Below are positions 1-64,000 of a stretch of DNA of 64,000 nucleotides, piece after piece. The notes under the pieces are model-generated. The model did not search any database and was not told where the DNA came from. It saw nothing but the letters and a program-made list of their open reading frames with translations. Position 1 is the first letter of the stretch, and each line of letters opens with the position of its first letter. The stretch is from NCBI GenBank assembly GCA_021789895.1, contig JAJYIU010000015.1, forward strand, positions 1 to 64,000, written 5' to 3'. The stretch is from Acidobacteriota bacterium (GTDB lineage: Bacteria > Acidobacteriota > Terriglobia > Terriglobales > SCQP01). The position numbers were made by a program, and so were the translations under genes.

Positions 1-166
1 CAAACTGGAGTCCTTCGGCGAGGCGGAGTTGGGCCGGGGAAGGATGGAAGGCGAAGGCCGGCGAGGCGGCGCTGCCGCCGCCGGCGGCATCGGCGGCAGG
101 GGTTTGGGGAAAGCGGGAGAGGTTGCCCACGGCCTTGAGGCCATGGGGTTTGCGGAATCTCAGCAT
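1..166 (-). CDS. Unidentified protein, N-terminal part only (cut by window edge)
   Basis: This reading frame is absent from the ORF track because it runs off the left edge. On the minus strand an ATG at 166-164 follows a very good Shine-Dalgarno: AGGAG, six T residues, then ATG. The frame stays open for about 55 codons to base 1. The encoded N-terminus starts MLRFRKPHGLKAVGNLSRF and then becomes Pro/Ala/Gly-rich. I do not recognise the family. It has no obvious signal peptide. The strong ribosome site is the main evidence that it is a real gene. Confidence 0.55.
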   Translation of the reverse strand, partial: MLRFRKPHGLKAVGNLSRFPQTPAADAAGGGSAASPAFAFHPSPAQLRLAEGLQF

Positions 167-422
167 AAAAAACTCCTGAGCGGCCGGCACGGGAGGCCGG
201 CAGCGGGGTGGCGGACCAATGTTGGGCGAAGCGATAAGCGTCGCATAGCTTCGTTGGTTCGTCGCTCGGCAATCCTCATGTACATCCATGTACACTGCGG
301 TTGCCTCGCGACTCCCGCCTCGCTCTGCTTGCTTCTCCCTTCGCCTTGGCTTTACTGAATCGCGGAGGGTCGGGACCTGACAGGAAATCCCGACTTTCCA
401 CTCGACCTCGGCATATCTAACT

Positions 423-449
423 CCCATCGGTGGACTCGTGGGCCACCGC
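423..449. repeat. Dispersed 27-bp repeat, copy A
   Basis: This 27-bp segment, beginning CCCATCGGTGGAC, matches 25 of 27 bases of a segment at 10786-10812, upstream of mnmG. Both copies are intergenic, so this is probably a member of a dispersed intergenic repeat family. Confidence 0.55.
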
Positions 450-513
450 TAAAGGAACCTGTCCGCTTTCAGCCGACAGACGACGGCAGAAAGCGGACAG
501 CGGACAGACGCAA

Positions 514-560
514 AAACACAAAAGCCGAACCGGCCGGAAAGGCGGGTTCGGCGGAACAGC
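514..560. repeat. Hairpin repeat, copy 1
   Basis: A 47-bp unit that is 44/47 identical to 625-671. Inside it GCCGAACC and GGTTCGGC form an 8-bp inverted pair, so each copy can fold into a hairpin. The loop bases are where the two copies differ. That pattern, conserved stem and changed loop, is typical of REP-like intergenic repeats. Confidence 0.6.
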
Positions 561-624
561 AGAGCATTCAGCGGACAACTATCAGCTATCAACCATCAGC
601 AGACGGACGACAGAAGACAGACAG

Positions 625-671
625 AAACACAAAAGCCGAACCGGCCGCGATGGCGGGTTCGGCGGAACAGC
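625..671. repeat. Hairpin repeat, copy 2
   Basis: Second copy of the 47-bp unit at 514-560, with three mismatches. The GCCGAACC / GGTTCGGC stem is fully retained. It lies directly upstream of the 18-bp tandem repeat. Confidence 0.6.
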
Positions 672-681
672 GCAGACTCAA

Positions 682-753
682 ACAGACAACGCGGACGAAA
701 CAGACAACGCGGACGAAACAGACAACGCGGACGAAACAAATAACACAGACGAC
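682..753. repeat. 18-bp tandem repeat, three perfect copies plus one degenerate
   Basis: The unit ACAGACAACGCGGACGAA repeats exactly at 682-699, 700-717 and 718-735, followed by a diverged fourth copy at 736-753. The period of 18 keeps any frame open, which explains the ETDNAD-type low-complexity ORFs in the track. I see no sign that it is translated. Confidence 0.75.
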
Positions 754-1160
754 AATTCAGCGCAGACGAAGAAAGCGGGCTGCGATGCCGGAAGGATCAG
801 GCATCGCCGAGCAACACTTCTACACTGCGGGGGCTCAAACCTGGCCAGCCGGCCCGAGGAAGTGGGCGGCTGCCCTGGCCGGGATCGCGAAGAAGCGATG
901 CGCGGCCGCCGGATGCAGTTTGCCGTCCGGCGCGGGCCGGCAGGGGTATGAGGCCCTGCGTCGCGTGGTTGGGTTCCCGCTTCCGCCGCGGCGGGGCGCG
1001 GCGGAACGCTCATACAGCGGGATGAGAGAGCATGGATGTCTCGCCCATGTCCCATCCCGGGTGACAGTGTCATTCACTGAACACGGCGGCAGTATAGCAC
1101 ACGGAAAATTCCGCCAGGACTAAGATTAAATCCAAGAATATCAAGGAGATGGGCTAATTA

Positions 1161-1177
1161 TGTAACAACAAGTTACA
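1161..1177. promoter_or_regulatory. Inverted repeat TGTAAC-n5-GTTACA
   Basis: A perfect 6-5-6 dyad in the A+T-rich stretch about 125-140 bp upstream of the GntR-family start codon. It differs from the repressor's own palindrome at 1260-1282, so it could be the site of another regulator. Function not established. Confidence 0.3.
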
Positions 1178-1259
1178 CAAAATGTCACAAAATTTATTTT
1201 TCCTTTATTCTCAGCGACTTGCGTGAGCCCATCCGTAGTGGAATTATTTACATCATGCT

Positions 1260-1282
1260 AGTGTATGCAATGAGCATACACT
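1260..1282 (+). promoter_or_regulatory. Palindromic operator in front of the GntR-family gene
   Basis: A perfect inverted repeat, AGTGTATGC - aatga - GCATACACT (9-bp arms, 5-bp centre), ends 20 bp before the ATG of the GntR-family gene. GntR/YtrA regulators commonly bind such palindromes over their own promoter, so autorepression is the likely role. The upstream ORF start offered in the track (1219) would translate through this palindrome, another reason to prefer the ATG at 1303. Confidence 0.65.
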
Positions 1283-1302
1283 TTATGCCGGGGAGGAAGG
1301 AC

Positions 1303-1701
1303 ATGCGCCTGACCATCAACGCCCAGGACAAGCGCCCTTTGCATCAACAGGTCATGGACGGGGTGAAGGCGCAGATAGCCAGCGGCAAGCTCCGCGAGGG
1401 CATGGTCTTGCCGTCGGTGCGGCAGGCGGCCGAAGAGTTGGGCGTCAATCTGAACACCATCGCGGTTGCCTACCGCAAGCTGCAGGCGGAAGGACTGGTT
1501 TGGGTACGGCACGGGATGGGGGCAGTGGTGCATTCGCGGCGGGTGGCGTATGCGCCGGCGGAAGAACTGCGCCGATTGCTGCGCAACGCGCTGACGCAAA
1601 TGGTTTTGAGCGGGCGAGAGAAGCGCGAGATCGTCGCTCTGGTGAAGCGGGAGCTGATCGCGGCCGGGCTGATGGGGAGGAAGCGGAGGGGCGGCTATTA
1701 A
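1303..1701 (+). CDS. GntR-family transcriptional regulator, YtrA-type
   Basis: A 132-aa DNA-binding repressor. Residues 8-75 form a GntR winged helix-turn-helix (PLHQQVMDGVK, LPSVRQAAEELGVN, TVAYRKLQAEGLV-like pattern). The C-terminal tail of about 50 residues is short and helical, as in the YtrA subfamily, which lacks the larger FadR or MocR effector domains. I chose the ATG at 1303 because GGGAGGAAGG lies directly upstream. The track start at 1219 has no ribosome site and would overlap the palindromic operator at 1260-1282. YtrA-type genes usually precede ABC transporter genes. Here the next gene is convergent and ends 9 bp away, so this regulator stands alone and its target is unknown apart from probable autoregulation. 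Confidence 0.88.
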   Translation: MRLTINAQDKRPLHQQVMDGVKAQIASGKLREGMVLPSVRQAAEELGVNLNTIAVAYRKLQAEGLVWVRHGMGAVVHSRRVAYAPAEELRRLLRNALTQMVLSGREKREIVALVKRELIAAGLMGRKRRGGY

Positions 1702-1709
1702 TCGGGCGG

Positions 1710-2552
1710 CTACACGTCGTCGCGGTGGCCGCGGCGCAAGGTCAGCATGACCAACTCCGGCGGGCAGCCCCAGCGGAAGGGGACGATGACCTGGCCCAGC
1801 CCGCGGCTGATATACATCTGGGTTTGCTGCATGCGCTGCCAGCCTTCCGGGGCCCAGCGGTCAAAGAGCGGGCGGGCGAAGCGCGGCCGCACCTGCCCGC
1901 CATGGGTATGGCCGGAGAGCACCAGGTGCACGCCGGCGCGCGCCGCCGCCGGCAGCTCGAGCGGGTTGTGGGCCAGCAGCAGGGTGAAATCGGCGCGGGC
2001 GGCATCGGGGCCGAGGGCGCGGCGCAGCACCGGCCGCTGCCGGCGGTCGTCAAGGCCGGCGACGAGCAGCCGCCGGCGCGCGATTTCGCGCCAGGCGGTG
2101 CGGTTGCGGAGCACGCAGATGCCGCGCGCTTCGAGCGCCGCGGTCAGCGTCTCGGCGCCGGCGCGAAAGTCGTGGTTGCCGAGCACGGCGAAGACGCCCA
2201 GGCGGGCGCGCAGCCGTCCGACCATCTCGCTCACCGGGGGTATGAACTGCGGCGAGAGGGTGACGAAGTCGCCGGTAATGGCAATCAGGTCGGGCTGCAG
2301 CGCTTGCGTCAGCGCCAACACCCGCTGCAGGCGGTGGGGAGTGTCGTACAGGCCGTAGTGGAGGTCGGAGAGATGGGCGATGCGCAGCCCGGACAATTCC
2401 CGCGCCAGCCCGGGGAAGGCGAGTTCCAGCCGGGTGATTTGCGGATCGGCAATGCGGCGGCGGTGGGCGTGCAGCCAGCGATGGGCGCGCGGCCAATAGC
2501 GACGGCGCGGCGGGGTATGAAACAACGATTGCATGGGGGTAAACATGCTCAC
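1710..2552 (-). CDS. Metallophosphoesterase (calcineurin-like, YaeI-type)
   Basis: A 280-aa predicted binuclear-metal phosphohydrolase. The full set of family motifs is present: HLSDLH (about residue 60), GDF (about 95), GNHD (about 124) and GHTHGGQ (about 215). GHTHGGQ and the overall length are typical of the YaeI/YkuE group of phosphodiesterases. The N-terminal 40 residues are basic and have no clear transmembrane segment. The track start at 2552 is a GTG; ATG codons follow two and six codons later, and none has a strong ribosome site. The gene lies 18 bp downstream of the phosphatase at 2571-3410 on the same strand, so it probably belongs to the moaD-moaE-phosphatase transcription unit. 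The substrate cannot be told from sequence. Confidence 0.88.
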   Translation of the reverse strand: MSMFTPMQSLFHTPPRRRYWPRAHRWLHAHRRRIADPQITRLELAFPGLARELSGLRIAHLSDLHYGLYDTPHRLQRVLALTQALQPDLIAITGDFVTLSPQFIPPVSEMVGRLRARLGVFAVLGNHDFRAGAETLTAALEARGICVLRNRTAWREIARRRLLVAGLDDRRQRPVLRRALGPDAARADFTLLLAHNPLELPAAARAGVHLVLSGHTHGGQVRPRFARPLFDRWAPEGWQRMQQTQMYISRGLGQVIVPFRWGCPPELVMLTLRRGHRDDV

Positions 2553-2570
2553 GCAGGCATCGCCGGCCGG

Positions 2571-3410
2571 CTAGCTCCGTCCCGCGGCCAAGCCGGGCAG
2601 CGGCGCTTCGCGCTCGCCGGCGCGGGCCTGCGCGAACAGCGCCTGCGCGGCGGCGTGAATTTTGCCGTTGGTGGCGAGGATCGTGGGGCCGGTCAAGCTA
2701 AACGGGCCGCCCTCGAGGGCGCTGACGCAGCCGCCGGCGCATTCCAGGATGCAGGCGCCCGCCGCCATATCCCAGGGCTTGAGGCCAAATTCCCAAAAGC
2801 CCTCGAAGCGACCGCAGGCGGCATAGCAAAGATCCAGGGCCGCCGAGCCCAGCCGGCGCACGCCGTGAGTTTTCAGCGTGGCGGCGTAATACAGCCAGAT
2901 ATTGGGGTTCTGGGATTGATTCTGGGTGGGGAAGCCGGTGGCGAGCAGGCTTTCCTCGAGTTTTTCCACGGTCGAGACGCGGATCGGGCGTCCATTGAGG
3001 CTGGCGCCGCAGCCCAGTTCGGCGGCGAAGAGCTCTTCCTGCGCGGGGTTATAGACGACGCCGGCGATGCGCCGGCCCTCGCGCTCCAGGCCCAGCGAGA
3101 CGGCGAAGACCGGCACCGAGTGGGCGTAATTGGTAGTGCCGTCGAGCGGGTCCACATACCAGCGGTAGGGAGAGCCGGAGTTATGCTGGCTGCCTTCTTC
3201 GGCGATCAGGTCGTGCTGGGGGAAGGCGGCGCGCAGGCGTTCGACAATCAGCGCTTCGCTGGCGCGGTCGGCGGCGGTGATCAGATCCATGCCGCCCTTG
3301 TACTCGACCCGCACATGTCCGAAGTGGCGCATCAACACATGGCCGGCGGCGCGGGCGATCTCAGCGGCGATCGGGGTAAAGACCGGTTGACTCATGCCCG
3401 GCGGGCTCAT
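2571..3410 (-). CDS. Inositol-1-monophosphatase family protein
   Basis: A 279-aa member of the Mg2+-dependent inositol monophosphatase/FIG superfamily, which cleaves phosphomonoesters such as inositol-1-phosphate or, in relatives, histidinol phosphate and 3'-phosphoadenosine nucleotides. Signature 1 reads WYVDPLDGTTNYAHS (about residues 88-102), preceded by the metal-binding AEEGS. Signature 2 is WDMAAGACILECAGG near residue 215. I start it at the ATG at 3410 because this forms an ATGA overlap with the moaE stop codon, which indicates translational coupling. The track start at 3422 is four codons upstream. Coupling to molybdopterin genes is probably organisational and does not prove a shared pathway. 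Confidence 0.9.
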   Translation of the reverse strand: MSPPGMSQPVFTPIAAEIARAAGHVLMRHFGHVRVEYKGGMDLITAADRASEALIVERLRAAFPQHDLIAEEGSQHNSGSPYRWYVDPLDGTTNYAHSVPVFAVSLGLEREGRRIAGVVYNPAQEELFAAELGCGASLNGRPIRVSTVEKLEESLLATGFPTQNQSQNPNIWLYYAATLKTHGVRRLGSAALDLCYAACGRFEGFWEFGLKPWDMAAGACILECAGGCVSALEGGPFSLTGPTILATNGKIHAAAQALFAQARAGEREAPLPGLAAGRS

Positions 3411-3886
3411 GCCTGGGCGCATCCGGCGCCGGCCGAGGCGGCGGCGTCATTGACGAGCCAGTCGGCGCCGCCGGCGAAGAATTCTTTTTTCCAGATCGCC
3501 GCCCGGCGTTTCAGCTCATCAATCAGAAAGGCGCAGGCGGCGAGCGCCGGGGCGCGATGCTCGGCGGCGACGGCGGCGAGCACGCTGGCTTCGCCGATTG
3601 CCACACGGCCGAGGCGGTGCTGCAGTCCAATGCCGTGCACCGCCCAGCGGCGGCGGCACTCCTCCGCCAGCTCCGCCATCTGGCGCAGCGCCAGCGCTTC
3701 ATAGGCTTCATACTCCAGGTGCAGCACGGCGCGTCCCCCATTGCGCTCGCGGGCCAGGCCGCTGAACGCGGCGACCGCGCCGTCGGCCGGGGTGGCCACC
3801 CGCGCCTGCAATCGGGCGGCGTTCAGCCGCGCGCGGGTCAGCTCAATCACCGTCGGCCAGGAATTCAATGGCGGCATTGATTTCAT
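3407..3886 (-). CDS. moaE: Molybdopterin synthase catalytic subunit MoaE
   Basis: A 159-aa protein matching MoaE, the large subunit of MPT synthase, which converts cyclic pyranopterin monophosphate to molybdopterin using sulfur from the MoaD thiocarboxylate. Recognisable parts are GAVAAFSGLARERNGG, the LEYEAYEALALRQM segment, the HRLGRVAIGEASVLAAVAA core and the WKKEFF motif carrying the catalytic lysine. The track merges this frame with upstream DNA (to 4309). The conserved domain begins right after an ATG at 3886, which I use; an ATG three codons later is equally possible and neither has a strong ribosome site. It lies 55 bp downstream of moaD and its stop overlaps the next gene. Confidence 0.9.
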   Translation of the reverse strand: MKSMPPLNSWPTVIELTRARLNAARLQARVATPADGAVAAFSGLARERNGGRAVLHLEYEAYEALALRQMAELAEECRRRWAVHGIGLQHRLGRVAIGEASVLAAVAAEHRAPALAACAFLIDELKRRAAIWKKEFFAGGADWLVNDAAASAGAGCAQA

Positions 3887-3941
3887 TTTAGCAAGGGATG
3901 GCTGCCGCCGAGGCTGTCCGGGCGGCGGCGGGGAAAGCGGT

Positions 3942-4187
3942 TTATCCGCCGCTGACCGGGGGCAACAAGCCCACCTCGTCGCCATCGGACAGCGCCGTTT
4001 GCTCATCCGCCGGATCGAGATTGCGCGCCAGGTGCAGCCGGGCGCGCCAGGCGGCGAGGGCGGGAAAGCGCCGCTCGCACTCGCGCAGGCAGTCGGACAG
4101 GCGGGCGCCGGCGGGCAGTTCCAGCCAATGCTCGCGCCCGCCGCAGGCCTCCGCCAAGGGGCCGAAGAACAAAACATGGATGCGCAT
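3942..4187 (-). CDS. moaD: Molybdopterin synthase sulfur carrier subunit MoaD
   Basis: An 81-aa ubiquitin-fold sulfur carrier. The beta-grasp start RIHVLFFGPLAEACG and the required C-terminal Gly-Gly (PPVSGG) are both present. The terminal glycine is adenylated and converted to a thiocarboxylate, then donates sulfur in MPT synthase. The middle (LRECERRFPALAAW, LARNLD, LSDGDEVGLLPPVSGG) fits the family, and the length is normal. It is the first gene of the minus-strand run moaD-moaE-IMPase-metallophosphoesterase. The ribosome site is weak (GGAAA). No other molybdenum-cofactor gene is in the window. Confidence 0.92.
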   Translation of the reverse strand: MRIHVLFFGPLAEACGGREHWLELPAGARLSDCLRECERRFPALAAWRARLHLARNLDPADEQTALSDGDEVGLLPPVSGG

Positions 4188-4426
4188 GGCTGTTTCCAGT
4201 TTCGGTTTATTTCGGGCCGAATGCCAGTCCGGGCCAGGGCGGATAAGATCCGCAGTCTGCGCGTGGTGCTAAACCGATTTTTAGGGCCAGAGTTAGCACC
4301 ACAACCCAAGCGCCGGGGCCATTCCTACAGGGAATCCAACGGCGGCCGCGCCGCCGGATTTTCAAAATCATACTCAGCTTGGTGCGGAGGAGGGGGATCA
4401 GGTCAATGGTAATGGATGGTCTGCTC

Positions 4427-4804
4427 CTACGTGGCGACGCTGAGATGGATTGTCAGCTCCTGAGCCGCATGCTTGTCGATGCGCACCCGGAGCTCATAAA
4501 TGTTCATGCCAGGCGCCGACACTCGGATATAGAAAAGCTTTCCGCTCTTCGCCGGTTCAAGGCAGAAATGCCCCTTCGCATCAGTTTTAGTCGACACGAG
4601 CACATTCTTCCAGTCAGAGCTACGCAGTTCAACTGTCACTCCGTCTGCTGGTTCGTCCATTCCTTTAATGAGTACCCGCCCCGCCAGAGCACGACTCACG
4701 GAGATTTTCTTTTGCACAACAAGCTCCGTCGCGTAGCCGGTCTGCCCAGTCAGGAAGAGGACCAGCACCAGAAGTACCAGTTGCTTAGGAATTCTCATGG
4801 TCAT
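4427..4804 (-). CDS. Small secreted protein with carboxypeptidase-regulatory-like fold
   Basis: A 125-aa protein with an N-terminal signal peptide (PKQLVLLVLVLFLTG, probable cleavage after TGYA). One beta-sandwich domain of the carboxypeptidase regulatory-like (CarboxypepD_reg) type follows: SRALAGRVLIKGMDEPADGVTVELRS, then TKTDAKGHFCLEP. Such domains are common in Acidobacteriota secreted and outer-membrane proteins. It starts 4 bp after the RHS fragment stop on the same strand, so the two are probably cotranscribed. Its base composition is lower in G+C than the core genes, matching the island at 4.4-8.06 kb. No enzymatic residues are evident. Confidence 0.7.
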   Translation of the reverse strand: MTMRIPKQLVLLVLVLFLTGQTGYATELVVQKKISVSRALAGRVLIKGMDEPADGVTVELRSSDWKNVLVSTKTDAKGHFCLEPAKSGKLFYIRVSAPGMNIYELRVRIDKHAAQELTIHLSVAT

Positions 4805-4807
4805 TTC

Positions 4808-5713
4808 TTAATGATGATCCCCCCTTGCGGATTTGAAGAGATGCATACCGTAGGTAGCCAGGTGCCGACCGCCAAGATAAGCTTCGGTGCGCTGCCAGGC
4901 TCCATTCGACAGCTCGGAGACAATATGGCCACTCAGATCGTAAAGAAATGAAGTGAACGAGGCACATTGGCCGTTGTTGTCCATCGTACATTTGGCGGCG
5001 CGGTGGCCGGCGGCATCGTAAAAGTAATCCACTGCCCCAGGACTCGAACCGTTGCCGCCATTGCCATAAACACAAGCCAGCTGGCCTTCGGCGTCGTAAC
5101 TGAAATTATGTCCCAGGCCGTCATTGAGCAGATCGCCGGAGGCGTCGTAGCTATAATGGTCCATGCGATTGTTGCCGCCATTGAAAGTCAAGCCGGATAG
5201 AGTCAACCCGCTACCCGCGGTGACATTCTGGTCCCAACGGTTGCCGAAACGATCATAATCCCAGCTCAGACCGAAATGGCTGCCGTTCCCATCCGGGCAA
5301 TTCGAAGAGCAATTGGCCGCCAGCAAGCGATTCATATCGTCATAAATATAAACCCACTTGCCATTGACGGCATCGTTAGCTTCGGCGATATCGCCATCGG
5401 GAGCATAGGAAATTTGCAGCCAGTAAATACCCGTAGGCGGAATGGGATCGGCGCCACCGGTTAAGGTTGCGCCGGAAAGCGTTTCGGTAAACGAAGGCGA
5501 GGAAAACCATTGCGTCTGCCAGCTTTCCATTGGCAATAAAAATGCATCCCAGATCTGCTGTCGGCACCGGTCAGAGGGATCGCAAACATGATACGAAATA
5601 CCTACTCCATCTGCACTTATCGACTCAGTGGGCGCATATCCGCGGACGTGAGAAGTCTGGACATTCGCAACAAAGAGGCGTAGACTGCGCGTTGGGACAT
5701 TTCGCCTTGGCAA
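4808..5713 (-). pseudogene. RHS/YD-repeat protein, fragment
   Basis: A 301-aa open frame with clear YD/RHS repeats: WVYIYDDMNRLL, WDYDRFGNRW, YSYDASGDLLNDGLGH, FSYDAEGQLACVY and VDYFYDAAGHR, ending YLGGRHLATYGM. Intact RHS proteins are usually well over 1000 aa, and after this last motif they normally continue into the conserved RHS core and a variable toxin tip. Here both ends are missing. The frame stops 11 codons after YLGG, and its 5' side runs into the start of the receiver-TIR gene on the other strand with only a TTG as possible start. I read it as the remnant of a larger RHS gene cut by rearrangement or by insertion of the neighbouring system. Confidence 0.7.
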
Positions 5714-6561
5714 ACATATTTTTCATTGATGATGATTGCGCTTCGCAACTCGTTGTTGACAATCTCACACAACGCGGTCACGAAGTACATCGAACGTCCT
5801 GTTTGGAGGACGCACTTCACGATATAGAATGTATTATCAATAGCGACCTTGTTGTTCTAGACTTAATTATGCCTCGATTAGGAAACATACCCACGGACAG
5901 CCCCGATGGCGAACGTTGTGCTGGTATGTTACTGTATCGCGAAATTAGGCGCAAACGGGCCAATCTGCCAATCTTGATATTCACAGCTAACCAGGACCCC
6001 GCTCCGCGGCAGATAATCGATGCTGATCGGCACGCCAGATACATCGGTCGTTGGTCATCTCCGAGCTTTTCAGAATTCATAAGCATAGTCCTCGAGATGG
6101 CTGGCGCCCAAGCATCAACAGGGCGGCTGCGTCCCTTCATTGTGCATGGTCAGGACGAAAAGACCAAGTTAGAACTGAAGAACCTACTTCAAAATACACT
6201 AGGGATGGATGAACCGATTATTTTACATGAGCAGCCAAATCTCGGCCGCACGCTGATCGAGAAGTTCGAAGACTTGGCTACCACTGCTGACCTTGCGTTT
6301 GTACTGCTCACGCCTGATGACAAGCTCGCGAGCCCAGGCGACTTAGAAGCGGACAAACGGCGGGCCCGGCAGAACGTAATCCTTGAGCTCGGATTCTTCC
6401 TGAGTATGATGGGCAGGCATTCAGGTCGCGTATTTCTTCTTTACAAGGGAGCGCTAGATGTTCCGAGCGATCTCAGCGGGATTGTCTATATTGACATTTC
6501 CGCTGGCTTAGCTGCGGCCACCGAAGAGATCCGTCGCGAACTTGCGGCGATTGACCACTGA
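5707..6561 (+). CDS. Receiver domain-TIR (CAP12/PycTIR-type) fusion protein
   Basis: A predicted 284-aa two-domain protein. Residues 2-135 form a CheY-like receiver: FFIDDD acidic pocket, LVVLDLIMP with phosphoacceptor Asp (D52 from this start) and LIFTAN. The conserved lysine is missing (ARYIGRWSSP where a K-P is expected). Residues 142-281 match the TIR-like domain of CAP12/PycTIR effectors: PFIVHGQDE, ILHEQPNLGRTLIEKFEDLA, FVLLTPDD, QNVILELGFFLSMMGR and SGIVYIDI. The Glu in NVILELGFF lies where TIR NADases carry their catalytic Glu. The track start (5530) lies in RHS-derived DNA. The receiver fold begins at a TTG at 5707 (TTG 5692 is an alternative); no in-frame ATG fits. It heads an operon with a histidine kinase and a second receiver. 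I infer a phosphorylation-controlled NAD-depleting or nucleotide-binding effector; no such activity has been shown here. Confidence 0.82.
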   Translation: MANIFFIDDDCASQLVVDNLTQRGHEVHRTSCLEDALHDIECIINSDLVVLDLIMPRLGNIPTDSPDGERCAGMLLYREIRRKRANLPILIFTANQDPAPRQIIDADRHARYIGRWSSPSFSEFISIVLEMAGAQASTGRLRPFIVHGQDEKTKLELKNLLQNTLGMDEPIILHEQPNLGRTLIEKFEDLATTADLAFVLLTPDDKLASPGDLEADKRRARQNVILELGFFLSMMGRHSGRVFLLYKGALDVPSDLSGIVYIDISAGLAAATEEIRRELAAIDH

Positions 6562-6579
6562 CATGTTGATGGAGGCGCA

Positions 6580-7422
6580 ATGAACGTCCAGAGTTCCGAG
6601 GAGCAAATGGCCGCGTTAAAGGAGGAGAATCGTAAGCTAAGAGAGGAACTTGACCGCAGGAATAGAGAACGGATTGAGTACCTTCAGAATGTTTCCCATC
6701 AACTTGTTGCGCCATTGAATGCGATTAAATGGCACATTGAGAACATCACCTCGGCCCGAGTGGGTGTCGAGCGAGCGCAGAAGGTGCTACGTTCTGTGTA
6801 TTCCCAAGCTACGATTGCTGTGCACCTTGCCAAGAACTTTGCGTTGATGTCCAATCTCGAAGCGGATCATGCTTTGAACGCACTCCTCGAACCGCTCGAA
6901 CCTGTAAACCTGTGCCGACTACTGATTAACCTCTCCGACGACTTCCAGCCCCAGGGGTGGGACAGGGAGGTGCAGATTGGCGTTGAAGCAAGGCCGTTAG
7001 AAAGCGCGCCTGATGTTCTGGTTATAAAATCTCTCGTGAGCCAAGTGTTCAGCAATTTAATTGAAAATGCAGTGAAATATGCAAGCAAGGCTTCCGCGAT
7101 TGTCATTGACGGCTCCCATATGCCCACACGCGAAGCCGTTAGCGTAAACGTGCGTAATTATGGCATACCACTCAAGCCGCAAGATATGGAACGCATCTTC
7201 GAGCGCGGGTACCGGACGCAAGAGGCAAAGAACATGTATCCGGCAGGAACGGGCTTTGGGTTGTACATTGCTAAGAAGATTGTTCAGCTCCACGAAGGTA
7301 CGATAACTGTATCCTTCGATGATCGCCGCCGCATCGTGTTTACAGTAACATTACCCATCCGGGCTCTCGAAGGGAAGACCAAAGAACGTGGCCCGAAAGA
7401 CGATTCTCCTCATCGACGATGA
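6580..7422 (+). CDS. Soluble histidine kinase
   Basis: A 280-aa histidine kinase with no transmembrane segment and no sensor domain. Residues 5-35 form a charged coiled coil (EEQMAALKEENRKLREEL). The H-box is NVSHQLVAPLNAIK with the phosphoacceptor His40; the usual following Glu is Gln and the Thr position is Ala, which may alter phosphatase behaviour. The ATPase domain has an N-box (SNLIENAVKYA, N163) and a G2 box (GTGFGLYIAKKIV, residues 223-233). The G1 box is degenerate (NYGIPL). A good ribosome site, GGAGG with 4-nt spacing, precedes the ATG, 18 bp after the receiver-TIR gene. Its 3' end overlaps the next gene by 35 bp. It is probably the phosphodonor for one or both receivers; what activates it is unknown. 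Confidence 0.88.
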   Translation: MNVQSSEEQMAALKEENRKLREELDRRNRERIEYLQNVSHQLVAPLNAIKWHIENITSARVGVERAQKVLRSVYSQATIAVHLAKNFALMSNLEADHALNALLEPLEPVNLCRLLINLSDDFQPQGWDREVQIGVEARPLESAPDVLVIKSLVSQVFSNLIENAVKYASKASAIVIDGSHMPTREAVSVNVRNYGIPLKPQDMERIFERGYRTQEAKNMYPAGTGFGLYIAKKIVQLHEGTITVSFDDRRRIVFTVTLPIRALEGKTKERGPKDDSPHRR

Positions 7423-7819
7423 GCAAGGATTCCTGGAACCCTTGGAAGATGCTCTGACCTACGAAGGGTATCGTGTCCTCAAGGCCCGCGATGCCAGTAC
7501 CGCAGTCAGAATATTGAGGGAAGAGCAGATTGACCTTGTGTCGGTTGACATAATGTTATCGCCTGGCCCCGACTTTGAAGGCAGCGTCGACGCACAACGA
7601 GCAGGGGTTTACCTATGCGATCTAATTGCGAGACATTACCCGAACCTCGACGCTTTTTGCCTTAGCGTAATAACTGATAAGGAGACCATTCAGCACATAA
7701 AGCAACTCGGAATTAGGTTCCTTCGAAAAGGAGAAACGCCCCTTCGAACGGTGTTGGACCTAATGCGGTCACGGCTTCTTGGCACAGTTTCCTATCGCTC
7801 CCGCCAAAATCCCGGATAA
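7388..7819 (+). CDS. Stand-alone response-regulator receiver protein
   Basis: A 143-aa single-domain CheY-like receiver with no output domain. The acidic pair (LLIDDE, D10/D11), phosphoacceptor Asp (LVSVDIML, D54), Ser/Thr switch position (CLSVITD, S93) and Lys (FLRKGE, K114) are all present, unlike in the receiver-TIR protein. There is an extended segment of about 20 residues after the phosphoacceptor (SPGPDFEGSVDAQRAG), placed as in the receiver of the TIR fusion. The start is a GTG at 7388, inside the 3' end of the kinase gene, so the two are translationally coupled. It could be a phosphate shuttle or sink that sets how much phosphate reaches the TIR protein. That role is inferred from domain content and order. 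Confidence 0.87.
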   Translation: MARKTILLIDDEQGFLEPLEDALTYEGYRVLKARDASTAVRILREEQIDLVSVDIMLSPGPDFEGSVDAQRAGVYLCDLIARHYPNLDAFCLSVITDKETIQHIKQLGIRFLRKGETPLRTVLDLMRSRLLGTVSYRSRQNPG

Positions 7820-8055
7820 CTCGGCGCAAATTGAACGAGTTCCGATTCGCATAGACTGACCCGGGCAGTCGTGCCAATCTTCACCACACCACCTAGAAAT
7901 CCACATAGCTGCATAACAGCCAAGTCTCTGAATTGACGCATCAAATTCAAAGGCCTTGAAGGATGCACGAGCCAATAATCCATCCTTCGATAAATTCCGG
8001 CGCGCTTTCGAATCCTGGCTGCAATTGCAGCCTCGATCATACGCGCATCTGGCAT
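7792..8055 (-). CDS. Hypothetical small protein at island edge
   Basis: An 87-aa minus-strand frame that fills most of the gap between the receiver gene and xseA. Its last 28 bp overlap the 3' end of the receiver gene. The sequence (start MPDARMIEAAIAARIRKRAGI) has mixed composition and no low-complexity bias, which is why I list it. It has no clear ribosome site and I recognise no family. Its base composition resembles the island rather than the G+C-rich flank. It may be a remnant of a gene carried with the island or a chance ORF. The rest of 7820-8149 shows nothing else. Confidence 0.3.
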   Translation of the reverse strand: MPDARMIEAAIAARIRKRAGIYRRMDYWLVHPSRPLNLMRQFRDLAVMQLCGFLGGVVKIGTTARVSLCESELVQFAPSYPGFWRER

Positions 8056-8149
8056 AGTATCGGAGAATAGATTTTTTCATGGCCGCGCCGGCTCTTACTG
8101 CCGCTTTTCGCCGCTGCGCGCAGGCCGCCGCGCGCGCCGTCAAGCCCAT

Positions 8150-9526
8150 ATGGACGTCAACGAGCAACTCGGGCTGGAGTTTCAAGCGGAGCGGCGGGTG
8201 TGGACGATCTCGGCGCTGGTGGCGCGGCTGCGGCAGCAGCTCGAACACGATTTTTTCGATTGCTGGCTGGAAGGCGAGATTTCCAATCTCAAGCAGTCGG
8301 CGGCGCGGCACTACTACTTCGTGCTGAAAGACGGGCGCGCGCAGTTGCGCGCGGTGATGTTTGCCTCGGCGGCGCGGGGGCTGAAGACGCCGCCGCGCGA
8401 CGGTTTGCTGGCGCGGGTGCGCGGCCGGATCAGCGTGTATGAAGAGCGCGGCGAGCTGCAATGCCTGGTGGAATGGCTGGAGCCGGTGGGCGCCGGGGCC
8501 CTGCAGGCGGCCTTCGAGCAGCTCAAGCAGAAGCTGGAAGCCGAAGGGCTGTTCGCGCGCGAACGCAAGCGGCGGCTGCCGCTGCTGCCGCGGCGGGTGG
8601 GCCTGATTACTTCTCCCCGCGGGGCGGCGCTGCACGACCTGCTGCGGGTGATGCGGCGGCGTTACCCCAATCTCGACCTGCTGCTCTATCCGGTGCAGGT
8701 GCAAGGCGCCTCGGCGGCGGCGGAAATCTGCGCCGCGCTGGACTGGTTTGGCCGGCGGCGGGCGGCCGACGTGCTGATCGTCGCGCGCGGCGGGGGCTCG
8801 CTGGAAGACCTGCAGGCCTTCAACCAGGAAAGCGTCGCCCGGGCCATCGCCCGCTCGCCGCTGCCGGTGATTTCGGCGGTGGGGCACGAGACCGATTTCA
8901 CCATCGCCGATTTCGCCGCCGACCTGCGCGCGCCCACGCCCAGCGCGGCCGCCGAGCTGGTGGTGCGTCCCAAGCAGGACTGGGCGGCCGAGTGCGAAAA
9001 TTTGCGCCGGCGGCTGACGCAGCAGTTGCGCTATCGCCTGGTCGGGCTGCGGCGGCGGCTGGACCTGCTCACCCGTTTCGAGCCCTGGCGGGCGCGGCTG
9101 CGGCAGCAGGCGCAGAGACTGGACGAGCTGAGCTTCCGGATGCAGCGCGGGCTGAGGCGCGGGCTGCAGGCGCGCCGCCGCAGCCTGGAGCGCGCCGCCG
9201 CCGCGGTGCGCGAGCACAGCCCGCGCCGCCGGCTGGAGCGGCTGGAGCAGGCGCTGGAAGCGCGCCAGCAGGCCTGCCGCAGCGCCTACCGCCTGTACCT
9301 GAACGCGGCCCGCCGCCGGCTGGAGCAGGCCGCCGGGCGGCTGGAGGAGCGCAATCCGATCGCCATACTCAACCGCGGCTATGCCCTGGTCTACGACCTG
9401 GAGGGCCGGCTGGTGGCGACTCCGAGCGCGGTCAACCCCGGCGACGGCGTGCATGTGCAGTTCGCCACCGGCTGGCTGGAGGCGGAAGTGAAGCGGCGAC
9501 GGATGGAGCCGCCGCAGACCCGATAG
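8150..9526 (+). CDS. xseA: Exodeoxyribonuclease VII large subunit
   Basis: A 458-aa XseA, the catalytic subunit of exonuclease VII, which degrades single-stranded DNA from either end to short oligonucleotides. The N-terminal OB-fold is recognisable (WTISALVARLRQQLEHDF, WLEGEISNLKQSAARHYYF). The catalytic domain carries GLITSPRGAALHDLLRV, VARGGGSLEDLQAFN and ISAVGHETDFTIADFAADLR followed by APTPSAAAE. A long Arg-rich coiled coil (residues 280-400) and the ERNPIAILNRGYALV end follow. The length is normal. No ribosome site is evident at the chosen ATG. The small subunit xseB is not adjacent. It marks the return to high G+C after the island. Confidence 0.95.
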   Translation: MDVNEQLGLEFQAERRVWTISALVARLRQQLEHDFFDCWLEGEISNLKQSAARHYYFVLKDGRAQLRAVMFASAARGLKTPPRDGLLARVRGRISVYEERGELQCLVEWLEPVGAGALQAAFEQLKQKLEAEGLFARERKRRLPLLPRRVGLITSPRGAALHDLLRVMRRRYPNLDLLLYPVQVQGASAAAEICAALDWFGRRRAADVLIVARGGGSLEDLQAFNQESVARAIARSPLPVISAVGHETDFTIADFAADLRAPTPSAAAELVVRPKQDWAAECENLRRRLTQQLRYRLVGLRRRLDLLTRFEPWRARLRQQAQRLDELSFRMQRGLRRGLQARRRSLERAAAAVREHSPRRRLERLEQALEARQQACRSAYRLYLNAARRRLEQAAGRLEERNPIAILNRGYALVYDLEGRLVATPSAVNPGDGVHVQFATGWLEAEVKRRRMEPPQTR

Positions 9527-9548
9527 CGGCTCGGCATCATTCCGGCTG

Positions 9549-9581
9549 TGCAAAATATTCGATGGCATCGTATATTTTGCA
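9549..9581 (+). promoter_or_regulatory. 33-bp palindrome with TATATT box over the ATPase start
   Basis: Outer arms TGCAAAATAT (9549-9558) and ATATTTTGCA (9572-9581) are exact reverse complements. Inside them CGAT (9560-9563) and ATCG (9567-9570) also pair around GGC, with one mismatch. The A+T-rich element ends 2 bp before the ATG at 9583. It contains TATATT (9571-9576) six bases before that ATG, the spacing of a -10 box for a leaderless mRNA. It may be promoter and repressor site in one. Confidence 0.6.
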
Positions 9582-9582
9582 T

Positions 9583-10743
9583 ATGTGGATACCGCGTACG
9601 ATTGAGCCCCGATTGCTGCGTTCGGTGAAGACGCGGCCGGTGGTGGTTTTAACCGGAGCGAGGCAAGCCGGCAAAACGTCCACCTATTTACATTTATTTC
9701 CACAATATGCGTTTGTTTCGCTCGATTTGCCGGCCGAAGCGGAGCAGGCGGAAAAAGAACCCGGACACTTTCTGCAGCGCCATCCGCCGCCCGTCATCCT
9801 GGATGGGGTTCAATATGCGCCGGGGTTATTCCGGCACTTGAAGATTGCGGTGGATGCCGACCGAAGCCGTCCGGGACAATTTCTACTCACGGGTTCCCAG
9901 AAATTCACATTGATGAAGAACATTTCGGAATCGCTGGCGGGGCGCGCCGATATCATCGAATTGGAAACGCTATCGCTGAAGGAAATTCGGGCGGCCAGGC
10001 CGGAGATCGGGACCGAGACCGCCATGATCCGCGGCGGTTTTCCGGAGCTGTATGCGAACCCGGAGATCGATGCGATCGCTTTTTACAATTCCTATCTCGC
10101 CACCTATCTCGAACGCGACGTGCGTTCGCTGGCGAATGTGGGCAGCTTGCGGGATTTCGAGCGTTTTTTACGGGCCTGCGCGCTGCGCTCGGCGAATTTG
10201 CTGAACAAGGCGGACCTGGCGCGCGACGTCGGCATATCTCCCTCGACGGCGAATCATTGGCTCTCGACGCTGGAAGCGTCCGGCCAGATCGTTTTTCTCG
10301 AGCCCTGGTTTTCGAATCGCACCAAGACGATCGTGAAAAGCCCAAAGCTCTATCTGGCCGACAGCGGCCTGCTTTGCGCATTGTTGAACATACGGTCGGA
10401 GGAGGCGCTGCGGGCATCGCCGGCGGCGGGCGCGGTTTGGGAAACCTTCGTCTTCGCGCAACTGCGCGAACGCGAGCGGCGCGCGGGGCGCGCCGGCAAC
10501 CTGTTCTATTGGCGCGATCGCTCGCGCGAAGTGGATTTTGTAAGCGATGCCGGCGGCCGGCTGGAATTATACGAGGCGAAATGGACCGAATTACCGACGG
10601 CGGGGGACACGGTCAATCTCGACTATGTTCGCCGGGTGGCGGGGGAATCGGGCATTACCGAAGGGGCGATCGTGGCGCGCGCGGCGAACAGCTACCCGCT
10701 GCCGAACGGATTTCGGGTGCTGCCGGTGACGGAACTGGAATGA
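9583..10743 (+). CDS. AAA ATPase with DUF4143 (COG1373 type)
   Basis: A 386-aa member of the COG1373 ATPase family. Residues 25-33 form the P-loop (GARQAGKTS). The Walker B position reads VILDGVQYAP where family members usually have D-E, so the catalytic Glu is Gly75 here. FLLTGSQKFTLM is the sensor-1 region. A winged-helix segment (KADLARDVGISPSTANHWLSTLE) follows, then a DUF4143 end resembling a PD-(D/E)xK fold (REVDFV, then LELYEAKWT). The track frame starts at 8461 inside xseA, but homology begins at MWIPRTIEP. An ATG at 9562 lies inside the palindrome, so I use the ATG at 9583. The biological role of this family is poorly known. Its lower G+C start region and its repeat-bearing downstream flank suggest it was acquired. 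Confidence 0.85.
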   Translation: MWIPRTIEPRLLRSVKTRPVVVLTGARQAGKTSTYLHLFPQYAFVSLDLPAEAEQAEKEPGHFLQRHPPPVILDGVQYAPGLFRHLKIAVDADRSRPGQFLLTGSQKFTLMKNISESLAGRADIIELETLSLKEIRAARPEIGTETAMIRGGFPELYANPEIDAIAFYNSYLATYLERDVRSLANVGSLRDFERFLRACALRSANLLNKADLARDVGISPSTANHWLSTLEASGQIVFLEPWFSNRTKTIVKSPKLYLADSGLLCALLNIRSEEALRASPAAGAVWETFVFAQLRERERRAGRAGNLFYWRDRSREVDFVSDAGGRLELYEAKWTELPTAGDTVNLDYVRRVAGESGITEGAIVARAANSYPLPNGFRVLPVTELE

Positions 10744-10785
10744 GCCGGCTTATTGCCGGGCGCAAATTCCAACCCCGCGATAACG

Positions 10786-10812
10786 CCCATCGGTGGACGC
10801 GTGGGCCGCCGC
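10786..10812. repeat. Dispersed 27-bp repeat, copy B
   Basis: 25 of 27 bases match the segment at 423-449. This copy contains ACGCGT, a perfect palindrome, where copy A has ACTCGT. It lies in the 136-bp gap between the ATPase and mnmG. Confidence 0.55.
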
Positions 10813-10879
10813 CAGGCGATGATAGAAGGACCGGGGCCCGGCGAGCACTTCGATCCGACTCGACCGTTCACGCTCATTT

Positions 10880-12850
10880 ATGCCAGGTTTTCGCGAACAT
10901 TACGATCTGGTCATCGTCGGCGCCGGCCACGCCGGCTGCGAAGCCGCGCTGGCCGGGGCGCGGCTGGGGCTGAAGACGGCGCTATTCACGCTCAATCTCG
11001 ACCTGATCGCGCAGATGTCGTGCAACCCCGCCATCGGGGGCATCGGCAAGGGCCATCTGGTGCGGGAAATTGACGCCCTCGGCGGGGCGATGGGGCGGGT
11101 GATTGACGAGGTCGGGATCCAATTCCGGCTGTTGAACACCAGCCGCGGTCCGGCGGTCTGGTCGCCGCGGGCGCAGGCGGACAAGAAGCAGTACCGCAAC
11201 CGCATGCGGCAGGCGCTGGAAAGCGAGCCGCATCTGCGGATTCGCCAGGCGGAGGTTTGCGATCTGCTGCTCGAGCCCGAAGCCGCGCCGGCGGCCGGAG
11301 AGGGGGCGGGGAACGGGAATCACGGCCGCCCGCGGCGGCGCTGCGCCGGGGTCAAGCTGCGCGATGGGCGCGAGATTTCCGCCGGCGCGGTGGTGATCAC
11401 CACCGGCACGTTCCTGAACGGGCTCATACACATCGGCGAAAACACCTACCCGGCGGGGCGCAGCGGCGAGCCGGCGGCGCATCTGCTGGGGGAAGCGCTG
11501 AAGCGCCTGGGCTTTGCCTGCGGGCGGCTGAAGACCGGCACGCCGCCCCGGCTCGACGCCCGCTCGATCGAGTGGAGCGCGTTCCAGCCGCAGCCCGGCG
11601 ACGCCGAGCCGACGCCGTTTTCTTTTCAGACGGCGTGCATCGAGCGGGAGCAGATCGTCTGCCACCTTGCCTTCAGCAATGCCGCCACCCACGCCGTCAT
11701 CCGCGAAAACCTGGGCCGCAGCCCGCTCTATTCGGGCCGCATACAGGGTTTGGGCCCGCGCTATTGCCCCAGTTTCGAAGACAAGGTGGTGAAGTTTCCG
11801 GAAAAGGAGCGGCATCAGCTTTTTCTCGAGCCCGAGGGGCTGGACACGAACGAGATCTACGTCAACGGGCTTTCGACCTCGATGCCGGCGGAGGTGCAGG
11901 CGCGGCTGCTGGCGACCATACCCGGCCTGGAGCAGGCCGAGATGCTGCGCCCCGGCTATGCCATCGAGTACGATTTCGTGCAGCCCACGGAGCTGACGCC
12001 GGCGCTCGAAACCAAGGCCATCGCGGGGCTGTTTCTGGCGGGACAGATCAACGGCACCACCGGCTACGAGGAAGCCGCCTGCCAGGGGCTGATGGCGGGC
12101 ATCAACGCCGCGCTGCAGGTCGCGGGGCGCCCGCCGCTGGTGCTGAGCCGCACCGAAGCCTATACCGGCATCCTGATTGACGATCTGACCTCGCGCGGCG
12201 CCGACGAGCCTTACCGCATGTTCACCTCGCGCGCCGAATTCCGCCTGCATTTGCGGATTGACAACGCCGACGCGCGGCTGATGCCGCACGCGCACCGGCT
12301 GGGGCTGCTACCCGAGCCGGCCTGGCAGGCTTTCCGGGGGCGGCAGGAGCGGCAGCGCCGGCTGCAAAGCTGGTTTGCGGGCACGCGGCCCGACCTGGGA
12401 GAGCCGGCGGCGGCGGCGATAGCCGCCAAGCTGAACGGGCCCTTGCCCGACCGTCCCAGCGCCGCCCAACTGCTCAAGCGCCCCGAACTGGCTTTTGCCG
12501 ATTTCCTGCCCTTGCTGGCAGCCCAGGAGCCGGAGCTGGCGGCGCGCCTGCGCGAGCTCGATCCCGCCGGCTGGGAAGGCAAGACGGTCGAAACCCAGAT
12601 CAAGTACGAGGGCTACCTGGATCAGCAGCAGCGGCAGATCGAGCAGTTGCGCTCCGCCGAGCGGCATGCCATTCCGCCGGGCTTCGATTATTCCGCCCTG
12701 CCCGGGCTATCGCGGGAAATGCGGGAAAAGCTCAGCCGCGTGCAGCCGCTGACCCTGGGGCAGGCCTCGCGCATCCCCGGCGTCACCCCGGCGGCAATCT
12801 CGCTGCTGCACGTGCAATTGGAACTGGCGCGCCGGGCGGCTCGCGGCTGA
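10880..12850 (+). CDS. mnmG: tRNA uridine-5-carboxymethylaminomethyl(34) synthesis enzyme MnmG
   Basis: A 656-aa FAD protein that, with the GTPase MnmE, installs carboxymethylaminomethyl on the wobble uridine of certain tRNAs. Seen in order: FAD-binding [13 protein letters not shown] (residues 13-25), [92 protein letters not shown] and a C-terminal helical domain for MnmE/tRNA binding ([22 protein letters not shown]). An Arg-rich insert of about 20 residues near 145 ([14 protein letters not shown]) is unusual. No strong ribosome site precedes the ATG. mnmE is not in the window. Confidence 0.96.
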
Positions 12851-12899
12851 ACCCGCCGCCGGAGGGCCGGTTTTAGCATGGTGGAAATGCCGGGCACTT

Positions 12900-12932
12900 T
12901 TGGCAAGTAATTCATTTTAAATGACTTATAAT
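12900..12932 (+). promoter_or_regulatory. Possible promoter of the M16 peptidase gene
   Basis: A perfect TATAAT at 12927-12932 lies in an A+T-rich patch between mnmG and the peptidase gene. The best upstream hexamer, TTGGCA at 12900-12905, is 21 bp away, longer than ideal, so only the -10 box is convincing. The 5' leader would be about 120 nt. Confidence 0.35.
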
Positions 12933-13062
12933 TTAATCGAGGTGTTCTGAAAGCTCCGAAATCCCCGGCTTTCGTTGTGTCACAATAATAGGTAGGGCGG
13001 CGGTTCTGGAAGCCGAATCCGGCCGCCGTCGTGGCGACCGCAGTTAAATAGAGGGAGCGCCG

Positions 13063-14367
13063 GTGCCCAGCATGATGACCAGTCCAAGTCTTGCCGGCGC
13101 CGCCGGGATTCAACGCACTTCACTGCCCAACGGGTTGGTGGTGGTGACCGAACGCATGCCGCACGTGCGTTCGATCTCGATCGGGCTATGGCTGCGGAGC
13201 GGGTCGCGGCGCGAGGCCGCGGATGAAAACGGGATTACCCATTTCATCGAGCACATGCTGTTCAAAGGCACCACCAGCCGCAGCGCCGAGGAGATTGCCC
13301 GCTCGGTGGACTCGATCGGGGGCAATCTCGACGCCTTCACCGCCAAGGAAACCGTCTGCTTCAGCGCCAAGGTGCTGGACGAGCACCTGCCGATCGCGCT
13401 CGACGTGCTCGCCGACCTGGTGCAGCATCCGCTGTTCCGCGCCGAGGACATTGACCGCGAGCGGGGGGTCATTCTGCAGGAGATCAAGATGGACGAGGAC
13501 AATCCCGACTACCTCGTCCACGAGCTGTTTACGCAAAATTTCTGGAAAGAGCATCCGCTGGGGCGGCCCATTCTGGGGACCAAGGAAACCATGCGCGCGA
13601 TGCAGCAGACAAAGCTGCTGCGCTATTACGGCGAATGCTTCACCGCGAACAACCTGGTATTCGCGGCGGCGGGGAACCTGGAGCACGCGGCGGTGGTGGA
13701 GCAGGTGGCGCGGCGCTTCGAGATGAAGGCGTCGGCGAACGGGCATGCCAACGTCCCGCCGCGCAATCATGCGCGCATCATACTGCGGAACAAGAAGCAG
13801 CTCGAGCAGGTGCAAGTCTGCCTGGGGCTGCCGGCCTATCCGATCGTGCATGAGCAGCGCTACGCCTGGTCGGTGCTGAACACGGTGGCGGGAGGCGGGA
13901 TGTCGTCGCGGCTGTTCCAGAACATACGCGAGCGGCAGGGGCTGGCGTACGCGGTGTACAGCGATCTGAGCCCCTACAGCGACGCCGGGGTATTCAGCGT
14001 ATTCGCCGGCACCAGCGCCAGCAGCGTGCGCCAGGTGGTGCACTCGATTTTGGAGGAACTGCGCGCCTTTCGCGAGCAGCCGATTCCGGCCGAAGAATTG
14101 CGCCGCGCCAAGGACAATCTCAAGGGCAGCCTGATGCTGGGGCTGGAATCCACCGGCGCGCGGATGTCGAACCTGGCCCGGCAGGAGCTGTATTTCAGCC
14201 GCCATACCAGCCTGGACGAAATGATCGCCCGCATCGAAGCCGTAACCGCGGAAGAAATCCAGGCGCTGGCGCGGGAGTGCTTCCAGGCGGACCGGCTGGC
14301 GCTGGCGGTGCTGGGCAATCTGAACGGGCTGAAGATCAGCCGCGACGAGATGGCCGCGCTCAATTAG
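13063..14367 (+). CDS. M16-family zinc peptidase
   Basis: A 434-aa inverzincin-type metallopeptidase. The HxxEH zinc motif is HFIEHMLFKGT (about residues 61-71), with the third ligand Glu in the downstream helix (SVDSIGGNLDAFTAKETVCF segment). The second domain contains the substrate-binding GGGMSSRLFQNIRERQGLAYAVYS, typical of mitochondrial-processing-peptidase-like and YmxG-type bacterial enzymes. The length is that of a single M16 half, so it probably forms a dimer. The GTG at 13063 follows GAGGGAG at suitable spacing, so I keep the track start. No signal peptide is visible, which suggests a cytoplasmic enzyme. Confidence 0.92.
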   Translation: MPSMMTSPSLAGAAGIQRTSLPNGLVVVTERMPHVRSISIGLWLRSGSRREAADENGITHFIEHMLFKGTTSRSAEEIARSVDSIGGNLDAFTAKETVCFSAKVLDEHLPIALDVLADLVQHPLFRAEDIDRERGVILQEIKMDEDNPDYLVHELFTQNFWKEHPLGRPILGTKETMRAMQQTKLLRYYGECFTANNLVFAAAGNLEHAAVVEQVARRFEMKASANGHANVPPRNHARIILRNKKQLEQVQVCLGLPAYPIVHEQRYAWSVLNTVAGGGMSSRLFQNIRERQGLAYAVYSDLSPYSDAGVFSVFAGTSASSVRQVVHSILEELRAFREQPIPAEELRRAKDNLKGSLMLGLESTGARMSNLARQELYFSRHTSLDEMIARIEAVTAEEIQALARECFQADRLALAVLGNLNGLKISRDEMAALN

Positions 14368-14502
14368 CGCCGGGCGCCGGGGCCAGCAAAATCCATAGCC
14401 GGGCACAAGCTACCACCCTCGAGGCGCGGCCGGGTGCAGCGCCCGGCGCAAGCGGCACGCCTAAGCGCCCACGAGCGGCGCTGCAAACCGGCGCACACAC
14501 CC

Positions 14503-14508
14503 TACAAT
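14503..14508 (+). promoter_or_regulatory. TACAAT -10-like box, 7 nt before an ATG
   Basis: TACAAT ends 7 nt before the ATG of the alcohol dehydrogenase. This places the expected transcription start at or next to the start codon. The same arrangement recurs before mtaB and the 28404-28853 lipoprotein gene. Confidence 0.45.
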
Positions 14509-14515
14509 AGGGACG

Positions 14516-15565
14516 ATGCAGGCGGTGGTTCATTATGCGCTGGCGCCGGGCGCGGTCGAACTGCGCGAGATGCCGGTTCCGGCGGCGCCGGGCGAGGGCG
14601 AAGCGCTGCTGCGCGTGGGCGCGGTCGCGGTATGCGGCAGCGACGTGCACCAATACCGCAACACCCAGAGCTGGCCGGTGCGGGTGCCGGTGGTGCTGGG
14701 CCACGAATTTTGCGGAACGGTGGCGGCGGCGGGCAAAGGAGAGAAGCATTGGCGGGAAGGCGACCGGGTGGCGTGTGAAACCGCGGCGCGGATTTGCGGG
14801 AGATGCGCGTACTGCCGCCGCGGCGACTATCATTTATGCCCGCAGCGGCTGGGGTTTGGCTATGGGCTGGATGGGGCGATGGCGGAATACGTGCTGGCGC
14901 CGGCGCGCTGCCTGCACCGGCTGCCGGCCGGCCTGCCCTTCGCGCAGGCGGCCCTGACCGAGCCGGCCTGCGTGGCCTTCAACGCGGTGCGGCGGCGGAG
15001 CGAGATCGCGGCGGGCGACGAGGTGATCGTGCTGGGGCCGGGGCCGATCGGGCTGCTCTGCGCGGCGATGGCGCGGCTGAGCGGGGCGGGGCGGGTGATC
15101 GTGGCCGGCTTGCGCGCCGACGCGCCGCGGCTGGCGCTGGCGAAAGCGCTGGGGGCCGATACGGCCTGGACGCTCGACGGCGACGCGAGCGAGTGGCGCG
15201 AAGCGCTGCGGCAGTTGGGCGACGGGCTGGGCGCGGCGGTGGTCATTGACGCCAGCGGATCGGCGGCGGCGCTGGAAACCGCGCTGGCGCTGGCGCGCCC
15301 CGGCGGCCAGATCACCAAAGTAGGCTGGGGGCCGCAGCCGCTGGGCTTCAGCCTCGATCCGCTGGTGCAAAAAGCCGTGACCCTGCGCGGCAGTTTCAGC
15401 CACAATTACCCGATCTGGGAAGAAGTGCTGGCGCTGCTGGCCGAGCGCCAGCTCGATCTCAGGCCGCTGATCTCGCGCGTCGCGCCGCTGGAGGAGTGGC
15501 AAGCCTGCTTCAACAGCATGCACCAGCGGCAATTGATCAAGGCGGTGCTGACGCCGGCGGCGTAA
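14516..15565 (+). CDS. Zinc-dependent medium-chain alcohol dehydrogenase
   Basis: A 349-aa member of the MDR superfamily, of the polyol/sorbitol/threonine dehydrogenase type. Catalytic zinc ligands are seen in VCGSDVH (Cys39-40 area) and GHEFCGTV. The structural zinc loop CGRCAYCRRGDYHLC supplies four cysteines. The NAD(P)-binding Rossmann segment is VIVLGPGPIGLLCAAMARL (about residues 172-190). The substrate is not determined, but the neighbours (SDR, sugar transporter, sugar isomerase) favour a sugar or polyol. The ATG follows AGGGACG and a close TACAAT box. Confidence 0.9.
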   Translation: MQAVVHYALAPGAVELREMPVPAAPGEGEALLRVGAVAVCGSDVHQYRNTQSWPVRVPVVLGHEFCGTVAAAGKGEKHWREGDRVACETAARICGRCAYCRRGDYHLCPQRLGFGYGLDGAMAEYVLAPARCLHRLPAGLPFAQAALTEPACVAFNAVRRRSEIAAGDEVIVLGPGPIGLLCAAMARLSGAGRVIVAGLRADAPRLALAKALGADTAWTLDGDASEWREALRQLGDGLGAAVVIDASGSAAALETALALARPGGQITKVGWGPQPLGFSLDPLVQKAVTLRGSFSHNYPIWEEVLALLAERQLDLRPLISRVAPLEEWQACFNSMHQRQLIKAVLTPAA

Positions 15566-15596
15566 GCCGTTCCCGGCCGATGCCGGCTATCGCGTC

Positions 15597-16523
15597 ATGT
15601 CCACGCCGCGGCTAAAAATCCTCTATCTGGCCAGCAGCGGGCGCAGCGGCAGCACGCTGCTGGCGCGCATCCTGGGCGAATTGCCCGGCGTCTGCAACGT
15701 AGGCGAATTGGGCTTGCAGCTGCTTTTTCAAGACGTGCGGGAATTTCAGGTGGCATGCGGCTGCGGGCTGGAGGAGACGGCGTGCCCTTTCTGGCGGGAT
15801 ATCGTTCCGGAGCGGCCCGGGGCGATGCGGGATTACGCGCGCGATTACCAGACGCGCCATCTCTGGCGCGCCTGGCGGCGCGGGAAAAACCGGCCCGATG
15901 GCTATCCGCAACTGCTGCGGGCGCTGCGGCGGCTTTATGGCGCGATCGCCGAGCGGGCGCAATCCGATTGGATCATCGACACTTCCACCAATGCGGCGAT
16001 CGGCTTATACCTGCGCGATCTGCCGGAGATCGAATTTCATTCGCTGCAGCTGGTGCGCGACGTGCGCGATATCGTCGCCAGCTGGCGCGAGTCGAAGGCC
16101 TATCTGCCGCGGCTGCCGCCGCGGCAGATCGTCGCCGGATGGTGGTTTTCCAATCTGCTGGCGGAATGGCTGGCCCGCGATGCGGGCGCATTCGGGCGAT
16201 TGCGGTTGGAAGACCTGCTGGCGGCGCCGCAGCTCCAGCTCGAGCAAATTGCCGCCCGGCTGCAGAAGCCGATGCAAGGGTTTAGCGTCATCTCCCCGGG
16301 CATGGTGCGGATTGGGGGAAAAACGCAGCATGTATTGCTGGGGAATCCGGACAAATTCCAGTACCGCAGCCAATACGAAATTCCGCTTCAAGCCAGGAAA
16401 AAGCCGCTGCGCCGGATGGACCGGCTGATCACTTCCGCGCTGGCGGGGCCGCTTTTGCGCCGCTACGGCTATGCCTGGGGCGCGGGCGCCGAGGACGAAG
16501 CCACAGCGGCACGACAAGGATAA
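15597..16523 (+). CDS. PAPS-dependent sulfotransferase family protein
   Basis: A 308-aa P-loop sulfotransferase, which moves sulfate from PAPS to a hydroxyl or amine on a small molecule or glycan. The 5'-phosphosulfate loop is SSGRSGSTLLARIL (residues 13-26). The 3'-phosphate motif LVRDVRDIVASW lies near residue 153, and GNPDKFQYR occurs near the C-terminus. No transmembrane anchor is visible. A CGCGLEETACPFW segment early in the protein gives a pair of possible disulfide or metal cysteines. It ends one base before the SDR start (TAA-A-ATG), so the two are translationally coupled. Confidence 0.85.
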   Translation: MSTPRLKILYLASSGRSGSTLLARILGELPGVCNVGELGLQLLFQDVREFQVACGCGLEETACPFWRDIVPERPGAMRDYARDYQTRHLWRAWRRGKNRPDGYPQLLRALRRLYGAIAERAQSDWIIDTSTNAAIGLYLRDLPEIEFHSLQLVRDVRDIVASWRESKAYLPRLPPRQIVAGWWFSNLLAEWLARDAGAFGRLRLEDLLAAPQLQLEQIAARLQKPMQGFSVISPGMVRIGGKTQHVLLGNPDKFQYRSQYEIPLQARKKPLRRMDRLITSALAGPLLRRYGYAWGAGAEDEATAARQG

Positions 16524-16524
16524 A

Positions 16525-17292
16525 ATGAGCGACCTTTCCGGATGCGCGGCGCTGGTGACCGGCTCGGCCCAGGGCATGGGCGCGGGCATTGCGCGCCGGC
16601 TGCACGCCGCCGGCGCGCGGGTGATGCTGCACGGGCTGGAAGAAGAAGCCGGGCGGCGGCTCGCCGCCGAACTCACCGCCGCCGGGCCGCCGGCCGCATT
16701 TCAAGGCGGGGACCTGACCCGGGAGGACGCCTGCCGTGAATTGATCGAAGCCGCCGCCGGCCGGCTGGGCGGATTGGATTTGCTGGTACACAGCGCCGGC
16801 GATTCCAGCCGCGGCACGCTGGCCAGCACCACGGCCGAGCTCTGGGACCGGCTGTTTGCGATCAACTGCCGCGCCGCCTTTTTGCTGGCGCATTACGCGC
16901 TGCCGCACCTGCGGCGCTCGCCGCGCGCCGCCATGGTGTTTATCGGCTCGGTGAATGCCTATATCGGCGAGCCCAAGCTGATGGCCTATTCCGCCTCGAA
17001 GGGCGCCTTGATGACGCTGACGCGCAATCTGGCCTCGGGCCTGGCGGCGGATCGCATACGGGTCAATTGCCTGAATGCCGGCTGGACGCTGACCGAGGGC
17101 GAAGACCGGGTCAAGCGCGAGCAGGAAGGCCACCCCGGCTGGCTGGCGGAGGCGGTCAAGACGCGTCCGCGGGGCCGGTTGCTGACGCCGGCGGAGATTG
17201 GCGAGGCGGTGCTGCTGCTGGCCGACTCGCCCATTTCGGGCGCGGTGCTCGATTACGAGCAGTTGCCGGTGGGCGCACCGCCCAACTGGTAG
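16525..17292 (+). CDS. Short-chain dehydrogenase/reductase
   Basis: A 255-aa classical SDR oxidoreductase. The cofactor motif is TGSAQGMGAGI (residues 11-21), followed by HSAGD in place of the common NNAG. The catalytic Ser is in GSVNAYIG and the YxxxK pair is AYSASKGAL. The end (PNW) is of normal length. The start at 16525 is one base after the sulfotransferase stop, with AAGGA just upstream; the track start at 16471 lies inside the preceding gene. The substrate is unknown. The neighbours point to sugar oxidation. Confidence 0.9.
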   Translation: MSDLSGCAALVTGSAQGMGAGIARRLHAAGARVMLHGLEEEAGRRLAAELTAAGPPAAFQGGDLTREDACRELIEAAAGRLGGLDLLVHSAGDSSRGTLASTTAELWDRLFAINCRAAFLLAHYALPHLRRSPRAAMVFIGSVNAYIGEPKLMAYSASKGALMTLTRNLASGLAADRIRVNCLNAGWTLTEGEDRVKREQEGHPGWLAEAVKTRPRGRLLTPAEIGEAVLLLADSPISGAVLDYEQLPVGAPPNW

Positions 17293-17344
17293 CGGGCCCG
17301 ACCGGAGTCGAAGACGCCAGCCCGGCACTGGTAAGCTGAAACCC

Positions 17345-17455
17345 ATGCAAGCCCGGCCCAGGGGAATGTTACGAGCGATTCTGAGCGACGCGCAGTTTTG
17401 GGCGCCGGTGGCGGTGCTGGCGCTGGGGCTGGCGCTGATCGTGGCACTGCATTGA
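17345..17455 (+). CDS. 36-aa single-span membrane peptide
   Basis: Too short for the ORF track as its own entry (it is the tail of the 17198..17455 frame). The ATG at 17345 lies 7 nt after TAAGCT. The peptide has a basic N-terminus, then ILSDAQFWAPVAVLALG and a continuous hydrophobic stretch to ALIVALH, so one membrane span with the positive end inside. It ends 9 bp before the transporter ATG, whose ribosome site GAGGAAG overlaps its stop. From memory, small proteins of this ILSD-xQFW type precede similar transporter genes in Acidobacteriota. It may be a transporter accessory subunit; this is an inference. Confidence 0.6.
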   Translation: MQARPRGMLRAILSDAQFWAPVAVLALGLALIVALH

Positions 17456-17464
17456 GGAAGCGGC

Positions 17465-18760
17465 ATGGCGGCGGCCCTCCAAACCCCTAATACCTACCGA
17501 TCGCTGCACCGGCTGGGGGTGGTATGCGGGCTGGCGGCGGGAGCCTGGCTGGGGGCGGCGGAAGCGCCGGTCAAGTTCGTCACGCTGGGGCTTTCGCCGG
17601 TTCTGATTTCTTTTGTATTTGTGGCGGGGGTGTTTGTGGCGCGCTGGACGCTGCCAGCGCTGCTCGCCGGCACGGGACAGGTGATGCTGGACTTGCGCTC
17701 GCGCCCGCACCTAATCGTCTGGGCGGTGCTGGCGGGGGCGCTATGGGCGGTGGCGAACACGCTGACGGTGTTTGCGATACGCGACGTCGGGCTGGCGATC
17801 GCCTTTCCGATCTGGAATATCAACAGCCTGGTGGGGGTGTTCTGGGGCTGGCTGTTTTTTCGCGAATTACGCGCGGCGAGCCGCAGGGAATGGATGCAAG
17901 TGGTGGTCGCGGCGGTGGCGATCGCGGGCGGGGCGGTGATTTTGGCGGGCGCGGCGCGGACCGCCTCGGCGGCGGGGGTGGCGGCGCATGCCGGCGCCGG
18001 CATTGCCGCGGCGCTGGGCGCCGGGTTGCTGTGGGGCACGATGTACGTGCCCTATCGCAAAGCCTATCTGAGCGGGATGAACCCGCTTTCGTTCGTCACC
18101 ATATTCACTTTGGGCGAGGGGGTGACGATGACGGCGCTGGCGCTCGGGTTTCTGGGCGGCGCCTCGGGGCTGGCGGCGGCGCTGGCGCGGGCGCGTCCGG
18201 CGCTGTTCTGGCTTTTTCTGGGCGGCTTCTGCTGGGTGGTGGGCGATTTATTCCAGCAATATGCGGCCAAGTACATCGGGATCGGCCGCGGCATTCCGCT
18301 TTCCAACACCAACCAGCTCTGGGGCCTGGCCTGGGGAGCGCTGGTGTTTGGCGAACTGCGGGGCCTGAGCGGGGCGGCGCGGGCCTGGGTGATAGCCGGC
18401 TCGGCGACGATGATCATGGGGGCGCTGCTGATGGCGGGGGCGTCCGCTTCGGAAGCCGAGCAGGCCTGCTGGCGGCAAGCGGTAGAGCGCGAGTGCCGGC
18501 GCTACGGGCTGCGGCGGGAGGAGGCGCTGCGCGCGCAGCGGGGCGAATTCGCAGCCGCCGAGCCGGCCGCGCCCCGGCGGCGCGCCGGGGACGGGTTGAT
18601 CGTGCTCGCCGCCCTGGGATGTTTTGCCGGCCTGGCGCTCATCGCCCGCCGGCAGCCGCTGGCCGTGCATACGGGGTGGATGGCTGCCCTGCTGGCGGCG
18701 ATGCTGGCGCTGCTGCTGGCGGGCGGGTCGCTGCTCTGGCGGCGCACGCGATTTCATTGA
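17465..18760 (+). CDS. GRP-family sugar transporter
   Basis: A 431-aa membrane protein of the drug/metabolite-transporter superfamily, glucose/ribose porter type. About ten hydrophobic segments fill residues 15-325. Two internal repeats show the family sequences FPIWNINSLVGVFWGWLFF and GIPLSNTNQLWGLAWG, each followed by a (F/G)RE/GEL turn. It has an extra C-terminal part of about 100 residues, a charged cytoplasmic linker (EAEQACWRQAVERECRRYGLR) and two further spans. Many members lack this. It sits in the SDR/dehydrogenase/isomerase cluster and is probably its uptake system. The exact sugar is unknown. Confidence 0.88.
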   Translation: MAAALQTPNTYRSLHRLGVVCGLAAGAWLGAAEAPVKFVTLGLSPVLISFVFVAGVFVARWTLPALLAGTGQVMLDLRSRPHLIVWAVLAGALWAVANTLTVFAIRDVGLAIAFPIWNINSLVGVFWGWLFFRELRAASRREWMQVVVAAVAIAGGAVILAGAARTASAAGVAAHAGAGIAAALGAGLLWGTMYVPYRKAYLSGMNPLSFVTIFTLGEGVTMTALALGFLGGASGLAAALARARPALFWLFLGGFCWVVGDLFQQYAAKYIGIGRGIPLSNTNQLWGLAWGALVFGELRGLSGAARAWVIAGSATMIMGALLMAGASASEAEQACWRQAVERECRRYGLRREEALRAQRGEFAAAEPAAPRRRAGDGLIVLAALGCFAGLALIARRQPLAVHTGWMAALLAAMLALLLAGGSLLWRRTRFH

Positions 18761-18785
18761 CCGGCCGGAGCAGGCGGATGGCCGA

Positions 18786-19835
18786 ATGCCGACGCTCATC
18801 ATCCTCATTTTCATTGGCGCCGCCGCGGCGGTTTTGGGAGCATTGGCGCAGCCGATGGCGCGACGCCGGGAAGACCGGCGGCTGCCGGCGCCGGGCGAAC
18901 TGTATGCAACCGGCGCCGGGCAGCGGCTGCACGCCATCGTTGCCGGCGCGCGGGGGCCGAGCGTGGTGCTGGATGCCGCGCTGGGCGCCACATCGTTGAG
19001 CTGGGCGCGGGTGCAGCCGGAGCTGGCCCGCTTTGCCCGCGTGCTCAGCTACGACCGCGCCGGCTTCGGCTACAGCTCGCCGGCACGCTCGCCGCGAACG
19101 CTGGATGCGATGGCGGCGGAGCTGAAGGCGCTGCTGGAGCGCTCGGAGCTGCCAGCGCCCTACATCCTGGTGGGGCATTCCTATGGCGGGCTAGTGGCGC
19201 GCCGATATGCCCAGCAAAATCCCGAGCGGGTGGCGGGGCTGGTGCTGGTGGATGCGGCGGCGCCGGAACAGTGGGCCCGGCCCTCGCGGGTGGACCGCCG
19301 GCGGCTGAGGATCGGGGCGCGGCTGGCGCGGCGCGGCGCCTGGGCGGCGCGGATTGGCCTGTCGCGGGCGGTGGCCTGGATGGTGGAGCATGGCGTCCGC
19401 CCGCTGGCGCGCGCCTCGGCCGGGGCGGTCAGCGGCGGGGTTTTGCACGGGCGCGCCACGCCACAACACTCGCATGGCGACCTGCTGCTGGCGCCGGCGC
19501 TGCGGCTGCCGCCGGAGCTGCGTCCATACCTGCGGCGCAATTGGGTGCGGCCGGCCTATTATTCCGCGCTGGCCGGCATGATGCAGCATTTACCCGAGGG
19601 CGCGGCAGCGATGCTGGAGGATGCCGGTTACGGCGAGCGGCCGCTGGCGCTGCTGACCGCGGCGGATGCCGATCCGGAACGCGCCGCCGAACAGCAGGCC
19701 TGCGCCCGGCTCTCGCGCCGCTGCCGGCAATGGCGGGCGCGCGCCAGCGGGCATTGGATACCGATTGACGAGCCGGAGCTGGTGGTGGAGGCGGTGCGGT
19801 GGGTGGTGGAAGAAAGCCAGGGCGGCGAGGCCTGA
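18786..19835 (+). CDS. Alpha/beta hydrolase, membrane-anchored
   Basis: A 349-aa alpha/beta-hydrolase-fold protein. The nucleophile elbow is VGHSYGGLVARR, SYDRAGFGYSS is the oxyanion-side loop, the probable acid is in LLTAADADPE and the probable His in SGHWIPIDEP. The first 20 residues (TLIILIFIGAAAAVLGAL) form a signal anchor, so it probably faces the periplasm. I start at the ATG at 18786; the track start at 18624 would run through the transporter's last helices in another frame. A lid-like insert with many Arg residues lies between the nucleophile and the acid. The substrate cannot be assigned. Confidence 0.82.
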   Translation: MPTLIILIFIGAAAAVLGALAQPMARRREDRRLPAPGELYATGAGQRLHAIVAGARGPSVVLDAALGATSLSWARVQPELARFARVLSYDRAGFGYSSPARSPRTLDAMAAELKALLERSELPAPYILVGHSYGGLVARRYAQQNPERVAGLVLVDAAAPEQWARPSRVDRRRLRIGARLARRGAWAARIGLSRAVAWMVEHGVRPLARASAGAVSGGVLHGRATPQHSHGDLLLAPALRLPPELRPYLRRNWVRPAYYSALAGMMQHLPEGAAAMLEDAGYGERPLALLTAADADPERAAEQQACARLSRRCRQWRARASGHWIPIDEPELVVEAVRWVVEESQGGEA

Positions 19836-19918
19836 AATCGCGCCGCCGGGGATGCAAAGGCGGCAGCCATCAATTCGCCGGGCGCCGGCCGGCAGCCAAG
19901 CTGGGATAGCATCGGTTT

Positions 19919-20827
19919 ATGCCTCCCAGCGCTCCACGCCTGGCGGTGATGCCGAAGTGCTTCATGGATCAGATCTGCCGCGAGCGCTCGATGACGCTGC
20001 TGCAGTGGATCGAGCTGGGGGCCACGCTGCCGGTGGACGGCTTGGAGCTCTACAGCGGGTTTTTTCACGGCGCGAGGCCGGAGGAGCAGGCGGCGGAGCT
20101 GCAGGCGGTCAACCAGGCACTGGCGCGGCACCGGCTGGCGATGCCGATGCTCTGCCATTCTCCGGATTTCACGCATCCGGACGCCCGGCAGCGGCAGCGC
20201 GAAATCGAGCGCCAATGGGCGGCGATGGAGCGGGCGGCGAAGCTGGGCGCCGGCGCCTGCCGCGTGCTCTCCGGCCAGCGCCGGCCCGAGGTGACGCGGG
20301 AGGATGGAATCGCCTGGGTGGTGGAAGCGCTGCGGGCGCTGCTGCCGGCGGCCGAGCGGCTGGGGGTGCGACTGGCGCTGGAAAACCATTACAAAGACCA
20401 CTACTGGGAATACCCCGAGTTTGCGCAGGCGGGCGAGATTTTCTGCGAGATTCTCGACCGCTTGCCCTCGCCCTGGCTGGGCGTGCAGTACGACCCGTCC
20501 AATGCGCTGCTGGCCGGCGAGGATCCGATCGGCTTGCTGCGCCGGGTGCGGCAGCGGGTGATTACCATGCACGCCAGCGACCGGCATTTGAAGCCCGGAC
20601 ACACGCTCGCGGAGCTGCGCGCGCTCGACGCCGGCGCCGGCTATGCCGGCATCCTGGAGCACGGCGTGATTGGCGAGGGGGAAAACGATTTCGACGCCAT
20701 CTTCGCGCTGCTGCACGAGGCCGGCTTTCGCGGCTGGGTGTCGATCGAAGACGGCGTGAACGGCATGGATGAGCTAAGGCGCTCGGCCGAATTCCTGCGC
20801 GGCAAGCTCAAGCGGCATTTCGACTGA
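19919..20827 (+). CDS. Sugar phosphate isomerase/epimerase family (TIM barrel)
   Basis: A 302-aa xylose-isomerase-like TIM-barrel protein (AP-endonuclease-2 family). Metal-site residues expected for this fold are visible: LALENHYKDH, VQYDPSNALL, MHASDRH and the terminal strand WVSIEDGVNG. Relatives isomerise or epimerise free or phosphorylated sugars and inosose derivatives. A TAGCAT box lies 6 nt before the ATG and no Shine-Dalgarno is present, which suggests a leaderless transcript. It closes the carbohydrate cluster that starts with the zinc dehydrogenase. Confidence 0.85.
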   Translation: MPPSAPRLAVMPKCFMDQICRERSMTLLQWIELGATLPVDGLELYSGFFHGARPEEQAAELQAVNQALARHRLAMPMLCHSPDFTHPDARQRQREIERQWAAMERAAKLGAGACRVLSGQRRPEVTREDGIAWVVEALRALLPAAERLGVRLALENHYKDHYWEYPEFAQAGEIFCEILDRLPSPWLGVQYDPSNALLAGEDPIGLLRRVRQRVITMHASDRHLKPGHTLAELRALDAGAGYAGILEHGVIGEGENDFDAIFALLHEAGFRGWVSIEDGVNGMDELRRSAEFLRGKLKRHFD

Positions 20828-20913
20828 AGGGCGGCTGCGGCGGAAACGCGCCGCGACTGCCCGGCGGCGCGGCACGGCAGAGGGCGATGACGTTTTCCGG
20901 ATGCGGGCACGGC

Positions 20914-22086
20914 TCAACGGTGGGCGGCCTGAACTTGCGGGCCCGACTTGGCCTTCCGCTTTCGCACCTGGCGCGCCGCGACCAGGATGAGCGCGGCGAG
21001 AGTCAGGGCCACCCATCCCGCCGCCCAAACGCCATGCAGCTGCTCGGCGGGTGCGCCGACGTCCTCATTCACATCGCGGGTCAGGAAGGCGAGGCCAAGA
21101 AATACAAAGACCAGATGAGTACAAAAAACCTGCAGCGAAGCCTTGCCGAGCGTGAGAAAAGGTTCGATGAGCACGCCCTGGAGCAGGTAGTTGCGCAGCC
21201 AGTAAAGAGCCAAAGCAAAGGCCGCCAGATTCAGCATACGCAACGGCCCCAAATGCCACTTATCCAGCGACGTGCTTAGCGCATCGCGGGACCAGTGCGA
21301 TCCCAGCCAGCCCCAGCGCACGCCAACAAAAAACAGGCAGACCAGCCAGGCCAGCGCCGCGACCCAGCCCGGAACCCGGCGAACAGGAGAGGCCGGCGCG
21401 GCCGAACGCGCGCCCAGCCAAAGCCCCAAAACCCATAAGGCCTGCCAGGCAAACAGGTTGAAGGCACCCGTCTCCTGCAACGGAATCCGCAGATGGGTCA
21501 CCAGCACCAGCGCGTGATGTGTCCAGCGGCGCAACCCGAACTGGGCCAGCAGCCATACCAGGCCACTGGCGGCGAGCACCTTGCGCCAGCCGCAGCGCAG
21601 GGCCAGCGAGAGCCATAACGGCGTCAACAGCAGGAAAAGCACGAACATGGGCAGGATGTCGAGCAGGGGCGGACAATAGAGCAGCAGCAGCGAGCCGGCA
21701 ATCGCGGTAGCCGGATGGGCAATATAAAAATTGAGCAGGTGGTAAAGGGCGGCTTTATGCGTGTGCACGGCATAGGCCGCAGCCACGGTAAAGGCCAGCG
21801 CCAGCATGACCAGGTGATAGCCGTAAATTCTGAGCGAACGTTTCCAGAGCCGGCGCCGCGCTTCGGCGGCATCGCGCATCCAGAGCCGGATATGGAGCCG
21901 GCCCACGAGGAGCGCGGAAATAAAGACAAACCCCTCGGCCGAGGAAACAAATCCGAAAGTCGAGTTCATGAAATCGCTGAAGTGAGTGGGCAGGTGCGTC
22001 AAGGTCATCCAGACCAGGAACAGGCCGCGCAAGGCATCCAGCTCGGGTTGCCGCTCGAGGCGGGAGTGAGAAGGGGCAGGGGCCAT
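20914..22086 (-). CDS. OpgC-like acyltransferase, membrane protein
   Basis: A 390-aa protein with about ten membrane spans. The N-terminus, ELDALRGLFLVWMTLTHLP followed by STFGFVSSAEGFVFISAL, is characteristic of OpgC/MdoC, the membrane acyltransferase that succinylates osmoregulated periplasmic glucans. The conserved acidic and His residues of the first helices are present. The C-terminus is Lys/Arg-rich. It is convergent with the isomerase (86 bp gap) and divergent from the helicase gene. No opgG or opgH gene is nearby, so the glycan it modifies is not defined. Confidence 0.82.
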   Translation of the reverse strand: MAPAPSHSRLERQPELDALRGLFLVWMTLTHLPTHFSDFMNSTFGFVSSAEGFVFISALLVGRLHIRLWMRDAAEARRRLWKRSLRIYGYHLVMLALAFTVAAAYAVHTHKAALYHLLNFYIAHPATAIAGSLLLLYCPPLLDILPMFVLFLLLTPLWLSLALRCGWRKVLAASGLVWLLAQFGLRRWTHHALVLVTHLRIPLQETGAFNLFAWQALWVLGLWLGARSAAPASPVRRVPGWVAALAWLVCLFFVGVRWGWLGSHWSRDALSTSLDKWHLGPLRMLNLAAFALALYWLRNYLLQGVLIEPFLTLGKASLQVFCTHLVFVFLGLAFLTRDVNEDVGAPAEQLHGVWAAGWVALTLAALILVAARQVRKRKAKSGPQVQAAHR

Positions 22087-22324
22087 ACGCCGCCACTCGC
22101 GCCGCCAGGGGCGCCGCTAGGCGCATTAGACGCCGGCGCAAAAACACGGTTGTCCAGTGGAAACATGACGGCCGGCCGGCGCCGGGAGGAATGGCGACAA
22201 AAAATGTGATTGCCTTCGGTCCCGCGGAAGTCGAATGTGAATTGAAACCGCGAGCGGCCGAGGCTTGCCGGGCAGTTTTGCTAGGATAGGTTAACGCCCG
22301 TTCCGTTCGCCGGTTTTCCCGCGC
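22087..22324. other. Divergent intergenic region (opgC-like / lhr)
   Basis: 238 bp between divergent genes. On the plus strand TAGGAT at about 22281-22286 follows TTTTGC and could be a -10 box for the helicase gene. I see no convincing -35 and no clear dyad. Confidence 0.35.
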
Positions 22325-25300
22325 ATGCACTCGCTGTTTCATCCGATCGTCGCCGGCTGGTTTGCCGAGCAATTCGGCGAGCCGACCGAACCGCAGGCGG
22401 CCGGCTGGCCGCGCATCGCGGCCGGCGGAGATGTGCTGGTGGCCGCGCCGACCGGCTCGGGCAAGACGCTGGCGGCGTTTCTATTCGCCATTGACCGCCT
22501 GTTCCGGCGCGCGCTGGAAGGCGCGCTGCCGGAAGAGACGCTGGTGGTCTATGTTTCGCCGCTGAAAGCGCTGGCCAACGACGTCCATAAAAATCTCGAG
22601 CTGCCGCTGGAGGGGATATGCCGCCGGGCGCTGGCGGCCGGGCAGCTGCCGGGGGCGATTCGGGTGGCGCTGCGCACCGGCGACACGCTGGCGGCGGAGC
22701 GCGAAGCGCAGTTGCGCCGCCCGCCGCACATCCTGGTCACCACGCCGGAATCGCTTTACCTGCTGCTCACCGCGGGACGTTCGCGGCGCGCCCTGACGGC
22801 GGTGGAATGCGCGATCGTGGACGAGATCCATGCGCTGGCGGGCAACAAACGCGGCGCGCACCTGGCGCTTTCGCTGGCCCGTCTGGAGCAGGGCGTGGGC
22901 GCGGCGAAGCGGGCGCGGCCGCAGCGGATCGGGCTTTCGGCGACGGTGCGGCCGCTGCCCGAGATTGCCGCATTCCTTTCCGGCTGCGAGCCGGCGGAGG
23001 AGGGCAGCGAAGCCGCGGCGCGCAGTTGCGTGATCGTGGATATCGCGCGAAGGCAGGTTCCCGATCTGGCGGTGGAAGTTCCCTCGACGCCGCTAGGCCC
23101 GATTGCCACCAACGAGCAGTGGGAAGAGCGCTACGAGCGGATGGCGCAACTTGCCGGCGAGCAACGATCCACGCTGGTGTTTACCTCGACCCGGGCGCTG
23201 GCCGAGCGCGTGGCGCACCGGCTGGAAGCGCGGCTGGGCGAGGGCGCGGTGGCGGCGCATCACGGCAGCCTGTCGCGCAAGCTGCGGTTGGCGGCGGAAG
23301 AGCGCTTCAAGCGCGGCGAGCTGCGGGTGATGGTGGCGACCGCCTCGCTGGAGCTGGGGCTGGATATCGGCGCGGTGGACCTGGTATGCCAGTTGGGCTC
23401 GCCGCGCGCCCTGAACTCCGCGCTGCAACGCGTGGGCCGCGCCGGCCACGGCCGCGGGCGGCAGCCCAAGGGGCGGTTTTTCGCGCTGACCCGCGACGAC
23501 CTGGTGGAATGCGCGGCGCTGGTGCGCGCGCTGGAGCGCGGCGAGCTGGACCAACTGGAGATTCCGCACTGGCCGCGCGACGTGCTGGCGCAACAACTGG
23601 TGGCGACGGTGGCGGCGGGGCCGGAATGGCCGGCGCCGGCCACGGCGCCCGGGGCACGCGCCGGGGCGGGCCCCGGCGCCGGAAGCGCGGGCGAAGCCGG
23701 CGGCATGGGCGGCGAGCACGAGGGCTGGAGCGAAGCCGGGCTGTTCCGGATGGCGCGCAGCGCCTGGCCTTACCGCCGCCTGCCGGGGAGCGAATTTGAC
23801 CGCATCGTACGGGTGCTGGCGGAAGGGGTTTCGACCCGCCGCGGCCGGCGCGGCGCCTGGCTGCACCGCGACGGCGTGCATCGCAGGCTGCGGCCGCGCC
23901 GCGGGGCGCGGCTGGCGGCGCTGACCGGCGGCGGCGCGATTCCGGAAACCGCCGCGTATATGGTCATGGCCGAGCCGGAAAACCTGCCCGTGGGCTCGGT
24001 TGACGAGGACTTCGCGGTCGAAAGCCATGCCGGCGATATTTTTCTGCTGGGCACGACCTCGTGGAAGATCCGCGGGATCGCCGGCGGGCGGGTGCAGGTG
24101 GAAAACGCGCATGGCGCGCCGCCCTCGGTGCCGTTCTGGCGCGGCGAGGCGCCGGGGCGAACGCCGGAACTTTCGCGCGCGGTGGCGCGCCTGCGGCGCC
24201 AGGTGGCACAGCGGCGGGAACGCTCCGGCCCGGAGGCGGCGGCGGCCTGGCTCGAAGCGCGCTGCCATCTCACTTCCGCCGCCGCGGCCCAGGCGACGGC
24301 TTACCTGGCCGATGCGCAGCGGATGCTGGGGGCGATGCCAACCCGGCGGCATTTCGTCGCCGAGCGCTTTTTCGACGACGGCGGCGGGATGCAACTAGTG
24401 ATCCATGCCCCGCTGGGCAGCCGGGTCAACCGCGCCTGGGGCATGGCGCTGCGGAAAAGCTTCTGCCGCAGCTTCGATTTCGAGCTGCAGGCGGCGGCGG
24501 GGGAAAACGGGCTGGTGCTGTCGCTTTCCGAGCAGCATAGTTTTCCGCTGGAGACCATCTTTCAATTCGTTTCCTCGCTGCGCGCGGAAGAAGTGCTGAC
24601 CCAAGCGGTGCTGCAGGCGCCCCTGTTTCCCACCCGCTGGCGCTGGACGGCGGCGCGGGCGCTGGCCTTGCCGCGCTGGCACGCCGGGCGCAAGCTGCCG
24701 CCACAGATCGTGCGCATGCGCGCGGAAGACCTGCTCGCGTCGGTCTTTCCCGCGGCGGTAGGCTGCCAGGACAATCACGACGGCGACCTGGAACTGCCCG
24801 ACCATCCCTACGTCGCCGAGGCGATGCGCGACTGCCTGGAAGAAGCGCTGGATCTGCCCCGGCTGCTGCAGGCGCTGCGGGCGATGGAAGCCGGCCGCAT
24901 ACGGCTCAGCGCGGTGGATACGCCGGCGCCTTCCGGCCTGGCGCAGGAAATTCTCAACCTGGCGCCCTATGGATATCTCGACGAAGCGCCGTTGGAAGAG
25001 CGCCGGGCGCGGATGGTCAGCCTGCGTTCGAGCCTGCCGGCGGAATTTACCGCGGGCATGCTCGATGCCGCGGCGATGGCCGCAGTCGAGGAAGAAGCCC
25101 GGCCGGCGCCGCTGGATCGCGAAGAGCTGCATGACCTGCTGCTTTCGCTGGTCTGGCTGCCGGACGACGAACTGCCACGGCTTGCCGGCGGCGGCCGGGC
25201 GGCGGCATGGCTGGAAGAACTGCGCTCCGCCGGGCGGGTGGCGAAAGCGCATTGGGGGACGCGGGCCGGCTGGGCGCCGGCCGAGCGCGCCAGCGTGGGC

Positions 25301-26809
25301 GCGGCCGCCGGGCTGAAATTCGACCCTGCCGATTGCGGCGGCATGGCGGGCGAGGGCGCCATGGACGCGGAAGCCGCGATGACCGAAGTGGCGCGCGGCT
25401 GGGCGGAGATTAGCGGCCCGTTTACAGTGCCGGAGATGAGCGCCCGGCTGGGAGTAGCGCGCGAGGGGATGGAAGCGGCCTGCCTGCGGCTGGAAAACGA
25501 GGGGGTGCTGCTGCGGGGCCATTTCCGCGGCCGGCTGGCCGAGTCGGGGCCGGAGCTGGAATTTTGCGAACGCCACCTGCTGGCGCGCATCCATCGCCGC
25601 ACGCTGCAGGCATGGCGGGACGCGATCGAGCCGGCGTCGCCCGAGCACTGGCTGCGCTTTCTGCTGCGCTGGCAGCATCTCGAGCCGGGAACGCGCCTGC
25701 ATGGGGCGCGCGGCCTGGCCGAGGCGATGCGGCAACTGCAAGGGCTGGAAGCCGCCGCGCCGGCCTGGGAAGCGGAACTGCTGCCGGCGCGGGTCGAAGG
25801 CTACCAGCCGGAATGGCTCGACCGGCTGTGCCTGGCCGGCGATTTCGCCTGGGCGCGGTTGACGCCGCCACAATCGCTGCAAAAGGGGGCCGGGATGCGG
25901 CGCGTGCTGCCCACGCGCGCGTCGCCGCTGGCCTTCTTCGCCCGCGCCGAGGCCGCGCCGCTGCTGGCGGCCTGCGGCTGGAGCGAGCCCGAGCGCCGGC
26001 GCGCGCTCAGTCCCGCCGCCGCGCGCGTCTGGGAGGTGCTGGAGCGCCGCGGCGCCTGCTTTTTCCGCGATCTCGAGCTGGCGCTGGCGGCGCCGGCCGC
26101 GGCGGCGGACGGCCGGCTGCTGAAAAGCGAAATCGAGCTGGCGCTATGGGAATTGGCCGCCGCCGGCCTGGCGACCGCGGATGATTTCGACAATCTGCGC
26201 GCGCTCTACGACGCGCAGCGGCGCAACGGGCGCGGGCGCGGGCGGCATGCACGTCCGCGCCAGGCGCGCGGCCGCTGGTCGCCGATCGGCCATCTACTGC
26301 CCTGGACGCCGGCCGGCGGCGCGGCCGCCCCCGGTTTTCCCCCGGCCGCGCCGGCGGGCGGAGAAAATGCCGAGCGGCCCGGCGAGCGCGAGGCGCAGGC
26401 GGAGTTCATGGTCCGGTTGCTGCTGGCCCGCTATGGGGTGTTGTTCCGGGCGCTGCTCGAACGCGAAACGGCCGCGTTGGCGCGGCTGGGATGGCGCGAC
26501 CTGCTATCGGCGTGCCGGCGGCTGGAAGCCCGGGGCGAACTGCGCGGCGGGCGGTTTATAACCGGCTTTGCCGGCGAGCAGTATGCACTGCCGGAGGCGG
26601 TGGAGGCGCTGCGCGCGGTGCGCCACCTGCCGCCGCTGGCCGCGCCCATAAAGTTGAGCGCGCTGGATCCGCTCAATCTGGCCGGCATACCGGTGGCGGG
26701 CGAGCGGGTTGCGGCGCAGCCGGGCCATGCGATTGCGGTCGAGCCGGCGGCTTCCGGGCCGGGCGCGGTTTTTGCCGAAGCCCTGCCGCAATCGCAGCCG
26801 GCGCGGTAG
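22325..26809 (+). CDS. lhr: Lhr-type DEAD/DEAH-box helicase (large)
   Basis: A 1494-aa superfamily-2 helicase close in length to long Lhr proteins. Motif I is APTGSGKTLAAFL (about residues 39-51). YVSPLKALANDV is motif Ia, VDEIHALAGNKRG (about 165) is motif II and LSATVRPLPEI is motif III. The second RecA domain has VATASLELGLDIG and QRVGRAGHGRGR. An Lhr-core winged-helix/beta-barrel region follows (LEDLLASVFP-like and FPTRWRWTAARAL). The last 500 residues form the long C-terminal extension found in Lhr-extended proteins. Lhr enzymes unwind DNA-RNA hybrids and act in DNA repair. No strong ribosome site is seen. A few Ala/Gly-rich inserts (residues 435-465) look like linkers. Confidence 0.92.
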   Translation: MHSLFHPIVAGWFAEQFGEPTEPQAAGWPRIAAGGDVLVAAPTGSGKTLAAFLFAIDRLFRRALEGALPEETLVVYVSPLKALANDVHKNLELPLEGICRRALAAGQLPGAIRVALRTGDTLAAEREAQLRRPPHILVTTPESLYLLLTAGRSRRALTAVECAIVDEIHALAGNKRGAHLALSLARLEQGVGAAKRARPQRIGLSATVRPLPEIAAFLSGCEPAEEGSEAAARSCVIVDIARRQVPDLAVEVPSTPLGPIATNEQWEERYERMAQLAGEQRSTLVFTSTRALAERVAHRLEARLGEGAVAAHHGSLSRKLRLAAEERFKRGELRVMVATASLELGLDIGAVDLVCQLGSPRALNSALQRVGRAGHGRGRQPKGRFFALTRDDLVECAALVRALERGELDQLEIPHWPRDVLAQQLVATVAAGPEWPAPATAPGARAGAGPGAGSAGEAGGMGGEHEGWSEAGLFRMARSAWPYRRLPGSEFDRIVRVLAEGVSTRRGRRGAWLHRDGVHRRLRPRRGARLAALTGGGAIPETAAYMVMAEPENLPVGSVDEDFAVESHAGDIFLLGTTSWKIRGIAGGRVQVENAHGAPPSVPFWRGEAPGRTPELSRAVARLRRQVAQRRERSGPEAAAAWLEARCHLTSAAAAQATAYLADAQRMLGAMPTRRHFVAERFFDDGGGMQLVIHAPLGSRVNRAWGMALRKSFCRSFDFELQAAAGENGLVLSLSEQHSFPLETIFQFVSSLRAEEVLTQAVLQAPLFPTRWRWTAARALALPRWHAGRKLPPQIVRMRAEDLLASVFPAAVGCQDNHDGDLELPDHPYVAEAMRDCLEEALDLPRLLQALRAMEAGRIRLSAVDTPAPSGLAQEILNLAPYGYLDEAPLEERRARMVSLRSSLPAEFTAGMLDAAAMAAVEEEARPAPLDREELHDLLLSLVWLPDDELPRLAGGGRAAAWLEELRSAGRVAKAHWGTRAGWAPAERASVGAAAGLKFDPADCGGMAGEGAMDAEAAMTEVARGWAEISGPFTVPEMSARLGVAREGMEAACLRLENEGVLLRGHFRGRLAESGPELEFCERHLLARIHRRTLQAWRDAIEPASPEHWLRFLLRWQHLEPGTRLHGARGLAEAMRQLQGLEAAAPAWEAELLPARVEGYQPEWLDRLCLAGDFAWARLTPPQSLQKGAGMRRVLPTRASPLAFFARAEAAPLLAACGWSEPERRRALSPAAARVWEVLERRGACFFRDLELALAAPAAAADGRLLKSEIELALWELAAAGLATADDFDNLRALYDAQRRNGRGRGRHARPRQARGRWSPIGHLLPWTPAGGAAAPGFPPAAPAGGENAERPGEREAQAEFMVRLLLARYGVLFRALLERETAALARLGWRDLLSACRRLEARGELRGGRFITGFAGEQYALPEAVEALRAVRHLPPLAAPIKLSALDPLNLAGIPVAGERVAAQPGHAIAVEPAASGPGAVFAEALPQSQPAR

Positions 26810-26827
26810 CCGCCGGGTTTTCCCAGC

Positions 26828-28270
26828 ATGGCAACTTCGTGGGATGCCGTCGTGATTGGCGCCGGGCCGAACGGGCTGGCGGCGGCGATAACGCTGGCCC
26901 GCGCCGGGCGAACGACGCTGCTGCTCGAAGCCCAGCCGGCGCCGGGCGGCGGCGCCAGCACGCAAGAGCTGACGCTGCCCGGCTTTCGACACGATGTCTG
27001 CTCGGCCGTGCATCCGCTGGCGGCGCTATCGCCGTTTTTCCGCAGCCTGCCGCTCGCACGCCATGGGCTCGCCTGGATCGAGCCGCCGCTGGCGTTGGCG
27101 CATCCCTTCGAGGACGGTACGGCGGCAACGCTGGAGCGCTCGCTAGGGGCCACGGCGGCGAAACTCGGGCGGGATGGCGACGCCTGGCGGCGGCGGCTGC
27201 AGCCGGCGATTGCAGCCTGGCCGCGGCTGGCGCCGGCGATCGCGGGCGCGGGAGGAATACCGACGGCGCTGTGGACGGCGCTGCGGCTGGGGCCGCAGGC
27301 CGCGGCGGCGGCTGCGAGCCAGGCAAGGCGGTGGTGGCGCACGCGCAATGCGCGCGGGTTGTGGGCCGGACTGGCGGCGCACTCAATGCTGCCGCTCGAG
27401 CGGCGTCCGAGCGCGGCGTTTGCATGGGCGCTGGCGGCGGCGGCCCATCTCACCGGCTGGCCGATCGCACGCGGCGGCTCGCAGGCGATCGCCGACGCGC
27501 TGGCGTCGCATTTTCGGGAGTTGGGAGGGGAGCTGCGCACCGGCATGCGCGTGGAAAGCTGGGAGCAGATGCCGGCGGCGAAGGTCGTGATCTGCGATCT
27601 TTCCCCACGGCAACTGGCGCGCCTGGCCCCGATTTCAGAGCGCAACCGCAGCCAGTTGCGCGCGCTGCGGCCGGGGCCGGGGGTTTGCAAGCTGGATTGG
27701 GCGCTGCAGGCGCCGATTCCCTGGGCTGCCGCCGATTGCGCCCGCGCCGGCACGGTGCACCTGGGCGGCACGCTGGAGGAGATCGAAGCGTCGGAGCGGG
27801 CGCCGTGGAAGGGCCAATGCGCCGCGCGTCCGTTCGTGCTGCTGGCGCAACCCACGCGCTTCGATCCCACGCGGGCGCCGGCCGGGCGGCATATCGCCTG
27901 GGCCTATTGCCATGCACCCTACGCTGCCGCGGCGGATGCCGGCGAGGCCATCGAGGCGCAAATCGAGCGCTTTGCGCCCGGTTTCCGGCGGCTCATTCTG
28001 GCGCGCAGCGCATGGACGACCGCTGACTTCGAGCGGCATAACGCCAATCTCGAAGGCGGCGACATCGGCGGCGGCGCGCAGACGCTGAAACAACTGGCGC
28101 TGCGGGCGGCGCTGGGCCACACCACCTCGAATCCGGCCATTTTTCATTGCTTCGCCTCGACTCCGCCCGGCGCGGGCGTCCACGGGCTGGGCGGCTATTA
28201 TGCGGCGCGGGCCGCGCTGAGGCGGCTGGAGGCCATGGACGGCCGCCGGCGCCGCAACCCCGGCGGCTAG
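26828..28270 (+). CDS. FAD-dependent oxidoreductase, phytoene-desaturase-like
   Basis: A 480-aa amine-oxidase/phytoene-dehydrogenase-type flavoprotein. The dinucleotide-binding motif VVIGAGPNGLAAAITLARAG lies at residues 8-27, followed by LLEAQPAPGGGASTQE. The C-terminal FAD contact is GAGVHGLGGYYAARAAL. The substrate region has no carotenoid-specific signature I can name, and no crt genes are adjacent. Relatives annotated as NAD(P)/FAD-dependent oxidoreductase or PYROXD2-like are the closest fit. It starts 18 bp after the helicase stop on the same strand. Confidence 0.85.
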   Translation: MATSWDAVVIGAGPNGLAAAITLARAGRTTLLLEAQPAPGGGASTQELTLPGFRHDVCSAVHPLAALSPFFRSLPLARHGLAWIEPPLALAHPFEDGTAATLERSLGATAAKLGRDGDAWRRRLQPAIAAWPRLAPAIAGAGGIPTALWTALRLGPQAAAAAASQARRWWRTRNARGLWAGLAAHSMLPLERRPSAAFAWALAAAAHLTGWPIARGGSQAIADALASHFRELGGELRTGMRVESWEQMPAAKVVICDLSPRQLARLAPISERNRSQLRALRPGPGVCKLDWALQAPIPWAAADCARAGTVHLGGTLEEIEASERAPWKGQCAARPFVLLAQPTRFDPTRAPAGRHIAWAYCHAPYAAAADAGEAIEAQIERFAPGFRRLILARSAWTTADFERHNANLEGGDIGGGAQTLKQLALRAALGHTTSNPAIFHCFASTPPGAGVHGLGGYYAARAALRRLEAMDGRRRRNPGG

Positions 28271-28339
28271 CAGCCGGGCCGGCGTCTCGATGCCCCCGCG
28301 GCGGCCACGTTTTCAACAGAATTGTGGGAAAGGTTGTGT

Positions 28340-28373
28340 AAAAACCGAACCAGGGCGGCGCAACCCCGCCTGG
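28340..28373 (-). terminator. Hairpin terminator downstream of the lipoprotein gene
   Basis: CCAGG/CCTGG arms extended by CGG/CCG around one bulged base form a hairpin at 28350-28373. Read on the minus strand it is followed, after five bases, by five T residues. It lies between two convergent genes, 31 bp beyond the stop of 28404-28853. Confidence 0.45.
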
Positions 28374-28403
28374 CGATTGCGGCGGGGGAAGGGTGCACCA
28401 TTT

Positions 28404-28853
28404 TCAGGGCAGCGGGGGATGCGGCGTGACGGGCTTGGCCTTGGGCTTGGGCGGCGCCGCCTTGGGATGCGAGCCGGGATAGATCGAGACCTGCGGCTGC
28501 GGGTGTTTCAGGTTGATGTAGATGACTTGCTTAGGGGCGCTCACCCGGTAATAGTTGCCGACGGTATCGTAGCCCGGGGCAATCACCTGGATCAGCACTA
28601 CGCCGGGGACGTAGCCATTGAGGGAGGCAATGCCTTGGGCGTTGGTTTTGATTTCGGCCTGGAAGGGGTTGTGCACCTTGTGCCCGTGCGGATCGGAGTA
28701 CTGATCAATGACGACGCCGGCATTGGGCAGCGGGCGGCCGCCGGGCGTAGCCAGATGCACTTCGACGCGCACGAAGGGGGGATGGGTTTTTTTACCGCCG
28801 AATGGCCACAGGCCCAAGCAGCAGGCCAGCAAGATGCTTACTACAGAAGCCAT
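28404..28853 (-). CDS. Small lipoprotein with carboxypeptidase-regulatory-like domain
   Basis: A 149-aa exported protein. The N-terminus VVSILLACCLGLWPFGG contains a plausible lipobox (LLAC), so it is probably a lipoprotein. The mature part has a beta-sandwich resembling carboxypeptidase-regulatory or bacterial Ig-like domains (VRVEVHLATPGGRPLPNAGV, then KTNAQGIASLNGYVPGVVLI). The tail is Pro/Lys-rich (PKAAPPKPKAKP). TACAAT lies 9 nt before the ATG with AGAGGG between, so it may have its own promoter despite following nadK by 34 bp. Function unknown. Confidence 0.7.
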   Translation of the reverse strand: MASVVSILLACCLGLWPFGGKKTHPPFVRVEVHLATPGGRPLPNAGVVIDQYSDPHGHKVHNPFQAEIKTNAQGIASLNGYVPGVVLIQVIAPGYDTVGNYYRVSAPKQVIYINLKHPQPQVSIYPGSHPKAAPPKPKAKPVTPHPPLP

Positions 28854-28862
28854 GCGCCCTCT

Positions 28863-28868
28863 ATTGTA
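28863..28868 (-). promoter_or_regulatory. TACAAT -10-like box before the lipoprotein gene
   Basis: On the minus strand TACAAT ends 9 nt before the ATG at 28853, with an AGAGGG ribosome site between. It lies in the 34-bp gap after nadK. Confidence 0.45.
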
Positions 28869-28887
28869 GCGCAGCCGCGCGCGGCGC

Positions 28888-29778
28888 TCATCCCCACTTC
28901 AATTTGCGCCGCAATACGTCAAAAAACGAACATTGCGGCAGGTGAATGAGGCTGACATGATCGGGGCTTTTGCGGCAGATGATGCGATCGCCGGGGGCCA
29001 GTTGCACGCCTTCCTGGCCATCGAGGGTGAGGTAGGTGTGCTCGGCGACGGTGCGCATGAGGATGCCGATGCGGGCGGAATCGGGCACCAGCAACGGGCG
29101 GTTGGTGAGGGCGTGGGGACAGATCGGGGTAATCGCCCAGGCGGCGAGGGCGGGATGGACGATGGGGCCGCCGGCGCTGAGCGAGTAGGCGGTGGAACCG
29201 GTGGGGGAGGCGACAATCAGGCCGTCGGCGCGGTATTCGGCGACGCGCTCCTCGTTGACGGCCAGCTCGAATTCAATAATCCGGGCGAGGGTGCCCTTGC
29301 TGACGACGATGTCGTTGAGCGCGTCGAAATGGCCCAGGAGGCGGTCCCCGCGCCATACCTCGGCGGCCAGCACGGTGCGGTGATCGAGCTCATAGCGGCC
29401 GGCGAGCACGTCGTCGAGCCGGGGATAAAGCTCATGAATCGAAATTTCGGCGAGAAAGCCCAGGGTGCCAAGGTTCACGCCCAACAAGGGCACGGGATGG
29501 GGGCGCAGGCTGCGGGCGGCGTGCAGGAGCGTGCCGTCTCCGCCCAGGGCAATGGCCAGATCGGGAGGAGGCAGCAAGCCGGCGGCGGGCGTCTCTCCCA
29601 GCGCGGCGGCGGTGGTTTCGTCGTAGCGCACTTCGAAGCCGCGCTCGTGCAGGCGGTTCGCGATTTCCGTCGCCACGATCGGGACGGCGCGATGGCCGGG
29701 CTTGGAAAAGATAGCGACGCTGGTTTTCAGCGCGAGGGGAGGATCGGCCGTAACGTTCACCGCCTTGGGCATGATCAA
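28888..29778 (-). CDS. nadK: NAD kinase
   Basis: A 296-aa NAD(+)/NADH kinase that phosphorylates NAD to NADP. The GGDGTLLHAAR motif, GVNLGTLGFLAEI, the LNDIVVSKGTLARII segment and SPTGSTAYSLSAGGPIVHP are all present, followed by LTLDGQEGVQL in the terminal domain. The length is normal. The first 15 residues before the domain are variable, so a start a few codons downstream is possible. It follows the MlaD-domain gene by 11 bp. This is the only NADP-forming enzyme in the window. Confidence 0.95.
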   Translation of the reverse strand: MIMPKAVNVTADPPLALKTSVAIFSKPGHRAVPIVATEIANRLHERGFEVRYDETTAAALGETPAAGLLPPPDLAIALGGDGTLLHAARSLRPHPVPLLGVNLGTLGFLAEISIHELYPRLDDVLAGRYELDHRTVLAAEVWRGDRLLGHFDALNDIVVSKGTLARIIEFELAVNEERVAEYRADGLIVASPTGSTAYSLSAGGPIVHPALAAWAITPICPHALTNRPLLVPDSARIGILMRTVAEHTYLTLDGQEGVQLAPGDRIICRKSPDHVSLIHLPQCSFFDVLRRKLKWG

Positions 29779-29789
29779 TGCACGCGCGA

Positions 29790-30929
29790 TCAGAAGATTT
29801 TCAGGTGGATGGTCAGGTATTTCTTCGGCTGCTTGCGAATCGCCTGAACCAGATTGCGCAAACTGACGGTGAGCGCATTGGCGTTGTGGTAGAGCGTGGG
29901 ATTATTGGCGAGCTGGCCCAGGGTTCCTTTGCCGGCATGAATGCCCGCCAGCAGCGAATCGAGGTTATTGACGCTGCTGCTGATCTTGCGCGCCAACTGG
30001 CGGTTATTCACCAGCTCGCCCAACGTGCCCTGGCTGGAGTTGACCGCCTTCAAGATGCGGTTGAGGTTGAGCGAGACCTGATCGAAGTGCCGGTACAGGC
30101 GCGGATCGTTGATCAGCATGGCGGCGGTGCCATGGCCGGTGCGCACCTGCGCCAGCAACTGGTCGAGCGAATCGAGGGTGTGGTTGAGCTTGTCGTACAA
30201 CGACTTGTTGGTGATCAACTGCCCTACCGTGCCCTGCCCGGACGAGATATCGTGCGTGAGCATGTCCACGTTATGGGCGATGCGGTTGAAGCGGTTGTAC
30301 AACACGTCGGAATAGATCAGGCGTCCGATCGAGCCCTGGCCATTCTGGATCTGGTCGAGGATATTGCCCAGCCGGGTTTCGAGCTCGTTGGCGTTTTGCA
30401 GCACGGTATGGCTGCTGACCATCAATTGCGAAATGCCGGTGGCGACGGCGGCCTTCAAAACCGTGCCATTGACGGCGGGCGGCGACGAAGGGGTGCCCTT
30501 TTGAATATTGACCAGCGCCTGGCCCAGAAAGGTAGTAGTTCCCAGGCTGACCAAGGAGTCGGTGCGCAGCCACTGTCTATGATTCGCCTCCACCTCCATG
30601 TCGATGCGCACCGGCAGGCGGGGATCGGGAGGATGGCGGGCGAGGTGAACCTTCAACACGTTCCCGATGCGAACGCCCTGCAAATCCACTACGGCGCCGC
30701 TACGCAAGTCGGCGGCATTATCCACATAGGAGATGAGATGAATCTTGGGCCGGAACAGGCCGGCCTCGCTGCTCATGGCAAAGAAGACCACCAGCAGGAC
30801 CGTGGCGGCAACCGCCACTAAGATGCCGACCTTCAACTGCGACCATCTCAAATCGGATCGCGATGGCAAACCTGCCCCCCAGCGCCGCTTCCGAAAAGCC
30901 AGACTAGCACGAGCCTCGCCGCGGCGCAT
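29790..30929 (-). CDS. MlaD-domain lipid-trafficking protein with internal repeats
   Basis: A 379-aa protein with one N-terminal membrane span (GILVAVAATVLLVVFFAM, about residues 35-52), then an MCE/MlaD domain (LISYVDNAADLRSGAVVDLQGVRIGNV to TFLGQALVNIQKG). MlaD proteins bind lipids between inner and outer membranes as part of MlaFEDB-type ABC systems. The C-terminal 200 residues carry five copies of a 40-residue helical repeat with core (Q/H/K)GTxGxLxxNxxLY, for example QGTVGQLITNKSLYDKLN. No mlaE or mlaF gene is adjacent. The exact start is uncertain because the first 30 residues are basic and unconserved-looking. It is probably cotranscribed with nadK. Confidence 0.85.
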   Translation of the reverse strand: MRRGEARASLAFRKRRWGAGLPSRSDLRWSQLKVGILVAVAATVLLVVFFAMSSEAGLFRPKIHLISYVDNAADLRSGAVVDLQGVRIGNVLKVHLARHPPDPRLPVRIDMEVEANHRQWLRTDSLVSLGTTTFLGQALVNIQKGTPSSPPAVNGTVLKAAVATGISQLMVSSHTVLQNANELETRLGNILDQIQNGQGSIGRLIYSDVLYNRFNRIAHNVDMLTHDISSGQGTVGQLITNKSLYDKLNHTLDSLDQLLAQVRTGHGTAAMLINDPRLYRHFDQVSLNLNRILKAVNSSQGTLGELVNNRQLARKISSSVNNLDSLLAGIHAGKGTLGQLANNPTLYHNANALTVSLRNLVQAIRKQPKKYLTIHLKIF

Positions 30930-30951
30930 GGCGCCCCGGTCCGGCTCTACA

Positions 30952-31926
30952 TTATTTTAATGTCTGAGCCGGTTGCGGCAAACCTGGACCGGGAACCTCA
31001 TCGCAGACGCCAGCAGCCAAGCCGGCCGGCAGCAACAGGCGGCTGAAGAAGATCCAGAGGGCGAAACATTCCAGGGCAAACGGCGGAAAACCAAGAAAAC
31101 CGGGCAGGGGCATGGCAAAGATCTTCCATTGCTGAGCGATGGGGAAAACGTAACGCCAACGAGCGGCCGCCCAGAAATTCCAAAATTCCCAAAAAAAACC
31201 ACACACCAGGCCCGAAGCCAACAAAGCCAGGGCCCGGCCGGGAAGGCCGCGGCGCAAATCGGCCAACAGCGAAGGCCAACCGAGGGCAGCGTTGAGCGGA
31301 TCGAGCAGGAGCACGAAGCCGACCCAGACCAAGCCGAACAAATAGGCGGCGCGATTCGCGGGCAGGAGGAGCGGCACGGCGACCAGCGCGAAACCCAGCC
31401 CGGCCAGCATCGCGCGCAGGAGGCCGCCGGGCCGCCAGGGACGGCAGCGCCAGGCCTGAAAATGCGCGGCATAGAGCAGTTCGGCGGTTAAAAAAATGCC
31501 GGGCAGGATGGTGGCGAAGGCCCAGTTGGCGCCGAGCAGGGAAGCAAGGCCGTTGCGGGGCATGCCGGTATAGATCCAGTTACGCAGGCGAAAGTTATAG
31601 GCTTCGAAAAGATACCAGACGGGAATCGAGAGCAACGCCAGGGCGGCGGCGCGGGCAGGGGATTGGAACAGGGAGCGTCCACGCAGGCGGCGCACTGCGG
31701 CGTCGGCGACGAACAGATATGCGGTCCAGACCAGGGCGGTGAAATAGGTAGAGACCCAACCGACGCGCAGGGCGAGCAGCAGTTCCAACCCGGCCAGGGC
31801 GGCCAAAGCGATCCAGCCGGAGCGGGGAAAAGACGCGGCGGGCTGCGCGCGAAGGCACTCGCGGGCCAGCCCGGCGGCCGCGCCCAGCGCCAGCAAAAGT
31901 CCCGCGGCGATCAACATCGGACCCAT
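30952..31926 (-). CDS. Uncharacterised polytopic membrane protein
   Basis: A 324-aa protein with about nine hydrophobic segments, starting MGPMLIAAGLLLALG. I use the ATG at 31926. The track start (32220) runs through the divergent gene and encodes a hydrophilic non-family leader. Notable conserved-looking elements are WYLFEAYNFRLRNWIYTGMP in the middle and CGFFWEFWNFWAAARWRY before the last spans, rich in Trp, Asn and Arg facing the membrane. I cannot name the family or assign a function. It ends 22 bp before the MlaD gene on the same strand and may be part of that unit. Confidence 0.75.
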   Translation of the reverse strand: MGPMLIAAGLLLALGAAAGLARECLRAQPAASFPRSGWIALAALAGLELLLALRVGWVSTYFTALVWTAYLFVADAAVRRLRGRSLFQSPARAAALALLSIPVWYLFEAYNFRLRNWIYTGMPRNGLASLLGANWAFATILPGIFLTAELLYAAHFQAWRCRPWRPGGLLRAMLAGLGFALVAVPLLLPANRAAYLFGLVWVGFVLLLDPLNAALGWPSLLADLRRGLPGRALALLASGLVCGFFWEFWNFWAAARWRYVFPIAQQWKIFAMPLPGFLGFPPFALECFALWIFFSRLLLPAGLAAGVCDEVPGPGLPQPAQTLK

Positions 31927-32004
31927 TGTGACACGGCGGGCGAAGGCGGCGGAAAAGCATGGTAAGCTCAGGCGCATTCGCATTAAGCGGGACGGGGGCT
32001 GGAC

Positions 32005-35000
32005 ATGCCGGTCAAGCTGACGCGGCGCGACATCTGGAAATTGGCGGTCACCGGCGTTGTCATCATCGTTTCGCTGCTGATCGCGCGGCGATACTTTAGC
32101 CGCGCCTTTCCCGAAGCCAGCATCCGCTTCGAGCTTTCCCGCGGGCAGGCGGCGCAGGCGGGGCGGCGTTTTCTCCGCGAGCAAGGCTTGAACCCGGCCG
32201 GCTACCGCCAAGCCACGCAATTTCGATACGACGATAGCGCCAAGACATTTTTAGAGCGCGAGGCGGGGCTGGCGCAGGCGGAGAAACTGCTGGCCGGGCC
32301 GCTGCACCTCTGGCGCTGGCAGACGCGCTGGTTCCGTCCCTTGAGCGCCGAGGAGTTGCGGGTCGCGGTGACGCCGGCGGGCAAGCTGGCGGGTTTCCGC
32401 CATGTGCTGCCCAACGACGCCGCCGGGGCGCGGCTGCCGCCCGCGGCCGCGCGCCGGCTGGCGGAAGCATTTCTGCGCCGCTTTCTGCAACTCCATCCGA
32501 AGGAGCTGAAATTTATAGGCATGCTGCGGCAGCGGCGCCCGCGGCGCACGGACACGACCTTCACCTGGGCGGCGCGCTGGCCGCTCGCGCCCGGCAGCCG
32601 CAACGCCGACCTGCAGCGCGCCAGCTACCGTTATGAGGTCACGGTCGCGGGGGACGTGGTCAGCCGTTACCGCGAATATTTAAAAATTCCCCAGGGGTGG
32701 GAGCGGCGCTACCAGCGCTTGCGCTCCCGGAACGACACCACCGCGCTGATCGCGGACGTTTTTCTGCTGATGCTGATCGCGGCGCTGCTGGCGGTGCTGG
32801 TCGAGCGGCTGCGGCGCGGGGACGTGCATTGGCGGCCGGCATTGTGGATCGCGGCGGCGGGCGGGACGCTGACCTTTTTAGCGCAACTCAACGCGCTGCC
32901 GAGCGCAATCTTCAAATACGACACGACCCAAAGTTGGGCGGTCTTTCTATTGCTGCAGGTCTTGAGCGCGGCGCTGGCGGGCCTGGGGGTGGGCGCATTT
33001 CTCGCGCTGCTGGCGGCCGGGGCCGAGCCGCTCTATCGCCAGCGCTTTCCGGCGCAACTATTCACCGGCGCGTACCTGACGCGGCGCGGCTTCCGCACGA
33101 AATCGTTTTTTTGGAGCGTGACGCTGGGGCTGGCGCTGGCCTGCTTTTTCTTCGCCTACCAAACCGTTTTTTACCTGATCGCCAACCATTTCGGCGCCTG
33201 GGCGCCGGCCGACGTGCCCTACAGCTCGCTGCTGAACACCCGCTATCCCTGGGTATTCATCATGCTGATCGGCTTCTGGCCGGCGATCTTCGAAGAGTTC
33301 ACCTTCCGCATGCTGGCCATACCGTTGCTCGGCCGCTGGTTCGGAGAATGGCGGCCGGGACGGATTCCGGCGGAACGATCGCCATGGCGGCGCGGGCGGC
33401 TGTGGGCGGCGGTGGTTTGCGCGGCCTTCATCTGGGGCTTTGCGCACGCGAACTATCCCAACCAGCCCTTCTACATTCGCGGGCTGGAAGTGGGCCTGGG
33501 CGGAGTGTTGCTGGGCTGGATCATGATCCGTTTCGGGATTTTGACCACCGTAGTCTGGCATTACACCGTGGATGCGGTTTATACCGCCATGCTGCTGCTG
33601 CGGGCGCACAATGCCTACCTGCGCATCAGCGGCGGGGTCTCAGCCCTGATGGCGGTGCTGCCGCTGTTGGTTGCCGCCTTCGCCTACTGGCGGCGCGGCG
33701 GATTCGAGCCGGAAGAAGGCTTGCGCAACGCCGATCTGGGGGTGGCGCCGCCGCTGCCGGCCTCGCCGGCGCGGCCGGCAGAAGCGCCGCCGGCCTATTC
33801 ACCCATACTCCGCAAGCGCTGGGCCTGGGGCGCCGGCATCGCCTTATTGGCGCTGACGGGATGGCTGCTGCCGAAGCGGCCGTGGCCGCAGACGCGCTAC
33901 CGCGCCACGCCGGCAGCCGCGGCCGCCCGCGCCCGCAGCTTTCTCCAGCAGCAGGGATTCTCACTCGACGGCTATCGCGTCAACGTGATCACGGCGCCGG
34001 CCTGGTCGCGGCGGCAGCGGCAGTGGGATGCGGCGCTCAACGCCATTTATCAGCGCCACGGCCTCGCGGCGGCGCAAGCCGCGGCGGCGCGCTGGGGCCC
34101 GGAACTGGGCTGGCAGACGCGCTTTTTCAAGCCGCTGGATGCGGAGCAGTTCTGGGTCTGGACCGATCCCGCGGCGGCGCGCATCGCCGGCTATCGCCAC
34201 GAGGTGCGCGACGCCGCGCCGGGAGCGGCGCTCGCGCCGGGGCCGGCGGAGGCCAACATCCAGGCATGGCTGGCGGGCCAGGGGATCCAACTCGAGGGGA
34301 TGCCGCTGATTCGCCAGCAGGCGAAGCAGCGGGCGGCGCGCCGCGACTATAACTTCGGCTGGCAGGCGACGCCGCCGGCGATCGCTCCGGCCGAAGCGCG
34401 GGTGACGGCGCGGCTGCAAGGGAGCCAGCCGGGTGGTTTTTCCAGCTATTTGCGCCTGCCCCAAGCGGAGATGCGCCGCCGCGAGGCATGGACCGCGCCC
34501 AGGCTGCTGGCCCTGGCTTTGAAAATTCTGGCGGGAATGCTGCTGGCGGCCTGGCTCATCTGGCTGCTATACCGGGCGGCGCGGGGACAGGGCTGGCCCG
34601 GCACTCGTGCGCGCACCGAAGGGACGCGCCGCTCCAGATCGAGGCCGCTATTGATGGCGGCCGCGGCAAGCGCCGGTCTGATCTTGCTGGCTTCGCTGGA
34701 CGGGGTCAACAGCATGTTGGCGCAATATCCCACCGCCTTGCCCTGGGCGGCCTGGCTGGCGACGATTGGGATCAGCCTGCTGGTCATAGCCGGAGCGATC
34801 TATTTCCTGACCGTGATCGCACTGGCGCCATTGGCGGTGGCCGCGCCGCAGGCGCAGGCAGTGCTGCGCCGCTCAGGGTGGCGGAGTTGGGGGCGGGATG
34901 CCGCCGCCGCCAGCCTGCTGGGACTCGGCTGGCTAGCGGGCTGGACGAGTTGGCTGGCCTGGCTCGAACGGCGCTTCCATGCCTGGAGCAGCGTGATGCC

Positions 35001-35469
35001 GCCCTCAGCACCCAGGGTGGACGCCTGGATACCGGGGCTCAGCAGCCTGCTGGCCGCGCCGGTTTATTGCGTATGGCTGGGGGCAGTGGCCGGAACCCTG
35101 GCGGCCAGCCTGCACTGGCTTTGGGGGCGTGGCCGGCGCGGGCTGGCCTGCGCCGCCCTGGCGCTGGCCTGGGGGGCAATCTGGCCGCAGGCCGAAACCT
35201 GGCGCGGGCTGGCCTTCGGCGCCATTACCGCGGCGATCAGCCTGGCGCTGGTGGCGATGCTGGCAGCGTATTTCCTGCGCGGCAACTGCCTGGCATATTT
35301 CTCGCTGGCATTGTCGGCGATGTGGCTGGCCGCGGGCTGGAATTTCTGGCAGCAGCCGCCGGCGCGTTACCGGCTGGCGGGCGGGCTGCTGATGGCCGCC
35401 GCCGCCGCCTGGCTGCTGGCGCTCTGGATCATCGGCAGCCGGCGGCATCCCCAGGCGGAACCTGCATAG
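32005..35469 (+). CDS. Giant membrane protein with CPBP (CAAX-type) protease domain
   Basis: A 1154-aa protein built from repeated modules. After one span (residues 10-28) comes a PepSY-like ectodomain of about 200 residues (AGRRFLREQGLNPAGYR, LGWQTRWF-type motif). Next is a membrane block with the CPBP glutamic-type protease signature EEFTFR (Glu430-Glu431), FIWGFAHANY (His about 480) and HYTVDAVY. Another span follows, then a second copy of the ectodomain (ARSFLQQQGFSLDGYR, GWQTRFFKPL, IAGYRHEV) and a final membrane block of six to seven spans without a protease motif. Most CPBP proteins are 200-300 aa, so this layout is unusual. It diverges from the 30952-31926 gene with a 78-bp gap holding TAAGCT at 31963-31968. 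Confidence 0.85.
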   Translation: MPVKLTRRDIWKLAVTGVVIIVSLLIARRYFSRAFPEASIRFELSRGQAAQAGRRFLREQGLNPAGYRQATQFRYDDSAKTFLEREAGLAQAEKLLAGPLHLWRWQTRWFRPLSAEELRVAVTPAGKLAGFRHVLPNDAAGARLPPAAARRLAEAFLRRFLQLHPKELKFIGMLRQRRPRRTDTTFTWAARWPLAPGSRNADLQRASYRYEVTVAGDVVSRYREYLKIPQGWERRYQRLRSRNDTTALIADVFLLMLIAALLAVLVERLRRGDVHWRPALWIAAAGGTLTFLAQLNALPSAIFKYDTTQSWAVFLLLQVLSAALAGLGVGAFLALLAAGAEPLYRQRFPAQLFTGAYLTRRGFRTKSFFWSVTLGLALACFFFAYQTVFYLIANHFGAWAPADVPYSSLLNTRYPWVFIMLIGFWPAIFEEFTFRMLAIPLLGRWFGEWRPGRIPAERSPWRRGRLWAAVVCAAFIWGFAHANYPNQPFYIRGLEVGLGGVLLGWIMIRFGILTTVVWHYTVDAVYTAMLLLRAHNAYLRISGGVSALMAVLPLLVAAFAYWRRGGFEPEEGLRNADLGVAPPLPASPARPAEAPPAYSPILRKRWAWGAGIALLALTGWLLPKRPWPQTRYRATPAAAAARARSFLQQQGFSLDGYRVNVITAPAWSRRQRQWDAALNAIYQRHGLAAAQAAAARWGPELGWQTRFFKPLDAEQFWVWTDPAAARIAGYRHEVRDAAPGAALAPGPAEANIQAWLAGQGIQLEGMPLIRQQAKQRAARRDYNFGWQATPPAIAPAEARVTARLQGSQPGGFSSYLRLPQAEMRRREAWTAPRLLALALKILAGMLLAAWLIWLLYRAARGQGWPGTRARTEGTRRSRSRPLLMAAAASAGLILLASLDGVNSMLAQYPTALPWAAWLATIGISLLVIAGAIYFLTVIALAPLAVAAPQAQAVLRRSGWRSWGRDAAAASLLGLGWLAGWTSWLAWLERRFHAWSSVMPPSAPRVDAWIPGLSSLLAAPVYCVWLGAVAGTLAASLHWLWGRGRRGLACAALALAWGAIWPQAETWRGLAFGAITAAISLALVAMLAAYFLRGNCLAYFSLALSAMWLAAGWNFWQQPPARYRLAGGLLMAAAAAWLLALWIIGSRRHPQAEPA

Positions 35470-35499
35470 CCGGCCGATGCTACATGCGGCGGGTGGCGA

Positions 35500-36033
35500 T
35501 CAGGCGCTGGCGAGGGCCGGCCGCGACAATGCTTCCGCTTCCTGGCCCGGCTGGGCGGGGCGGGAAGGGCGGGCGGTGAAGACGTCGCAGATGACCGCCG
35601 TCTGATGGCAGTGGCGCAGCTTGGGACAGGTGATGCAATCGCGCATGAACTTGCGCGGCAATTGCGCGATATCGGTCAGCACGAAGCCCTGGCGCAGGAA
35701 GAAATCGGGCGCATGGGTGAGCGAGAAGACCTTCCAGACGCGATGCCGGCGGGCTTCGCGCAGGAGCGCGCGCACCAATGTCCGTCCCAAGCCGACGCCC
35801 TGGCAGTTGGAGAGCACGGCCAGGGACTGCAACTCGGCCATGTCTTCGTCGAAAAAGTGCAAAGCGCCGGAGGCCACGACGCGGCCGGAGGCGTCTTCGA
35901 TGACGGTGAAGTCGCGGATGTTTTCGCAGAGGTAGGAAAGGCTGCGCGGCAGCAGCAAGCCTTGCAAAACGTGCGGCTGCATCAGCGCGTGGATTTCGCC
36001 GGCGTCGCAGAGCCGGGCTTTACGGCATCTCAT
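35500..36033 (-). CDS. argA: N-acetylglutamate synthase, short (GNAT) type
   Basis: A 177-aa GNAT acetyltransferase that makes N-acetylglutamate, the first step of arginine synthesis. Acetyl-CoA-binding features are ELQSLAVLSNCQGVGLGRTLVRALL. The cysteine-rich end DCITCPKLRHCHQTAVICD is typical of stand-alone short ArgA proteins. I start at the ATG at 36033, which overlaps the argB stop as ATGA; the track frame (from 36426) is argB antisense-frame translation. It is the last gene of argC-argB-argA. This enzyme lacks the amino-acid-kinase domain of classical ArgA, so feedback control by arginine would have to come from elsewhere. Confidence 0.9.
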   Translation of the reverse strand: MRCRKARLCDAGEIHALMQPHVLQGLLLPRSLSYLCENIRDFTVIEDASGRVVASGALHFFDEDMAELQSLAVLSNCQGVGLGRTLVRALLREARRHRVWKVFSLTHAPDFFLRQGFVLTDIAQLPRKFMRDCITCPKLRHCHQTAVICDVFTARPSRPAQPGQEAEALSRPALASA

Positions 36034-36833
36034 ACGCGCGACTCCCGGGCCGAGGCCAAGATGCGGGTATGGGGATACTCGGCATCGAGGCGCGGCGGCA
36101 GGGCCGCGGCGCCCAGGATCGCGACCTGCGCCACGCCGGCCGCGAGCGCCTGGCGGCAGGCCTGCAGCTTGGGCAGCATGCCGCCGGAAACCTGGCCGGA
36201 TTGCTGCAACGCTTCCAATTCGGCGAGGCGAACGACGTCGAGCCGGCGGCCACCGCGATCGAGCACGCCGGGCACATCGGTGACGAAGAGCAGGCGGTCG
36301 GCCGCGAGCAGCGCGGCGCAGGAGGAGGCGAAGATATCGGCATTGACATTCAGGATTTCGCCGGGGGCGCCGGTTTCCGGCGCCAGACTGGCGAGCACGG
36401 GGATGTAATCCGCCGCCAGCAGGCACTGCAGCAGGCGGGGATCGGCGGGCTGGGTTTCGCCCACGCGGCCGAGTTCGGGATCGAGGCGGCGGGCCTGGAG
36501 GCTGCCGCCATCCAAGCCGGTCAGGCCGACGGCGCGCGGCGGCGCCCGGCGCCCGGCCAGCACCTGGTTGAGGGCGGCCACCAGGCGGGTATTGACGCTA
36601 CCGGCCAGCGCCATCACCGCGGCTTCCAGCGTAGGCGGGTCGGTGACGCGCAGTCCCTGGCGGAATTGCGTGCCGGCGCCGAGCGTGGCCAGCAGCGAAG
36701 TCAGGGTTTTGCCGCCGCCGTGCACGATCACCAGGCGCTCGCCGGCGCAGACCCAGGCGGCGAGGGGGGCCAGCATTTCCGGGCGCACGCCGCCATCGAG
36801 CGTACTGCCGCCGAGTTTGATCACGCTCAGCAT
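36030..36833 (-). CDS. argB: Acetylglutamate kinase
   Basis: A 267-aa amino-acid kinase that phosphorylates N-acetylglutamate. The N-terminus VIKLGGSTL and LVIVHGGGKTLTSLL bind ATP and substrate. FRQGLRVTDPPTLEAA, ILNVNADIFASSCAALLAADRLLFVTDVPGV and SGGMLPKLQACRQAL complete the family pattern. The last 20 residues (AALPPRLDAEYPHTRIL) are slightly divergent. The ATG at 36833 overlaps argC by 7 bp, and the stop overlaps argA by 4 bp, so all three genes are translationally coupled. Confidence 0.93.
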   Translation of the reverse strand: MLSVIKLGGSTLDGGVRPEMLAPLAAWVCAGERLVIVHGGGKTLTSLLATLGAGTQFRQGLRVTDPPTLEAAVMALAGSVNTRLVAALNQVLAGRRAPPRAVGLTGLDGGSLQARRLDPELGRVGETQPADPRLLQCLLAADYIPVLASLAPETGAPGEILNVNADIFASSCAALLAADRLLFVTDVPGVLDRGGRRLDVVRLAELEALQQSGQVSGGMLPKLQACRQALAAGVAQVAILGAAALPPRLDAEYPHTRILASARESRV

Positions 36834-37882
36834 GCCAGGCCCGCGGTTTGCGGATAGCCGCACATCAAGTTGGCGTTTTCCAGCGCCTGACTGGCCGCGC
36901 CCTTGAGCAGATTGTCGAGGCAGGTCACGACGACGGCTTCCGGGCGGGCCGGATGCAGCCGGAGGCCGAGATCGCAGAAACAGGTATGGGCCACCGCGCG
37001 CATTTCGGGCAAGCCGTCGTCCAGGATGCGGATGCAGGGCGCATCGCGGTAGGCGTGGTGAAAAAGCGCCAGCACCGCGGCCGCATCGAATCCGGGGCGG
37101 AGATGCACATAGGAGGTGGCGAGCAGGCCGCGGCGCAGCGGCAGCAGGTGCGGGGTGAAGGTCAGCGCGGCGGGATCGAGTCCGGCATAGAGCGCGATTT
37201 CGGGGGTATGGCGATGGGTATAGACGCCATAGGGCTTGCAATTGCCTTCCAACTCGACAAAGTGCAGGTCTTCGCGCAGTCCCTTGCCGGCGCCGCTGGC
37301 GCCGGATTTGGCATCGCACACGACGCGCTGCGGCTCGATGGCGCCGGCGTGCAGCAGGGGCCAGAGGGCGACCAGGGCGGCGGTGGCGTAGCAGCCGGGG
37401 TTGGCGACCAGGCGGGCGCCGGCGATGCGGGAGCGGTGCAATTCCGGCCAGCCATACACGGCCTGCGCCAGGCACTCGCGGGCGGTTTGGGGGACGCCAT
37501 ACCAGCGCTCGAAGACCTCGGGATCGGAGAAGCGGAAGGCGCCGCTCAAATCCACCACGCGCAGCCCGGCGGCAAGCAGCTTCGGCGTCCAAAGCAGCGA
37601 GACTTCGTGGGGGGTGGCGAGGAAGGCGATTTCCGCCCTGGCTGCGGCCACCGCTTCCAGCGAAGGCGGGCCGCAGACGGGCTCGGGCCGGCCGCGCAGG
37701 CGGAAAGCGCCGGCCAGGGCGGGGGCGATTTCCGCCAGCGGCTGGGCGCGGGCCGCGCGGCCGGAGGTGAAGGCGGCGGCGAGGCGGAAGCCGGGATGGC
37801 CGGCCAGCAGGCGCAGCAGTTCCTGGCCGGCATAGCCGCCGGCGCCGAAGACCACCGCGCCCGGGGATGAATAATTATTCAT
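36827..37882 (-). CDS. argC: N-acetyl-gamma-glutamyl-phosphate reductase
   Basis: A 351-aa NADPH-dependent reductase, third step of arginine synthesis. The Rossmann start is VVFGAGGYAGQELLRLLAGHP. The catalytic cysteine lies in VANPGCYATAALVAL (about residue 152). KSGASGAGKGLREDLHF and the C-terminal DNLLKGAASQALENANLM fit ArgC. The ATG at 37882 is part of a perfect ARG-box palindrome, and a TTGACA/TAAATA promoter would start transcription only about 3 nt upstream. The operon is therefore likely repressed by ArgR and read from a nearly leaderless mRNA. Confidence 0.95.
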   Translation of the reverse strand: MNNYSSPGAVVFGAGGYAGQELLRLLAGHPGFRLAAAFTSGRAARAQPLAEIAPALAGAFRLRGRPEPVCGPPSLEAVAAARAEIAFLATPHEVSLLWTPKLLAAGLRVVDLSGAFRFSDPEVFERWYGVPQTARECLAQAVYGWPELHRSRIAGARLVANPGCYATAALVALWPLLHAGAIEPQRVVCDAKSGASGAGKGLREDLHFVELEGNCKPYGVYTHRHTPEIALYAGLDPAALTFTPHLLPLRRGLLATSYVHLRPGFDAAAVLALFHHAYRDAPCIRILDDGLPEMRAVAHTCFCDLGLRLHPARPEAVVVTCLDNLLKGAASQALENANLMCGYPQTAGLAC

Positions 37883-37903
37883 CTCTAGTAATATTTATTC
37901 ATT
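37866..37903 (-). promoter_or_regulatory. Tandem ARG boxes (ArgR operator) over the argC start
   Basis: Box 2 (37866-37883) is the perfect 18-bp palindrome GATGAATAATTATTCATC and contains the argC ATG. Box 1 (37886-37903) is the related AATGAATAAATATTACTA on the minus strand. They are separated by 2 bp. Both fit the TGAAT-n4-ATTCA core of bacterial ARG boxes bound by the ArgR hexamer. argR itself is not in the window. Confidence 0.8.
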
Positions 37904-37920
37904 TGGCGGCGGGCTGTCAA
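37892..37920 (-). promoter_or_regulatory. argCBA promoter
   Basis: On the minus strand a perfect TTGACA (37920-37915), a 17-bp spacer and TAAATA (37897-37892). The -10 box lies inside ARG box 1. The predicted start of transcription is about 3 nt before the argC ATG. Confidence 0.7.
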
Positions 37921-37958
37921 ATGGTTTTCGGCGGCCGCGCCGGGGGCGCGCCCGCCTG

Positions 37959-37964
37959 TACAAT
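37959..37964 (+). promoter_or_regulatory. TACAAT -10-like box before mtaB
   Basis: TACAAT ends 9 nt before the GTG start of mtaB, with AGAGG between. No good -35 hexamer is visible in the G+C-rich DNA upstream. Confidence 0.45.
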
Positions 37965-37973
37965 AGAGGCACC

Positions 37974-39302
37974 GTGGCCACCTATTTTTTGCACACGCTC
38001 GGCTGCCGCGCCAACCAGGCCGACGGCTTCGAGCTGGAAGCCGAACTGGCCGCCGCCGGCTGGCGGCGGACGGCGGACTGGCGCGAGGCGGAGGCGGCGG
38101 TGCTGAACACCTGCAGCGTCACGGCGGCGGCCGAAGCGGAAGCGCGGCAATGGGTACGGCGGCTGCGCCGCGGGCGGCCGGAGTGCCGGGTGATGATCAC
38201 CGGCTGCTATGCGGAACGCGCCGCGGAGGAGCTGAAGGAGTTGCCGGGAGTGGACTGGGTAGCCGGCAACCGCGACAAGCCGCGGCTGGCGGAATATCTG
38301 TTGCAGGCGTACGCGCCCTCCTGCCAGGCGGCCGGCGAAGCGTGGCAGGCGGAGGCGCCGGGCGCGCTGCTGCAGATTCAGCCACGGCCGCCGGCGGCGG
38401 CAGCGCCAGCGGCCGAGGCCGAGCGCACGCGTCCGACGCTGAAGGTGCAGGAAGGCTGCAGTCTGCGCTGCTCGTTTTGCATCATTCCTTCCACCCGCGG
38501 GCCGGGGCGCTCGCGCAGCCGGGAGGAAGTGCTGGCGCGGGCGCAGCGGCTGGTGGCGCAAGGCTACCGCGAAATCGTGCTGTCGGGCATCAATCTGGGG
38601 CATTGGGGGCGCGACCTGGCGGGGCAGCCGCGGCTGGCGGAGCTGGTTGAGCTGCTGCTCGAGCGCACGGCGGCCGGGCGGCTGCGGCTGAGCTCGATCG
38701 AGACGATGGATTGGGATGAGCGGCTGATCGGGCTGCTGGCGCATCCGCGGGTGGCGCGCCACGCGCATGTGCCGCTGCAATCGGGCAGCGACGCGGTGCT
38801 GCGGCGCATGCACCGCCGCTATCATCCGGAACATTACGCCGAGCGCATCGCGCGCATTCACGCCGCCGCGCCGGGGGCGGCCATCGGGGCGGACGTGATG
38901 GCCGGCTTTCCCGGGGAAAGCGAGCAGGAATTTGAAGACACGCTGCGGCTGATCGAAGCCCTGCCGCTGACATACCTGCACGTGTTTCCGTTTTCGGCGC
39001 GTCCGGGCACGGCGGCGGCGGAGGCGCTCGCGTCGGGGCGGTGGGCGGCGACGCCGGAGGCGGTAGCGCGGCGGCGAGCGCGGCGGCTGAGAGAGCTGAG
39101 CGCGCGCAAGCAGGCGGCATTTGCGCGCGGCTGGATCGGCCGCAAGCTGAGCGTGATCACGCTGGCCGCGGCAGCGGCGGAGGAGACGCCGGCGCTGAGC
39201 GACAATTACCTAAAAGTCGGGTTGCGCGGCCGGCACGCGCCGCAGCAGATGCTGGAAATCGTGCCGCAGCAATGGGCGTCGGGCCGGCTGCTGGCCGGAT
39301 AA
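37974..39302 (+). CDS. mtaB: tRNA N6-threonylcarbamoyladenosine methylthiotransferase MtaB
   Basis: A 442-aa radical-SAM enzyme of the MiaB/MtaB group, which adds a methylthio group to t6A37 of ANN-decoding tRNAs. The N-terminal UPF0004 domain has three cluster cysteines (TLGCRANQAD, LNTCSVTAAAEAEAR, MITGCYAE). The SAM cluster motif is GCSLRCSFCIIPSTRGPGRSR. HVPLQSGSDAVLRRMHRRY and DVMAGFPGE follow, then a C-terminal TRAM-like domain. The combination GCRANQ plus CSVT favours MtaB over MiaB. The start is a GTG with an AGAGG ribosome site. Confidence 0.92.
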   Translation: MATYFLHTLGCRANQADGFELEAELAAAGWRRTADWREAEAAVLNTCSVTAAAEAEARQWVRRLRRGRPECRVMITGCYAERAAEELKELPGVDWVAGNRDKPRLAEYLLQAYAPSCQAAGEAWQAEAPGALLQIQPRPPAAAAPAAEAERTRPTLKVQEGCSLRCSFCIIPSTRGPGRSRSREEVLARAQRLVAQGYREIVLSGINLGHWGRDLAGQPRLAELVELLLERTAAGRLRLSSIETMDWDERLIGLLAHPRVARHAHVPLQSGSDAVLRRMHRRYHPEHYAERIARIHAAAPGAAIGADVMAGFPGESEQEFEDTLRLIEALPLTYLHVFPFSARPGTAAAEALASGRWAATPEAVARRRARRLRELSARKQAAFARGWIGRKLSVITLAAAAAEETPALSDNYLKVGLRGRHAPQQMLEIVPQQWASGRLLAG

Positions 39303-39398
39303 GCCCAAGCGCCCGCAGCCTTCAACCCACCGCAAACGAGCACTCGCCGCCGCGCCCCCGGGGCCGCGAAAAAGCACCACACGGCGGCGCCGGATGGC

Positions 39399-39833
39399 TT
39401 AGCGGCGGGCGAGGGCGGTGCGGCGCAGATGACGGGCGATGCGGCGCGCGCGGCGGCCGGGCGGGAAGAGCCAACGCACCCGGACGCGCACGATTCCCCG
39501 GCCGATCATGCGCAATTTGCCGGCGGCGGCGCGGGAAAGATCGATAATGCGCCGGCCGTAATAGGGACCGCGGTCGTTGATGAGCACCAAGACGCGGCGT
39601 CCGTTGCGCAGGTTGGTGACCCGCGCGATGCTGCCCAGCGGCAAGCTGCGGCTGGCGGCGGTGAGCAGATTGGGGTTGAAGCGCTGTCCAGAGGTCGTTT
39701 CGCGGCCGGCAAAAGCCGAGCCATACCAGGAAGCGATTCCGACCTGCACGCGCGGAGCGGGAGCGGCGGCGATACTCAAACCGCCGGCACAGGCCAGAAC
39801 CACTGCCGCGCGCCAGCTCCAACTCCAGCTCAT
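39399..39833 (-). CDS. rlpA: RlpA-like septal-ring protein
   Basis: A 144-aa exported double-psi beta-barrel protein. The RlpA core is complete: GIASWYGSAFAGRETTSGQ, LTAASRSLPLGSIARV, INDRGPYYGRRIIDLS and AAAGKLRMIGRG. RlpA proteins are lytic transglycosylases acting on naked glycan strands at the septum. The N-terminus (AAVVLACAGGLS) reads as a signal peptide with a possible lipobox. There is no SPOR domain, and the tail is Arg-rich (RRARRIARHLRR). The track also lists 39322..39822 in another frame, which is a shadow. An A+T-rich patch with TCTAAT 5 nt upstream suggests another very short leader. Confidence 0.85.
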   Translation of the reverse strand: MSWSWSWRAAVVLACAGGLSIAAAPAPRVQVGIASWYGSAFAGRETTSGQRFNPNLLTAASRSLPLGSIARVTNLRNGRRVLVLINDRGPYYGRRIIDLSRAAAGKLRMIGRGIVRVRVRWLFPPGRRARRIARHLRRTALARR

Positions 39834-40109
39834 GTTTTATTAGATGAATTTATGCAGATACAAAGTTTGATTCACTGACTGGAGTGGAAGCCGGCGGCAC
39901 GGTAAATTCCTGAAGTCACAGGCAACCCGGCGCCGGTTTCAAAATGGGCAACATAGCGCGAAGCCGGCAAGCCGCTGGTTTTTTCGATCCAGCGTGGCTG
40001 TGAAAAAACTGAAGCGGGAGCACGATGCAGTTAAAAACAGGCAACTCACAGGCAATGGTTTCGGCCAGAGACTTAGCCGGAATGCATCGTCCATTTCGAG
40101 CGGCAGGGT
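39834..40109. other. Intergenic region between rlpA and rarA
   Basis: 276 bp. The end next to rlpA is A+T-rich and probably holds its promoter. In the middle GCTGG and CCAGC arms around TTTTTTCGAT (about 39975-39999) form a hairpin that could end rarA transcription, though no T-run follows its 3' side. No coding frame is credible. Confidence 0.4.
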
Positions 40110-41513
40110 TTATTTTTCGGGGCGGGAGGCGCGGCGGCGGCGCTCGGCGATTTCCTGCAGGCGGCGGCGGAATTCGGCTTCCTTGCCGGCGGAGCCGGGC
40201 TGGTAGTAATGCCGGCCGGCGAGGTTGTCGGGCAGCGACTGCATATCGGCCACCTGTTCGGGCAGATCGTGAGCGTACTGGTAATCGCGGCCGTAGCCGA
40301 GGCCGCGCATCAGCGCGGTGGGAGCATTGCGCAGCGCCAGGGGCACGGGCAGCGCGGGCTGTTCGCGCACATCCTCGAGCACGCGCCCGTAGGCGCGGTA
40401 AAGGGCATTGGATTTAGGCGCCAGGGCCAGGTACACGCAGGCTTGGGCCAGGGCGAGGGCGCCTTCGGGCAGGCCGATGAATTCGACGGCGGCGCGCGCG
40501 GCGTTGGCCTGCTCGAGCGCGCGTGGATCGGCGAGGCCGACATCCTCGCTGGCGAAGCGCACCAGGCGGCGGGCGACATAGAGGGGATCTTCTCCGGCTT
40601 CGAGCATGCGGCCGAGCCAGTAGAGGGCGGCGTCGGGATCGCTATTGCGCAGCGATTTGTGCAGCGCCGAGATGAGGTTGTAATGCTCTTCGCCCGCCTG
40701 GTCGTAGAGCAGCACGCGGCGCTGCATGGCCTGGCGCAGGCGCTCTTCATCGAGTAAAACGAGCGGCGGGCGGCCGCGGGGGGTGGTGCCGGCGACGGCG
40801 GATTCGAGCAGGTTATAAGCGGCGCGGGCATCGCCGTTGGCGAAGACGGCGATCAGGCGCAGCAGGCGTTCCTGCTCGGCGGCGGCGGCGGCGGGCGGGG
40901 CCTGGGGATCGCCCCAGGCGATTTGCGCCTGCGCCGGCAGCGTGCGGCGGAGGCCGCGGGGCTCATCTTCCAGGGCGCGCCGCAGCAAGCGCACGATCTG
41001 GTCGGGGGTGAGCGGCTCCAGCACATAGACCCGCACGCGCGAGAGCAGGGCGGAGTTGAGCTCGAAGCTGGGGTTTTCGGTGGTGGCGCCGATCAGCCGC
41101 AGTTGACCGCGCTCGAGGTAGGGCAGGAAGGCGTCCTGCTGGGCCTTGTTGAAGCGGTGAATTTCATCAATGAACAACAGCGTGCGGGCGCCGCCGCGGG
41201 CGGCGCGCGCGGCGGCGGCCATCACGTCGCGGATTTCCTTGATGCCGCTGGTGACGGCGCTGAAGGGGACAAACTGCGCCCGGGTGCGGGCGGCGATCAC
41301 TTCCGCCAGGGTGGTTTTGCCCACGCCGGGCGGGCCCCAGAGGATCATCGAGCCGTAATCGTCGCGTTCGAGCTGCACGCGCAGCGGCTGGCCGGGGCCG
41401 AGCAGATGCTCCTGGCCGACGATTTCATCGAGCGTGCGCGGGCGCATGCGGTCGGCCAGCGGCCGCAGCAACGAGCCGGGTTCGGCGGCGGGCTCGAGCG
41501 GAAACAGCGACAT
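40110..41513 (-). CDS. rarA: Replication-associated recombination protein A
   Basis: A 467-aa AAA+ ATPase of the RarA/MgsA/WRNIP1 group, acting at stalled replication forks. [19 protein letters not shown] opens the domain. [16 protein letters not shown] is Walker A and [16 protein letters not shown] is Walker [23 protein letters not shown] is the sensor-1/arginine-finger region. The C-terminal oligomerisation part contains [30 protein letters not shown], a RarA hallmark. The true start is the ATG at 41513, 5 bp after the methyltransferase stop; the track start (42476) lies in that gene. It is cotranscribed with the TrmH-family gene. Confidence 0.95.
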
Positions 41514-41518
41514 GGGGA

Positions 41519-42430
41519 TCAAGCCATGATAGCGCCGCCCTCGGGGGGAGCCGGGTCGGGCGGGCGGCCGCGCCAGGCGAGATAGAGCAGGACGGCGCCG
41601 GCGACGGCGGCGTTGAGCGATTCGGCCTGGGGGCGCATGGGCAGGCTGACGGCGGTGGCGGCGCGCTCGAGGGCGCGCGGCAGGCCGGCGCCCTCGCCGC
41701 CGATGAGGAGACAAATCCGGCCGCTCCAGGGCAGCGACTCCGGCGGCCGGCCGCGGCGGGGGACGGCGGCCAGCAGCGCCGCCTCGCGGCGGCGGCAGAA
41801 ATCGAGCCAAAGCCCGGGCTCGACGCCATCCAGCACCGGCAAGCGGAAGAGCGCGCCGGCGCCGGCGCGAATGGTTTTTGGGCGCCAGCAACTCACGCTG
41901 CCTTGCAGGGTGACCAGCGCCTGGGCGCCGAATGCCTCGGCGGCGCGCGCCAGGGTGCCCAGGTTGCCGGGGTCTTGCAGGCCGGCGGCGGCGACCACCA
42001 GCGCCGGCCCGGCGGCAGGCGAAGCCCAGATTTCTTCCAGGCGCGCCTGGGGCGGATGCGCCAGGGCGGCGACTCCGGCCGGAGTCTCGACCTCGACGCA
42101 GGAACGCAAGACAGATTCTTCGACCAGGCCGACGGTGGTGTGCTTGGATAATTGCGCGCCGAGCGGCGCGCCATGCTGGCGCCAACCCGCGGGCGTGAAC
42201 AAGACCGTTTCCAGCTTCATGCGGCTGCGCAAGGCATCGCCAATCAGCTTGGGGGTTTCGAGCAGGATGAGCACCGAGGCCTCGCGGCCGGCATGGCCGC
42301 GCAGGGCCTGATGAAACGCGCGCACCAGGGCATGCTGGCGTCCCAGACGCTGCGGTTCCAGCCGCGATGCGGGCGGCATTACGCTGCCGGGGGCGCCGGA
42401 AGGCGGGGGCGAAGCTGGAGCGCGGGCCAT
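41519..42430 (-). CDS. TrmH/SpoU-family RNA 2'-O-methyltransferase
   Basis: A 303-aa SPOUT methyltransferase acting on tRNA or rRNA ribose. Its C-terminal catalytic domain carries the three SpoU motifs: [33 protein letters not shown] and [21 protein letters not shown]. The N-terminal 110 residues resemble the RNA-binding substrate domain ([17 protein letters not shown]). The position methylated cannot be told from sequence. It is followed 5 bp later by rarA and diverges from the sugar porter gene. Confidence 0.9.
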
Positions 42431-42464
42431 GCCACGAGTCTACCGCGGAGAGGCGGCAACCCTT

Positions 42465-42470
42465 TACAAT
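42465..42470 (+). promoter_or_regulatory. TACAAT -10-like box before the sugar porter
   Basis: TTTACAAT at 42463-42470 lies 36 nt before the preferred TTG start at 42507, giving a short leader that holds the TCAGGA ribosome site. Confidence 0.4.
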
Positions 42471-42506
42471 TCCCATGCGACCTTGAATTGGAGTCAGGAA
42501 ACAGAT

Positions 42507-43877
42507 TTGCCCGCAACGGACAACATTCCGGCACCGGCGGCGGCGCGCTCCGCCTATATCTATTGGATCGCCGGGGTCGCGGCGACCGCCGGGCTGCTAT
42601 TCGGCTTCGACATTGCGGTCATCAACGGCGCGCTGGTTTTCCTGCGCCAGCAGTTGCACCTGACCGAGTTCGGCACCGAGATCGCCGCCTCCAGCCTGCT
42701 GCTCGGCTGCGCAGCCGGCGCCGGGATTGCGGGCTGGCTGAGCGATCGTTTCGGACGCCGCCGCGTGCTGCTGCTGGCGGCGGCGCTGTTCGGCGTTTCC
42801 TCGCTGGCAGCGGCGCTGCCGCGCAATTTGAATGAATTCGTAGCGGCCCGCCTGCTCGCCGGGCTGGCGACCGGCATCGCTTCCGTACTCGCTCCGCTCT
42901 ATATCTCGGAAAACGCACCCGCCGGCATCCGCGGGCGGCTAGTCACCTTCGACCAGTTGGCGATCGTGGCCGGCATCCTGCTTTCCTATGTCGTCAATTG
43001 GAGCCTGGCCGGGCTGGGGCCGAGCAGTTGGCGCTGGATGTTCGCGGCCGCCGCCGTGCCCGCGGCCGGGCTCGGCCTGGCGCTGCTGTTCGTTCCGGAA
43101 AGCGCGCGCTGGCTGGTGAAGGAAGGCCGCCGGGGCGAGGCGCTGGCGGTGCTCACGCAACTCCAAGGGGCGCAGCAGGCCGGGCGCGAGCTGGCCGAGA
43201 TCGAGCAGGCGGTGCGCGAGGAGGCGGGCTCGTTTTGGGAACTGTTCAGCCCCGGCCTGCGCCGCCCGCTGGGCCTGGCGCTGGCGCTGGCCGTGCTGCA
43301 GCAGATTACCGGGGTGAACACGGTCTTTTACTACGGCTCGCTGATTTTTCAGGACCAGGTGAAAAGCAGCAGCTCGGCCGCGCTCGGGCTCGACGTCTAT
43401 ATCGGGCTGGTGAACCTGCTGGTGACCCTGGTGGCGATCTGGGTGATTGACCGGCTGGGGCGCAAGCCGCTGCTGATGCTCTCCTCGGGCGGCATGGCGG
43501 TCTGCCTGCTCTTTCTCGGCCTGGAATTTCACGCGCCGAAGGTTTCGGTGCTGCCCGTGCTGCTGCTGATGCTGGCCTATGTCGCCAGCTTCGGCATTGG
43601 CCTGGGTCCCGGGGTCTGGGTGGTGCTCTCCGAACTATTTCCCACCCGCCTGCGCGGCCGCGCCATGGGCCTGGCCACCGTCTGTCTCTGGCTGGCATCG
43701 CTGCTGCTGACGCTGACCTTCCTCTCGCTGGTCAGCGCGCTGGGCCCGGCGGGCGCGTTCTGGATCTATGCCGGCCTGTCGCTGTTCACCTGTTGGCTGG
43801 TCTGGCGCGGCTTGCCGGAAACCAAAGCCCGCAGCCTGGAGCAGATCGAGCAGTTCTGGAAAACGCGCCGCCGATGA
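42507..43877 (+). CDS. MFS sugar porter
   Basis: A 456-aa major-facilitator transporter of the sugar porter family, with 12 predicted spans. Family motifs are LLFGFDIAVINGAL in helix 1, GWLSDRFGRRRVLL after helix 2, the FVPESARWLV motif before the central loop, QQITGVNTVFYYGSLIF in helix 7, WVIDRLGRKPLL and the terminal GLPETKARSLEQIE. I prefer a TTG start at 42507, after TCAGGA, because the track start (42429) precedes the likely -10 box. Its stop overlaps the next ATG as ATGA, so it is coupled to the DUF5107 protein. It probably imports the sugar that the neighbour handles. Confidence 0.92.
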   Translation: MPATDNIPAPAAARSAYIYWIAGVAATAGLLFGFDIAVINGALVFLRQQLHLTEFGTEIAASSLLLGCAAGAGIAGWLSDRFGRRRVLLLAAALFGVSSLAAALPRNLNEFVAARLLAGLATGIASVLAPLYISENAPAGIRGRLVTFDQLAIVAGILLSYVVNWSLAGLGPSSWRWMFAAAAVPAAGLGLALLFVPESARWLVKEGRRGEALAVLTQLQGAQQAGRELAEIEQAVREEAGSFWELFSPGLRRPLGLALALAVLQQITGVNTVFYYGSLIFQDQVKSSSSAALGLDVYIGLVNLLVTLVAIWVIDRLGRKPLLMLSSGGMAVCLLFLGLEFHAPKVSVLPVLLLMLAYVASFGIGLGPGVWVVLSELFPTRLRGRAMGLATVCLWLASLLLTLTFLSLVSALGPAGAFWIYAGLSLFTCWLVWRGLPETKARSLEQIEQFWKTRRR

Positions 43878-46800
43878 AGATTCACCGGCCCAACTCCACC
43901 CCGCCGCCGGCGGCCGGCGTTCGCGCCTGGGAACAGCCGCTGACGATTCCCACCTACGCCGCCGGCGCGCCCGAGCCCTACCCGATGTTTCTCGAAACCC
44001 GGGTGTACCAGGGCAGCAGCGGCCGGGTTTATCCCCAACCCATCACCGAGCGCATCGCCGACGGCAAAACCGAGCGCGAATATCGCGCGGTGTATCTGGA
44101 AAACGAATACGTGCAACTGCTGATCCTGCCCGAAATCGGCGGGCGCATCCATGCCGGGCTGGATAAGACCAACCAGTACGACTTTTTTTACCGCCAGCGG
44201 GTGATCAAGCCGGCGCTGGTGGGGCTGCTGGGGCCGTGGATTTCCGGCGGGGTGGAGTTCAACTGGCCGCAGCATCACCGCCCCTCGACTTTCATGCCGG
44301 CGCATGCAGCCATCGAGGAACGCGCCGACGGCGGGCGCACGGTATGGCTGGGCGAGCACGATCCGATGGAGCGCATGAGCTGCCGCCTGGGAATCACGCT
44401 CTGGCCCAGCAAATCGCTGATCGAAGCCCAGGCGCACATCTTCAACCGCACCCGCCAGACGCAATCGTTTCTCTGGTGGGCCAACGCCGCGGTGCACGTG
44501 CATGACGAGTACCAGGCCTTCTTTCCTCCCGACGTGGCCTGGGTGGCCGATCACGCCCGCCGCGCGGTCACCCGCTATCCCATCGCGCGCGGCATTTATT
44601 ACGGCGTGGATTACCGCCCCGGCACCGACATATCCTGGTGGCGGAATATTCCGGCGCCCACCTCCTACATGGTCACCGCCTCGAATTACGACTTCATGGG
44701 CGGCTACGATCATCGCCGGCAGGCCGGGGTGGTGGCCATCGCCGATCGCCACATCGCGCCCGGGAAAAAGCTGTGGACCTGGGGCAACTCGGAATTTGGG
44801 CGCGCCTGGGAGCGCAATCTCACCGACGCCGACGGCCCCTATATCGAGCTGATGCTCGGCGCCTATACCGATAACCAGCCCGATTTTTCCTGGCTGCGTC
44901 CGTACGAAAGCCGCGAATTCGCGCATTATTGGTATCCAATCCAGCGCATCGGCCCGGTCAAAAACGCCAACCGCCGGCTGGCGGTGAACCTGGAAGTGGA
45001 GGCGGGGCGGGCGCGGGCCGGCGTCTGCGCCAGCGAGCGGATCGCGGCGCGCGTCGAGCTATGCGCCGCTTCCGGGCGGCTGTGGGAAGAGGAATGCGAG
45101 ATCGCGCCCGGCCGGCCCTTCGTGCGCGAGTTCGAGCCGGCCAGCGGCCGCGCGCCCGAGGAATATCTGCTGCGGGTCCTGGACGGCGAGGGCAGGGAAC
45201 TGATCCGCTACCGGCCGCTCCCGCCGGTGGACGCCGCGCCGCCCGCAGACGGCGGCCGGGAGGGGAAGGGGCGCGCCAAGGCCATCGCGGCCCGCTGTGA
45301 CGGCGCAACCGCTCAGGCTACGCCCGCCACCGAGCCGCCGCCGCCGGCGGAGGTCGCGAGCAACGACGAGTTGTACCTGACGGGCATGCACCTGGAACAA
45401 TACCGCCATGCGACGCGCGCGCCCGAGCCTTACTGGCAGGAAGCCGTGCGCCGCGACGGCGGCGACAACCGCGCCCACCTGGCCCTGGGCCGGCGGCGCC
45501 TGCGGCAGGGAGAATTCAGCGCCGCCCTGGAGCATTTCCAGGCGGCGATTGCCCGGCTGACCGCACGCAATTCCAATCCCGACGAGGGCGAAGTTTTTTA
45601 CCAACTGGGCGTGGCGCTCCATCATCTCGGCCGCGACGATGAGGCGTATATCGCTTTTTATAAAGCGGCCTGGAATGCGGCCTGGCGCGGGGCCGCGTTT
45701 TATTCACTGGCGGAAATCGCCGCCCGGCGCGGCGAATTGGCCGCCGCGCTGGAGCACCTCGACCACTCCCTTGCCGCCAATGCCGCCAATTTCAAAGCGC
45801 GCAATCTGAAAACCGCGCTGCTGCGGCATTCGGGCGAAACGGAAGCGGCGCGGCGGCTGGCGGCGGAAGCGATGGCGAGCGACTGGCTCAATCCGGGAGC
45901 GCGCCATGAAGCGCGGCTGCTGGGGATTGCGGCGGCCAGCGCGCCGGGCGCAGCGCCGCCGGCGCCGGGACGGCTGCAAATCCATATGGCGGCGTTAGAC
46001 GCCGATTTCCAGCTTGCGCTCGATGCCGCCTTCGACTATGCCGCCGCCGGACTTTGGCAGGAAGCCCGCGATCTGCTGCTGCCGCATGGCCGCGCCGAGC
46101 GGCCCCATCCGATGGCGCTCTATGCCAGCGGCTATTTTGCCGCGCAGGCGGGCGAGGCCGCGGCGGCGCGGGCATGCTATCGCCGCGCGGGCGAGGCTCC
46201 GGCGGATTATTGTTTTCCGGCGCGGCTGGACGAGATGCTGGTTCTGGAGGCGGCGCTGGCTGCGCTGGACGATCCGGCCGGGGCCGAAAACAACGATTCC
46301 GGCGCGGCGCGGGCGGCGGAGCTTCGCGCCGCCGCGCGGGCGCATTATTACCTGGGCAATCTCTATTACGACAAGCGGCGGCGCGAGGACGCCGCCCGGC
46401 ACTGGGCCGAAGCGGCGCGGCTGGCGCCGGAATTCGCCCCGGCCTGGCGCAATCTGGCGATCGCCGCCTACCGGCTGCGCTATCCGCCAGAAGAAATCCG
46501 CAACTATTCCCGCCAGGCGTTTACCGCCGGGCAGAAGGATTCCCCGCCGGCGGCTGCGACCCAGGCCCGGCTGTTGGAAGAGCTCGACCAGTTGGAAAAG
46601 CGCCTGGGCGCCGCGCCCGCCGATCGCCTGGAACGGCTCGAGCGCTTTCCGCAGCTTCTGGCCGAACGCGATACGCTGGCGCTCGAGCGGGCGGCGCTAT
46701 TGCTGCGCCTCGATCGCCCGCAGGCAGCGCTCGAACAGCTTGCCGCCCGCCGTTATCATCCCTGGGAAGGCGGCGAAGGATTGGCGAGCGAAGTTTATAC

Positions 46801-47371
46801 CCAGGCGCACCTGCGGCTGGCGCAGGCCGCGCGCGAGGCCGGCGCGGCTGCCAACGCCCTCGAGCATTGCCGCGCGGCGCGCCGCCTGCCGGAAAATTTG
46901 GGCGAGTTCCGCCATCCGCTGGCTTCGCTCGCCGCGGTTGATTACCAGGCCGCGCTGGCTCACCAGGCGCTGGGGCAGGCGGATGAGGCGCGGGCAGATT
47001 TCGAGCGCGCTGCCGCTGCCGTCGAGGCCGCGCCCGCGGCGTCCGACTATTGGCGCGCATTGGCGCTGCGCGCCCTCGGCCGCGAAGCCGAGGCGAGGGC
47101 CTGCCTCGAGCGCCTGCGTGAATTCGCCCGCGCCCGCCGCGCCGCGCCGGGCAAGCCGGATTATTTCGCCACTTCAGCGCCGGATTTCTCCGTGTTTCCC
47201 CAGGATTTGAGCATGGCGCATGCCATCGAAGCCGATTGGCTGGAGGCGCTGGCGCTACTCGGGTTCAACCAGCGGAAAGAAGCACGGCGCGGCCTGGAAG
47301 CCGTGCTGCGGCTCGATCCATCCCACCCGGCCGCCGCCTTTCTGCGCGAACTCGAGGCCGCATCCGGCTGA
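43874..47371 (+). CDS. DUF5107 domain protein with TPR repeats
   Basis: A 1165-aa protein. Residues 20-380 form a DUF5107 domain, an aldose-1-epimerase/galactose-mutarotase-like beta-sandwich with aromatic and acidic patches: YLENEYVQLLILPEIGGRIHAGLDK, WISGGVEFNWPQHHRPSTFMP, and TWGNSEFGRAWERNL. Residues 490-1150 are mostly paired helices of tetratricopeptide type (ALEHFQAAIARL, AFYSLAEIAARRGELAAALEHLDHS, ARAHYYLGNLYYDKRRREDAARHW). No signal peptide is visible. The ATG at 43874 overlaps the sugar-porter stop. From context it probably binds or processes a carbohydrate; catalytic activity is not established for this domain. Confidence 0.88.
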   Translation: MKIHRPNSTPPPAAGVRAWEQPLTIPTYAAGAPEPYPMFLETRVYQGSSGRVYPQPITERIADGKTEREYRAVYLENEYVQLLILPEIGGRIHAGLDKTNQYDFFYRQRVIKPALVGLLGPWISGGVEFNWPQHHRPSTFMPAHAAIEERADGGRTVWLGEHDPMERMSCRLGITLWPSKSLIEAQAHIFNRTRQTQSFLWWANAAVHVHDEYQAFFPPDVAWVADHARRAVTRYPIARGIYYGVDYRPGTDISWWRNIPAPTSYMVTASNYDFMGGYDHRRQAGVVAIADRHIAPGKKLWTWGNSEFGRAWERNLTDADGPYIELMLGAYTDNQPDFSWLRPYESREFAHYWYPIQRIGPVKNANRRLAVNLEVEAGRARAGVCASERIAARVELCAASGRLWEEECEIAPGRPFVREFEPASGRAPEEYLLRVLDGEGRELIRYRPLPPVDAAPPADGGREGKGRAKAIAARCDGATAQATPATEPPPPAEVASNDELYLTGMHLEQYRHATRAPEPYWQEAVRRDGGDNRAHLALGRRRLRQGEFSAALEHFQAAIARLTARNSNPDEGEVFYQLGVALHHLGRDDEAYIAFYKAAWNAAWRGAAFYSLAEIAARRGELAAALEHLDHSLAANAANFKARNLKTALLRHSGETEAARRLAAEAMASDWLNPGARHEARLLGIAAASAPGAAPPAPGRLQIHMAALDADFQLALDAAFDYAAAGLWQEARDLLLPHGRAERPHPMALYASGYFAAQAGEAAAARACYRRAGEAPADYCFPARLDEMLVLEAALAALDDPAGAENNDSGAARAAELRAAARAHYYLGNLYYDKRRREDAARHWAEAARLAPEFAPAWRNLAIAAYRLRYPPEEIRNYSRQAFTAGQKDSPPAAATQARLLEELDQLEKRLGAAPADRLERLERFPQLLAERDTLALERAALLLRLDRPQAALEQLAARRYHPWEGGEGLASEVYTQAHLRLAQAAREAGAAANALEHCRAARRLPENLGEFRHPLASLAAVDYQAALAHQALGQADEARADFERAAAAVEAAPAASDYWRALALRALGREAEARACLERLREFARARRAAPGKPDYFATSAPDFSVFPQDLSMAHAIEADWLEALALLGFNQRKEARRGLEAVLRLDPSHPAAAFLRELEAASG

Positions 47372-47565
47372 GCGCGATTCCCACATTGGCCAGGGAAACA
47401 GGCTGCGCTTATCGGCTTTCACACCGACGGCCTGATGCCACTACACCCTGCGGAATGGACGGCTGAAACGCGGGCCGCGCGGGAGGAATCTATTTTAAAA
47501 AGAGGGCAGCGCAAAAGGTACGTGGAAGGGCTTGACGCCACGCACCGGATCAGGTACAGGAAGGC

Positions 47566-48243
47566 ATGGCGGAACTATTGCGGGAACCCCTGCGGCATTT
47601 ATTTTTACAATTGGTGGAAAAGAATTATTCCAGCATCGGCCTGCGCGATGCCTATTTGACACACTACGTTGCCGGCATGCTGGAGGAATTCGCCTCCACG
47701 CGCCAGCTTTACCGGCTGCGGTCGGCGGCGGGCAAGCCGCTGGAGACGGTGGCGGAAATGCTCTCCAGCTCAAACCCTATTTCCAGCTCAGGCGGGAACG
47801 CGCACGGGGATGCAGGCGAGGCAGGATCGCGCGAGCGCGAAGTGAGGCAGCACGTCGGCGACTTCGCCCTGTTTTTTACGGGCATGTTTCCAGAAAGCCT
47901 GAATCGCAGCCGGCGGCGCCATGCCCTGCTGCTGGGCGCGAATTATTTTGCGGACACTTTGCTGGATTATGTAGCCGCGGGGAAAGAGTCGTACCGGATG
48001 GTGAGCGATTACGAGCGCAGCCAGGCGACGGAGCCGAGCCGGCAGGCGGCAGAGGCGGGCGGGTGCACGGAACGGCAGGAGACCCGCGGCAGCGGCCCCT
48101 ATGCAGGCGTGCTGTTTGCCATGCTGGCGTCGGAATTCGAACGCTGCATGCACGGGCTCAACTGTTTGAAAAGCGAGCTGGAGAGTTTCCAAGATCCTAT
48201 CTACATGGAAGCGCGAAAGATTATGGGCGGCGATTTAGCCTAA
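47566..48243 (+). CDS. Hypothetical helical protein
   Basis: A 225-aa protein of unknown family. The ATG follows AGGAAGG, a good ribosome site. Sequence blocks that look structured include HLFLQLVEKNYSSIGLRDA, VRQHVGDFALFFTGMFPESLN, ADTLLDYVAAGKESYRMVSDY and FERCMHGLNCLKSELESF, all helical. A low-complexity linker lies at residues 75-92 and another near 150-170. No signal peptide or membrane span is seen. It ends immediately against the convergent FmdB gene (stop codons adjacent). A TTGACG/GTACAG pair at about 47530-47558 could be its promoter. Confidence 0.7.
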   Translation: MAELLREPLRHLFLQLVEKNYSSIGLRDAYLTHYVAGMLEEFASTRQLYRLRSAAGKPLETVAEMLSSSNPISSSGGNAHGDAGEAGSREREVRQHVGDFALFFTGMFPESLNRSRRRHALLLGANYFADTLLDYVAAGKESYRMVSDYERSQATEPSRQAAEAGGCTERQETRGSGPYAGVLFAMLASEFERCMHGLNCLKSELESFQDPIYMEARKIMGGDLA

Positions 48244-48570
48244 TCAACGCTTGGCCGGGCCGGCGCCATTGGATGAAGGGGCAGCCGGGGAGGCGGCGGG
48301 AGCTGCCGGCTTGGATTCCGTTTTCCCGGTGGAATCCGCCGGTTTGGCATCGGATGAGGCCGGCTTGGCATCCGCAGGCCGGGCGCCGCCACTACGGGCA
48401 TAGTCGGTGACATACCAGCCACTGCCTTTGAACTGAATTGCGGGCGGCGACACCAGGCGTTCGAGCGAGCCTCCACAGGCGGGGCATTGCCGCAGGGGCT
48501 CATCGCGGAAGGATTGGATTTTTTCCAGCCGGCGCCGGCACTGGGTGCATTCATATTCGTATATAGGCAC
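48244..48570 (-). CDS. FmdB-type zinc ribbon protein
   Basis: A 108-aa protein with an N-terminal FmdB/CxxC regulatory zinc ribbon: MPIYEYECTQCRRRLEKIQSF, then CPACGGSLERLVSPPAIQFKGSGWYVTDY. Two CxxC pairs bind zinc. The rest is an Ala/Pro/Lys/Ser-rich low-complexity tail of about 45 residues. Function of the family is uncertain despite the historical regulatory name. It lies downstream of the sigma-54 activator on the same strand with an 88-bp gap. Confidence 0.85.
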   Translation of the reverse strand: MPIYEYECTQCRRRLEKIQSFRDEPLRQCPACGGSLERLVSPPAIQFKGSGWYVTDYARSGGARPADAKPASSDAKPADSTGKTESKPAAPAASPAAPSSNGAGPAKR

Positions 48571-48658
48571 TGGGTTTATCCTCGCCGGCGGTTAAAGAAA
48601 GCCAGCGTGCTCTCCATTCAGTTTAGCAGAAGGCGCCAGCCGGAGGCTGCCCGGCGGA

Positions 48659-49606
48659 TCAATCCAGGCGATAGCGCCGGCGCTTTTCCAGCAGCGTTTT
48701 CCGGCTGATGCCGAGGATGCGCGCGACCTCGGTTTTATGCCCGCGATGGCGCTGCAGCACATGGGCGATATAATCGCGTTCCACTTCCGCCAGAGTGCGT
48801 TCCGGCGCGGAGTCGGCTTTTCCCTGGGGTCCCAAATCCAAGGGCAGGTCGCGCAGCCGTATGAGATTTCCATCGCAATGGATCACGGTGCGCTCGATGA
48901 TATTGCGCAGCTCGCGCACGTTCCCGGGGAAAGCATAATTTCGCAGCGCCGCCAGGGCCGGCGGCTCGAGCTGCATGGAGGGGCGGTGGTGCAGGCTGCA
49001 CATGCGTTCGAGAAAATGAGCGGCCAGCGGGGGAACATCGTCCGGGCGCAGCCGGAGCGGAGGAATCAGCAGCGGCACCACATTCAGGCGGTAGAACAGG
49101 TCTTCGCGGAAGGTGTGCTGCGCCACCGCGCGCTCCAAATCCACGCTGGTCAGCGCGACCATGCGGGCCTGTATATGCAGGCTGCGATTTCCGCCCAGGC
49201 GCTCGAACGATTTTTCTTCCAGCACGCGCAACAATTTGGCCTGCAAGGGCAGCCCCAAGGCGGCGACTTCATCGAGCACCAGGGTTCCCTCGCCGGCCAA
49301 TTCCAGGCGGCCGGGCTTGGTATGCTCGGCGCCGGTGAAGGCGCCGCGTTCGTAGCCGAACAACTCGCTTTCGAGCAGTTCTTCCGGCAGGCTGGCACAA
49401 TCAATTTTGATCCAGGGCTGGCCGGCATTCGGGCCGAGCAGGTGCAAGATTTGGGCCAGCAATTCTTTGCCGGCGCCACTCTCGCCGCGGATCAAAACGG
49501 TGGAGGGGGTGCCGGCGATCTTGCGAGTCAGCTCCAAGAGCCGATGCGAAACCGGATCTCCCGCCACCCAGGCGGAGAGGGGATCGAGGGCGGGAGCGGG
49601 GTTCAT
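48659..49606 (-). CDS. Sigma-54 activator (AAA+ and Fis-type HTH) without receiver domain
   Basis: A 315-aa bacterial enhancer-binding protein. Walker A is RGESGAGKELLAQILH (about residue 40). The sigma-54 contact loop is YERGAFTGAEH, Walker B is GTLVLDEVAAL, FREDLFYRLNVVPLLIPPLR follows, and YAFPGNVRELRNIIERTVI is the sensor-2 region. A Fis-type helix-turn-helix ends the protein (GHKTEVARILGISRKTLLEKRRRY). There is no N-terminal receiver or GAF domain, so it must be controlled by partners or be constitutively active. The ATG at 49606 overlaps the rsfS stop as ATGA, so it is translated with the ribosome-silencing factor. Confidence 0.9.
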   Translation of the reverse strand: MNPAPALDPLSAWVAGDPVSHRLLELTRKIAGTPSTVLIRGESGAGKELLAQILHLLGPNAGQPWIKIDCASLPEELLESELFGYERGAFTGAEHTKPGRLELAGEGTLVLDEVAALGLPLQAKLLRVLEEKSFERLGGNRSLHIQARMVALTSVDLERAVAQHTFREDLFYRLNVVPLLIPPLRLRPDDVPPLAAHFLERMCSLHHRPSMQLEPPALAALRNYAFPGNVRELRNIIERTVIHCDGNLIRLRDLPLDLGPQGKADSAPERTLAEVERDYIAHVLQRHRGHKTEVARILGISRKTLLEKRRRYRLD

Positions 49607-49965
49607 GAGAGCAAGGCCAACTTCGGCGCATTGCGCCAAAGCCGTTCCAATCCATAGAAATTACGGGTTTTAGCGCTAAAGATATGCACAACGATCTGGA
49701 AGTAATCGAGCACGATCCAATCCGCGCGGCGGAAGCCTTCGAGGTGCGGACTGGACATGCCCGAGCCCGCCAGCGCGCGCTCGATAGCCTCGGCAATCGC
49801 CTGGTTCTGGCGGTTATTGGCGCCATGGCAGATCATAAAGTAATCAGTCAGCGACGTTAATTGGCGCACATCCAAGACCACGATCTCCTGGGCCTTTTTC
49901 GATTCGGCAGCCTGCAAAGCGCGTTTTAACCTGGTTCGGAGCTGGCGATCGGTAAGCTTGCTCAT
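49603..49965 (-). CDS. rsfS: Ribosome silencing factor RsfS
   Basis: A 120-aa RsfS/Iojap protein, which binds ribosomal protein L14 and blocks subunit joining under starvation. The family core is seen: KKAQEIVVLDVRQLTSLTDYFMICHGANNRQNQAIAEAI, split here by normal loops, followed by EGFRRADWIVLDYFQIVVHIFSAKTRNFYGLERLW. I use the ATG at 49965; the track start (50130) encodes a non-homologous leader. TATTAT lies about 25 bp upstream on the minus strand. It sits between nadD and the sigma-54 activator. Confidence 0.93.
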   Translation of the reverse strand: MSKLTDRQLRTRLKRALQAAESKKAQEIVVLDVRQLTSLTDYFMICHGANNRQNQAIAEAIERALAGSGMSSPHLEGFRRADWIVLDYFQIVVHIFSAKTRNFYGLERLWRNAPKLALLS

Positions 49966-50029
49966 AGGCAATGCTGAACCATCATAATATGCGGGCGTGA
50001 CTTTGGCACATTTTGTAACAATTCCAATT

Positions 50030-50686
50030 CTAATAGAGACCGGCGCGGAGGGCATATTCGGCCACACGGGGAGGCAGTGATTGGGACAAACCGGAAAGGG
50101 AGCGGGCGCGAGCCAGGCGGCGTATGCCACTGGAAGAGAAGGGCTGATTGAAGCGCGGCAGCCACCAGACGCTGCTATGGCGCAGGCGCAAGCCCTGGCG
50201 CCGGGTCTGGCGCAGCCAGGCAGCGGGGACGACCTCGGTGGCGCTCAGCGGGAGGCTGCCGCGATGGGCAACGATCCAATCACAGCGGTCGAGCAGCGCG
50301 GGAAATTTATGCCAATGCGGCAGGTCATGGAAGGCATCGGCGCCGAGGAGAAAAAATAAGCGGGCGCGGGGATGGCGCAGGTGGACCCAGGCCAATTCGT
50401 CCCAGGTAAAAGATGGGCGGCCACGGTCGGGCAGGGCGGCGGGCACGGCCCAATCCAAGCCGCAAAGCGCCAGCGCCAGCATGGCAAAACGGTGATGAAA
50501 ATCGGCCTGGGGACGCGGTTTATGCCAGGGGCGGCGGGCAGGCAGGAAATATACCCGGTCGAGCTGAAAGCGCCGGCGGGCGAGCCGGGCCAAACGCAAG
50601 TGGCCGAGATGCACCGGGTCGAAGCTTCCGCCCAGGACGCCAATGCGCCGCAGACCGGCGGACGATGAACGGGGCGGGGCATTCAT
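50030..50686 (-). CDS. nadD: Nicotinate-nucleotide adenylyltransferase
   Basis: A 218-aa NadD, which transfers AMP from ATP to nicotinate mononucleotide in NAD synthesis. The nucleotidyl-transferase motif is [59 protein letters not shown] and [11 protein letters not shown] (an SxxxxR motif) fit the family. The ATG at 50686 makes an ATGA overlap with the obg stop. The track frame from 50887 reads obg in another frame. Confidence 0.93.
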
Positions 50687-51735
50687 GACAGCGGAGGAGC
50701 CGGTTCCGGTTTTTGCAAATCGCCGCCGGGCGCCAATTCCGGCGCGGCCCGCAGCCGGCCGGCCATGGCCCGCACCAGGGGCTTGAGCCCGGCGCCGGTG
50801 ACGGCGGAGATGGGAAAGAAATCCAGATGACGGCGGCGCGCCAGGCGCTGCAGCGCGCGCAGCCGCGCCGGATCGGCGACATCGCATTTCGAGGCGACCA
50901 ACAGCATCGGCTTGCGATCAAGCCCGGCGCCGAAGCGTTGCAGCTCTTGGGCAATGATGTCGAAGTCATGCGCCGGGTCGGCGGCGGCGGCGGGGGAGAC
51001 ATCCACCAGATGCGCGAGCAGGCGGGTGCGCTCGAGGTGGCGCAGGAATTGCGTTCCCAGGCCATGGCCGGCATGAGCGCCCTCGATCAAGCCGGGCACA
51101 TCGGCGACCACGAAGCTGAAATCGTCATCGGCGGAGACCACGCCCAGGTTGGGTTCGAGGGTGGTGAAAGGATAATCGGCGATTTTGGGGCGGGCGGCGC
51201 TGATATGCGCGATCAAAGTGCTTTTGCCGGCGTTGGGCAGGCCGACCAGGCCGACATCGGCGAGCAGTTTCAGTTCCAGGCGCAGGCGGCGGGATTCGCC
51301 CGGCTCACCCGGCTCGACCCGGCGCGGGGCGCGGTTGGTGGAGGTGGCGAAACGGGCGTTGCCACGGCCGCCGCGGCCGCCATGCGCGATGACGATCTGC
51401 TGATCGGGGCAGGTAAAATCCGCCAGGCGCTCGCCGGTAACAGCATCGTAAACGACCGTACCGACCGGGACCGGAAGCACCAGCTTGCGGCCGACGCGCC
51501 CCTGCCGGTTGGAGCCTTCGCCGTGCCGTCCCCGCTCGGCCTTGTGCTCGGGGTTGAAGCGGAAATGCACCAAGGTATTATGGCGTTCCGAGCTGGATAA
51601 AACGATATCGCCGCCACGGCCGCCGTCGCCTCCGCTGGGGCCGCCGCGCGGCACAAATTTCTCCCGCCGGAAGGCCAGACAGCCGTTGCCGCCTCCGCCG
51701 GCCTGCACGCGAATCTCGGCTTCGTCAACGAACAT
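50683..51735 (-). CDS. obg: GTPase Obg (CgtA)
   Basis: A 350-aa Obg GTPase involved in 50S assembly and stress control. The Gly-rich Obg fold is clear ([35 protein letters not shown]). The G domain has [13 protein letters not shown] (G1), [12 protein letters not shown] (G2), [11 protein letters not shown] (G3), VASKCDV (G4) and SAVTGAG (G5). There is no long C-terminal OCT domain. A stem-loop with a short T-run lies between the upstream TACAAT box and this ATG, which could attenuate transcription. Confidence 0.95.
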
Positions 51736-51750
51736 AGGGCTGATAGGCAG

Positions 51751-51773
51751 AAAAGGCGGCCGTGAGGGCCGCC
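51751..51773 (-). terminator. Hairpin plus T-run in the obg leader (terminator or attenuator)
   Basis: On the minus strand GGCGGCC-ctcac-GGCCGCC is a perfect 7-bp stem with a 5-nt loop, followed at once by TTTT. It lies 16 bp upstream of the obg ATG. It may end rpmA transcripts or act as a partial terminator setting obg levels relative to L21/L27. Confidence 0.55.
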
Positions 51774-51781
51774 CGGATCCA

Positions 51782-51787
51782 ATTGTA
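51782..51787 (-). promoter_or_regulatory. TACAAT -10-like box upstream of obg
   Basis: TACAAT on the minus strand, directly after a run of A/T. It lies upstream of the leader hairpin, so an obg promoter here would give a leader that includes the hairpin. Confidence 0.35.
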
Positions 51788-51837
51788 AAAAAAACTCAGC
51801 CCGCGCCCGCGGCGCGCGGCAGCGAACGCCAGCGCGG

Positions 51838-52101
51838 CTAGGCCGGCGCGACCGGGGTTACCTGCACGAATTTGCCGGCGCGTCCGCGATCCACGTAGGC
51901 GACAATGCCCGCCAGCCGGGCGTATAAGGTATCGTCTTTGCCGCGCCCGACATTGGCGCCGGGTTTCAACGGGGTGCCGCGCTGGCGGACGAGGATGGCG
52001 CCGCCCTGGACTTTTTGACCGGCAAAGACCTTGACGCCCAAGCGCTGCGCATTCGAATCGCGCCCGTTGCGCGAACTGCCCAATCCTTTTTTGTGTGCCA
52101 T
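51838..52101 (-). CDS. rpmA: 50S ribosomal protein L27
   Basis: An 87-aa L27. The start [20 protein letters not shown] and the HTH-free beta-barrel sequence [21 protein letters not shown] are diagnostic. It begins with the mature AHKK form, so no N-terminal cleavage peptide is present. It lies 32 bp downstream of rplU. Confidence 0.97.
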
Positions 52102-52133
52102 AAAGAATCCTGATTCCGATCGAGGGCAGCCGT

Positions 52134-52439
52134 TCAGGCGCCGGGTATGATTTCGTCTATGCGCACGCGGGTATAGTTTTGGCGATGCCCCGCCAGTTTC
52201 TTATACTGCTTCTTGCGCTTGTAGTGGAAAACCTTGATCTTGTCGCCCTTTTCGCGGCCGAGCACGGTGGCCTTGACGAGCGCGCCGGCGGCAGCCAGCA
52301 GCTTGCCATCGTCTTCCGACACCGTCAGGACCTGCTTGAATTCCACCGCGCCTTCCGACTGGGGCAGCTTCTCAACGCGCAACTCCGCACCGGGAGCGAC
52401 GCGGTATTGCTTGCCGCCACTACGTATGACTGCCTGCAT
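52134..52439 (-). CDS. rplU: 50S ribosomal protein L21
   Basis: A 101-aa L21. [20 protein letters not shown] opens it. [23 protein letters not shown] and [14 protein letters not shown] complete the family signature. A ribosome site CGGAG precedes the ATG, and a good promoter lies about 30 bp upstream. First gene of the rplU-rpmA-obg-nadD-rsfS run. Confidence 0.97.
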
Positions 52440-52466
52440 TTGAGTGATCTCCGAGGTTAATCCTAA

Positions 52467-52496
52467 ATTCTACGGGAGCCGGGTTGCCGGCGTCAA
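52467..52496 (-). promoter_or_regulatory. rplU operon promoter
   Basis: On the minus strand TTGACG (52496-52491), an 18-bp spacer and TAGAAT (52472-52467). The leader to the rplU ATG is about 20 nt and carries the CGGAG ribosome site. This is the best sigma-70-type match in the window apart from argC. Confidence 0.7.
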
Positions 52497-52656
52497 CCCG
52501 ATGCCGCGGCGGGGGGGTGCGGGAATGGCAGCGAATTTCCAGATTAGCCGCAGTCATGCCGGCCCGGAAGGCAAATTTCACGCATTCAAATTTCTTTGCC
52601 GCGCGGGCGGGAGGCGCCGATTAAACTAACCTGGATTCTTTGCCGGAAAATGGAGT

Positions 52657-53826
52657 ATGAGCGACCTGGCCACCACCGATATTCCCCTGCCGCCCTTTCC
52701 GGCGGGCAGCGTGGCGCTGGTGGGAGCGGGGCCCGGCGACGCCAGCCTGCTGACGCTCAAGGCCGCCGACCGCCTGCGGCAGGCGGACCTGGTGCTGTAC
52801 GACGAGTACTGCAACCGCGCGCTGCTGGCGCTGGCGCCGGCGGCAGCGAGCCGGATCTATGTCGGCAAGCGCGCCGGCTGCCATGCCATGCCGCAGGCGG
52901 AAATCATTGGCCTGATGCGGGAGCATGCCCGGCAGGGCAAGCGGATCGTGCGGCTGAAGGGCGGCGATCCGTTTGTGTTTGGCCGCGGCGGCGAGGAAGC
53001 GCTGGCGCTGGCCGCCGCCGGCATCGCATGGGAACTGGTGCCGGGCGTGAGCGCGGGATACGCCGCGCCGGGCCTGGCGGATATTCCCGTGACCCTGCGC
53101 GGCACGGCCTCGAGCGTGGCCTTCATGAGCGGCCACGGCGCCGGCGGCGAGCCGGAGGCATTGCCCCGCGCCGATACGCTGGTGGTTTTCATGGGGCTGG
53201 CCCGCCTGGAAGCGCTCTGCCGGCGGCTGGTCGCCGGCGGCTGGTCGCCGGACACGCCGGCAGCGGTCGTGGCCAGCGCCAGCCTGCCCGAACAGCGCGT
53301 AGTGAGCGCGCCGCTGGAGCATCTGGCGGCCGCCACCCGCCGCGCGGAAATGGAATCGCCCGCGCTGGTGGTGGTGGGACAGGCGGTTGGAGCGCGGCAG
53401 CGGCTGCGGCGGCCGGAGGGGGCGGAAGCGGCGGCGAAGCCCGCGGACGCGGCGCAGAAGACAGGCCTGGTGCTGATCGCGCACGGATCGCCGTTAACCG
53501 AGTGGCATGCCAGCGTGGAGCGGCTGCTAAGCGAATTGCGCCCGGCTTTCGGCTTTTGCGAGGCGGCCTACCTGGAGCCCGCGCGGCCGCGGCTGGAAGA
53601 GGTGGTGGAGCAAGCGGCCGCCACCGGCCTCGGCAAGCTCACGGTCGTGCCCTATTTTCTCGCCGCCGGCCTGCACGTCACGCGCGACATTCCGGCACTG
53701 GTGGAGGCGGCGCGGCAGCGCTTTCCGGAATTAAAAATTGCGCTCAGCGACTGCCTGGAAGGGCATCCCGGACTGCGCACGGCGGTGCTTTCGCGCGCCC
53801 GCAACGGCGGCGGGGCGCCGCGCTAA
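52657..53826 (+). CDS. Fused uroporphyrinogen-III C-methyltransferase and CbiX-type chelatase
   Basis: A 389-aa two-domain enzyme. Residues 15-250 are a SUMT/CobA methyltransferase that makes precorrin-2: VALVGAGPGDASLLTLKA, RLKGGDPFVFGRGGEE, VPGVSAGYAAPGLADIPVT and DTLVVFMGLARL. Residues 268-380 are a CbiX/SirB-like domain (VLIAHGSPLTEWHASVERLL, VVPYFLAAGLHVTRDIPAL) with two likely metal-binding His. The fusion supplies two steps of siroheme or cobalamin precursor synthesis; precorrin-2 dehydrogenase is not nearby. The ATG at 52657 follows GGAAA. It diverges from rplU. Confidence 0.9.
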   Translation: MSDLATTDIPLPPFPAGSVALVGAGPGDASLLTLKAADRLRQADLVLYDEYCNRALLALAPAAASRIYVGKRAGCHAMPQAEIIGLMREHARQGKRIVRLKGGDPFVFGRGGEEALALAAAGIAWELVPGVSAGYAAPGLADIPVTLRGTASSVAFMSGHGAGGEPEALPRADTLVVFMGLARLEALCRRLVAGGWSPDTPAAVVASASLPEQRVVSAPLEHLAAATRRAEMESPALVVVGQAVGARQRLRRPEGAEAAAKPADAAQKTGLVLIAHGSPLTEWHASVERLLSELRPAFGFCEAAYLEPARPRLEEVVEQAAATGLGKLTVVPYFLAAGLHVTRDIPALVEAARQRFPELKIALSDCLEGHPGLRTAVLSRARNGGGAPR

Positions 53827-53851
53827 AGCGATCGTTGCCGCCCCGCGGCGG

Positions 53852-54463
53852 TTACGGCTGATGCGGCTTGGGCGCCGGCGCCGAAGCCGGGGCGGCCGGC
53901 ACGGAAACGGGATATTTCTGGTTGTACAGGTTGACGATTACCTGGGTGATATCAATCGTGGGCGTGGCGTAGAGGATCGGGTTCTGCGGCCATTGCAAGC
54001 TATGATCGAGCACCATCGAGAGATGGTGCAGCTTGGCATAATTGGCCAGGATCAATACCATCTTCTGGCCAATTTTGTTGATCATATCGTTCATCGCATT
54101 CTGATAATCGTTGCGAGTATCGGCGACGTCGTTGCGCAGCTCCTTCTGCTTGGTGGCGATGGTGCTGGCCAGATCGGATTTGGCTTCCGGGCTGAGGGTA
54201 TCGCCGCCGGCCTGCAGCTTTTTCTGCAGCGCGGTAATCGCCGCGCTCTCGGCCTGCAGCCGTTGCTGCTGCGGAGTAAAGCGAGTTTTCAGCGCGGCTT
54301 CGTCGGCTTTGCCTTCCTGGGTATTGGCAATCGCGATCTGAATGTTGATGATGCCGATCCGGACCGCCGGATGAAGCCCCGAAGCGGCGGCGGGGGTTTG
54401 GGCCTGTCCCCGGCCGAAGGCGGCGAACAGGCAAACTGCGGCAAACAGCGTCGAAAATTTCAT
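53852..54463 (-). CDS. OmpH/Skp-like periplasmic chaperone, copy 1
   Basis: A 203-aa exported protein with a signal peptide (STLFAAVCLFAAFGRGQAQ). The mature part has the Skp pattern: a short strand (IGIINIQIAIANTQEG), a long coiled-coil arm of about 90 residues (RLQAESAAITALQKKLQAGGDTLSPEAKSDL) and a return strand (LSMVLDHSLQ). Skp holds unfolded outer-membrane proteins. Its tail is Pro/Ala-rich. It is a close paralogue of the next gene upstream, 103 bp away; both lie downstream of bamA. Confidence 0.88.
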   Translation of the reverse strand: MKFSTLFAAVCLFAAFGRGQAQTPAAASGLHPAVRIGIINIQIAIANTQEGKADEAALKTRFTPQQQRLQAESAAITALQKKLQAGGDTLSPEAKSDLASTIATKQKELRNDVADTRNDYQNAMNDMINKIGQKMVLILANYAKLHHLSMVLDHSLQWPQNPILYATPTIDITQVIVNLYNQKYPVSVPAAPASAPAPKPHQP

Positions 54464-54566
54464 ACGTTCCTCAAAGGTTTTTCAACTTGAAATTGGCGCA
54501 AGTTGTGAGCGCCTAAGTATAACAAAAAAAAGGGTTGGCGCGTTGCCCGCCGGCTCCGGTCCGGGC

Positions 54567-55193
54567 TCAGGGGCGATGCGCCGGACGGGGTTGGGCGGCG
54601 TGGCGAACAGGGTGCCGGCGGACGGGATGGCTGGCCGGGGTTGCAACCGGATAGCGCCGGTTATAGAACCGCACGACCTGGGGGGTGATGTCAATCGTGG
54701 CCTGGGAAAAGAGGATCGGGTTCTGCGGCCAGCGCAGGCTGCGGTCGAGCACCATGGAAAAATGATGCAGCTTGGCATAAGCGGCCAGCACGCCGACCAT
54801 TTTCTGGCCGATGCGGTTGACCATGTCGTTGTAGGCATTGCGGAAGTCGTTATTGGCGTCGGCGAGATCGTTGCGCAAGTTCTTCTGCTTGGTATTGATG
54901 GAGCTGCTCAGCTCGGCTTTGGCTTCGGGGCTGAGGGTATCGCCGCCGGCCTGCAGCTTTTGCTGCAAGGCCTTGATGGCGGCGCTCTCGGCCTGCAACT
55001 GTTGTTGCTTGGGAGCGAAGCGGGCGCGCAATTGGGCGGTCTGGGCTTTACCTTCCTGGGAATTCAGGATGGCGAACTGAATGTTGACGATGCCGACGCG
55101 AAACTGCGGCGCCGGGGCGGTGGGGGTTTGAGCCTGAGCCGCGGCCAGGGCGACGGTCAGACCCAAGGCGGCGAGAAGAGGGGTGGTTCTCAT
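54567..55193 (-). CDS. OmpH/Skp-like periplasmic chaperone, copy 2
   Basis: A 208-aa exported protein with signal peptide (LLAALGLTVALAAAQAQ) and the same Skp layout as its neighbour. The two share long stretches such as KLQAGGDTLSPEAK, IGQKM and AKLHHxSMVLD, so they arose by tandem duplication. This copy differs mainly in the Pro/His/Arg-rich tail (HPVRRHPVRH). It begins 33 bp after the bamA stop. Confidence 0.88.
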   Translation of the reverse strand: MRTTPLLAALGLTVALAAAQAQTPTAPAPQFRVGIVNIQFAILNSQEGKAQTAQLRARFAPKQQQLQAESAAIKALQQKLQAGGDTLSPEAKAELSSSINTKQKNLRNDLADANNDFRNAYNDMVNRIGQKMVGVLAAYAKLHHFSMVLDRSLRWPQNPILFSQATIDITPQVVRFYNRRYPVATPASHPVRRHPVRHAAQPRPAHRP

Positions 55194-55226
55194 GCGATCC
55201 TCGAAGGAGCGAGCCGGTAGGCTGCT

Positions 55227-58139
55227 TTAGAAAGTTCGTCCGATCGTAAAGCGGAATACATGCGGAGCTTCAGAATAATGGAAGCCGGGCTGGGCGGCCA
55301 AGTAGTGTTGAGTAAACGTTAAAGCATTTTGCACGGCGGCATCGGTCTGGAAAGCGGCCGGGATGCCTTTGAGGAAATCGCTGCGCGTGAACAGGACCGG
55401 GGGCGTCAACGTCGTATCCAGGCGCGAGGGGTTCCAGGCAAAGTATAACCGCAACGGCACCTGGAACATGGGCAAGATGACCTGCAACTCCAGGCCGGTG
55501 GACACACGGACCAGCGAATTGGTGCCGGGCGCGAGCACGACATGGGGATCGAACTTGCGGCCGAAGGCGGTTTGGAGGCTATTCAAGGCCGCGTCATTGA
55601 TCTCCATCTGATTGGGCAAGCTGATGCGGTTGACGCCGGCGTCCACAAAGTAGGCCAGCGTCACCGGGCCGATGATCGGGTGGCGATACTCGAAATTGAA
55701 GACGCCTTCCGTATCCCCGCCGGGCGTCACCGGCTGGTATTCGGGCAGATTGAGGTTAAAAGTGATGGGGATGGTGTTGTTGGGATTGGTCGGCGTGGGC
55801 TCGGCGACCGTTTCGGTAAAGCAGGCGCTGGGATTGGTGGGATCGTGCAGGCAAACCGCTTGGATGGTGGGCTCGTAAGCGAAGGGCGTGACCGCCATCA
55901 GGTCGAAGCCGCGGATGGTATCTTCGCCGCCGATGTAGAAGCGGTCGAAGGTGGGCGGGGAATTTGGCTCCGCGCTGCCGGTAATCAAGCTGTTGTGCGA
56001 TCCATAGCCGGTAATGAAAGCGCCCACAAAACGGAAGCCGAGCGTATCGTGGCCCCACGGCGCAGGACGGAAATAGCGGAAGGTGAAATTCGGGCGCAGG
56101 ATTTTCACGTTGCCGCCGAGGCCGGAGATCTGGGCGGCGAAATCCAACTCATGGCCGGCGGTGGGGTTGTAAACGCCATTGACAGTGTTGAAGGTGAGGC
56201 TGGGAGTAATACTGCTGGTGCGGATGCCGGTGAGGCTATTGGGGCCGCTGAACTGCTCATAAGGCGAGGTATTGAACAACAGCTTGGCCTGATTGCTGAA
56301 GGAAGTCAGCGAGGAATCGTCATAGCCATAGGTCAGGCCCACGCGGGTGAAGTTCCGGAGCGGATAACTGGACCCGATGGTGAAGCCTTTGCTCGACTGG
56401 GCATAGTTGAGGTAATTGTTCGAACCGAGGGCCTGGAACAGCGGGGTCAGGTTTTCGCCATAAAAGATGGACGCTTCCTTGGCCTGATCGAAGTGGAAAT
56501 CGGTGTCGTAGACGGAAAACCCGAGCTGGATGGGGCGATCCATGAAATAGGGCTGGGTAAAGCCGAAGTTGATGGATTGTTGCAGCGAGCCCCATTCGGT
56601 GGAGATCGAGAGCGTCTCGCCCAAGCCGAGGAAATTGTTGGTCTGGTAATTGACGCCCAGGAAGCTGCCGGTGATGCCGCTGACGCCGCCGGTCATGCCG
56701 ATGGTGTTTTTCCCCTTTTCGCTGACGTGCAGATTGATATCCACGTGGCCGATCGGGCCGGTATTGTCCTGGGTAATGGTGGCGTCCTGCGGGGTGAGCT
56801 TGTTGAAGTAGCCGAGTTGGTTGAGGCGCAGCAGGCTGTTTTGCCAGGCGACGGAATTGAAGCGCTCGCCTTCCTGCACCAGCAGCGAGCGGCGGATGAC
56901 TTTGTCGCGGGTCGTGGAGTTGCCGGTGAATTCGATGCGGCGGATGTAGTAGGGCTTGCCTTCATGCACGTGGAAGGTGATATTGACCACGCGCCGGGCT
57001 TCCACCGGCTGGATGCTGGGATCGGCGACGAAATTGATATAGCCAAACTGGCCATACAACTTGGTCAGGTTTTTCAGTCCCTTGCGGACCTTAGAAACAT
57101 TGAGGATGTCGCCCGGCTGCATTTCGAAGACGTGCAGCAGCAGGGTTTTGTTGGTAATGAAATGATTGTTGACAAAATTGACCTGCCCCACCCGGTAGCG
57201 CCGGCCTTCGACGATGGGGATATGGATATTCACGCTTTTCGCCACATGCCCGCCCCAGAACAGGAAATGGAAGGTATGGGAGGTGCGCAGCTTGAGGGTG
57301 GGATCTTCAACCACGGCGGTGAAGTAGCCGCGGTCCCGATAGGCTTCACGGATGCGTTCCAGGTCTTCGGAGAGCCCCGCCTGGCTGTAGGTTTTGCTGA
57401 ACAGATTCTCCAGGAACAACGAATAAGGAATGCCGATCGGGCGCATGTTTTTCATGCTGCGAACCAGGGTTTCGCTCCCGATATGGCGATTGCCGGTGAA
57501 TTTAATTTGACCGACTTTGACCTTGGGGCCTTCATTGATGACGAAGGTGAGGGCCACGGAACTGGGCGGCAGCGGGGTGGTCTTCAGACTAATCGTGGCG
57601 TATTGGCGTCCATGCTCGGCCAGCAGTTCCCGGATGGCGTCTTCGGCGTGTTTGGCCACGGTCGGATCGAACTGGCTGTCCATATCCAAGTGGACGTTGC
57701 GGGCCTTGTAGGCGTCCATCACATCGGATTCGGTGACCGACTTCAGGCCCTGATATTTGATGGAACGGATCAGCGGGCGCTCGGTGACGTAAATTTCGAG
57801 AAAGATGCCGTGAGGAGTCTGGGTGCTGCCGATGCGGACATTATCGAAAAAGCCGGTATTCCACAACGACATGAAATCGCGATTGACCTGCGCCAGGCTG
57901 TAAATATCGCCCGGTTTGGTAAAGATCCGGGTTTTGATGGTGGAGCAGGGGACGCGATGATTGCCATGGCAGCGCACTCCAATCACGATTTGCGGAGGCG
58001 CCGCCGGGGGCGGAGGAGCGGCCGGCGACTGGGCCGCCAAGCCGAGCGATGCGGCCACAAGCAGCCACATGGCGGCCCGCCAGAATCCGCCGGCGGCTGG
58101 CGCCAGACGGTAGCGACGCAAAAAAAAGCAAACACTCAC
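55227..58139 (-). CDS. bamA: Outer-membrane assembly factor BamA
   Basis: About 970 aa. A signal peptide (AAMWLLVAASLGLAAQSPAA) precedes five POTRA modules, for example FFDNVRIGSTQTPHGIFLEIYV, VALTFVINEGPKVKVGQIKFTGN and HEGKPYYIRRIEFTGNSTTRDKVIRRSL. Then comes the Omp85 beta-barrel with RFYIGGEDTIRGF (the VRGY/F loop position) and the C-terminal beta-signal ending in Phe (FRFTIGRTF). It inserts beta-barrel proteins into the outer membrane. The track start at 58343 lies upstream of a TATAAT box at 58197-58202, so I place the start at a GTG at 58139; the ATG at 58070 is an alternative. It heads the bamA-skp-skp unit. Confidence 0.92.
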   Translation of the reverse strand: MSVCFFLRRYRLAPAAGGFWRAAMWLLVAASLGLAAQSPAAPPPPAAPPQIVIGVRCHGNHRVPCSTIKTRIFTKPGDIYSLAQVNRDFMSLWNTGFFDNVRIGSTQTPHGIFLEIYVTERPLIRSIKYQGLKSVTESDVMDAYKARNVHLDMDSQFDPTVAKHAEDAIRELLAEHGRQYATISLKTTPLPPSSVALTFVINEGPKVKVGQIKFTGNRHIGSETLVRSMKNMRPIGIPYSLFLENLFSKTYSQAGLSEDLERIREAYRDRGYFTAVVEDPTLKLRTSHTFHFLFWGGHVAKSVNIHIPIVEGRRYRVGQVNFVNNHFITNKTLLLHVFEMQPGDILNVSKVRKGLKNLTKLYGQFGYINFVADPSIQPVEARRVVNITFHVHEGKPYYIRRIEFTGNSTTRDKVIRRSLLVQEGERFNSVAWQNSLLRLNQLGYFNKLTPQDATITQDNTGPIGHVDINLHVSEKGKNTIGMTGGVSGITGSFLGVNYQTNNFLGLGETLSISTEWGSLQQSINFGFTQPYFMDRPIQLGFSVYDTDFHFDQAKEASIFYGENLTPLFQALGSNNYLNYAQSSKGFTIGSSYPLRNFTRVGLTYGYDDSSLTSFSNQAKLLFNTSPYEQFSGPNSLTGIRTSSITPSLTFNTVNGVYNPTAGHELDFAAQISGLGGNVKILRPNFTFRYFRPAPWGHDTLGFRFVGAFITGYGSHNSLITGSAEPNSPPTFDRFYIGGEDTIRGFDLMAVTPFAYEPTIQAVCLHDPTNPSACFTETVAEPTPTNPNNTIPITFNLNLPEYQPVTPGGDTEGVFNFEYRHPIIGPVTLAYFVDAGVNRISLPNQMEINDAALNSLQTAFGRKFDPHVVLAPGTNSLVRVSTGLELQVILPMFQVPLRLYFAWNPSRLDTTLTPPVLFTRSDFLKGIPAAFQTDAAVQNALTFTQHYLAAQPGFHYSEAPHVFRFTIGRTF

Positions 58140-58196
58140 CAAATAAAACCTTTTCCCCCGCTGGACCAGCGTGGCTCGATGGGAAGTAAAGCGTCC

Positions 58197-58202
58197 ATTA
58201 TA
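58197..58202 (-). promoter_or_regulatory. bamA -10 box
   Basis: A perfect TATAAT on the minus strand, inside TATATAAT, about 58 bp before the GTG at 58139. The -35 region is weak. It supports a bamA start downstream of this point. Confidence 0.5.
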
Positions 58203-58320
58203 TATGGCTTGCGGCGGGTACAGGGGTAGTTTTGGCACAAAGAGCCCGCGATCGGGGGGATTTTGTTTTCGGGTTGACAGCTTTCGCACGGGATCATTCA
58301 TCTGATAAAAGAAAAGCGAA

Positions 58321-58545
58321 ATGGGGTACGATATGGCGGCCATCGAGGCATATCAGGTCAAGTGCGGGCGTTGCGGCCGGAAATTTCTCACGCCCATGGG
58401 GCAGAAATTGCATCATTTCAGCATCTATCGCGCGCTCTGCCCCTTGTGCGGCTGGCCCGGACGCTACCTGGCCTCGGAGCTGCATCCAGCCAAGGTGGTG
58501 CCGCCGAGTTCGCCGCCGAAGCCACCCCGCGAGCTTTGGAAATAA
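58321..58545 (+). CDS. Small zinc-ribbon protein
   Basis: A 74-aa protein with two CxxC pairs, KCGRCGRKF and CPLCGWPG, spaced 20 residues apart, so one zinc ribbon. The tail is Pro-rich (PPSSPPKPPRELW). It starts at an ATG at 58321, or at 58333 where GGGG precedes a second ATG. A TTGACA at 58274-58279 may belong to its promoter. I do not recognise a specific function. It diverges from bamA. Confidence 0.6.
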   Translation: MGYDMAAIEAYQVKCGRCGRKFLTPMGQKLHHFSIYRALCPLCGWPGRYLASELHPAKVVPPSSPPKPPRELWK

Positions 58546-58727
58546 ACCTCCGGTTTCGATTCCATCCCCAACTTGACCGCCCGTCTGCCTGGGCGGCCGC
58601 GGCGCGCCCACGGCAATGTGCTAAGTTCGGAAGGTAAAAAACGGCGCAGCCGATCGCCGGCGTGCTCCGGGCGGAATCCGATTTTCTCCGCGCCGGCGCA
58701 GGCTCGCGGGCTGTGCAGGAGCCTGGC

Positions 58728-59951
58728 ATGCCGAAATTCCCATTAACTCCAGTCTCTCCCCGCCGCCGCAAGCTGTTGGCCAGCATGGCCGGTGCGCTCG
58801 GCGCCTGGCCGCTGTTGGGGCGGAGCGCCCAGGCCGGAACGCCGGCCGGAGTTGCAGGAGCGGGGCCCGAACTGGGGCCGGCACAGTTGCGGCCCGGCAC
58901 CTCACAAAAAGCCTCCAGCTATGACCGCACCGGCGGGAATGCCGATGCCTACACCATCGCGCCGGGAAAAACGCTGACCGTGCTGGCCGCCAACGGCCCC
59001 GGGATTATCCGCCACTGCTGGTTCACGATTGCCGCTGGCCCCCATCATCTGAAGGACTTGGTTTTGAGAATGTACTGGGACCAGGAAACCGCGCCCTCGG
59101 TGGAAACGCCGATCGGCGATTTTTTTGGGCTCAGCCTGGGCGATTATTTTACTTACGCCTCGCAAGCCATGACGGTGGCGCCGATGAAAGCGTTGAACTG
59201 TTATCTGCCGATGCCTTTTCGCAGCTCGGCGCTGGTGACCGTCACCAACGAAGGCCCGGCGCCGGTGGCGGCCTTCTACGCCAACCTGGATTATGAACTG
59301 GTGCCGCAGCTCCCCGCCGACACCCTCTATCTGCACGCGCAATATCGCCAGGCGGCGCCCTGCACCGGATGGACCGACGATTGGCAATCGAACGGCGACC
59401 CCATCGTGCTGCGCCAGACTAATCTGTATGGCGAGGGCAACTATGTGGTGATGGAAGCCACCGGGCAGGGCCAATACATCGGCACCAGCCTGGGCGTGCT
59501 GCAAAACCAGGAGGGTTGGTGGGGGGAAGGCGACGACATGGTGTTCATTGATACCAACCCCGGGCAGCGCGTTCTGCCGACCATCAATGGCACCGGCTCG
59601 GAAGACTACTTCAATGGCGCCTGGGATTTCGGCGATCGCAGCTTCGCTTATCCCTTTAACGGGGCGCCGCTGGTGGTCAATCCGGAACGGGTGGGCGGGC
59701 GCTGGTGTGTGTATCGCTGGCATCTGCCCGATCCGATCCGCTTTCGCCAATCCCTGCGGATGACGCTCGAGCATGGCCACGCCAATGCCCGTTCGGATAA
59801 TTACTACAGCGTCGGCTACTGGTATCAAAATGAGCCGCATGCGGCTTTTCCGGCGCTGCCTTCCGCGCTCGACCGCCACCCGCAGTTGTTTGCCGTGGGC
59901 GGGCCGAGTGAAACCCCGCTGCCGGCGGCCAATCCCAACCCGCTGCCCTGA
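58728..59951 (+). CDS. DUF2961 (GH172-type) exported protein
   Basis: A 407-aa secreted protein. The N-terminus SPRRRKLLASMAGALGAWPLLG resembles a twin-arginine signal. The mature part is a DUF2961 double jelly-roll, the family now classified as GH172, whose known members act on fructofuranose and arabinofuranose linkages. Conserved-looking pieces are GPGIIRHCWFTIA, FFGLSLGDYFTYASQAMTV, NPGQRVLPTINGTGSEDYFNGAWDF with a probable catalytic Glu, and the terminal jelly-roll strand RMTLEHGHANARSDNYYSVGYWYQ. The ATG at 58728 follows AGGAG with 7-nt spacing; the track start at 58662 is upstream. Confidence 0.87.
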   Translation: MPKFPLTPVSPRRRKLLASMAGALGAWPLLGRSAQAGTPAGVAGAGPELGPAQLRPGTSQKASSYDRTGGNADAYTIAPGKTLTVLAANGPGIIRHCWFTIAAGPHHLKDLVLRMYWDQETAPSVETPIGDFFGLSLGDYFTYASQAMTVAPMKALNCYLPMPFRSSALVTVTNEGPAPVAAFYANLDYELVPQLPADTLYLHAQYRQAAPCTGWTDDWQSNGDPIVLRQTNLYGEGNYVVMEATGQGQYIGTSLGVLQNQEGWWGEGDDMVFIDTNPGQRVLPTINGTGSEDYFNGAWDFGDRSFAYPFNGAPLVVNPERVGGRWCVYRWHLPDPIRFRQSLRMTLEHGHANARSDNYYSVGYWYQNEPHAAFPALPSALDRHPQLFAVGGPSETPLPAANPNPLP

Positions 59952-59990
59952 TCGCCGCCCTACCGGCGGGCATCGCAAGGCCAGGACGGA

Positions 59991-61316
59991 TTAAGGTTGC
60001 GGCTGCCAGTGCAGGCCGCCGTCGCGGGTGCGCCAGAAGCTGGCGCCGGCGCGGAGTTCCCCCTGACGGCCGTGCATGCGCAGATAGGTAATCGGCGCCA
60101 GCAGCGGCTGGCCGGCGGCATTGCGCAACTGCACCACCTGCCAATGTTCGCCGCCATCGCGAGTAAAGAAGAGGCGGCCATCGTCACTGCCCGCCCAGAG
60201 GGTGGATCCATTGCCGGTCAGGCTGCGGAAACGAACTTCGCCGGCCGAAATCGGTTCCCAATAGCGGCGGCCGACCAGGCTGCGCTGTAATTCGCCATGC
60301 CAAAGCCGCCAATGCGCCGTGGTAAAAGCTGCAGGGGTGGTTTCAGAGCCGCCGGCCGGCAGGGAATCCAACATGCCGGCCGGCGGGTTGGCCACCAGCG
60401 TATTTTGCGGCTGCATCCCCTCGCTGGCGAGCGCGAAATTCAGCGCGCTCGCATGCGCATGCCCGGCCAGGGCCGTGTTCCAGGCATCCTGCAACAAGGG
60501 CGATCCCATGCGCCGGAGCGTAAACAACGCGGTGAGGATGCCATGCCCGCCATTCTGACGGGAGGCCAGGGTGGCGACCGGCTGGCTGGCCATCGCCGGC
60601 GGCGCGGCCGTCATTTCCACGGTTTTATTGCCAACCGGCGCGGCGGGAAAATTCAAGGCCGCATAGGTGCGCTTGGGAAAGGGAAGGGCGACTGCGATTC
60701 CCGTTTCGGCGGCGATGCGGCGGCCGGCTAAACTGGGCCGCGAAATGGCGGCGGTTGCATTGTTTCCGGCGGAAGCCGCGGGCTCGGTGGTGATGGCCAA
60801 CTGGGTGGGCGCGGGTAAAACGAGGGGCCGGGCCGGGCGGGCGGGAGGCGGCGCTGCGGCGAGGCGCGCGCCCGGGGTTAATCCCGCCTGGCGGCGCGCC
60901 GGCGCAAGCCGCGGGAGGACGCGCGCAATCCGGCGGACCCGGAGTGGGGGCGCCGAATTGGCCGCCGGCGAATGGACCGTCAGCGGCAGCCGCATTCGCC
61001 ACCAGACGGCGCTGCCAATCAGCAACAGCGCCGCCGCCGCCGGCGCCCAGCGGGGAACGGGAGAATGCAGCGAGAAGACGCGCCCGGAGCTGCGGCGCGG
61101 TTCGGGCAGGCCGCTTTCTGCAGCCAGCACGGAAGCCAGGCGGCAGGTTTCACACCGGCTGAGATGGCTCCAGACGGCGTCGGGGGCGGAGCCGGCGACT
61201 AGATCTGCGAGTTGGTTGGCATCCAGATGGGGCGATTCCGGCGTTCGATTCTGCAAGACGCGCGGCAGGCAGGCCCAGGGCCTCCGCTGCGGTTTTAATT
61301 CGGGATGAGGTCGCAT
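59991..61316 (-). CDS. Transmembrane zinc-finger anti-sigma factor with YCF48/BNR-like end
   Basis: A 441-aa protein. A HLSRCETCRLASVL segment (about residues 52-65) matches the H-x3-C-x2-C zinc anti-sigma motif. A single span (WAPAAAALLLIGSAVWW) follows at about 90-106. Next is a long Pro/Ala-rich periplasmic linker of about 200 residues. The last 100 residues contain BNR/YCF48-type propeller pieces (WAGSDDGRLFFTRDGGEHWQVVQL, FWRTRDGGLHWQPQP). I use the ATG at 61316, 13 bp after the sigma-factor stop. It probably holds the adjacent sigma factor at the membrane and senses an envelope signal through its outer part. Confidence 0.82.
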   Translation of the reverse strand: MRPHPELKPQRRPWACLPRVLQNRTPESPHLDANQLADLVAGSAPDAVWSHLSRCETCRLASVLAAESGLPEPRRSSGRVFSLHSPVPRWAPAAAALLLIGSAVWWRMRLPLTVHSPAANSAPPLRVRRIARVLPRLAPARRQAGLTPGARLAAAPPPARPARPLVLPAPTQLAITTEPAASAGNNATAAISRPSLAGRRIAAETGIAVALPFPKRTYAALNFPAAPVGNKTVEMTAAPPAMASQPVATLASRQNGGHGILTALFTLRRMGSPLLQDAWNTALAGHAHASALNFALASEGMQPQNTLVANPPAGMLDSLPAGGSETTPAAFTTAHWRLWHGELQRSLVGRRYWEPISAGEVRFRSLTGNGSTLWAGSDDGRLFFTRDGGEHWQVVQLRNAAGQPLLAPITYLRMHGRQGELRAGASFWRTRDGGLHWQPQP

Positions 61317-61329
61317 GGTTCCACACACA

Positions 61330-62343
61330 TTAAGAACGGGAGAGGCCGAAAGGCATGGCCGGCCTCTCCCGGCGGTCAGGTTGCTGTGTCTTTGATTTAG
61401 AGAACGATGCGGCGGAGGAAGCTTGCAGGTTATCGGCGGGGGCGGGCTGATTTTCGTCGAGGGCCACATCCGCCGGCCGGCTGTGGGCGCGCTGGCGCAG
61501 CGACCAGCGGCGCAACAGCGAACGGAAACGGGAGGGGATGTCGCGCACATCCGCCTGCATCAGCTCTTCGATTTGCCGCAGCGAGCAGTTGCGGGCCAGC
61601 AACTCCTTGCGGAGCCCGCGGCGCAGGCCGCGCAGCACCCGGCCTAAGCGGCGGCTGATGGTGGCTTCGTGCACGCCGTACAGAGCGCCAATGGCGGCGA
61701 GGGTCTGGTGATCGAGGAAATAGAGCGCCAGCAGAGTGCAATCTTTGGGCGGCAACTGTTCCAGGACGGCCGCGAGCGCCAGATCGAGCGGCGCGGCCAA
61801 CTGGCGAAGCAGGGGAGGAGCTTCGAATTCGGGGTCGTGGACGGCATGCGCTTCCAGGGGGGCTTCGTCGAAAGGAATCTGGGGGCGCTGGCGCCGGATT
61901 TGGTTGACGCGCATCTGGGCCAGGAGCGCGCGCAGCCAGCCGAGCAGGGGCCCTCTGCCGGAGTAGAGGCGGAACTTGGAGCGCAGCCGGCTCGGATCCG
62001 GAGCTGCAGAATCATCCCCCCGCCGCAGCCCATAAAGGTCGCCATACAAATCGGAGACCAGTTCGCGGGCGGCCTCCGGATCGCGGGTCAGCCGGGTCGC
62101 CATCGCCATCAAGCGGGGCTCGTAGCCGGCGATAAAGTGGCGCCATGCGCCATCATGGCCGGCGGCGCAGGCCCGGGCTAAAACCCGGTCGGTCAGCCAG
62201 TTGCCGGTCTCGCCGCCGGATTCGGCTTGCAGTTGTTCGAGGATGGCCTGCAACTGTTCCGCGCCCAAGCCGATTTTTTCGGCCAGGTCGTCCGGCCGGA
62301 AGGCCTCGGCCGCAGCATCGGGTTGAGGCAAGGTGGTCTGCAA
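61330..62343 (-). CDS. ECF-like RNA polymerase sigma factor
   Basis: A 337-aa sigma-70-family protein. Region 2 is ATRLTRDPEAARELVSDLYGDLYGLR with the following FRLYSGRGPLLGWLRALLAQ. Region 4 is LPPKDCTLLALYFLDHQTLAAIGALYGVHEATISRRLGRVLRGLR, a good helix-turn-helix. It is longer than most ECF sigmas because of an N-terminal 60-residue part and a C-terminal disordered tail (QRAHSRPADVALDENQPAPADN). The start is a TTG at 62343 with GGGGAG about 9 nt upstream. The downstream gene encodes its likely anti-sigma factor and the upstream gene a TonB-dependent receptor. Confidence 0.85.
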   Translation of the reverse strand: MQTTLPQPDAAAEAFRPDDLAEKIGLGAEQLQAILEQLQAESGGETGNWLTDRVLARACAAGHDGAWRHFIAGYEPRLMAMATRLTRDPEAARELVSDLYGDLYGLRRGDDSAAPDPSRLRSKFRLYSGRGPLLGWLRALLAQMRVNQIRRQRPQIPFDEAPLEAHAVHDPEFEAPPLLRQLAAPLDLALAAVLEQLPPKDCTLLALYFLDHQTLAAIGALYGVHEATISRRLGRVLRGLRRGLRKELLARNCSLRQIEELMQADVRDIPSRFRSLLRRWSLRQRAHSRPADVALDENQPAPADNLQASSAASFSKSKTQQPDRRERPAMPFGLSRS

Positions 62344-62407
62344 TCCAACAATCTCCCCGGTTAGAATGCGGCAAGCGCCGGAAGTTGCAGAGAATTTTTC
62401 GGCCGGC

Positions 62408-64000
62408 TTAAAAACGGAACCACAGCCCGGTTTCCAGCCGCCGCCCGGGGCTGGCGGCCAGCGCGTGTCCGAAAAAGGGCGAGCTTAGAACGCCGTCAAA
62501 GTTGGTCAAATTGACGTGATTGAAGACGTTGTAGGCTTGCAGGTACAGTTCCATATTATAGCGGTACTCGGAATTGCCGCCGCCGCGGAAAAAGAAGCCG
62601 CCGCGCGGGCCGCCGCGCCGGGGCCCTCCGCCCCGCATTCCGCGCATGCCCCCGCCTCCGCCTTTGCCCCAGTTGATGGAGTAGCTGAGGCGGGTATCGA
62701 GGGTCCAGGAGCCGGCGCCGCGCGCGCTATCGCGTCCGACGCCCGCCGGGCGGGCGTTGGTTTGCCCGTTCTGGCTGACCTGGCCCAGGGTGATGTTGTA
62801 GGGGGTCGCGGTATTGGCGCGAAACATATTGAACCAGCGCAGTGAATTGGTCAGTCCATAACTAAAGATGCCGAAAAAGCGGTCCCGGGCATCGTTGGCG
62901 GAGGGGCCCCAGTCGGCGTGCAGGTCGTAGTTGTTCGAGGGCAGGCTGAGCGCGCCGCTGTTGTCGTCCAACGATTGCGCCAGGGCGTAATTGACGGCGA
63001 AGAAGAGTTTCGGCGAAAAATGCATCACCCCGATGCGCATGGCTTGATAGAACGAATTGCCGATGGAATTGATCTGATCCAGGTTGCCCAGGGCCGGGTC
63101 GGGAACCTGTCCATTGGGCAGCGGCGCATTCAGGTTGACGCTGCGCAGCGAATGGACGCCACGCTGCACGAAGTAGCCGCCGAAGAAGCGGAAGGAATTG
63201 GCAAACGTGCGCGACACCATCAGCGAGCCCTGCTCCCGGTAGGGAAGGCGCATTTGGGGGTTATAGGCGATGATGCTGGGCGGCAAGGTGCGCGCGGTGC
63301 CGCCGCTGGCGGCAGTGGGGTAGCCGGGGTTCAGGATGGTGATGTCGTATTGCTGCACCCCGTTGTCAAGCAGGGTTTGGCCGTAAGTGCTGGCGTCGAA
63401 CCATTCATTAAACAGCCCGAATCCCAGCCGGAAAACGGTTTTGCGATCGTGAAAGGGCGCAAACGAAAGCATGGCGCGGGGCGACCAGAAGCCGCCGTTG
63501 ATATGGGATTGGCGCTCATAGCGCAAGCCCAGGCTGAATGAAAGCGTGTCGCGGATTTGCCAATCGTCCTGGGCGTAGCCGGCCCAATCGTGCTGCGTAT
63601 ATTGAATCCAGGGATCGCCCAGGCGCTGGCTGAACAGGCTGGGCTTGCCGGCCAGGTAATCGGCGAGATTTAAAAAAGTGAACGTGCCGTACTGATTGCC
63701 GGCGTTTTCCAGCCGGGCGGTCGTATCGTCGTAGCGCCCGCCGAAATGCAGCGTATGGTGGCCGTCCACCCAATCGAGGTTTTCATTCAAATACCAGCCA
63801 TGATCGCGATTGATGGATTCCACTCCCGCGCCGCCGGTATTGAAGGCGCCCAGGACGTCAATGCCCGGCGCCAGGGTGTTGGAATGCGAGCCGCCGTCGG
63901 TCAAGTCGCCCTGGAATTGCAATTGGTTCAAGACCGTGTTGCCAAGCGGGCCTTCGAGGGAAAGGCGGAAGAGATGCTCGAAGTTGCTGGAAAAATAGGC
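62408..64000 (-). CDS. TonB-dependent receptor, C-terminal part (runs off window)
   Basis: The C-terminal 530 or so residues of an outer-membrane beta-barrel receptor. The frame stays open to base 64000; the track begins it at an internal TTG. Repeating aromatic beta-strands are seen (WVDGHHTLHFGGRYDDTTA, SFSLGLRYERQSHINGGFWSPRAML, PRAMLSFAPFHDRKTVFRLGFG) and the chain ends in ...GLWFRF with the terminal aromatic expected of barrel proteins. A Gly/Arg-rich loop near residue 430 (GGGMRGMRGGGPRRGG) is unusual. It resembles the Acidobacteriota receptors that usually start with a carboxypeptidase-regulatory domain, but that part is outside the window. The ligand is unknown. Confidence 0.85.
   Translation of the reverse strand, partial: AYFSSNFEHLFRLSLEGPLGNTVLNQLQFQGDLTDGGSHSNTLAPGIDVLGAFNTGGAGVESINRDHGWYLNENLDWVDGHHTLHFGGRYDDTTARLENAGNQYGTFTFLNLADYLAGKPSLFSQRLGDPWIQYTQHDWAGYAQDDWQIRDTLSFSLGLRYERQSHINGGFWSPRAMLSFAPFHDRKTVFRLGFGLFNEWFDASTYGQTLLDNGVQQYDITILNPGYPTAASGGTARTLPPSIIAYNPQMRLPYREQGSLMVSRTFANSFRFFGGYFVQRGVHSLRSVNLNAPLPNGQVPDPALGNLDQINSIGNSFYQAMRIGVMHFSPKLFFAVNYALAQSLDDNSGALSLPSNNYDLHADWGPSANDARDRFFGIFSYGLTNSLRWFNMFRANTATPYNITLGQVSQNGQTNARPAGVGRDSARGAGSWTLDTRLSYSINWGKGGGGGMRGMRGGGPRRGGPRGGFFFRGGGNSEYRYNMELYLQAYNVFNHVNLTNFDGVLSSPFFGHALAASPGRRLETGLWFRF

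Follow-up and report, generated by a model that had tools for sequence, protein, structure and literature searches.

The ATPase–nuclease gene and the palindrome at its start

The window (the whole 64,000-nt stretch analyzed here) contains an intact reading frame for an AAA_14–DUF4143 protein between xseA, which ends at 9526 on the same strand, 56 nt upstream, and mnmG, which starts at 10880 (Table 1). Both neighbors were named from their translations. The protein scored above the Pfam cut-offs for AAA_14 (residues 18–135, 81.5 bits against a cut-off of 27) and DUF4143 (residues 177–334, 151.3 bits against 28.1), bearing out an earlier note that had identified it as a COG1373 ATPase. In PADLOC, it matched seven PDC-S01 models (PDLC04786–04792, best E 4.4e-96), and we regard the gene as a PDC-S01 defense candidate with a predicted anti-phage role. 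It is the single DUF4143 gene in the window's 3.75-Mb genome. Across the Acidobacteriota, DUF4143 genes were found in 219 of the 396 genomes searched (e.g., G206, G252, and G499), and a single genome had as many as ~30 candidate matches.

The AlphaFold2 model of the protein (mean pLDDT 93.9) contains a helix-helix-helix-strand-strand segment at residues ~189–258, so the winged helix that the earlier note had claimed is present in the model; a weak Pfam match to a winged-helix domain (HTH_24) covers residues 207–236. The nearest solved folds were those of the STAND ATPase PABY2304 (2qen), Apaf-1, RuvB, and Orc1/Cdc6 (2qby), and structures of the CRISPR ancillary nuclease Can2 were also among the fold matches. 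A sequence search of the PDB with the protein gave no meaningful match. Five residues, E287, E316, D318, E331, and K333, form the pattern of a PD-(D/E)XK nuclease, and DNA cleavage is accordingly a prediction from their invariance in the aligned proteins. The Walker B motif of the window copy reads DGVQ (Asp-Gly), whereas every relative in which the motif could be read has Asp-Glu. Because this glutamate is lost, the window copy may be ATPase-impaired and not fully active, or the Walker B base may be an assembly error. The change may matter for how active this copy is; its membership in the family is unaffected.

A different gene in the window, at 5530–6561, encodes a protein in which a CAP12/Pycsar-type TIR domain (PF10137, E 2e-30) follows a weak receiver domain; the gene adjoins a histidine kinase (6580–7422) and a response regulator (7388–7819). 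This is an unusual joining of a defense-type TIR effector domain with two-component parts.

Table 1. Features of the ATPase–nuclease locus, by position in the window
Feature	Position	Strand	Basis or remark
-35-like hexamer GTGCAA	9548..9553	+	Sequence; 17 nt from the -10-like hexamer; weak in the window copy
Palindromic putative operator, TGCAAAATATTCGATG-G-CATCGTATATTTTGCA	9549..9581	.	Sequence and conservation at 46 homologous starts
-10-like hexamer TATATT, inside the right arm	9571..9576	+	Sequence; 6 nt before the ATG
Single base before the start codon	9582..9582	+	1-nt gap kept in 42 of 46 relatives
AAA_14–DUF4143 ATPase/nuclease gene, 386 aa, PDC-S01 type	9583..10743	+	Intact ORF
Walker A codons, GARQAGKT	9655..9678	+	
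Walker B, D74-G75 (usual glutamate is glycine)	9802..9807	+	Aligned proteins
Winged-helix segment, residues ~189–258, proposed reader of the palindrome	10147..10356	+	AlphaFold2 model and weak HTH_24 match
PD-(D/E)XK-type motif, E287, E316/D318, E331-x-K333	10441..10581	+	Invariant in 57 aligned proteins

The 33-base palindrome before this gene, which the earlier note had reported with a single mismatch, has 16-nt arms (9549–9564 and 9566–9581) around a central base, G9565, and 15 of its 16 pairs match (94% complementary). T9582 alone separates it from the ATG (9583–9585). Within the window, the exact 10-base arm sequence occurs only at these two places, and a search with the 33-mer allowing up to 3 mismatches found one site in the 3.75-Mb genome. 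This single site rules out a genome-wide regulon.

The palindrome also coincides with a putative promoter. The -35-like hexamer, often TTGCAA in relatives, is poor in the window copy, and only the -10 is good, which is why a consensus scan requiring 9 of 12 sigma-70 matches accepted no promoter at the window palindrome. Among the relatives described below, the asymmetry between the two arms is clearest at position 11, where the left arm usually has G and the right arm mostly T, the first base of the -10 hexamer. Such an asymmetry is expected if one arm must double as a promoter. A conserved site with two-fold symmetry, then, overlaps what appears to be the gene's own promoter, as predicted from the sequence.

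Conservation of the palindrome and movement with the gene

Scanning one genome per species, we recovered 66 relatives of the gene, 48–85% identical in their best segment. Their labels are mostly acidobacterial and also include Beta- and Gammaproteobacteria, Verrucomicrobia, Planctomycetota, Eisenbacteria, Lentisphaerae, and others. Since metagenome binning produced most of these records, any one label may be mistaken; the Acidobacteriaceae chromosome CP085323 (L050) is complete. The putative operator, TGCAAAATATgCGATtgtATCGtATATTTtGCA, stands directly before the start in almost all relatives with a readable start. A phage contig (L237) whose copy is 77% identical likewise carries both the gene and a recognizable operator.

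Among 46 distinct sites, agreement changed abruptly at the boundaries of this region: pairwise identity was 0.83 in the left arm, 0.76 in the right arm, and 0.35 at the center, and it was random (0.26) in the immediate 5' flank. At the other end of the gene, pairwise identity was 0.47 in the last 19 codons and then 0.28 and 0.26 past the stop codon. The gap between operator and start codon is nearly always exactly 1 nt (Table 1). A chance palindrome is ruled out, because these 46 distinct copies lie at the same place beside homologous genes, amid neighboring bases that are random. Given the sharp conservation edges at the palindrome and at the stop codon, the inherited, transferable unit is the putative operator plus the reading frame. 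The earlier note had said that its reading would fall if the arms were not conserved at other family members; they are conserved across the 46 sites, with the evidence drawn from genomes other than that of the window, which has its one DUF4143 gene.

The two arms also tended to change together. Arm-to-arm agreement amounted to 550 matching cells against 535 ± 5 for independent columns, and 21 non-consensus cells were shared by both arms against 12 ± 2.5, although relatedness can inflate these counts and shared ancestry explains much of the covariation. Examples are L007 (TGCTAAATAT/ATATTTAGCA) and L032 (TGCGGAATAT/ATATTCCGCA).

Two copies have host sequence repeated around them. In L006 (2500–4510), a truncated protein-kinase paralogue directly adjoins the ATPase stop codon, where the junction falls exactly, and it shares ~92% identity with the kinase gene that flanks the ATPase on its opposite side. 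In L037 (2400–4300), the copy lies between two directly repeated stretches from the end of a host gene, identical over 78 bp; it is next to a run of N, so the arrangement is possibly an assembly artifact. In the nearest relative genome (G001), xseA is present and the downstream genes differ, so this is not a clean empty site.

A gene that moves so readily could be a selfish single-gene mobile element, with the palindrome serving as a recombination or nuclease site on which its PD-(D/E)XK domain acts. Strong mobility across phyla, the sharp ends of the unit, the invariant nuclease motif, and the two copies adjoining near-duplicated host sequence all fit such an element. Still, we judge it improbable, because the palindrome has no 3' counterpart and a target-site duplication is missing in most copies. 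For the same reasons, together with the lack of anything conserved past the stop codon, we rejected the terminus of an insertion sequence; the paired terminal repeats and target-site duplication of a transposable unit were not found. Nor does the palindrome stand free of the gene in viral contigs or elsewhere in the window's genome: a search of 2.9 million viral contigs gave no match to its pattern, and plasmids yielded nothing beyond short matches of the kind expected by chance. Moreover, a promoter explanation would be needed for the palindrome's constant 1-nt spacing from the start codon and for its tie to the -10.

Repeats and promoter layout across the family

We also examined a diverse set of 109 distinct upstream regions (loci L069–L193), mostly from diverse DUF4143 genes and including a few close relatives of the query (e.g., L071 and L072), by scoring the strongest inverted repeat within 60 nt upstream of each start and counting scores of at least 8. 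Strong inverted repeats preceded 47% of the 109 starts, compared to 5.1% of 296 control regions upstream of neighboring genes at those loci and 1.4% of dinucleotide-shuffled sequences. The family's upstream regions are more A+T-rich than the controls, and A+T-rich controls alone gave 8.7% (69 sequences). The repeats end either 0–3 nt before the start or about 12–24 nt before it, over the -35 region. Some, in distant members, are perfect palindromes, such as GTTGACAAATCTAAGATT-G-AATCTTAGATTTGTCAAC-ATG in L082, whose 18-bp arms abut the start, and TGAGTATTTTAAAGT-TCC-ACTTTAAAATACTCA-T-GTG in L075, with 15-bp arms at the start; a further example is ACCTCGCATTTCTTCCAC-GCT-GTGGAATAATTGCGAGGT-ATG in L093. 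About 110–150 nt upstream of its start, L082 has a second, related palindrome (AATGACAAATCTAAAGT..ACTTTAGATTTGTCATT). An inverted repeat was also found in 62% of a further 37 upstream regions, which include Moraxella, Emticicia, Dinoroseobacter, and Thermus plasmids and repeat a few genes already counted (e.g., L215 is the same gene as L032). A family member of Thermus HB8 has an imperfect repeat only.

About ten members instead carry tandem repeats of 22–23 bp that reach the start or end near it, for example AATCCGGATTGGACG in L092 and TTGCAATCAGCCG in L147, L169, and L176. Tandem scores of at least 14 were reached by 12 of the 109 family regions and 3 of 281 controls. At these thresholds, 53% of the diverse members have a palindrome or tandem repeats, and about half show neither. 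Iteron-like tandem repeats with no palindrome were seen in L092, L083, L091, L173, L147, L169, L176, L143, and L192, and their period is close to the 23-bp spacing between half-site centers in the palindromes. Judged from these upstream regions, the palindrome is a family-wide trait whose sequence changes between subfamilies and which has a tandem-repeat variant, a pattern absent from the earlier note.

The promoter geometry extends across the family as well. The earlier note had placed TATATT at leaderless -10 spacing, and TANNNT precedes the start by 5–8 nt in over half of both the diverse and the close set (56% and 57%), compared to 5% of controls. Shine-Dalgarno cores, by contrast, precede 10% of the diverse set and 2% of the close set vs 22% of controls. 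A -10 placed directly before the start codon without a Shine-Dalgarno sequence is the layout of leaderless promoters. Given this enrichment and the scarcity of Shine-Dalgarno sites, leaderless transcription looks typical of the AAA_14–DUF4143 family, with the start position predicted from geometry. The pattern is not universal, because family members on viral contigs had a weaker signal (inverted repeat in 30%, TANNNT in 20%) and Shine-Dalgarno cores in 37%.

Because the palindrome folds well as RNA (-23.2 kcal/mol, z -2.7) and xseA ends so close upstream on the same strand, the palindrome might act as a hairpin that hides the start codon in xseA read-through transcripts, or as an attenuator. 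We give this little weight. With the -10 inside the right arm, the gene's own transcript would lack the hairpin, and the direct repeats of some subfamilies form none. In addition, G-U accounts for 28 of 110 mismatches between the arms, modestly above the 18 of A-C (with the promoter-constrained column excluded), which is unlike a maintained stem.

The likely reader of the putative operator and related systems

The similarity of these putative operators tracks the protein, not the host. Paralogues in the same genome had an operator similarity of 3.06 compared to a baseline of 2.55, and the operator of a betaproteobacterial copy (L215) scored 6.2 against acidobacterial operators and 2.0–5.0 against those of its own paralogues. 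When the ATPase domain was held constant, operator similarity correlated with similarity in the winged helix (partial r 0.24, higher than in any of 500 permutations), whereas the reverse control, operator against ATPase domain with the winged helix held constant, gave 0.02. Common descent accounts for a large part of the operator–protein correlation. The nuclease region correlated as well as the winged helix did (partial r 0.26), so either of them may be the reading domain.

Several defense loci are controlled by a separate regulator, namely BrxR, CapW, or RptR (PMC9122601, PMC9122588, PMC12255303), and a host regulator other than the ATPase might likewise read the palindrome. We consider this unlikely, if somewhat less so than a hairpin or a recombination site, given that the moving unit is the palindrome and reading frame only, with random flanks and no co-traveling regulator, that the site occurs once in the window's genome, and that paralogues in one genome have unrelated operators. 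Instead, the movement of the unit alone, the unlike operators of paralogues, and the winged-helix correlation lead us to favor the ATPase itself. That the operator moves with the gene alone also fits the earlier note's suggestion that a domain of the ATPase is the reader. The palindrome is therefore likely, in our estimation, to be the cognate operator of its own ATPase, within a self-repressed one-gene cassette. No rival explanation covers all three of unit transfer, promoter overlap, and the diversity of operators within one genome.

In such a self-repressed cassette, the operator would cover the promoter, extending from the -35 region as far as the start codon, and transcription from the -10 in the right arm would begin at the ATG or beside it. 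The ATPase could occupy both half-sites as a dimer, with the winged helix as the most likely contact, and block RNA polymerase, so that the gene would be kept low by its own product. Promoter, operator, and repressor would move together and could work at once in a new host. Subfamilies would keep this architecture with a changed recognition sequence or with 22–23-bp tandem repeats, a variation that is seen at the sequence level. More speculatively, expression might rise when the ATPase leaves the operator, either because it engages foreign DNA or because its nucleotide state changes. An extended version, in which the ATPase–nuclease is its own repressor, release both arms the nuclease and induces the gene, and repeated changes of operator specificity insulate the many paralogues of one genome from one another, is possible but rather doubtful.

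Candidate anti-phage genes of this type, then, probably bring their own on/off switch. Counting candidates, PDC-S01 is reported to be the fourth most common defense system in prokaryotes, and validation is reported as pending for most such candidates (PMC12988326). We found no description of a PDC-S01 operator or promoter in the published literature, and the titles and abstracts of COG1373 papers included none on promoters or operators; where DUF4143 was mentioned in a paper, it was in an expression table for Thermus. The conserved operator is a first concrete handle on which DNA PDC-S01 targets, how it is regulated, and what turns it on. It offers a defined DNA ligand for binding and structural work, an inducer reporter, and diverged protein–site pairs from which a recognition code could be derived. 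The carriage of its own control also suggests how the gene could work straight after transfer between phyla. If the extended version is true, one of the commonest candidate defense genes in prokaryotes is a single-gene, self-switching system with a private operator and a leaderless promoter.

The published PDC-S01 candidate has the same domain make-up as the window protein, an ATPase joined to a PD-(D/E)XK nuclease (PMC12988326). In Thermus thermophilus HB27, expression of the AAA_14–DUF4143 gene TT_P0211 rose 6.6-fold when the cells had a plasmid as well as Argonaute (PMC4406477). In structure, the closest folds to the window model are STAND/AAA+ initiator-like ATPases (2qen, 2qby, and RuvB), which share the winged helix, although they have no sequence relationship in the PDB search and the full-length fold match is partial (TM ~0.5 at best). 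Orc1/Cdc6 reads DNA sites with its winged helix. In regulation, type II toxin–antitoxin systems, as described in the RptR report (PMC12255303), place their own product on a palindrome over their own promoter, as we propose here; they are gene pairs, however, and the window locus is one gene with no conserved toxin partner. BrxR, CapW, and RptR are HTH-type repressors acting at repeats in defense promoters, like the window site, and RptR in addition acts on its own promoter, which it represses through repeats that cover the -10 (PMC12255303). These three are separate regulatory genes, whereas the sole candidate reader in the window system is the ATPase–nuclease itself.
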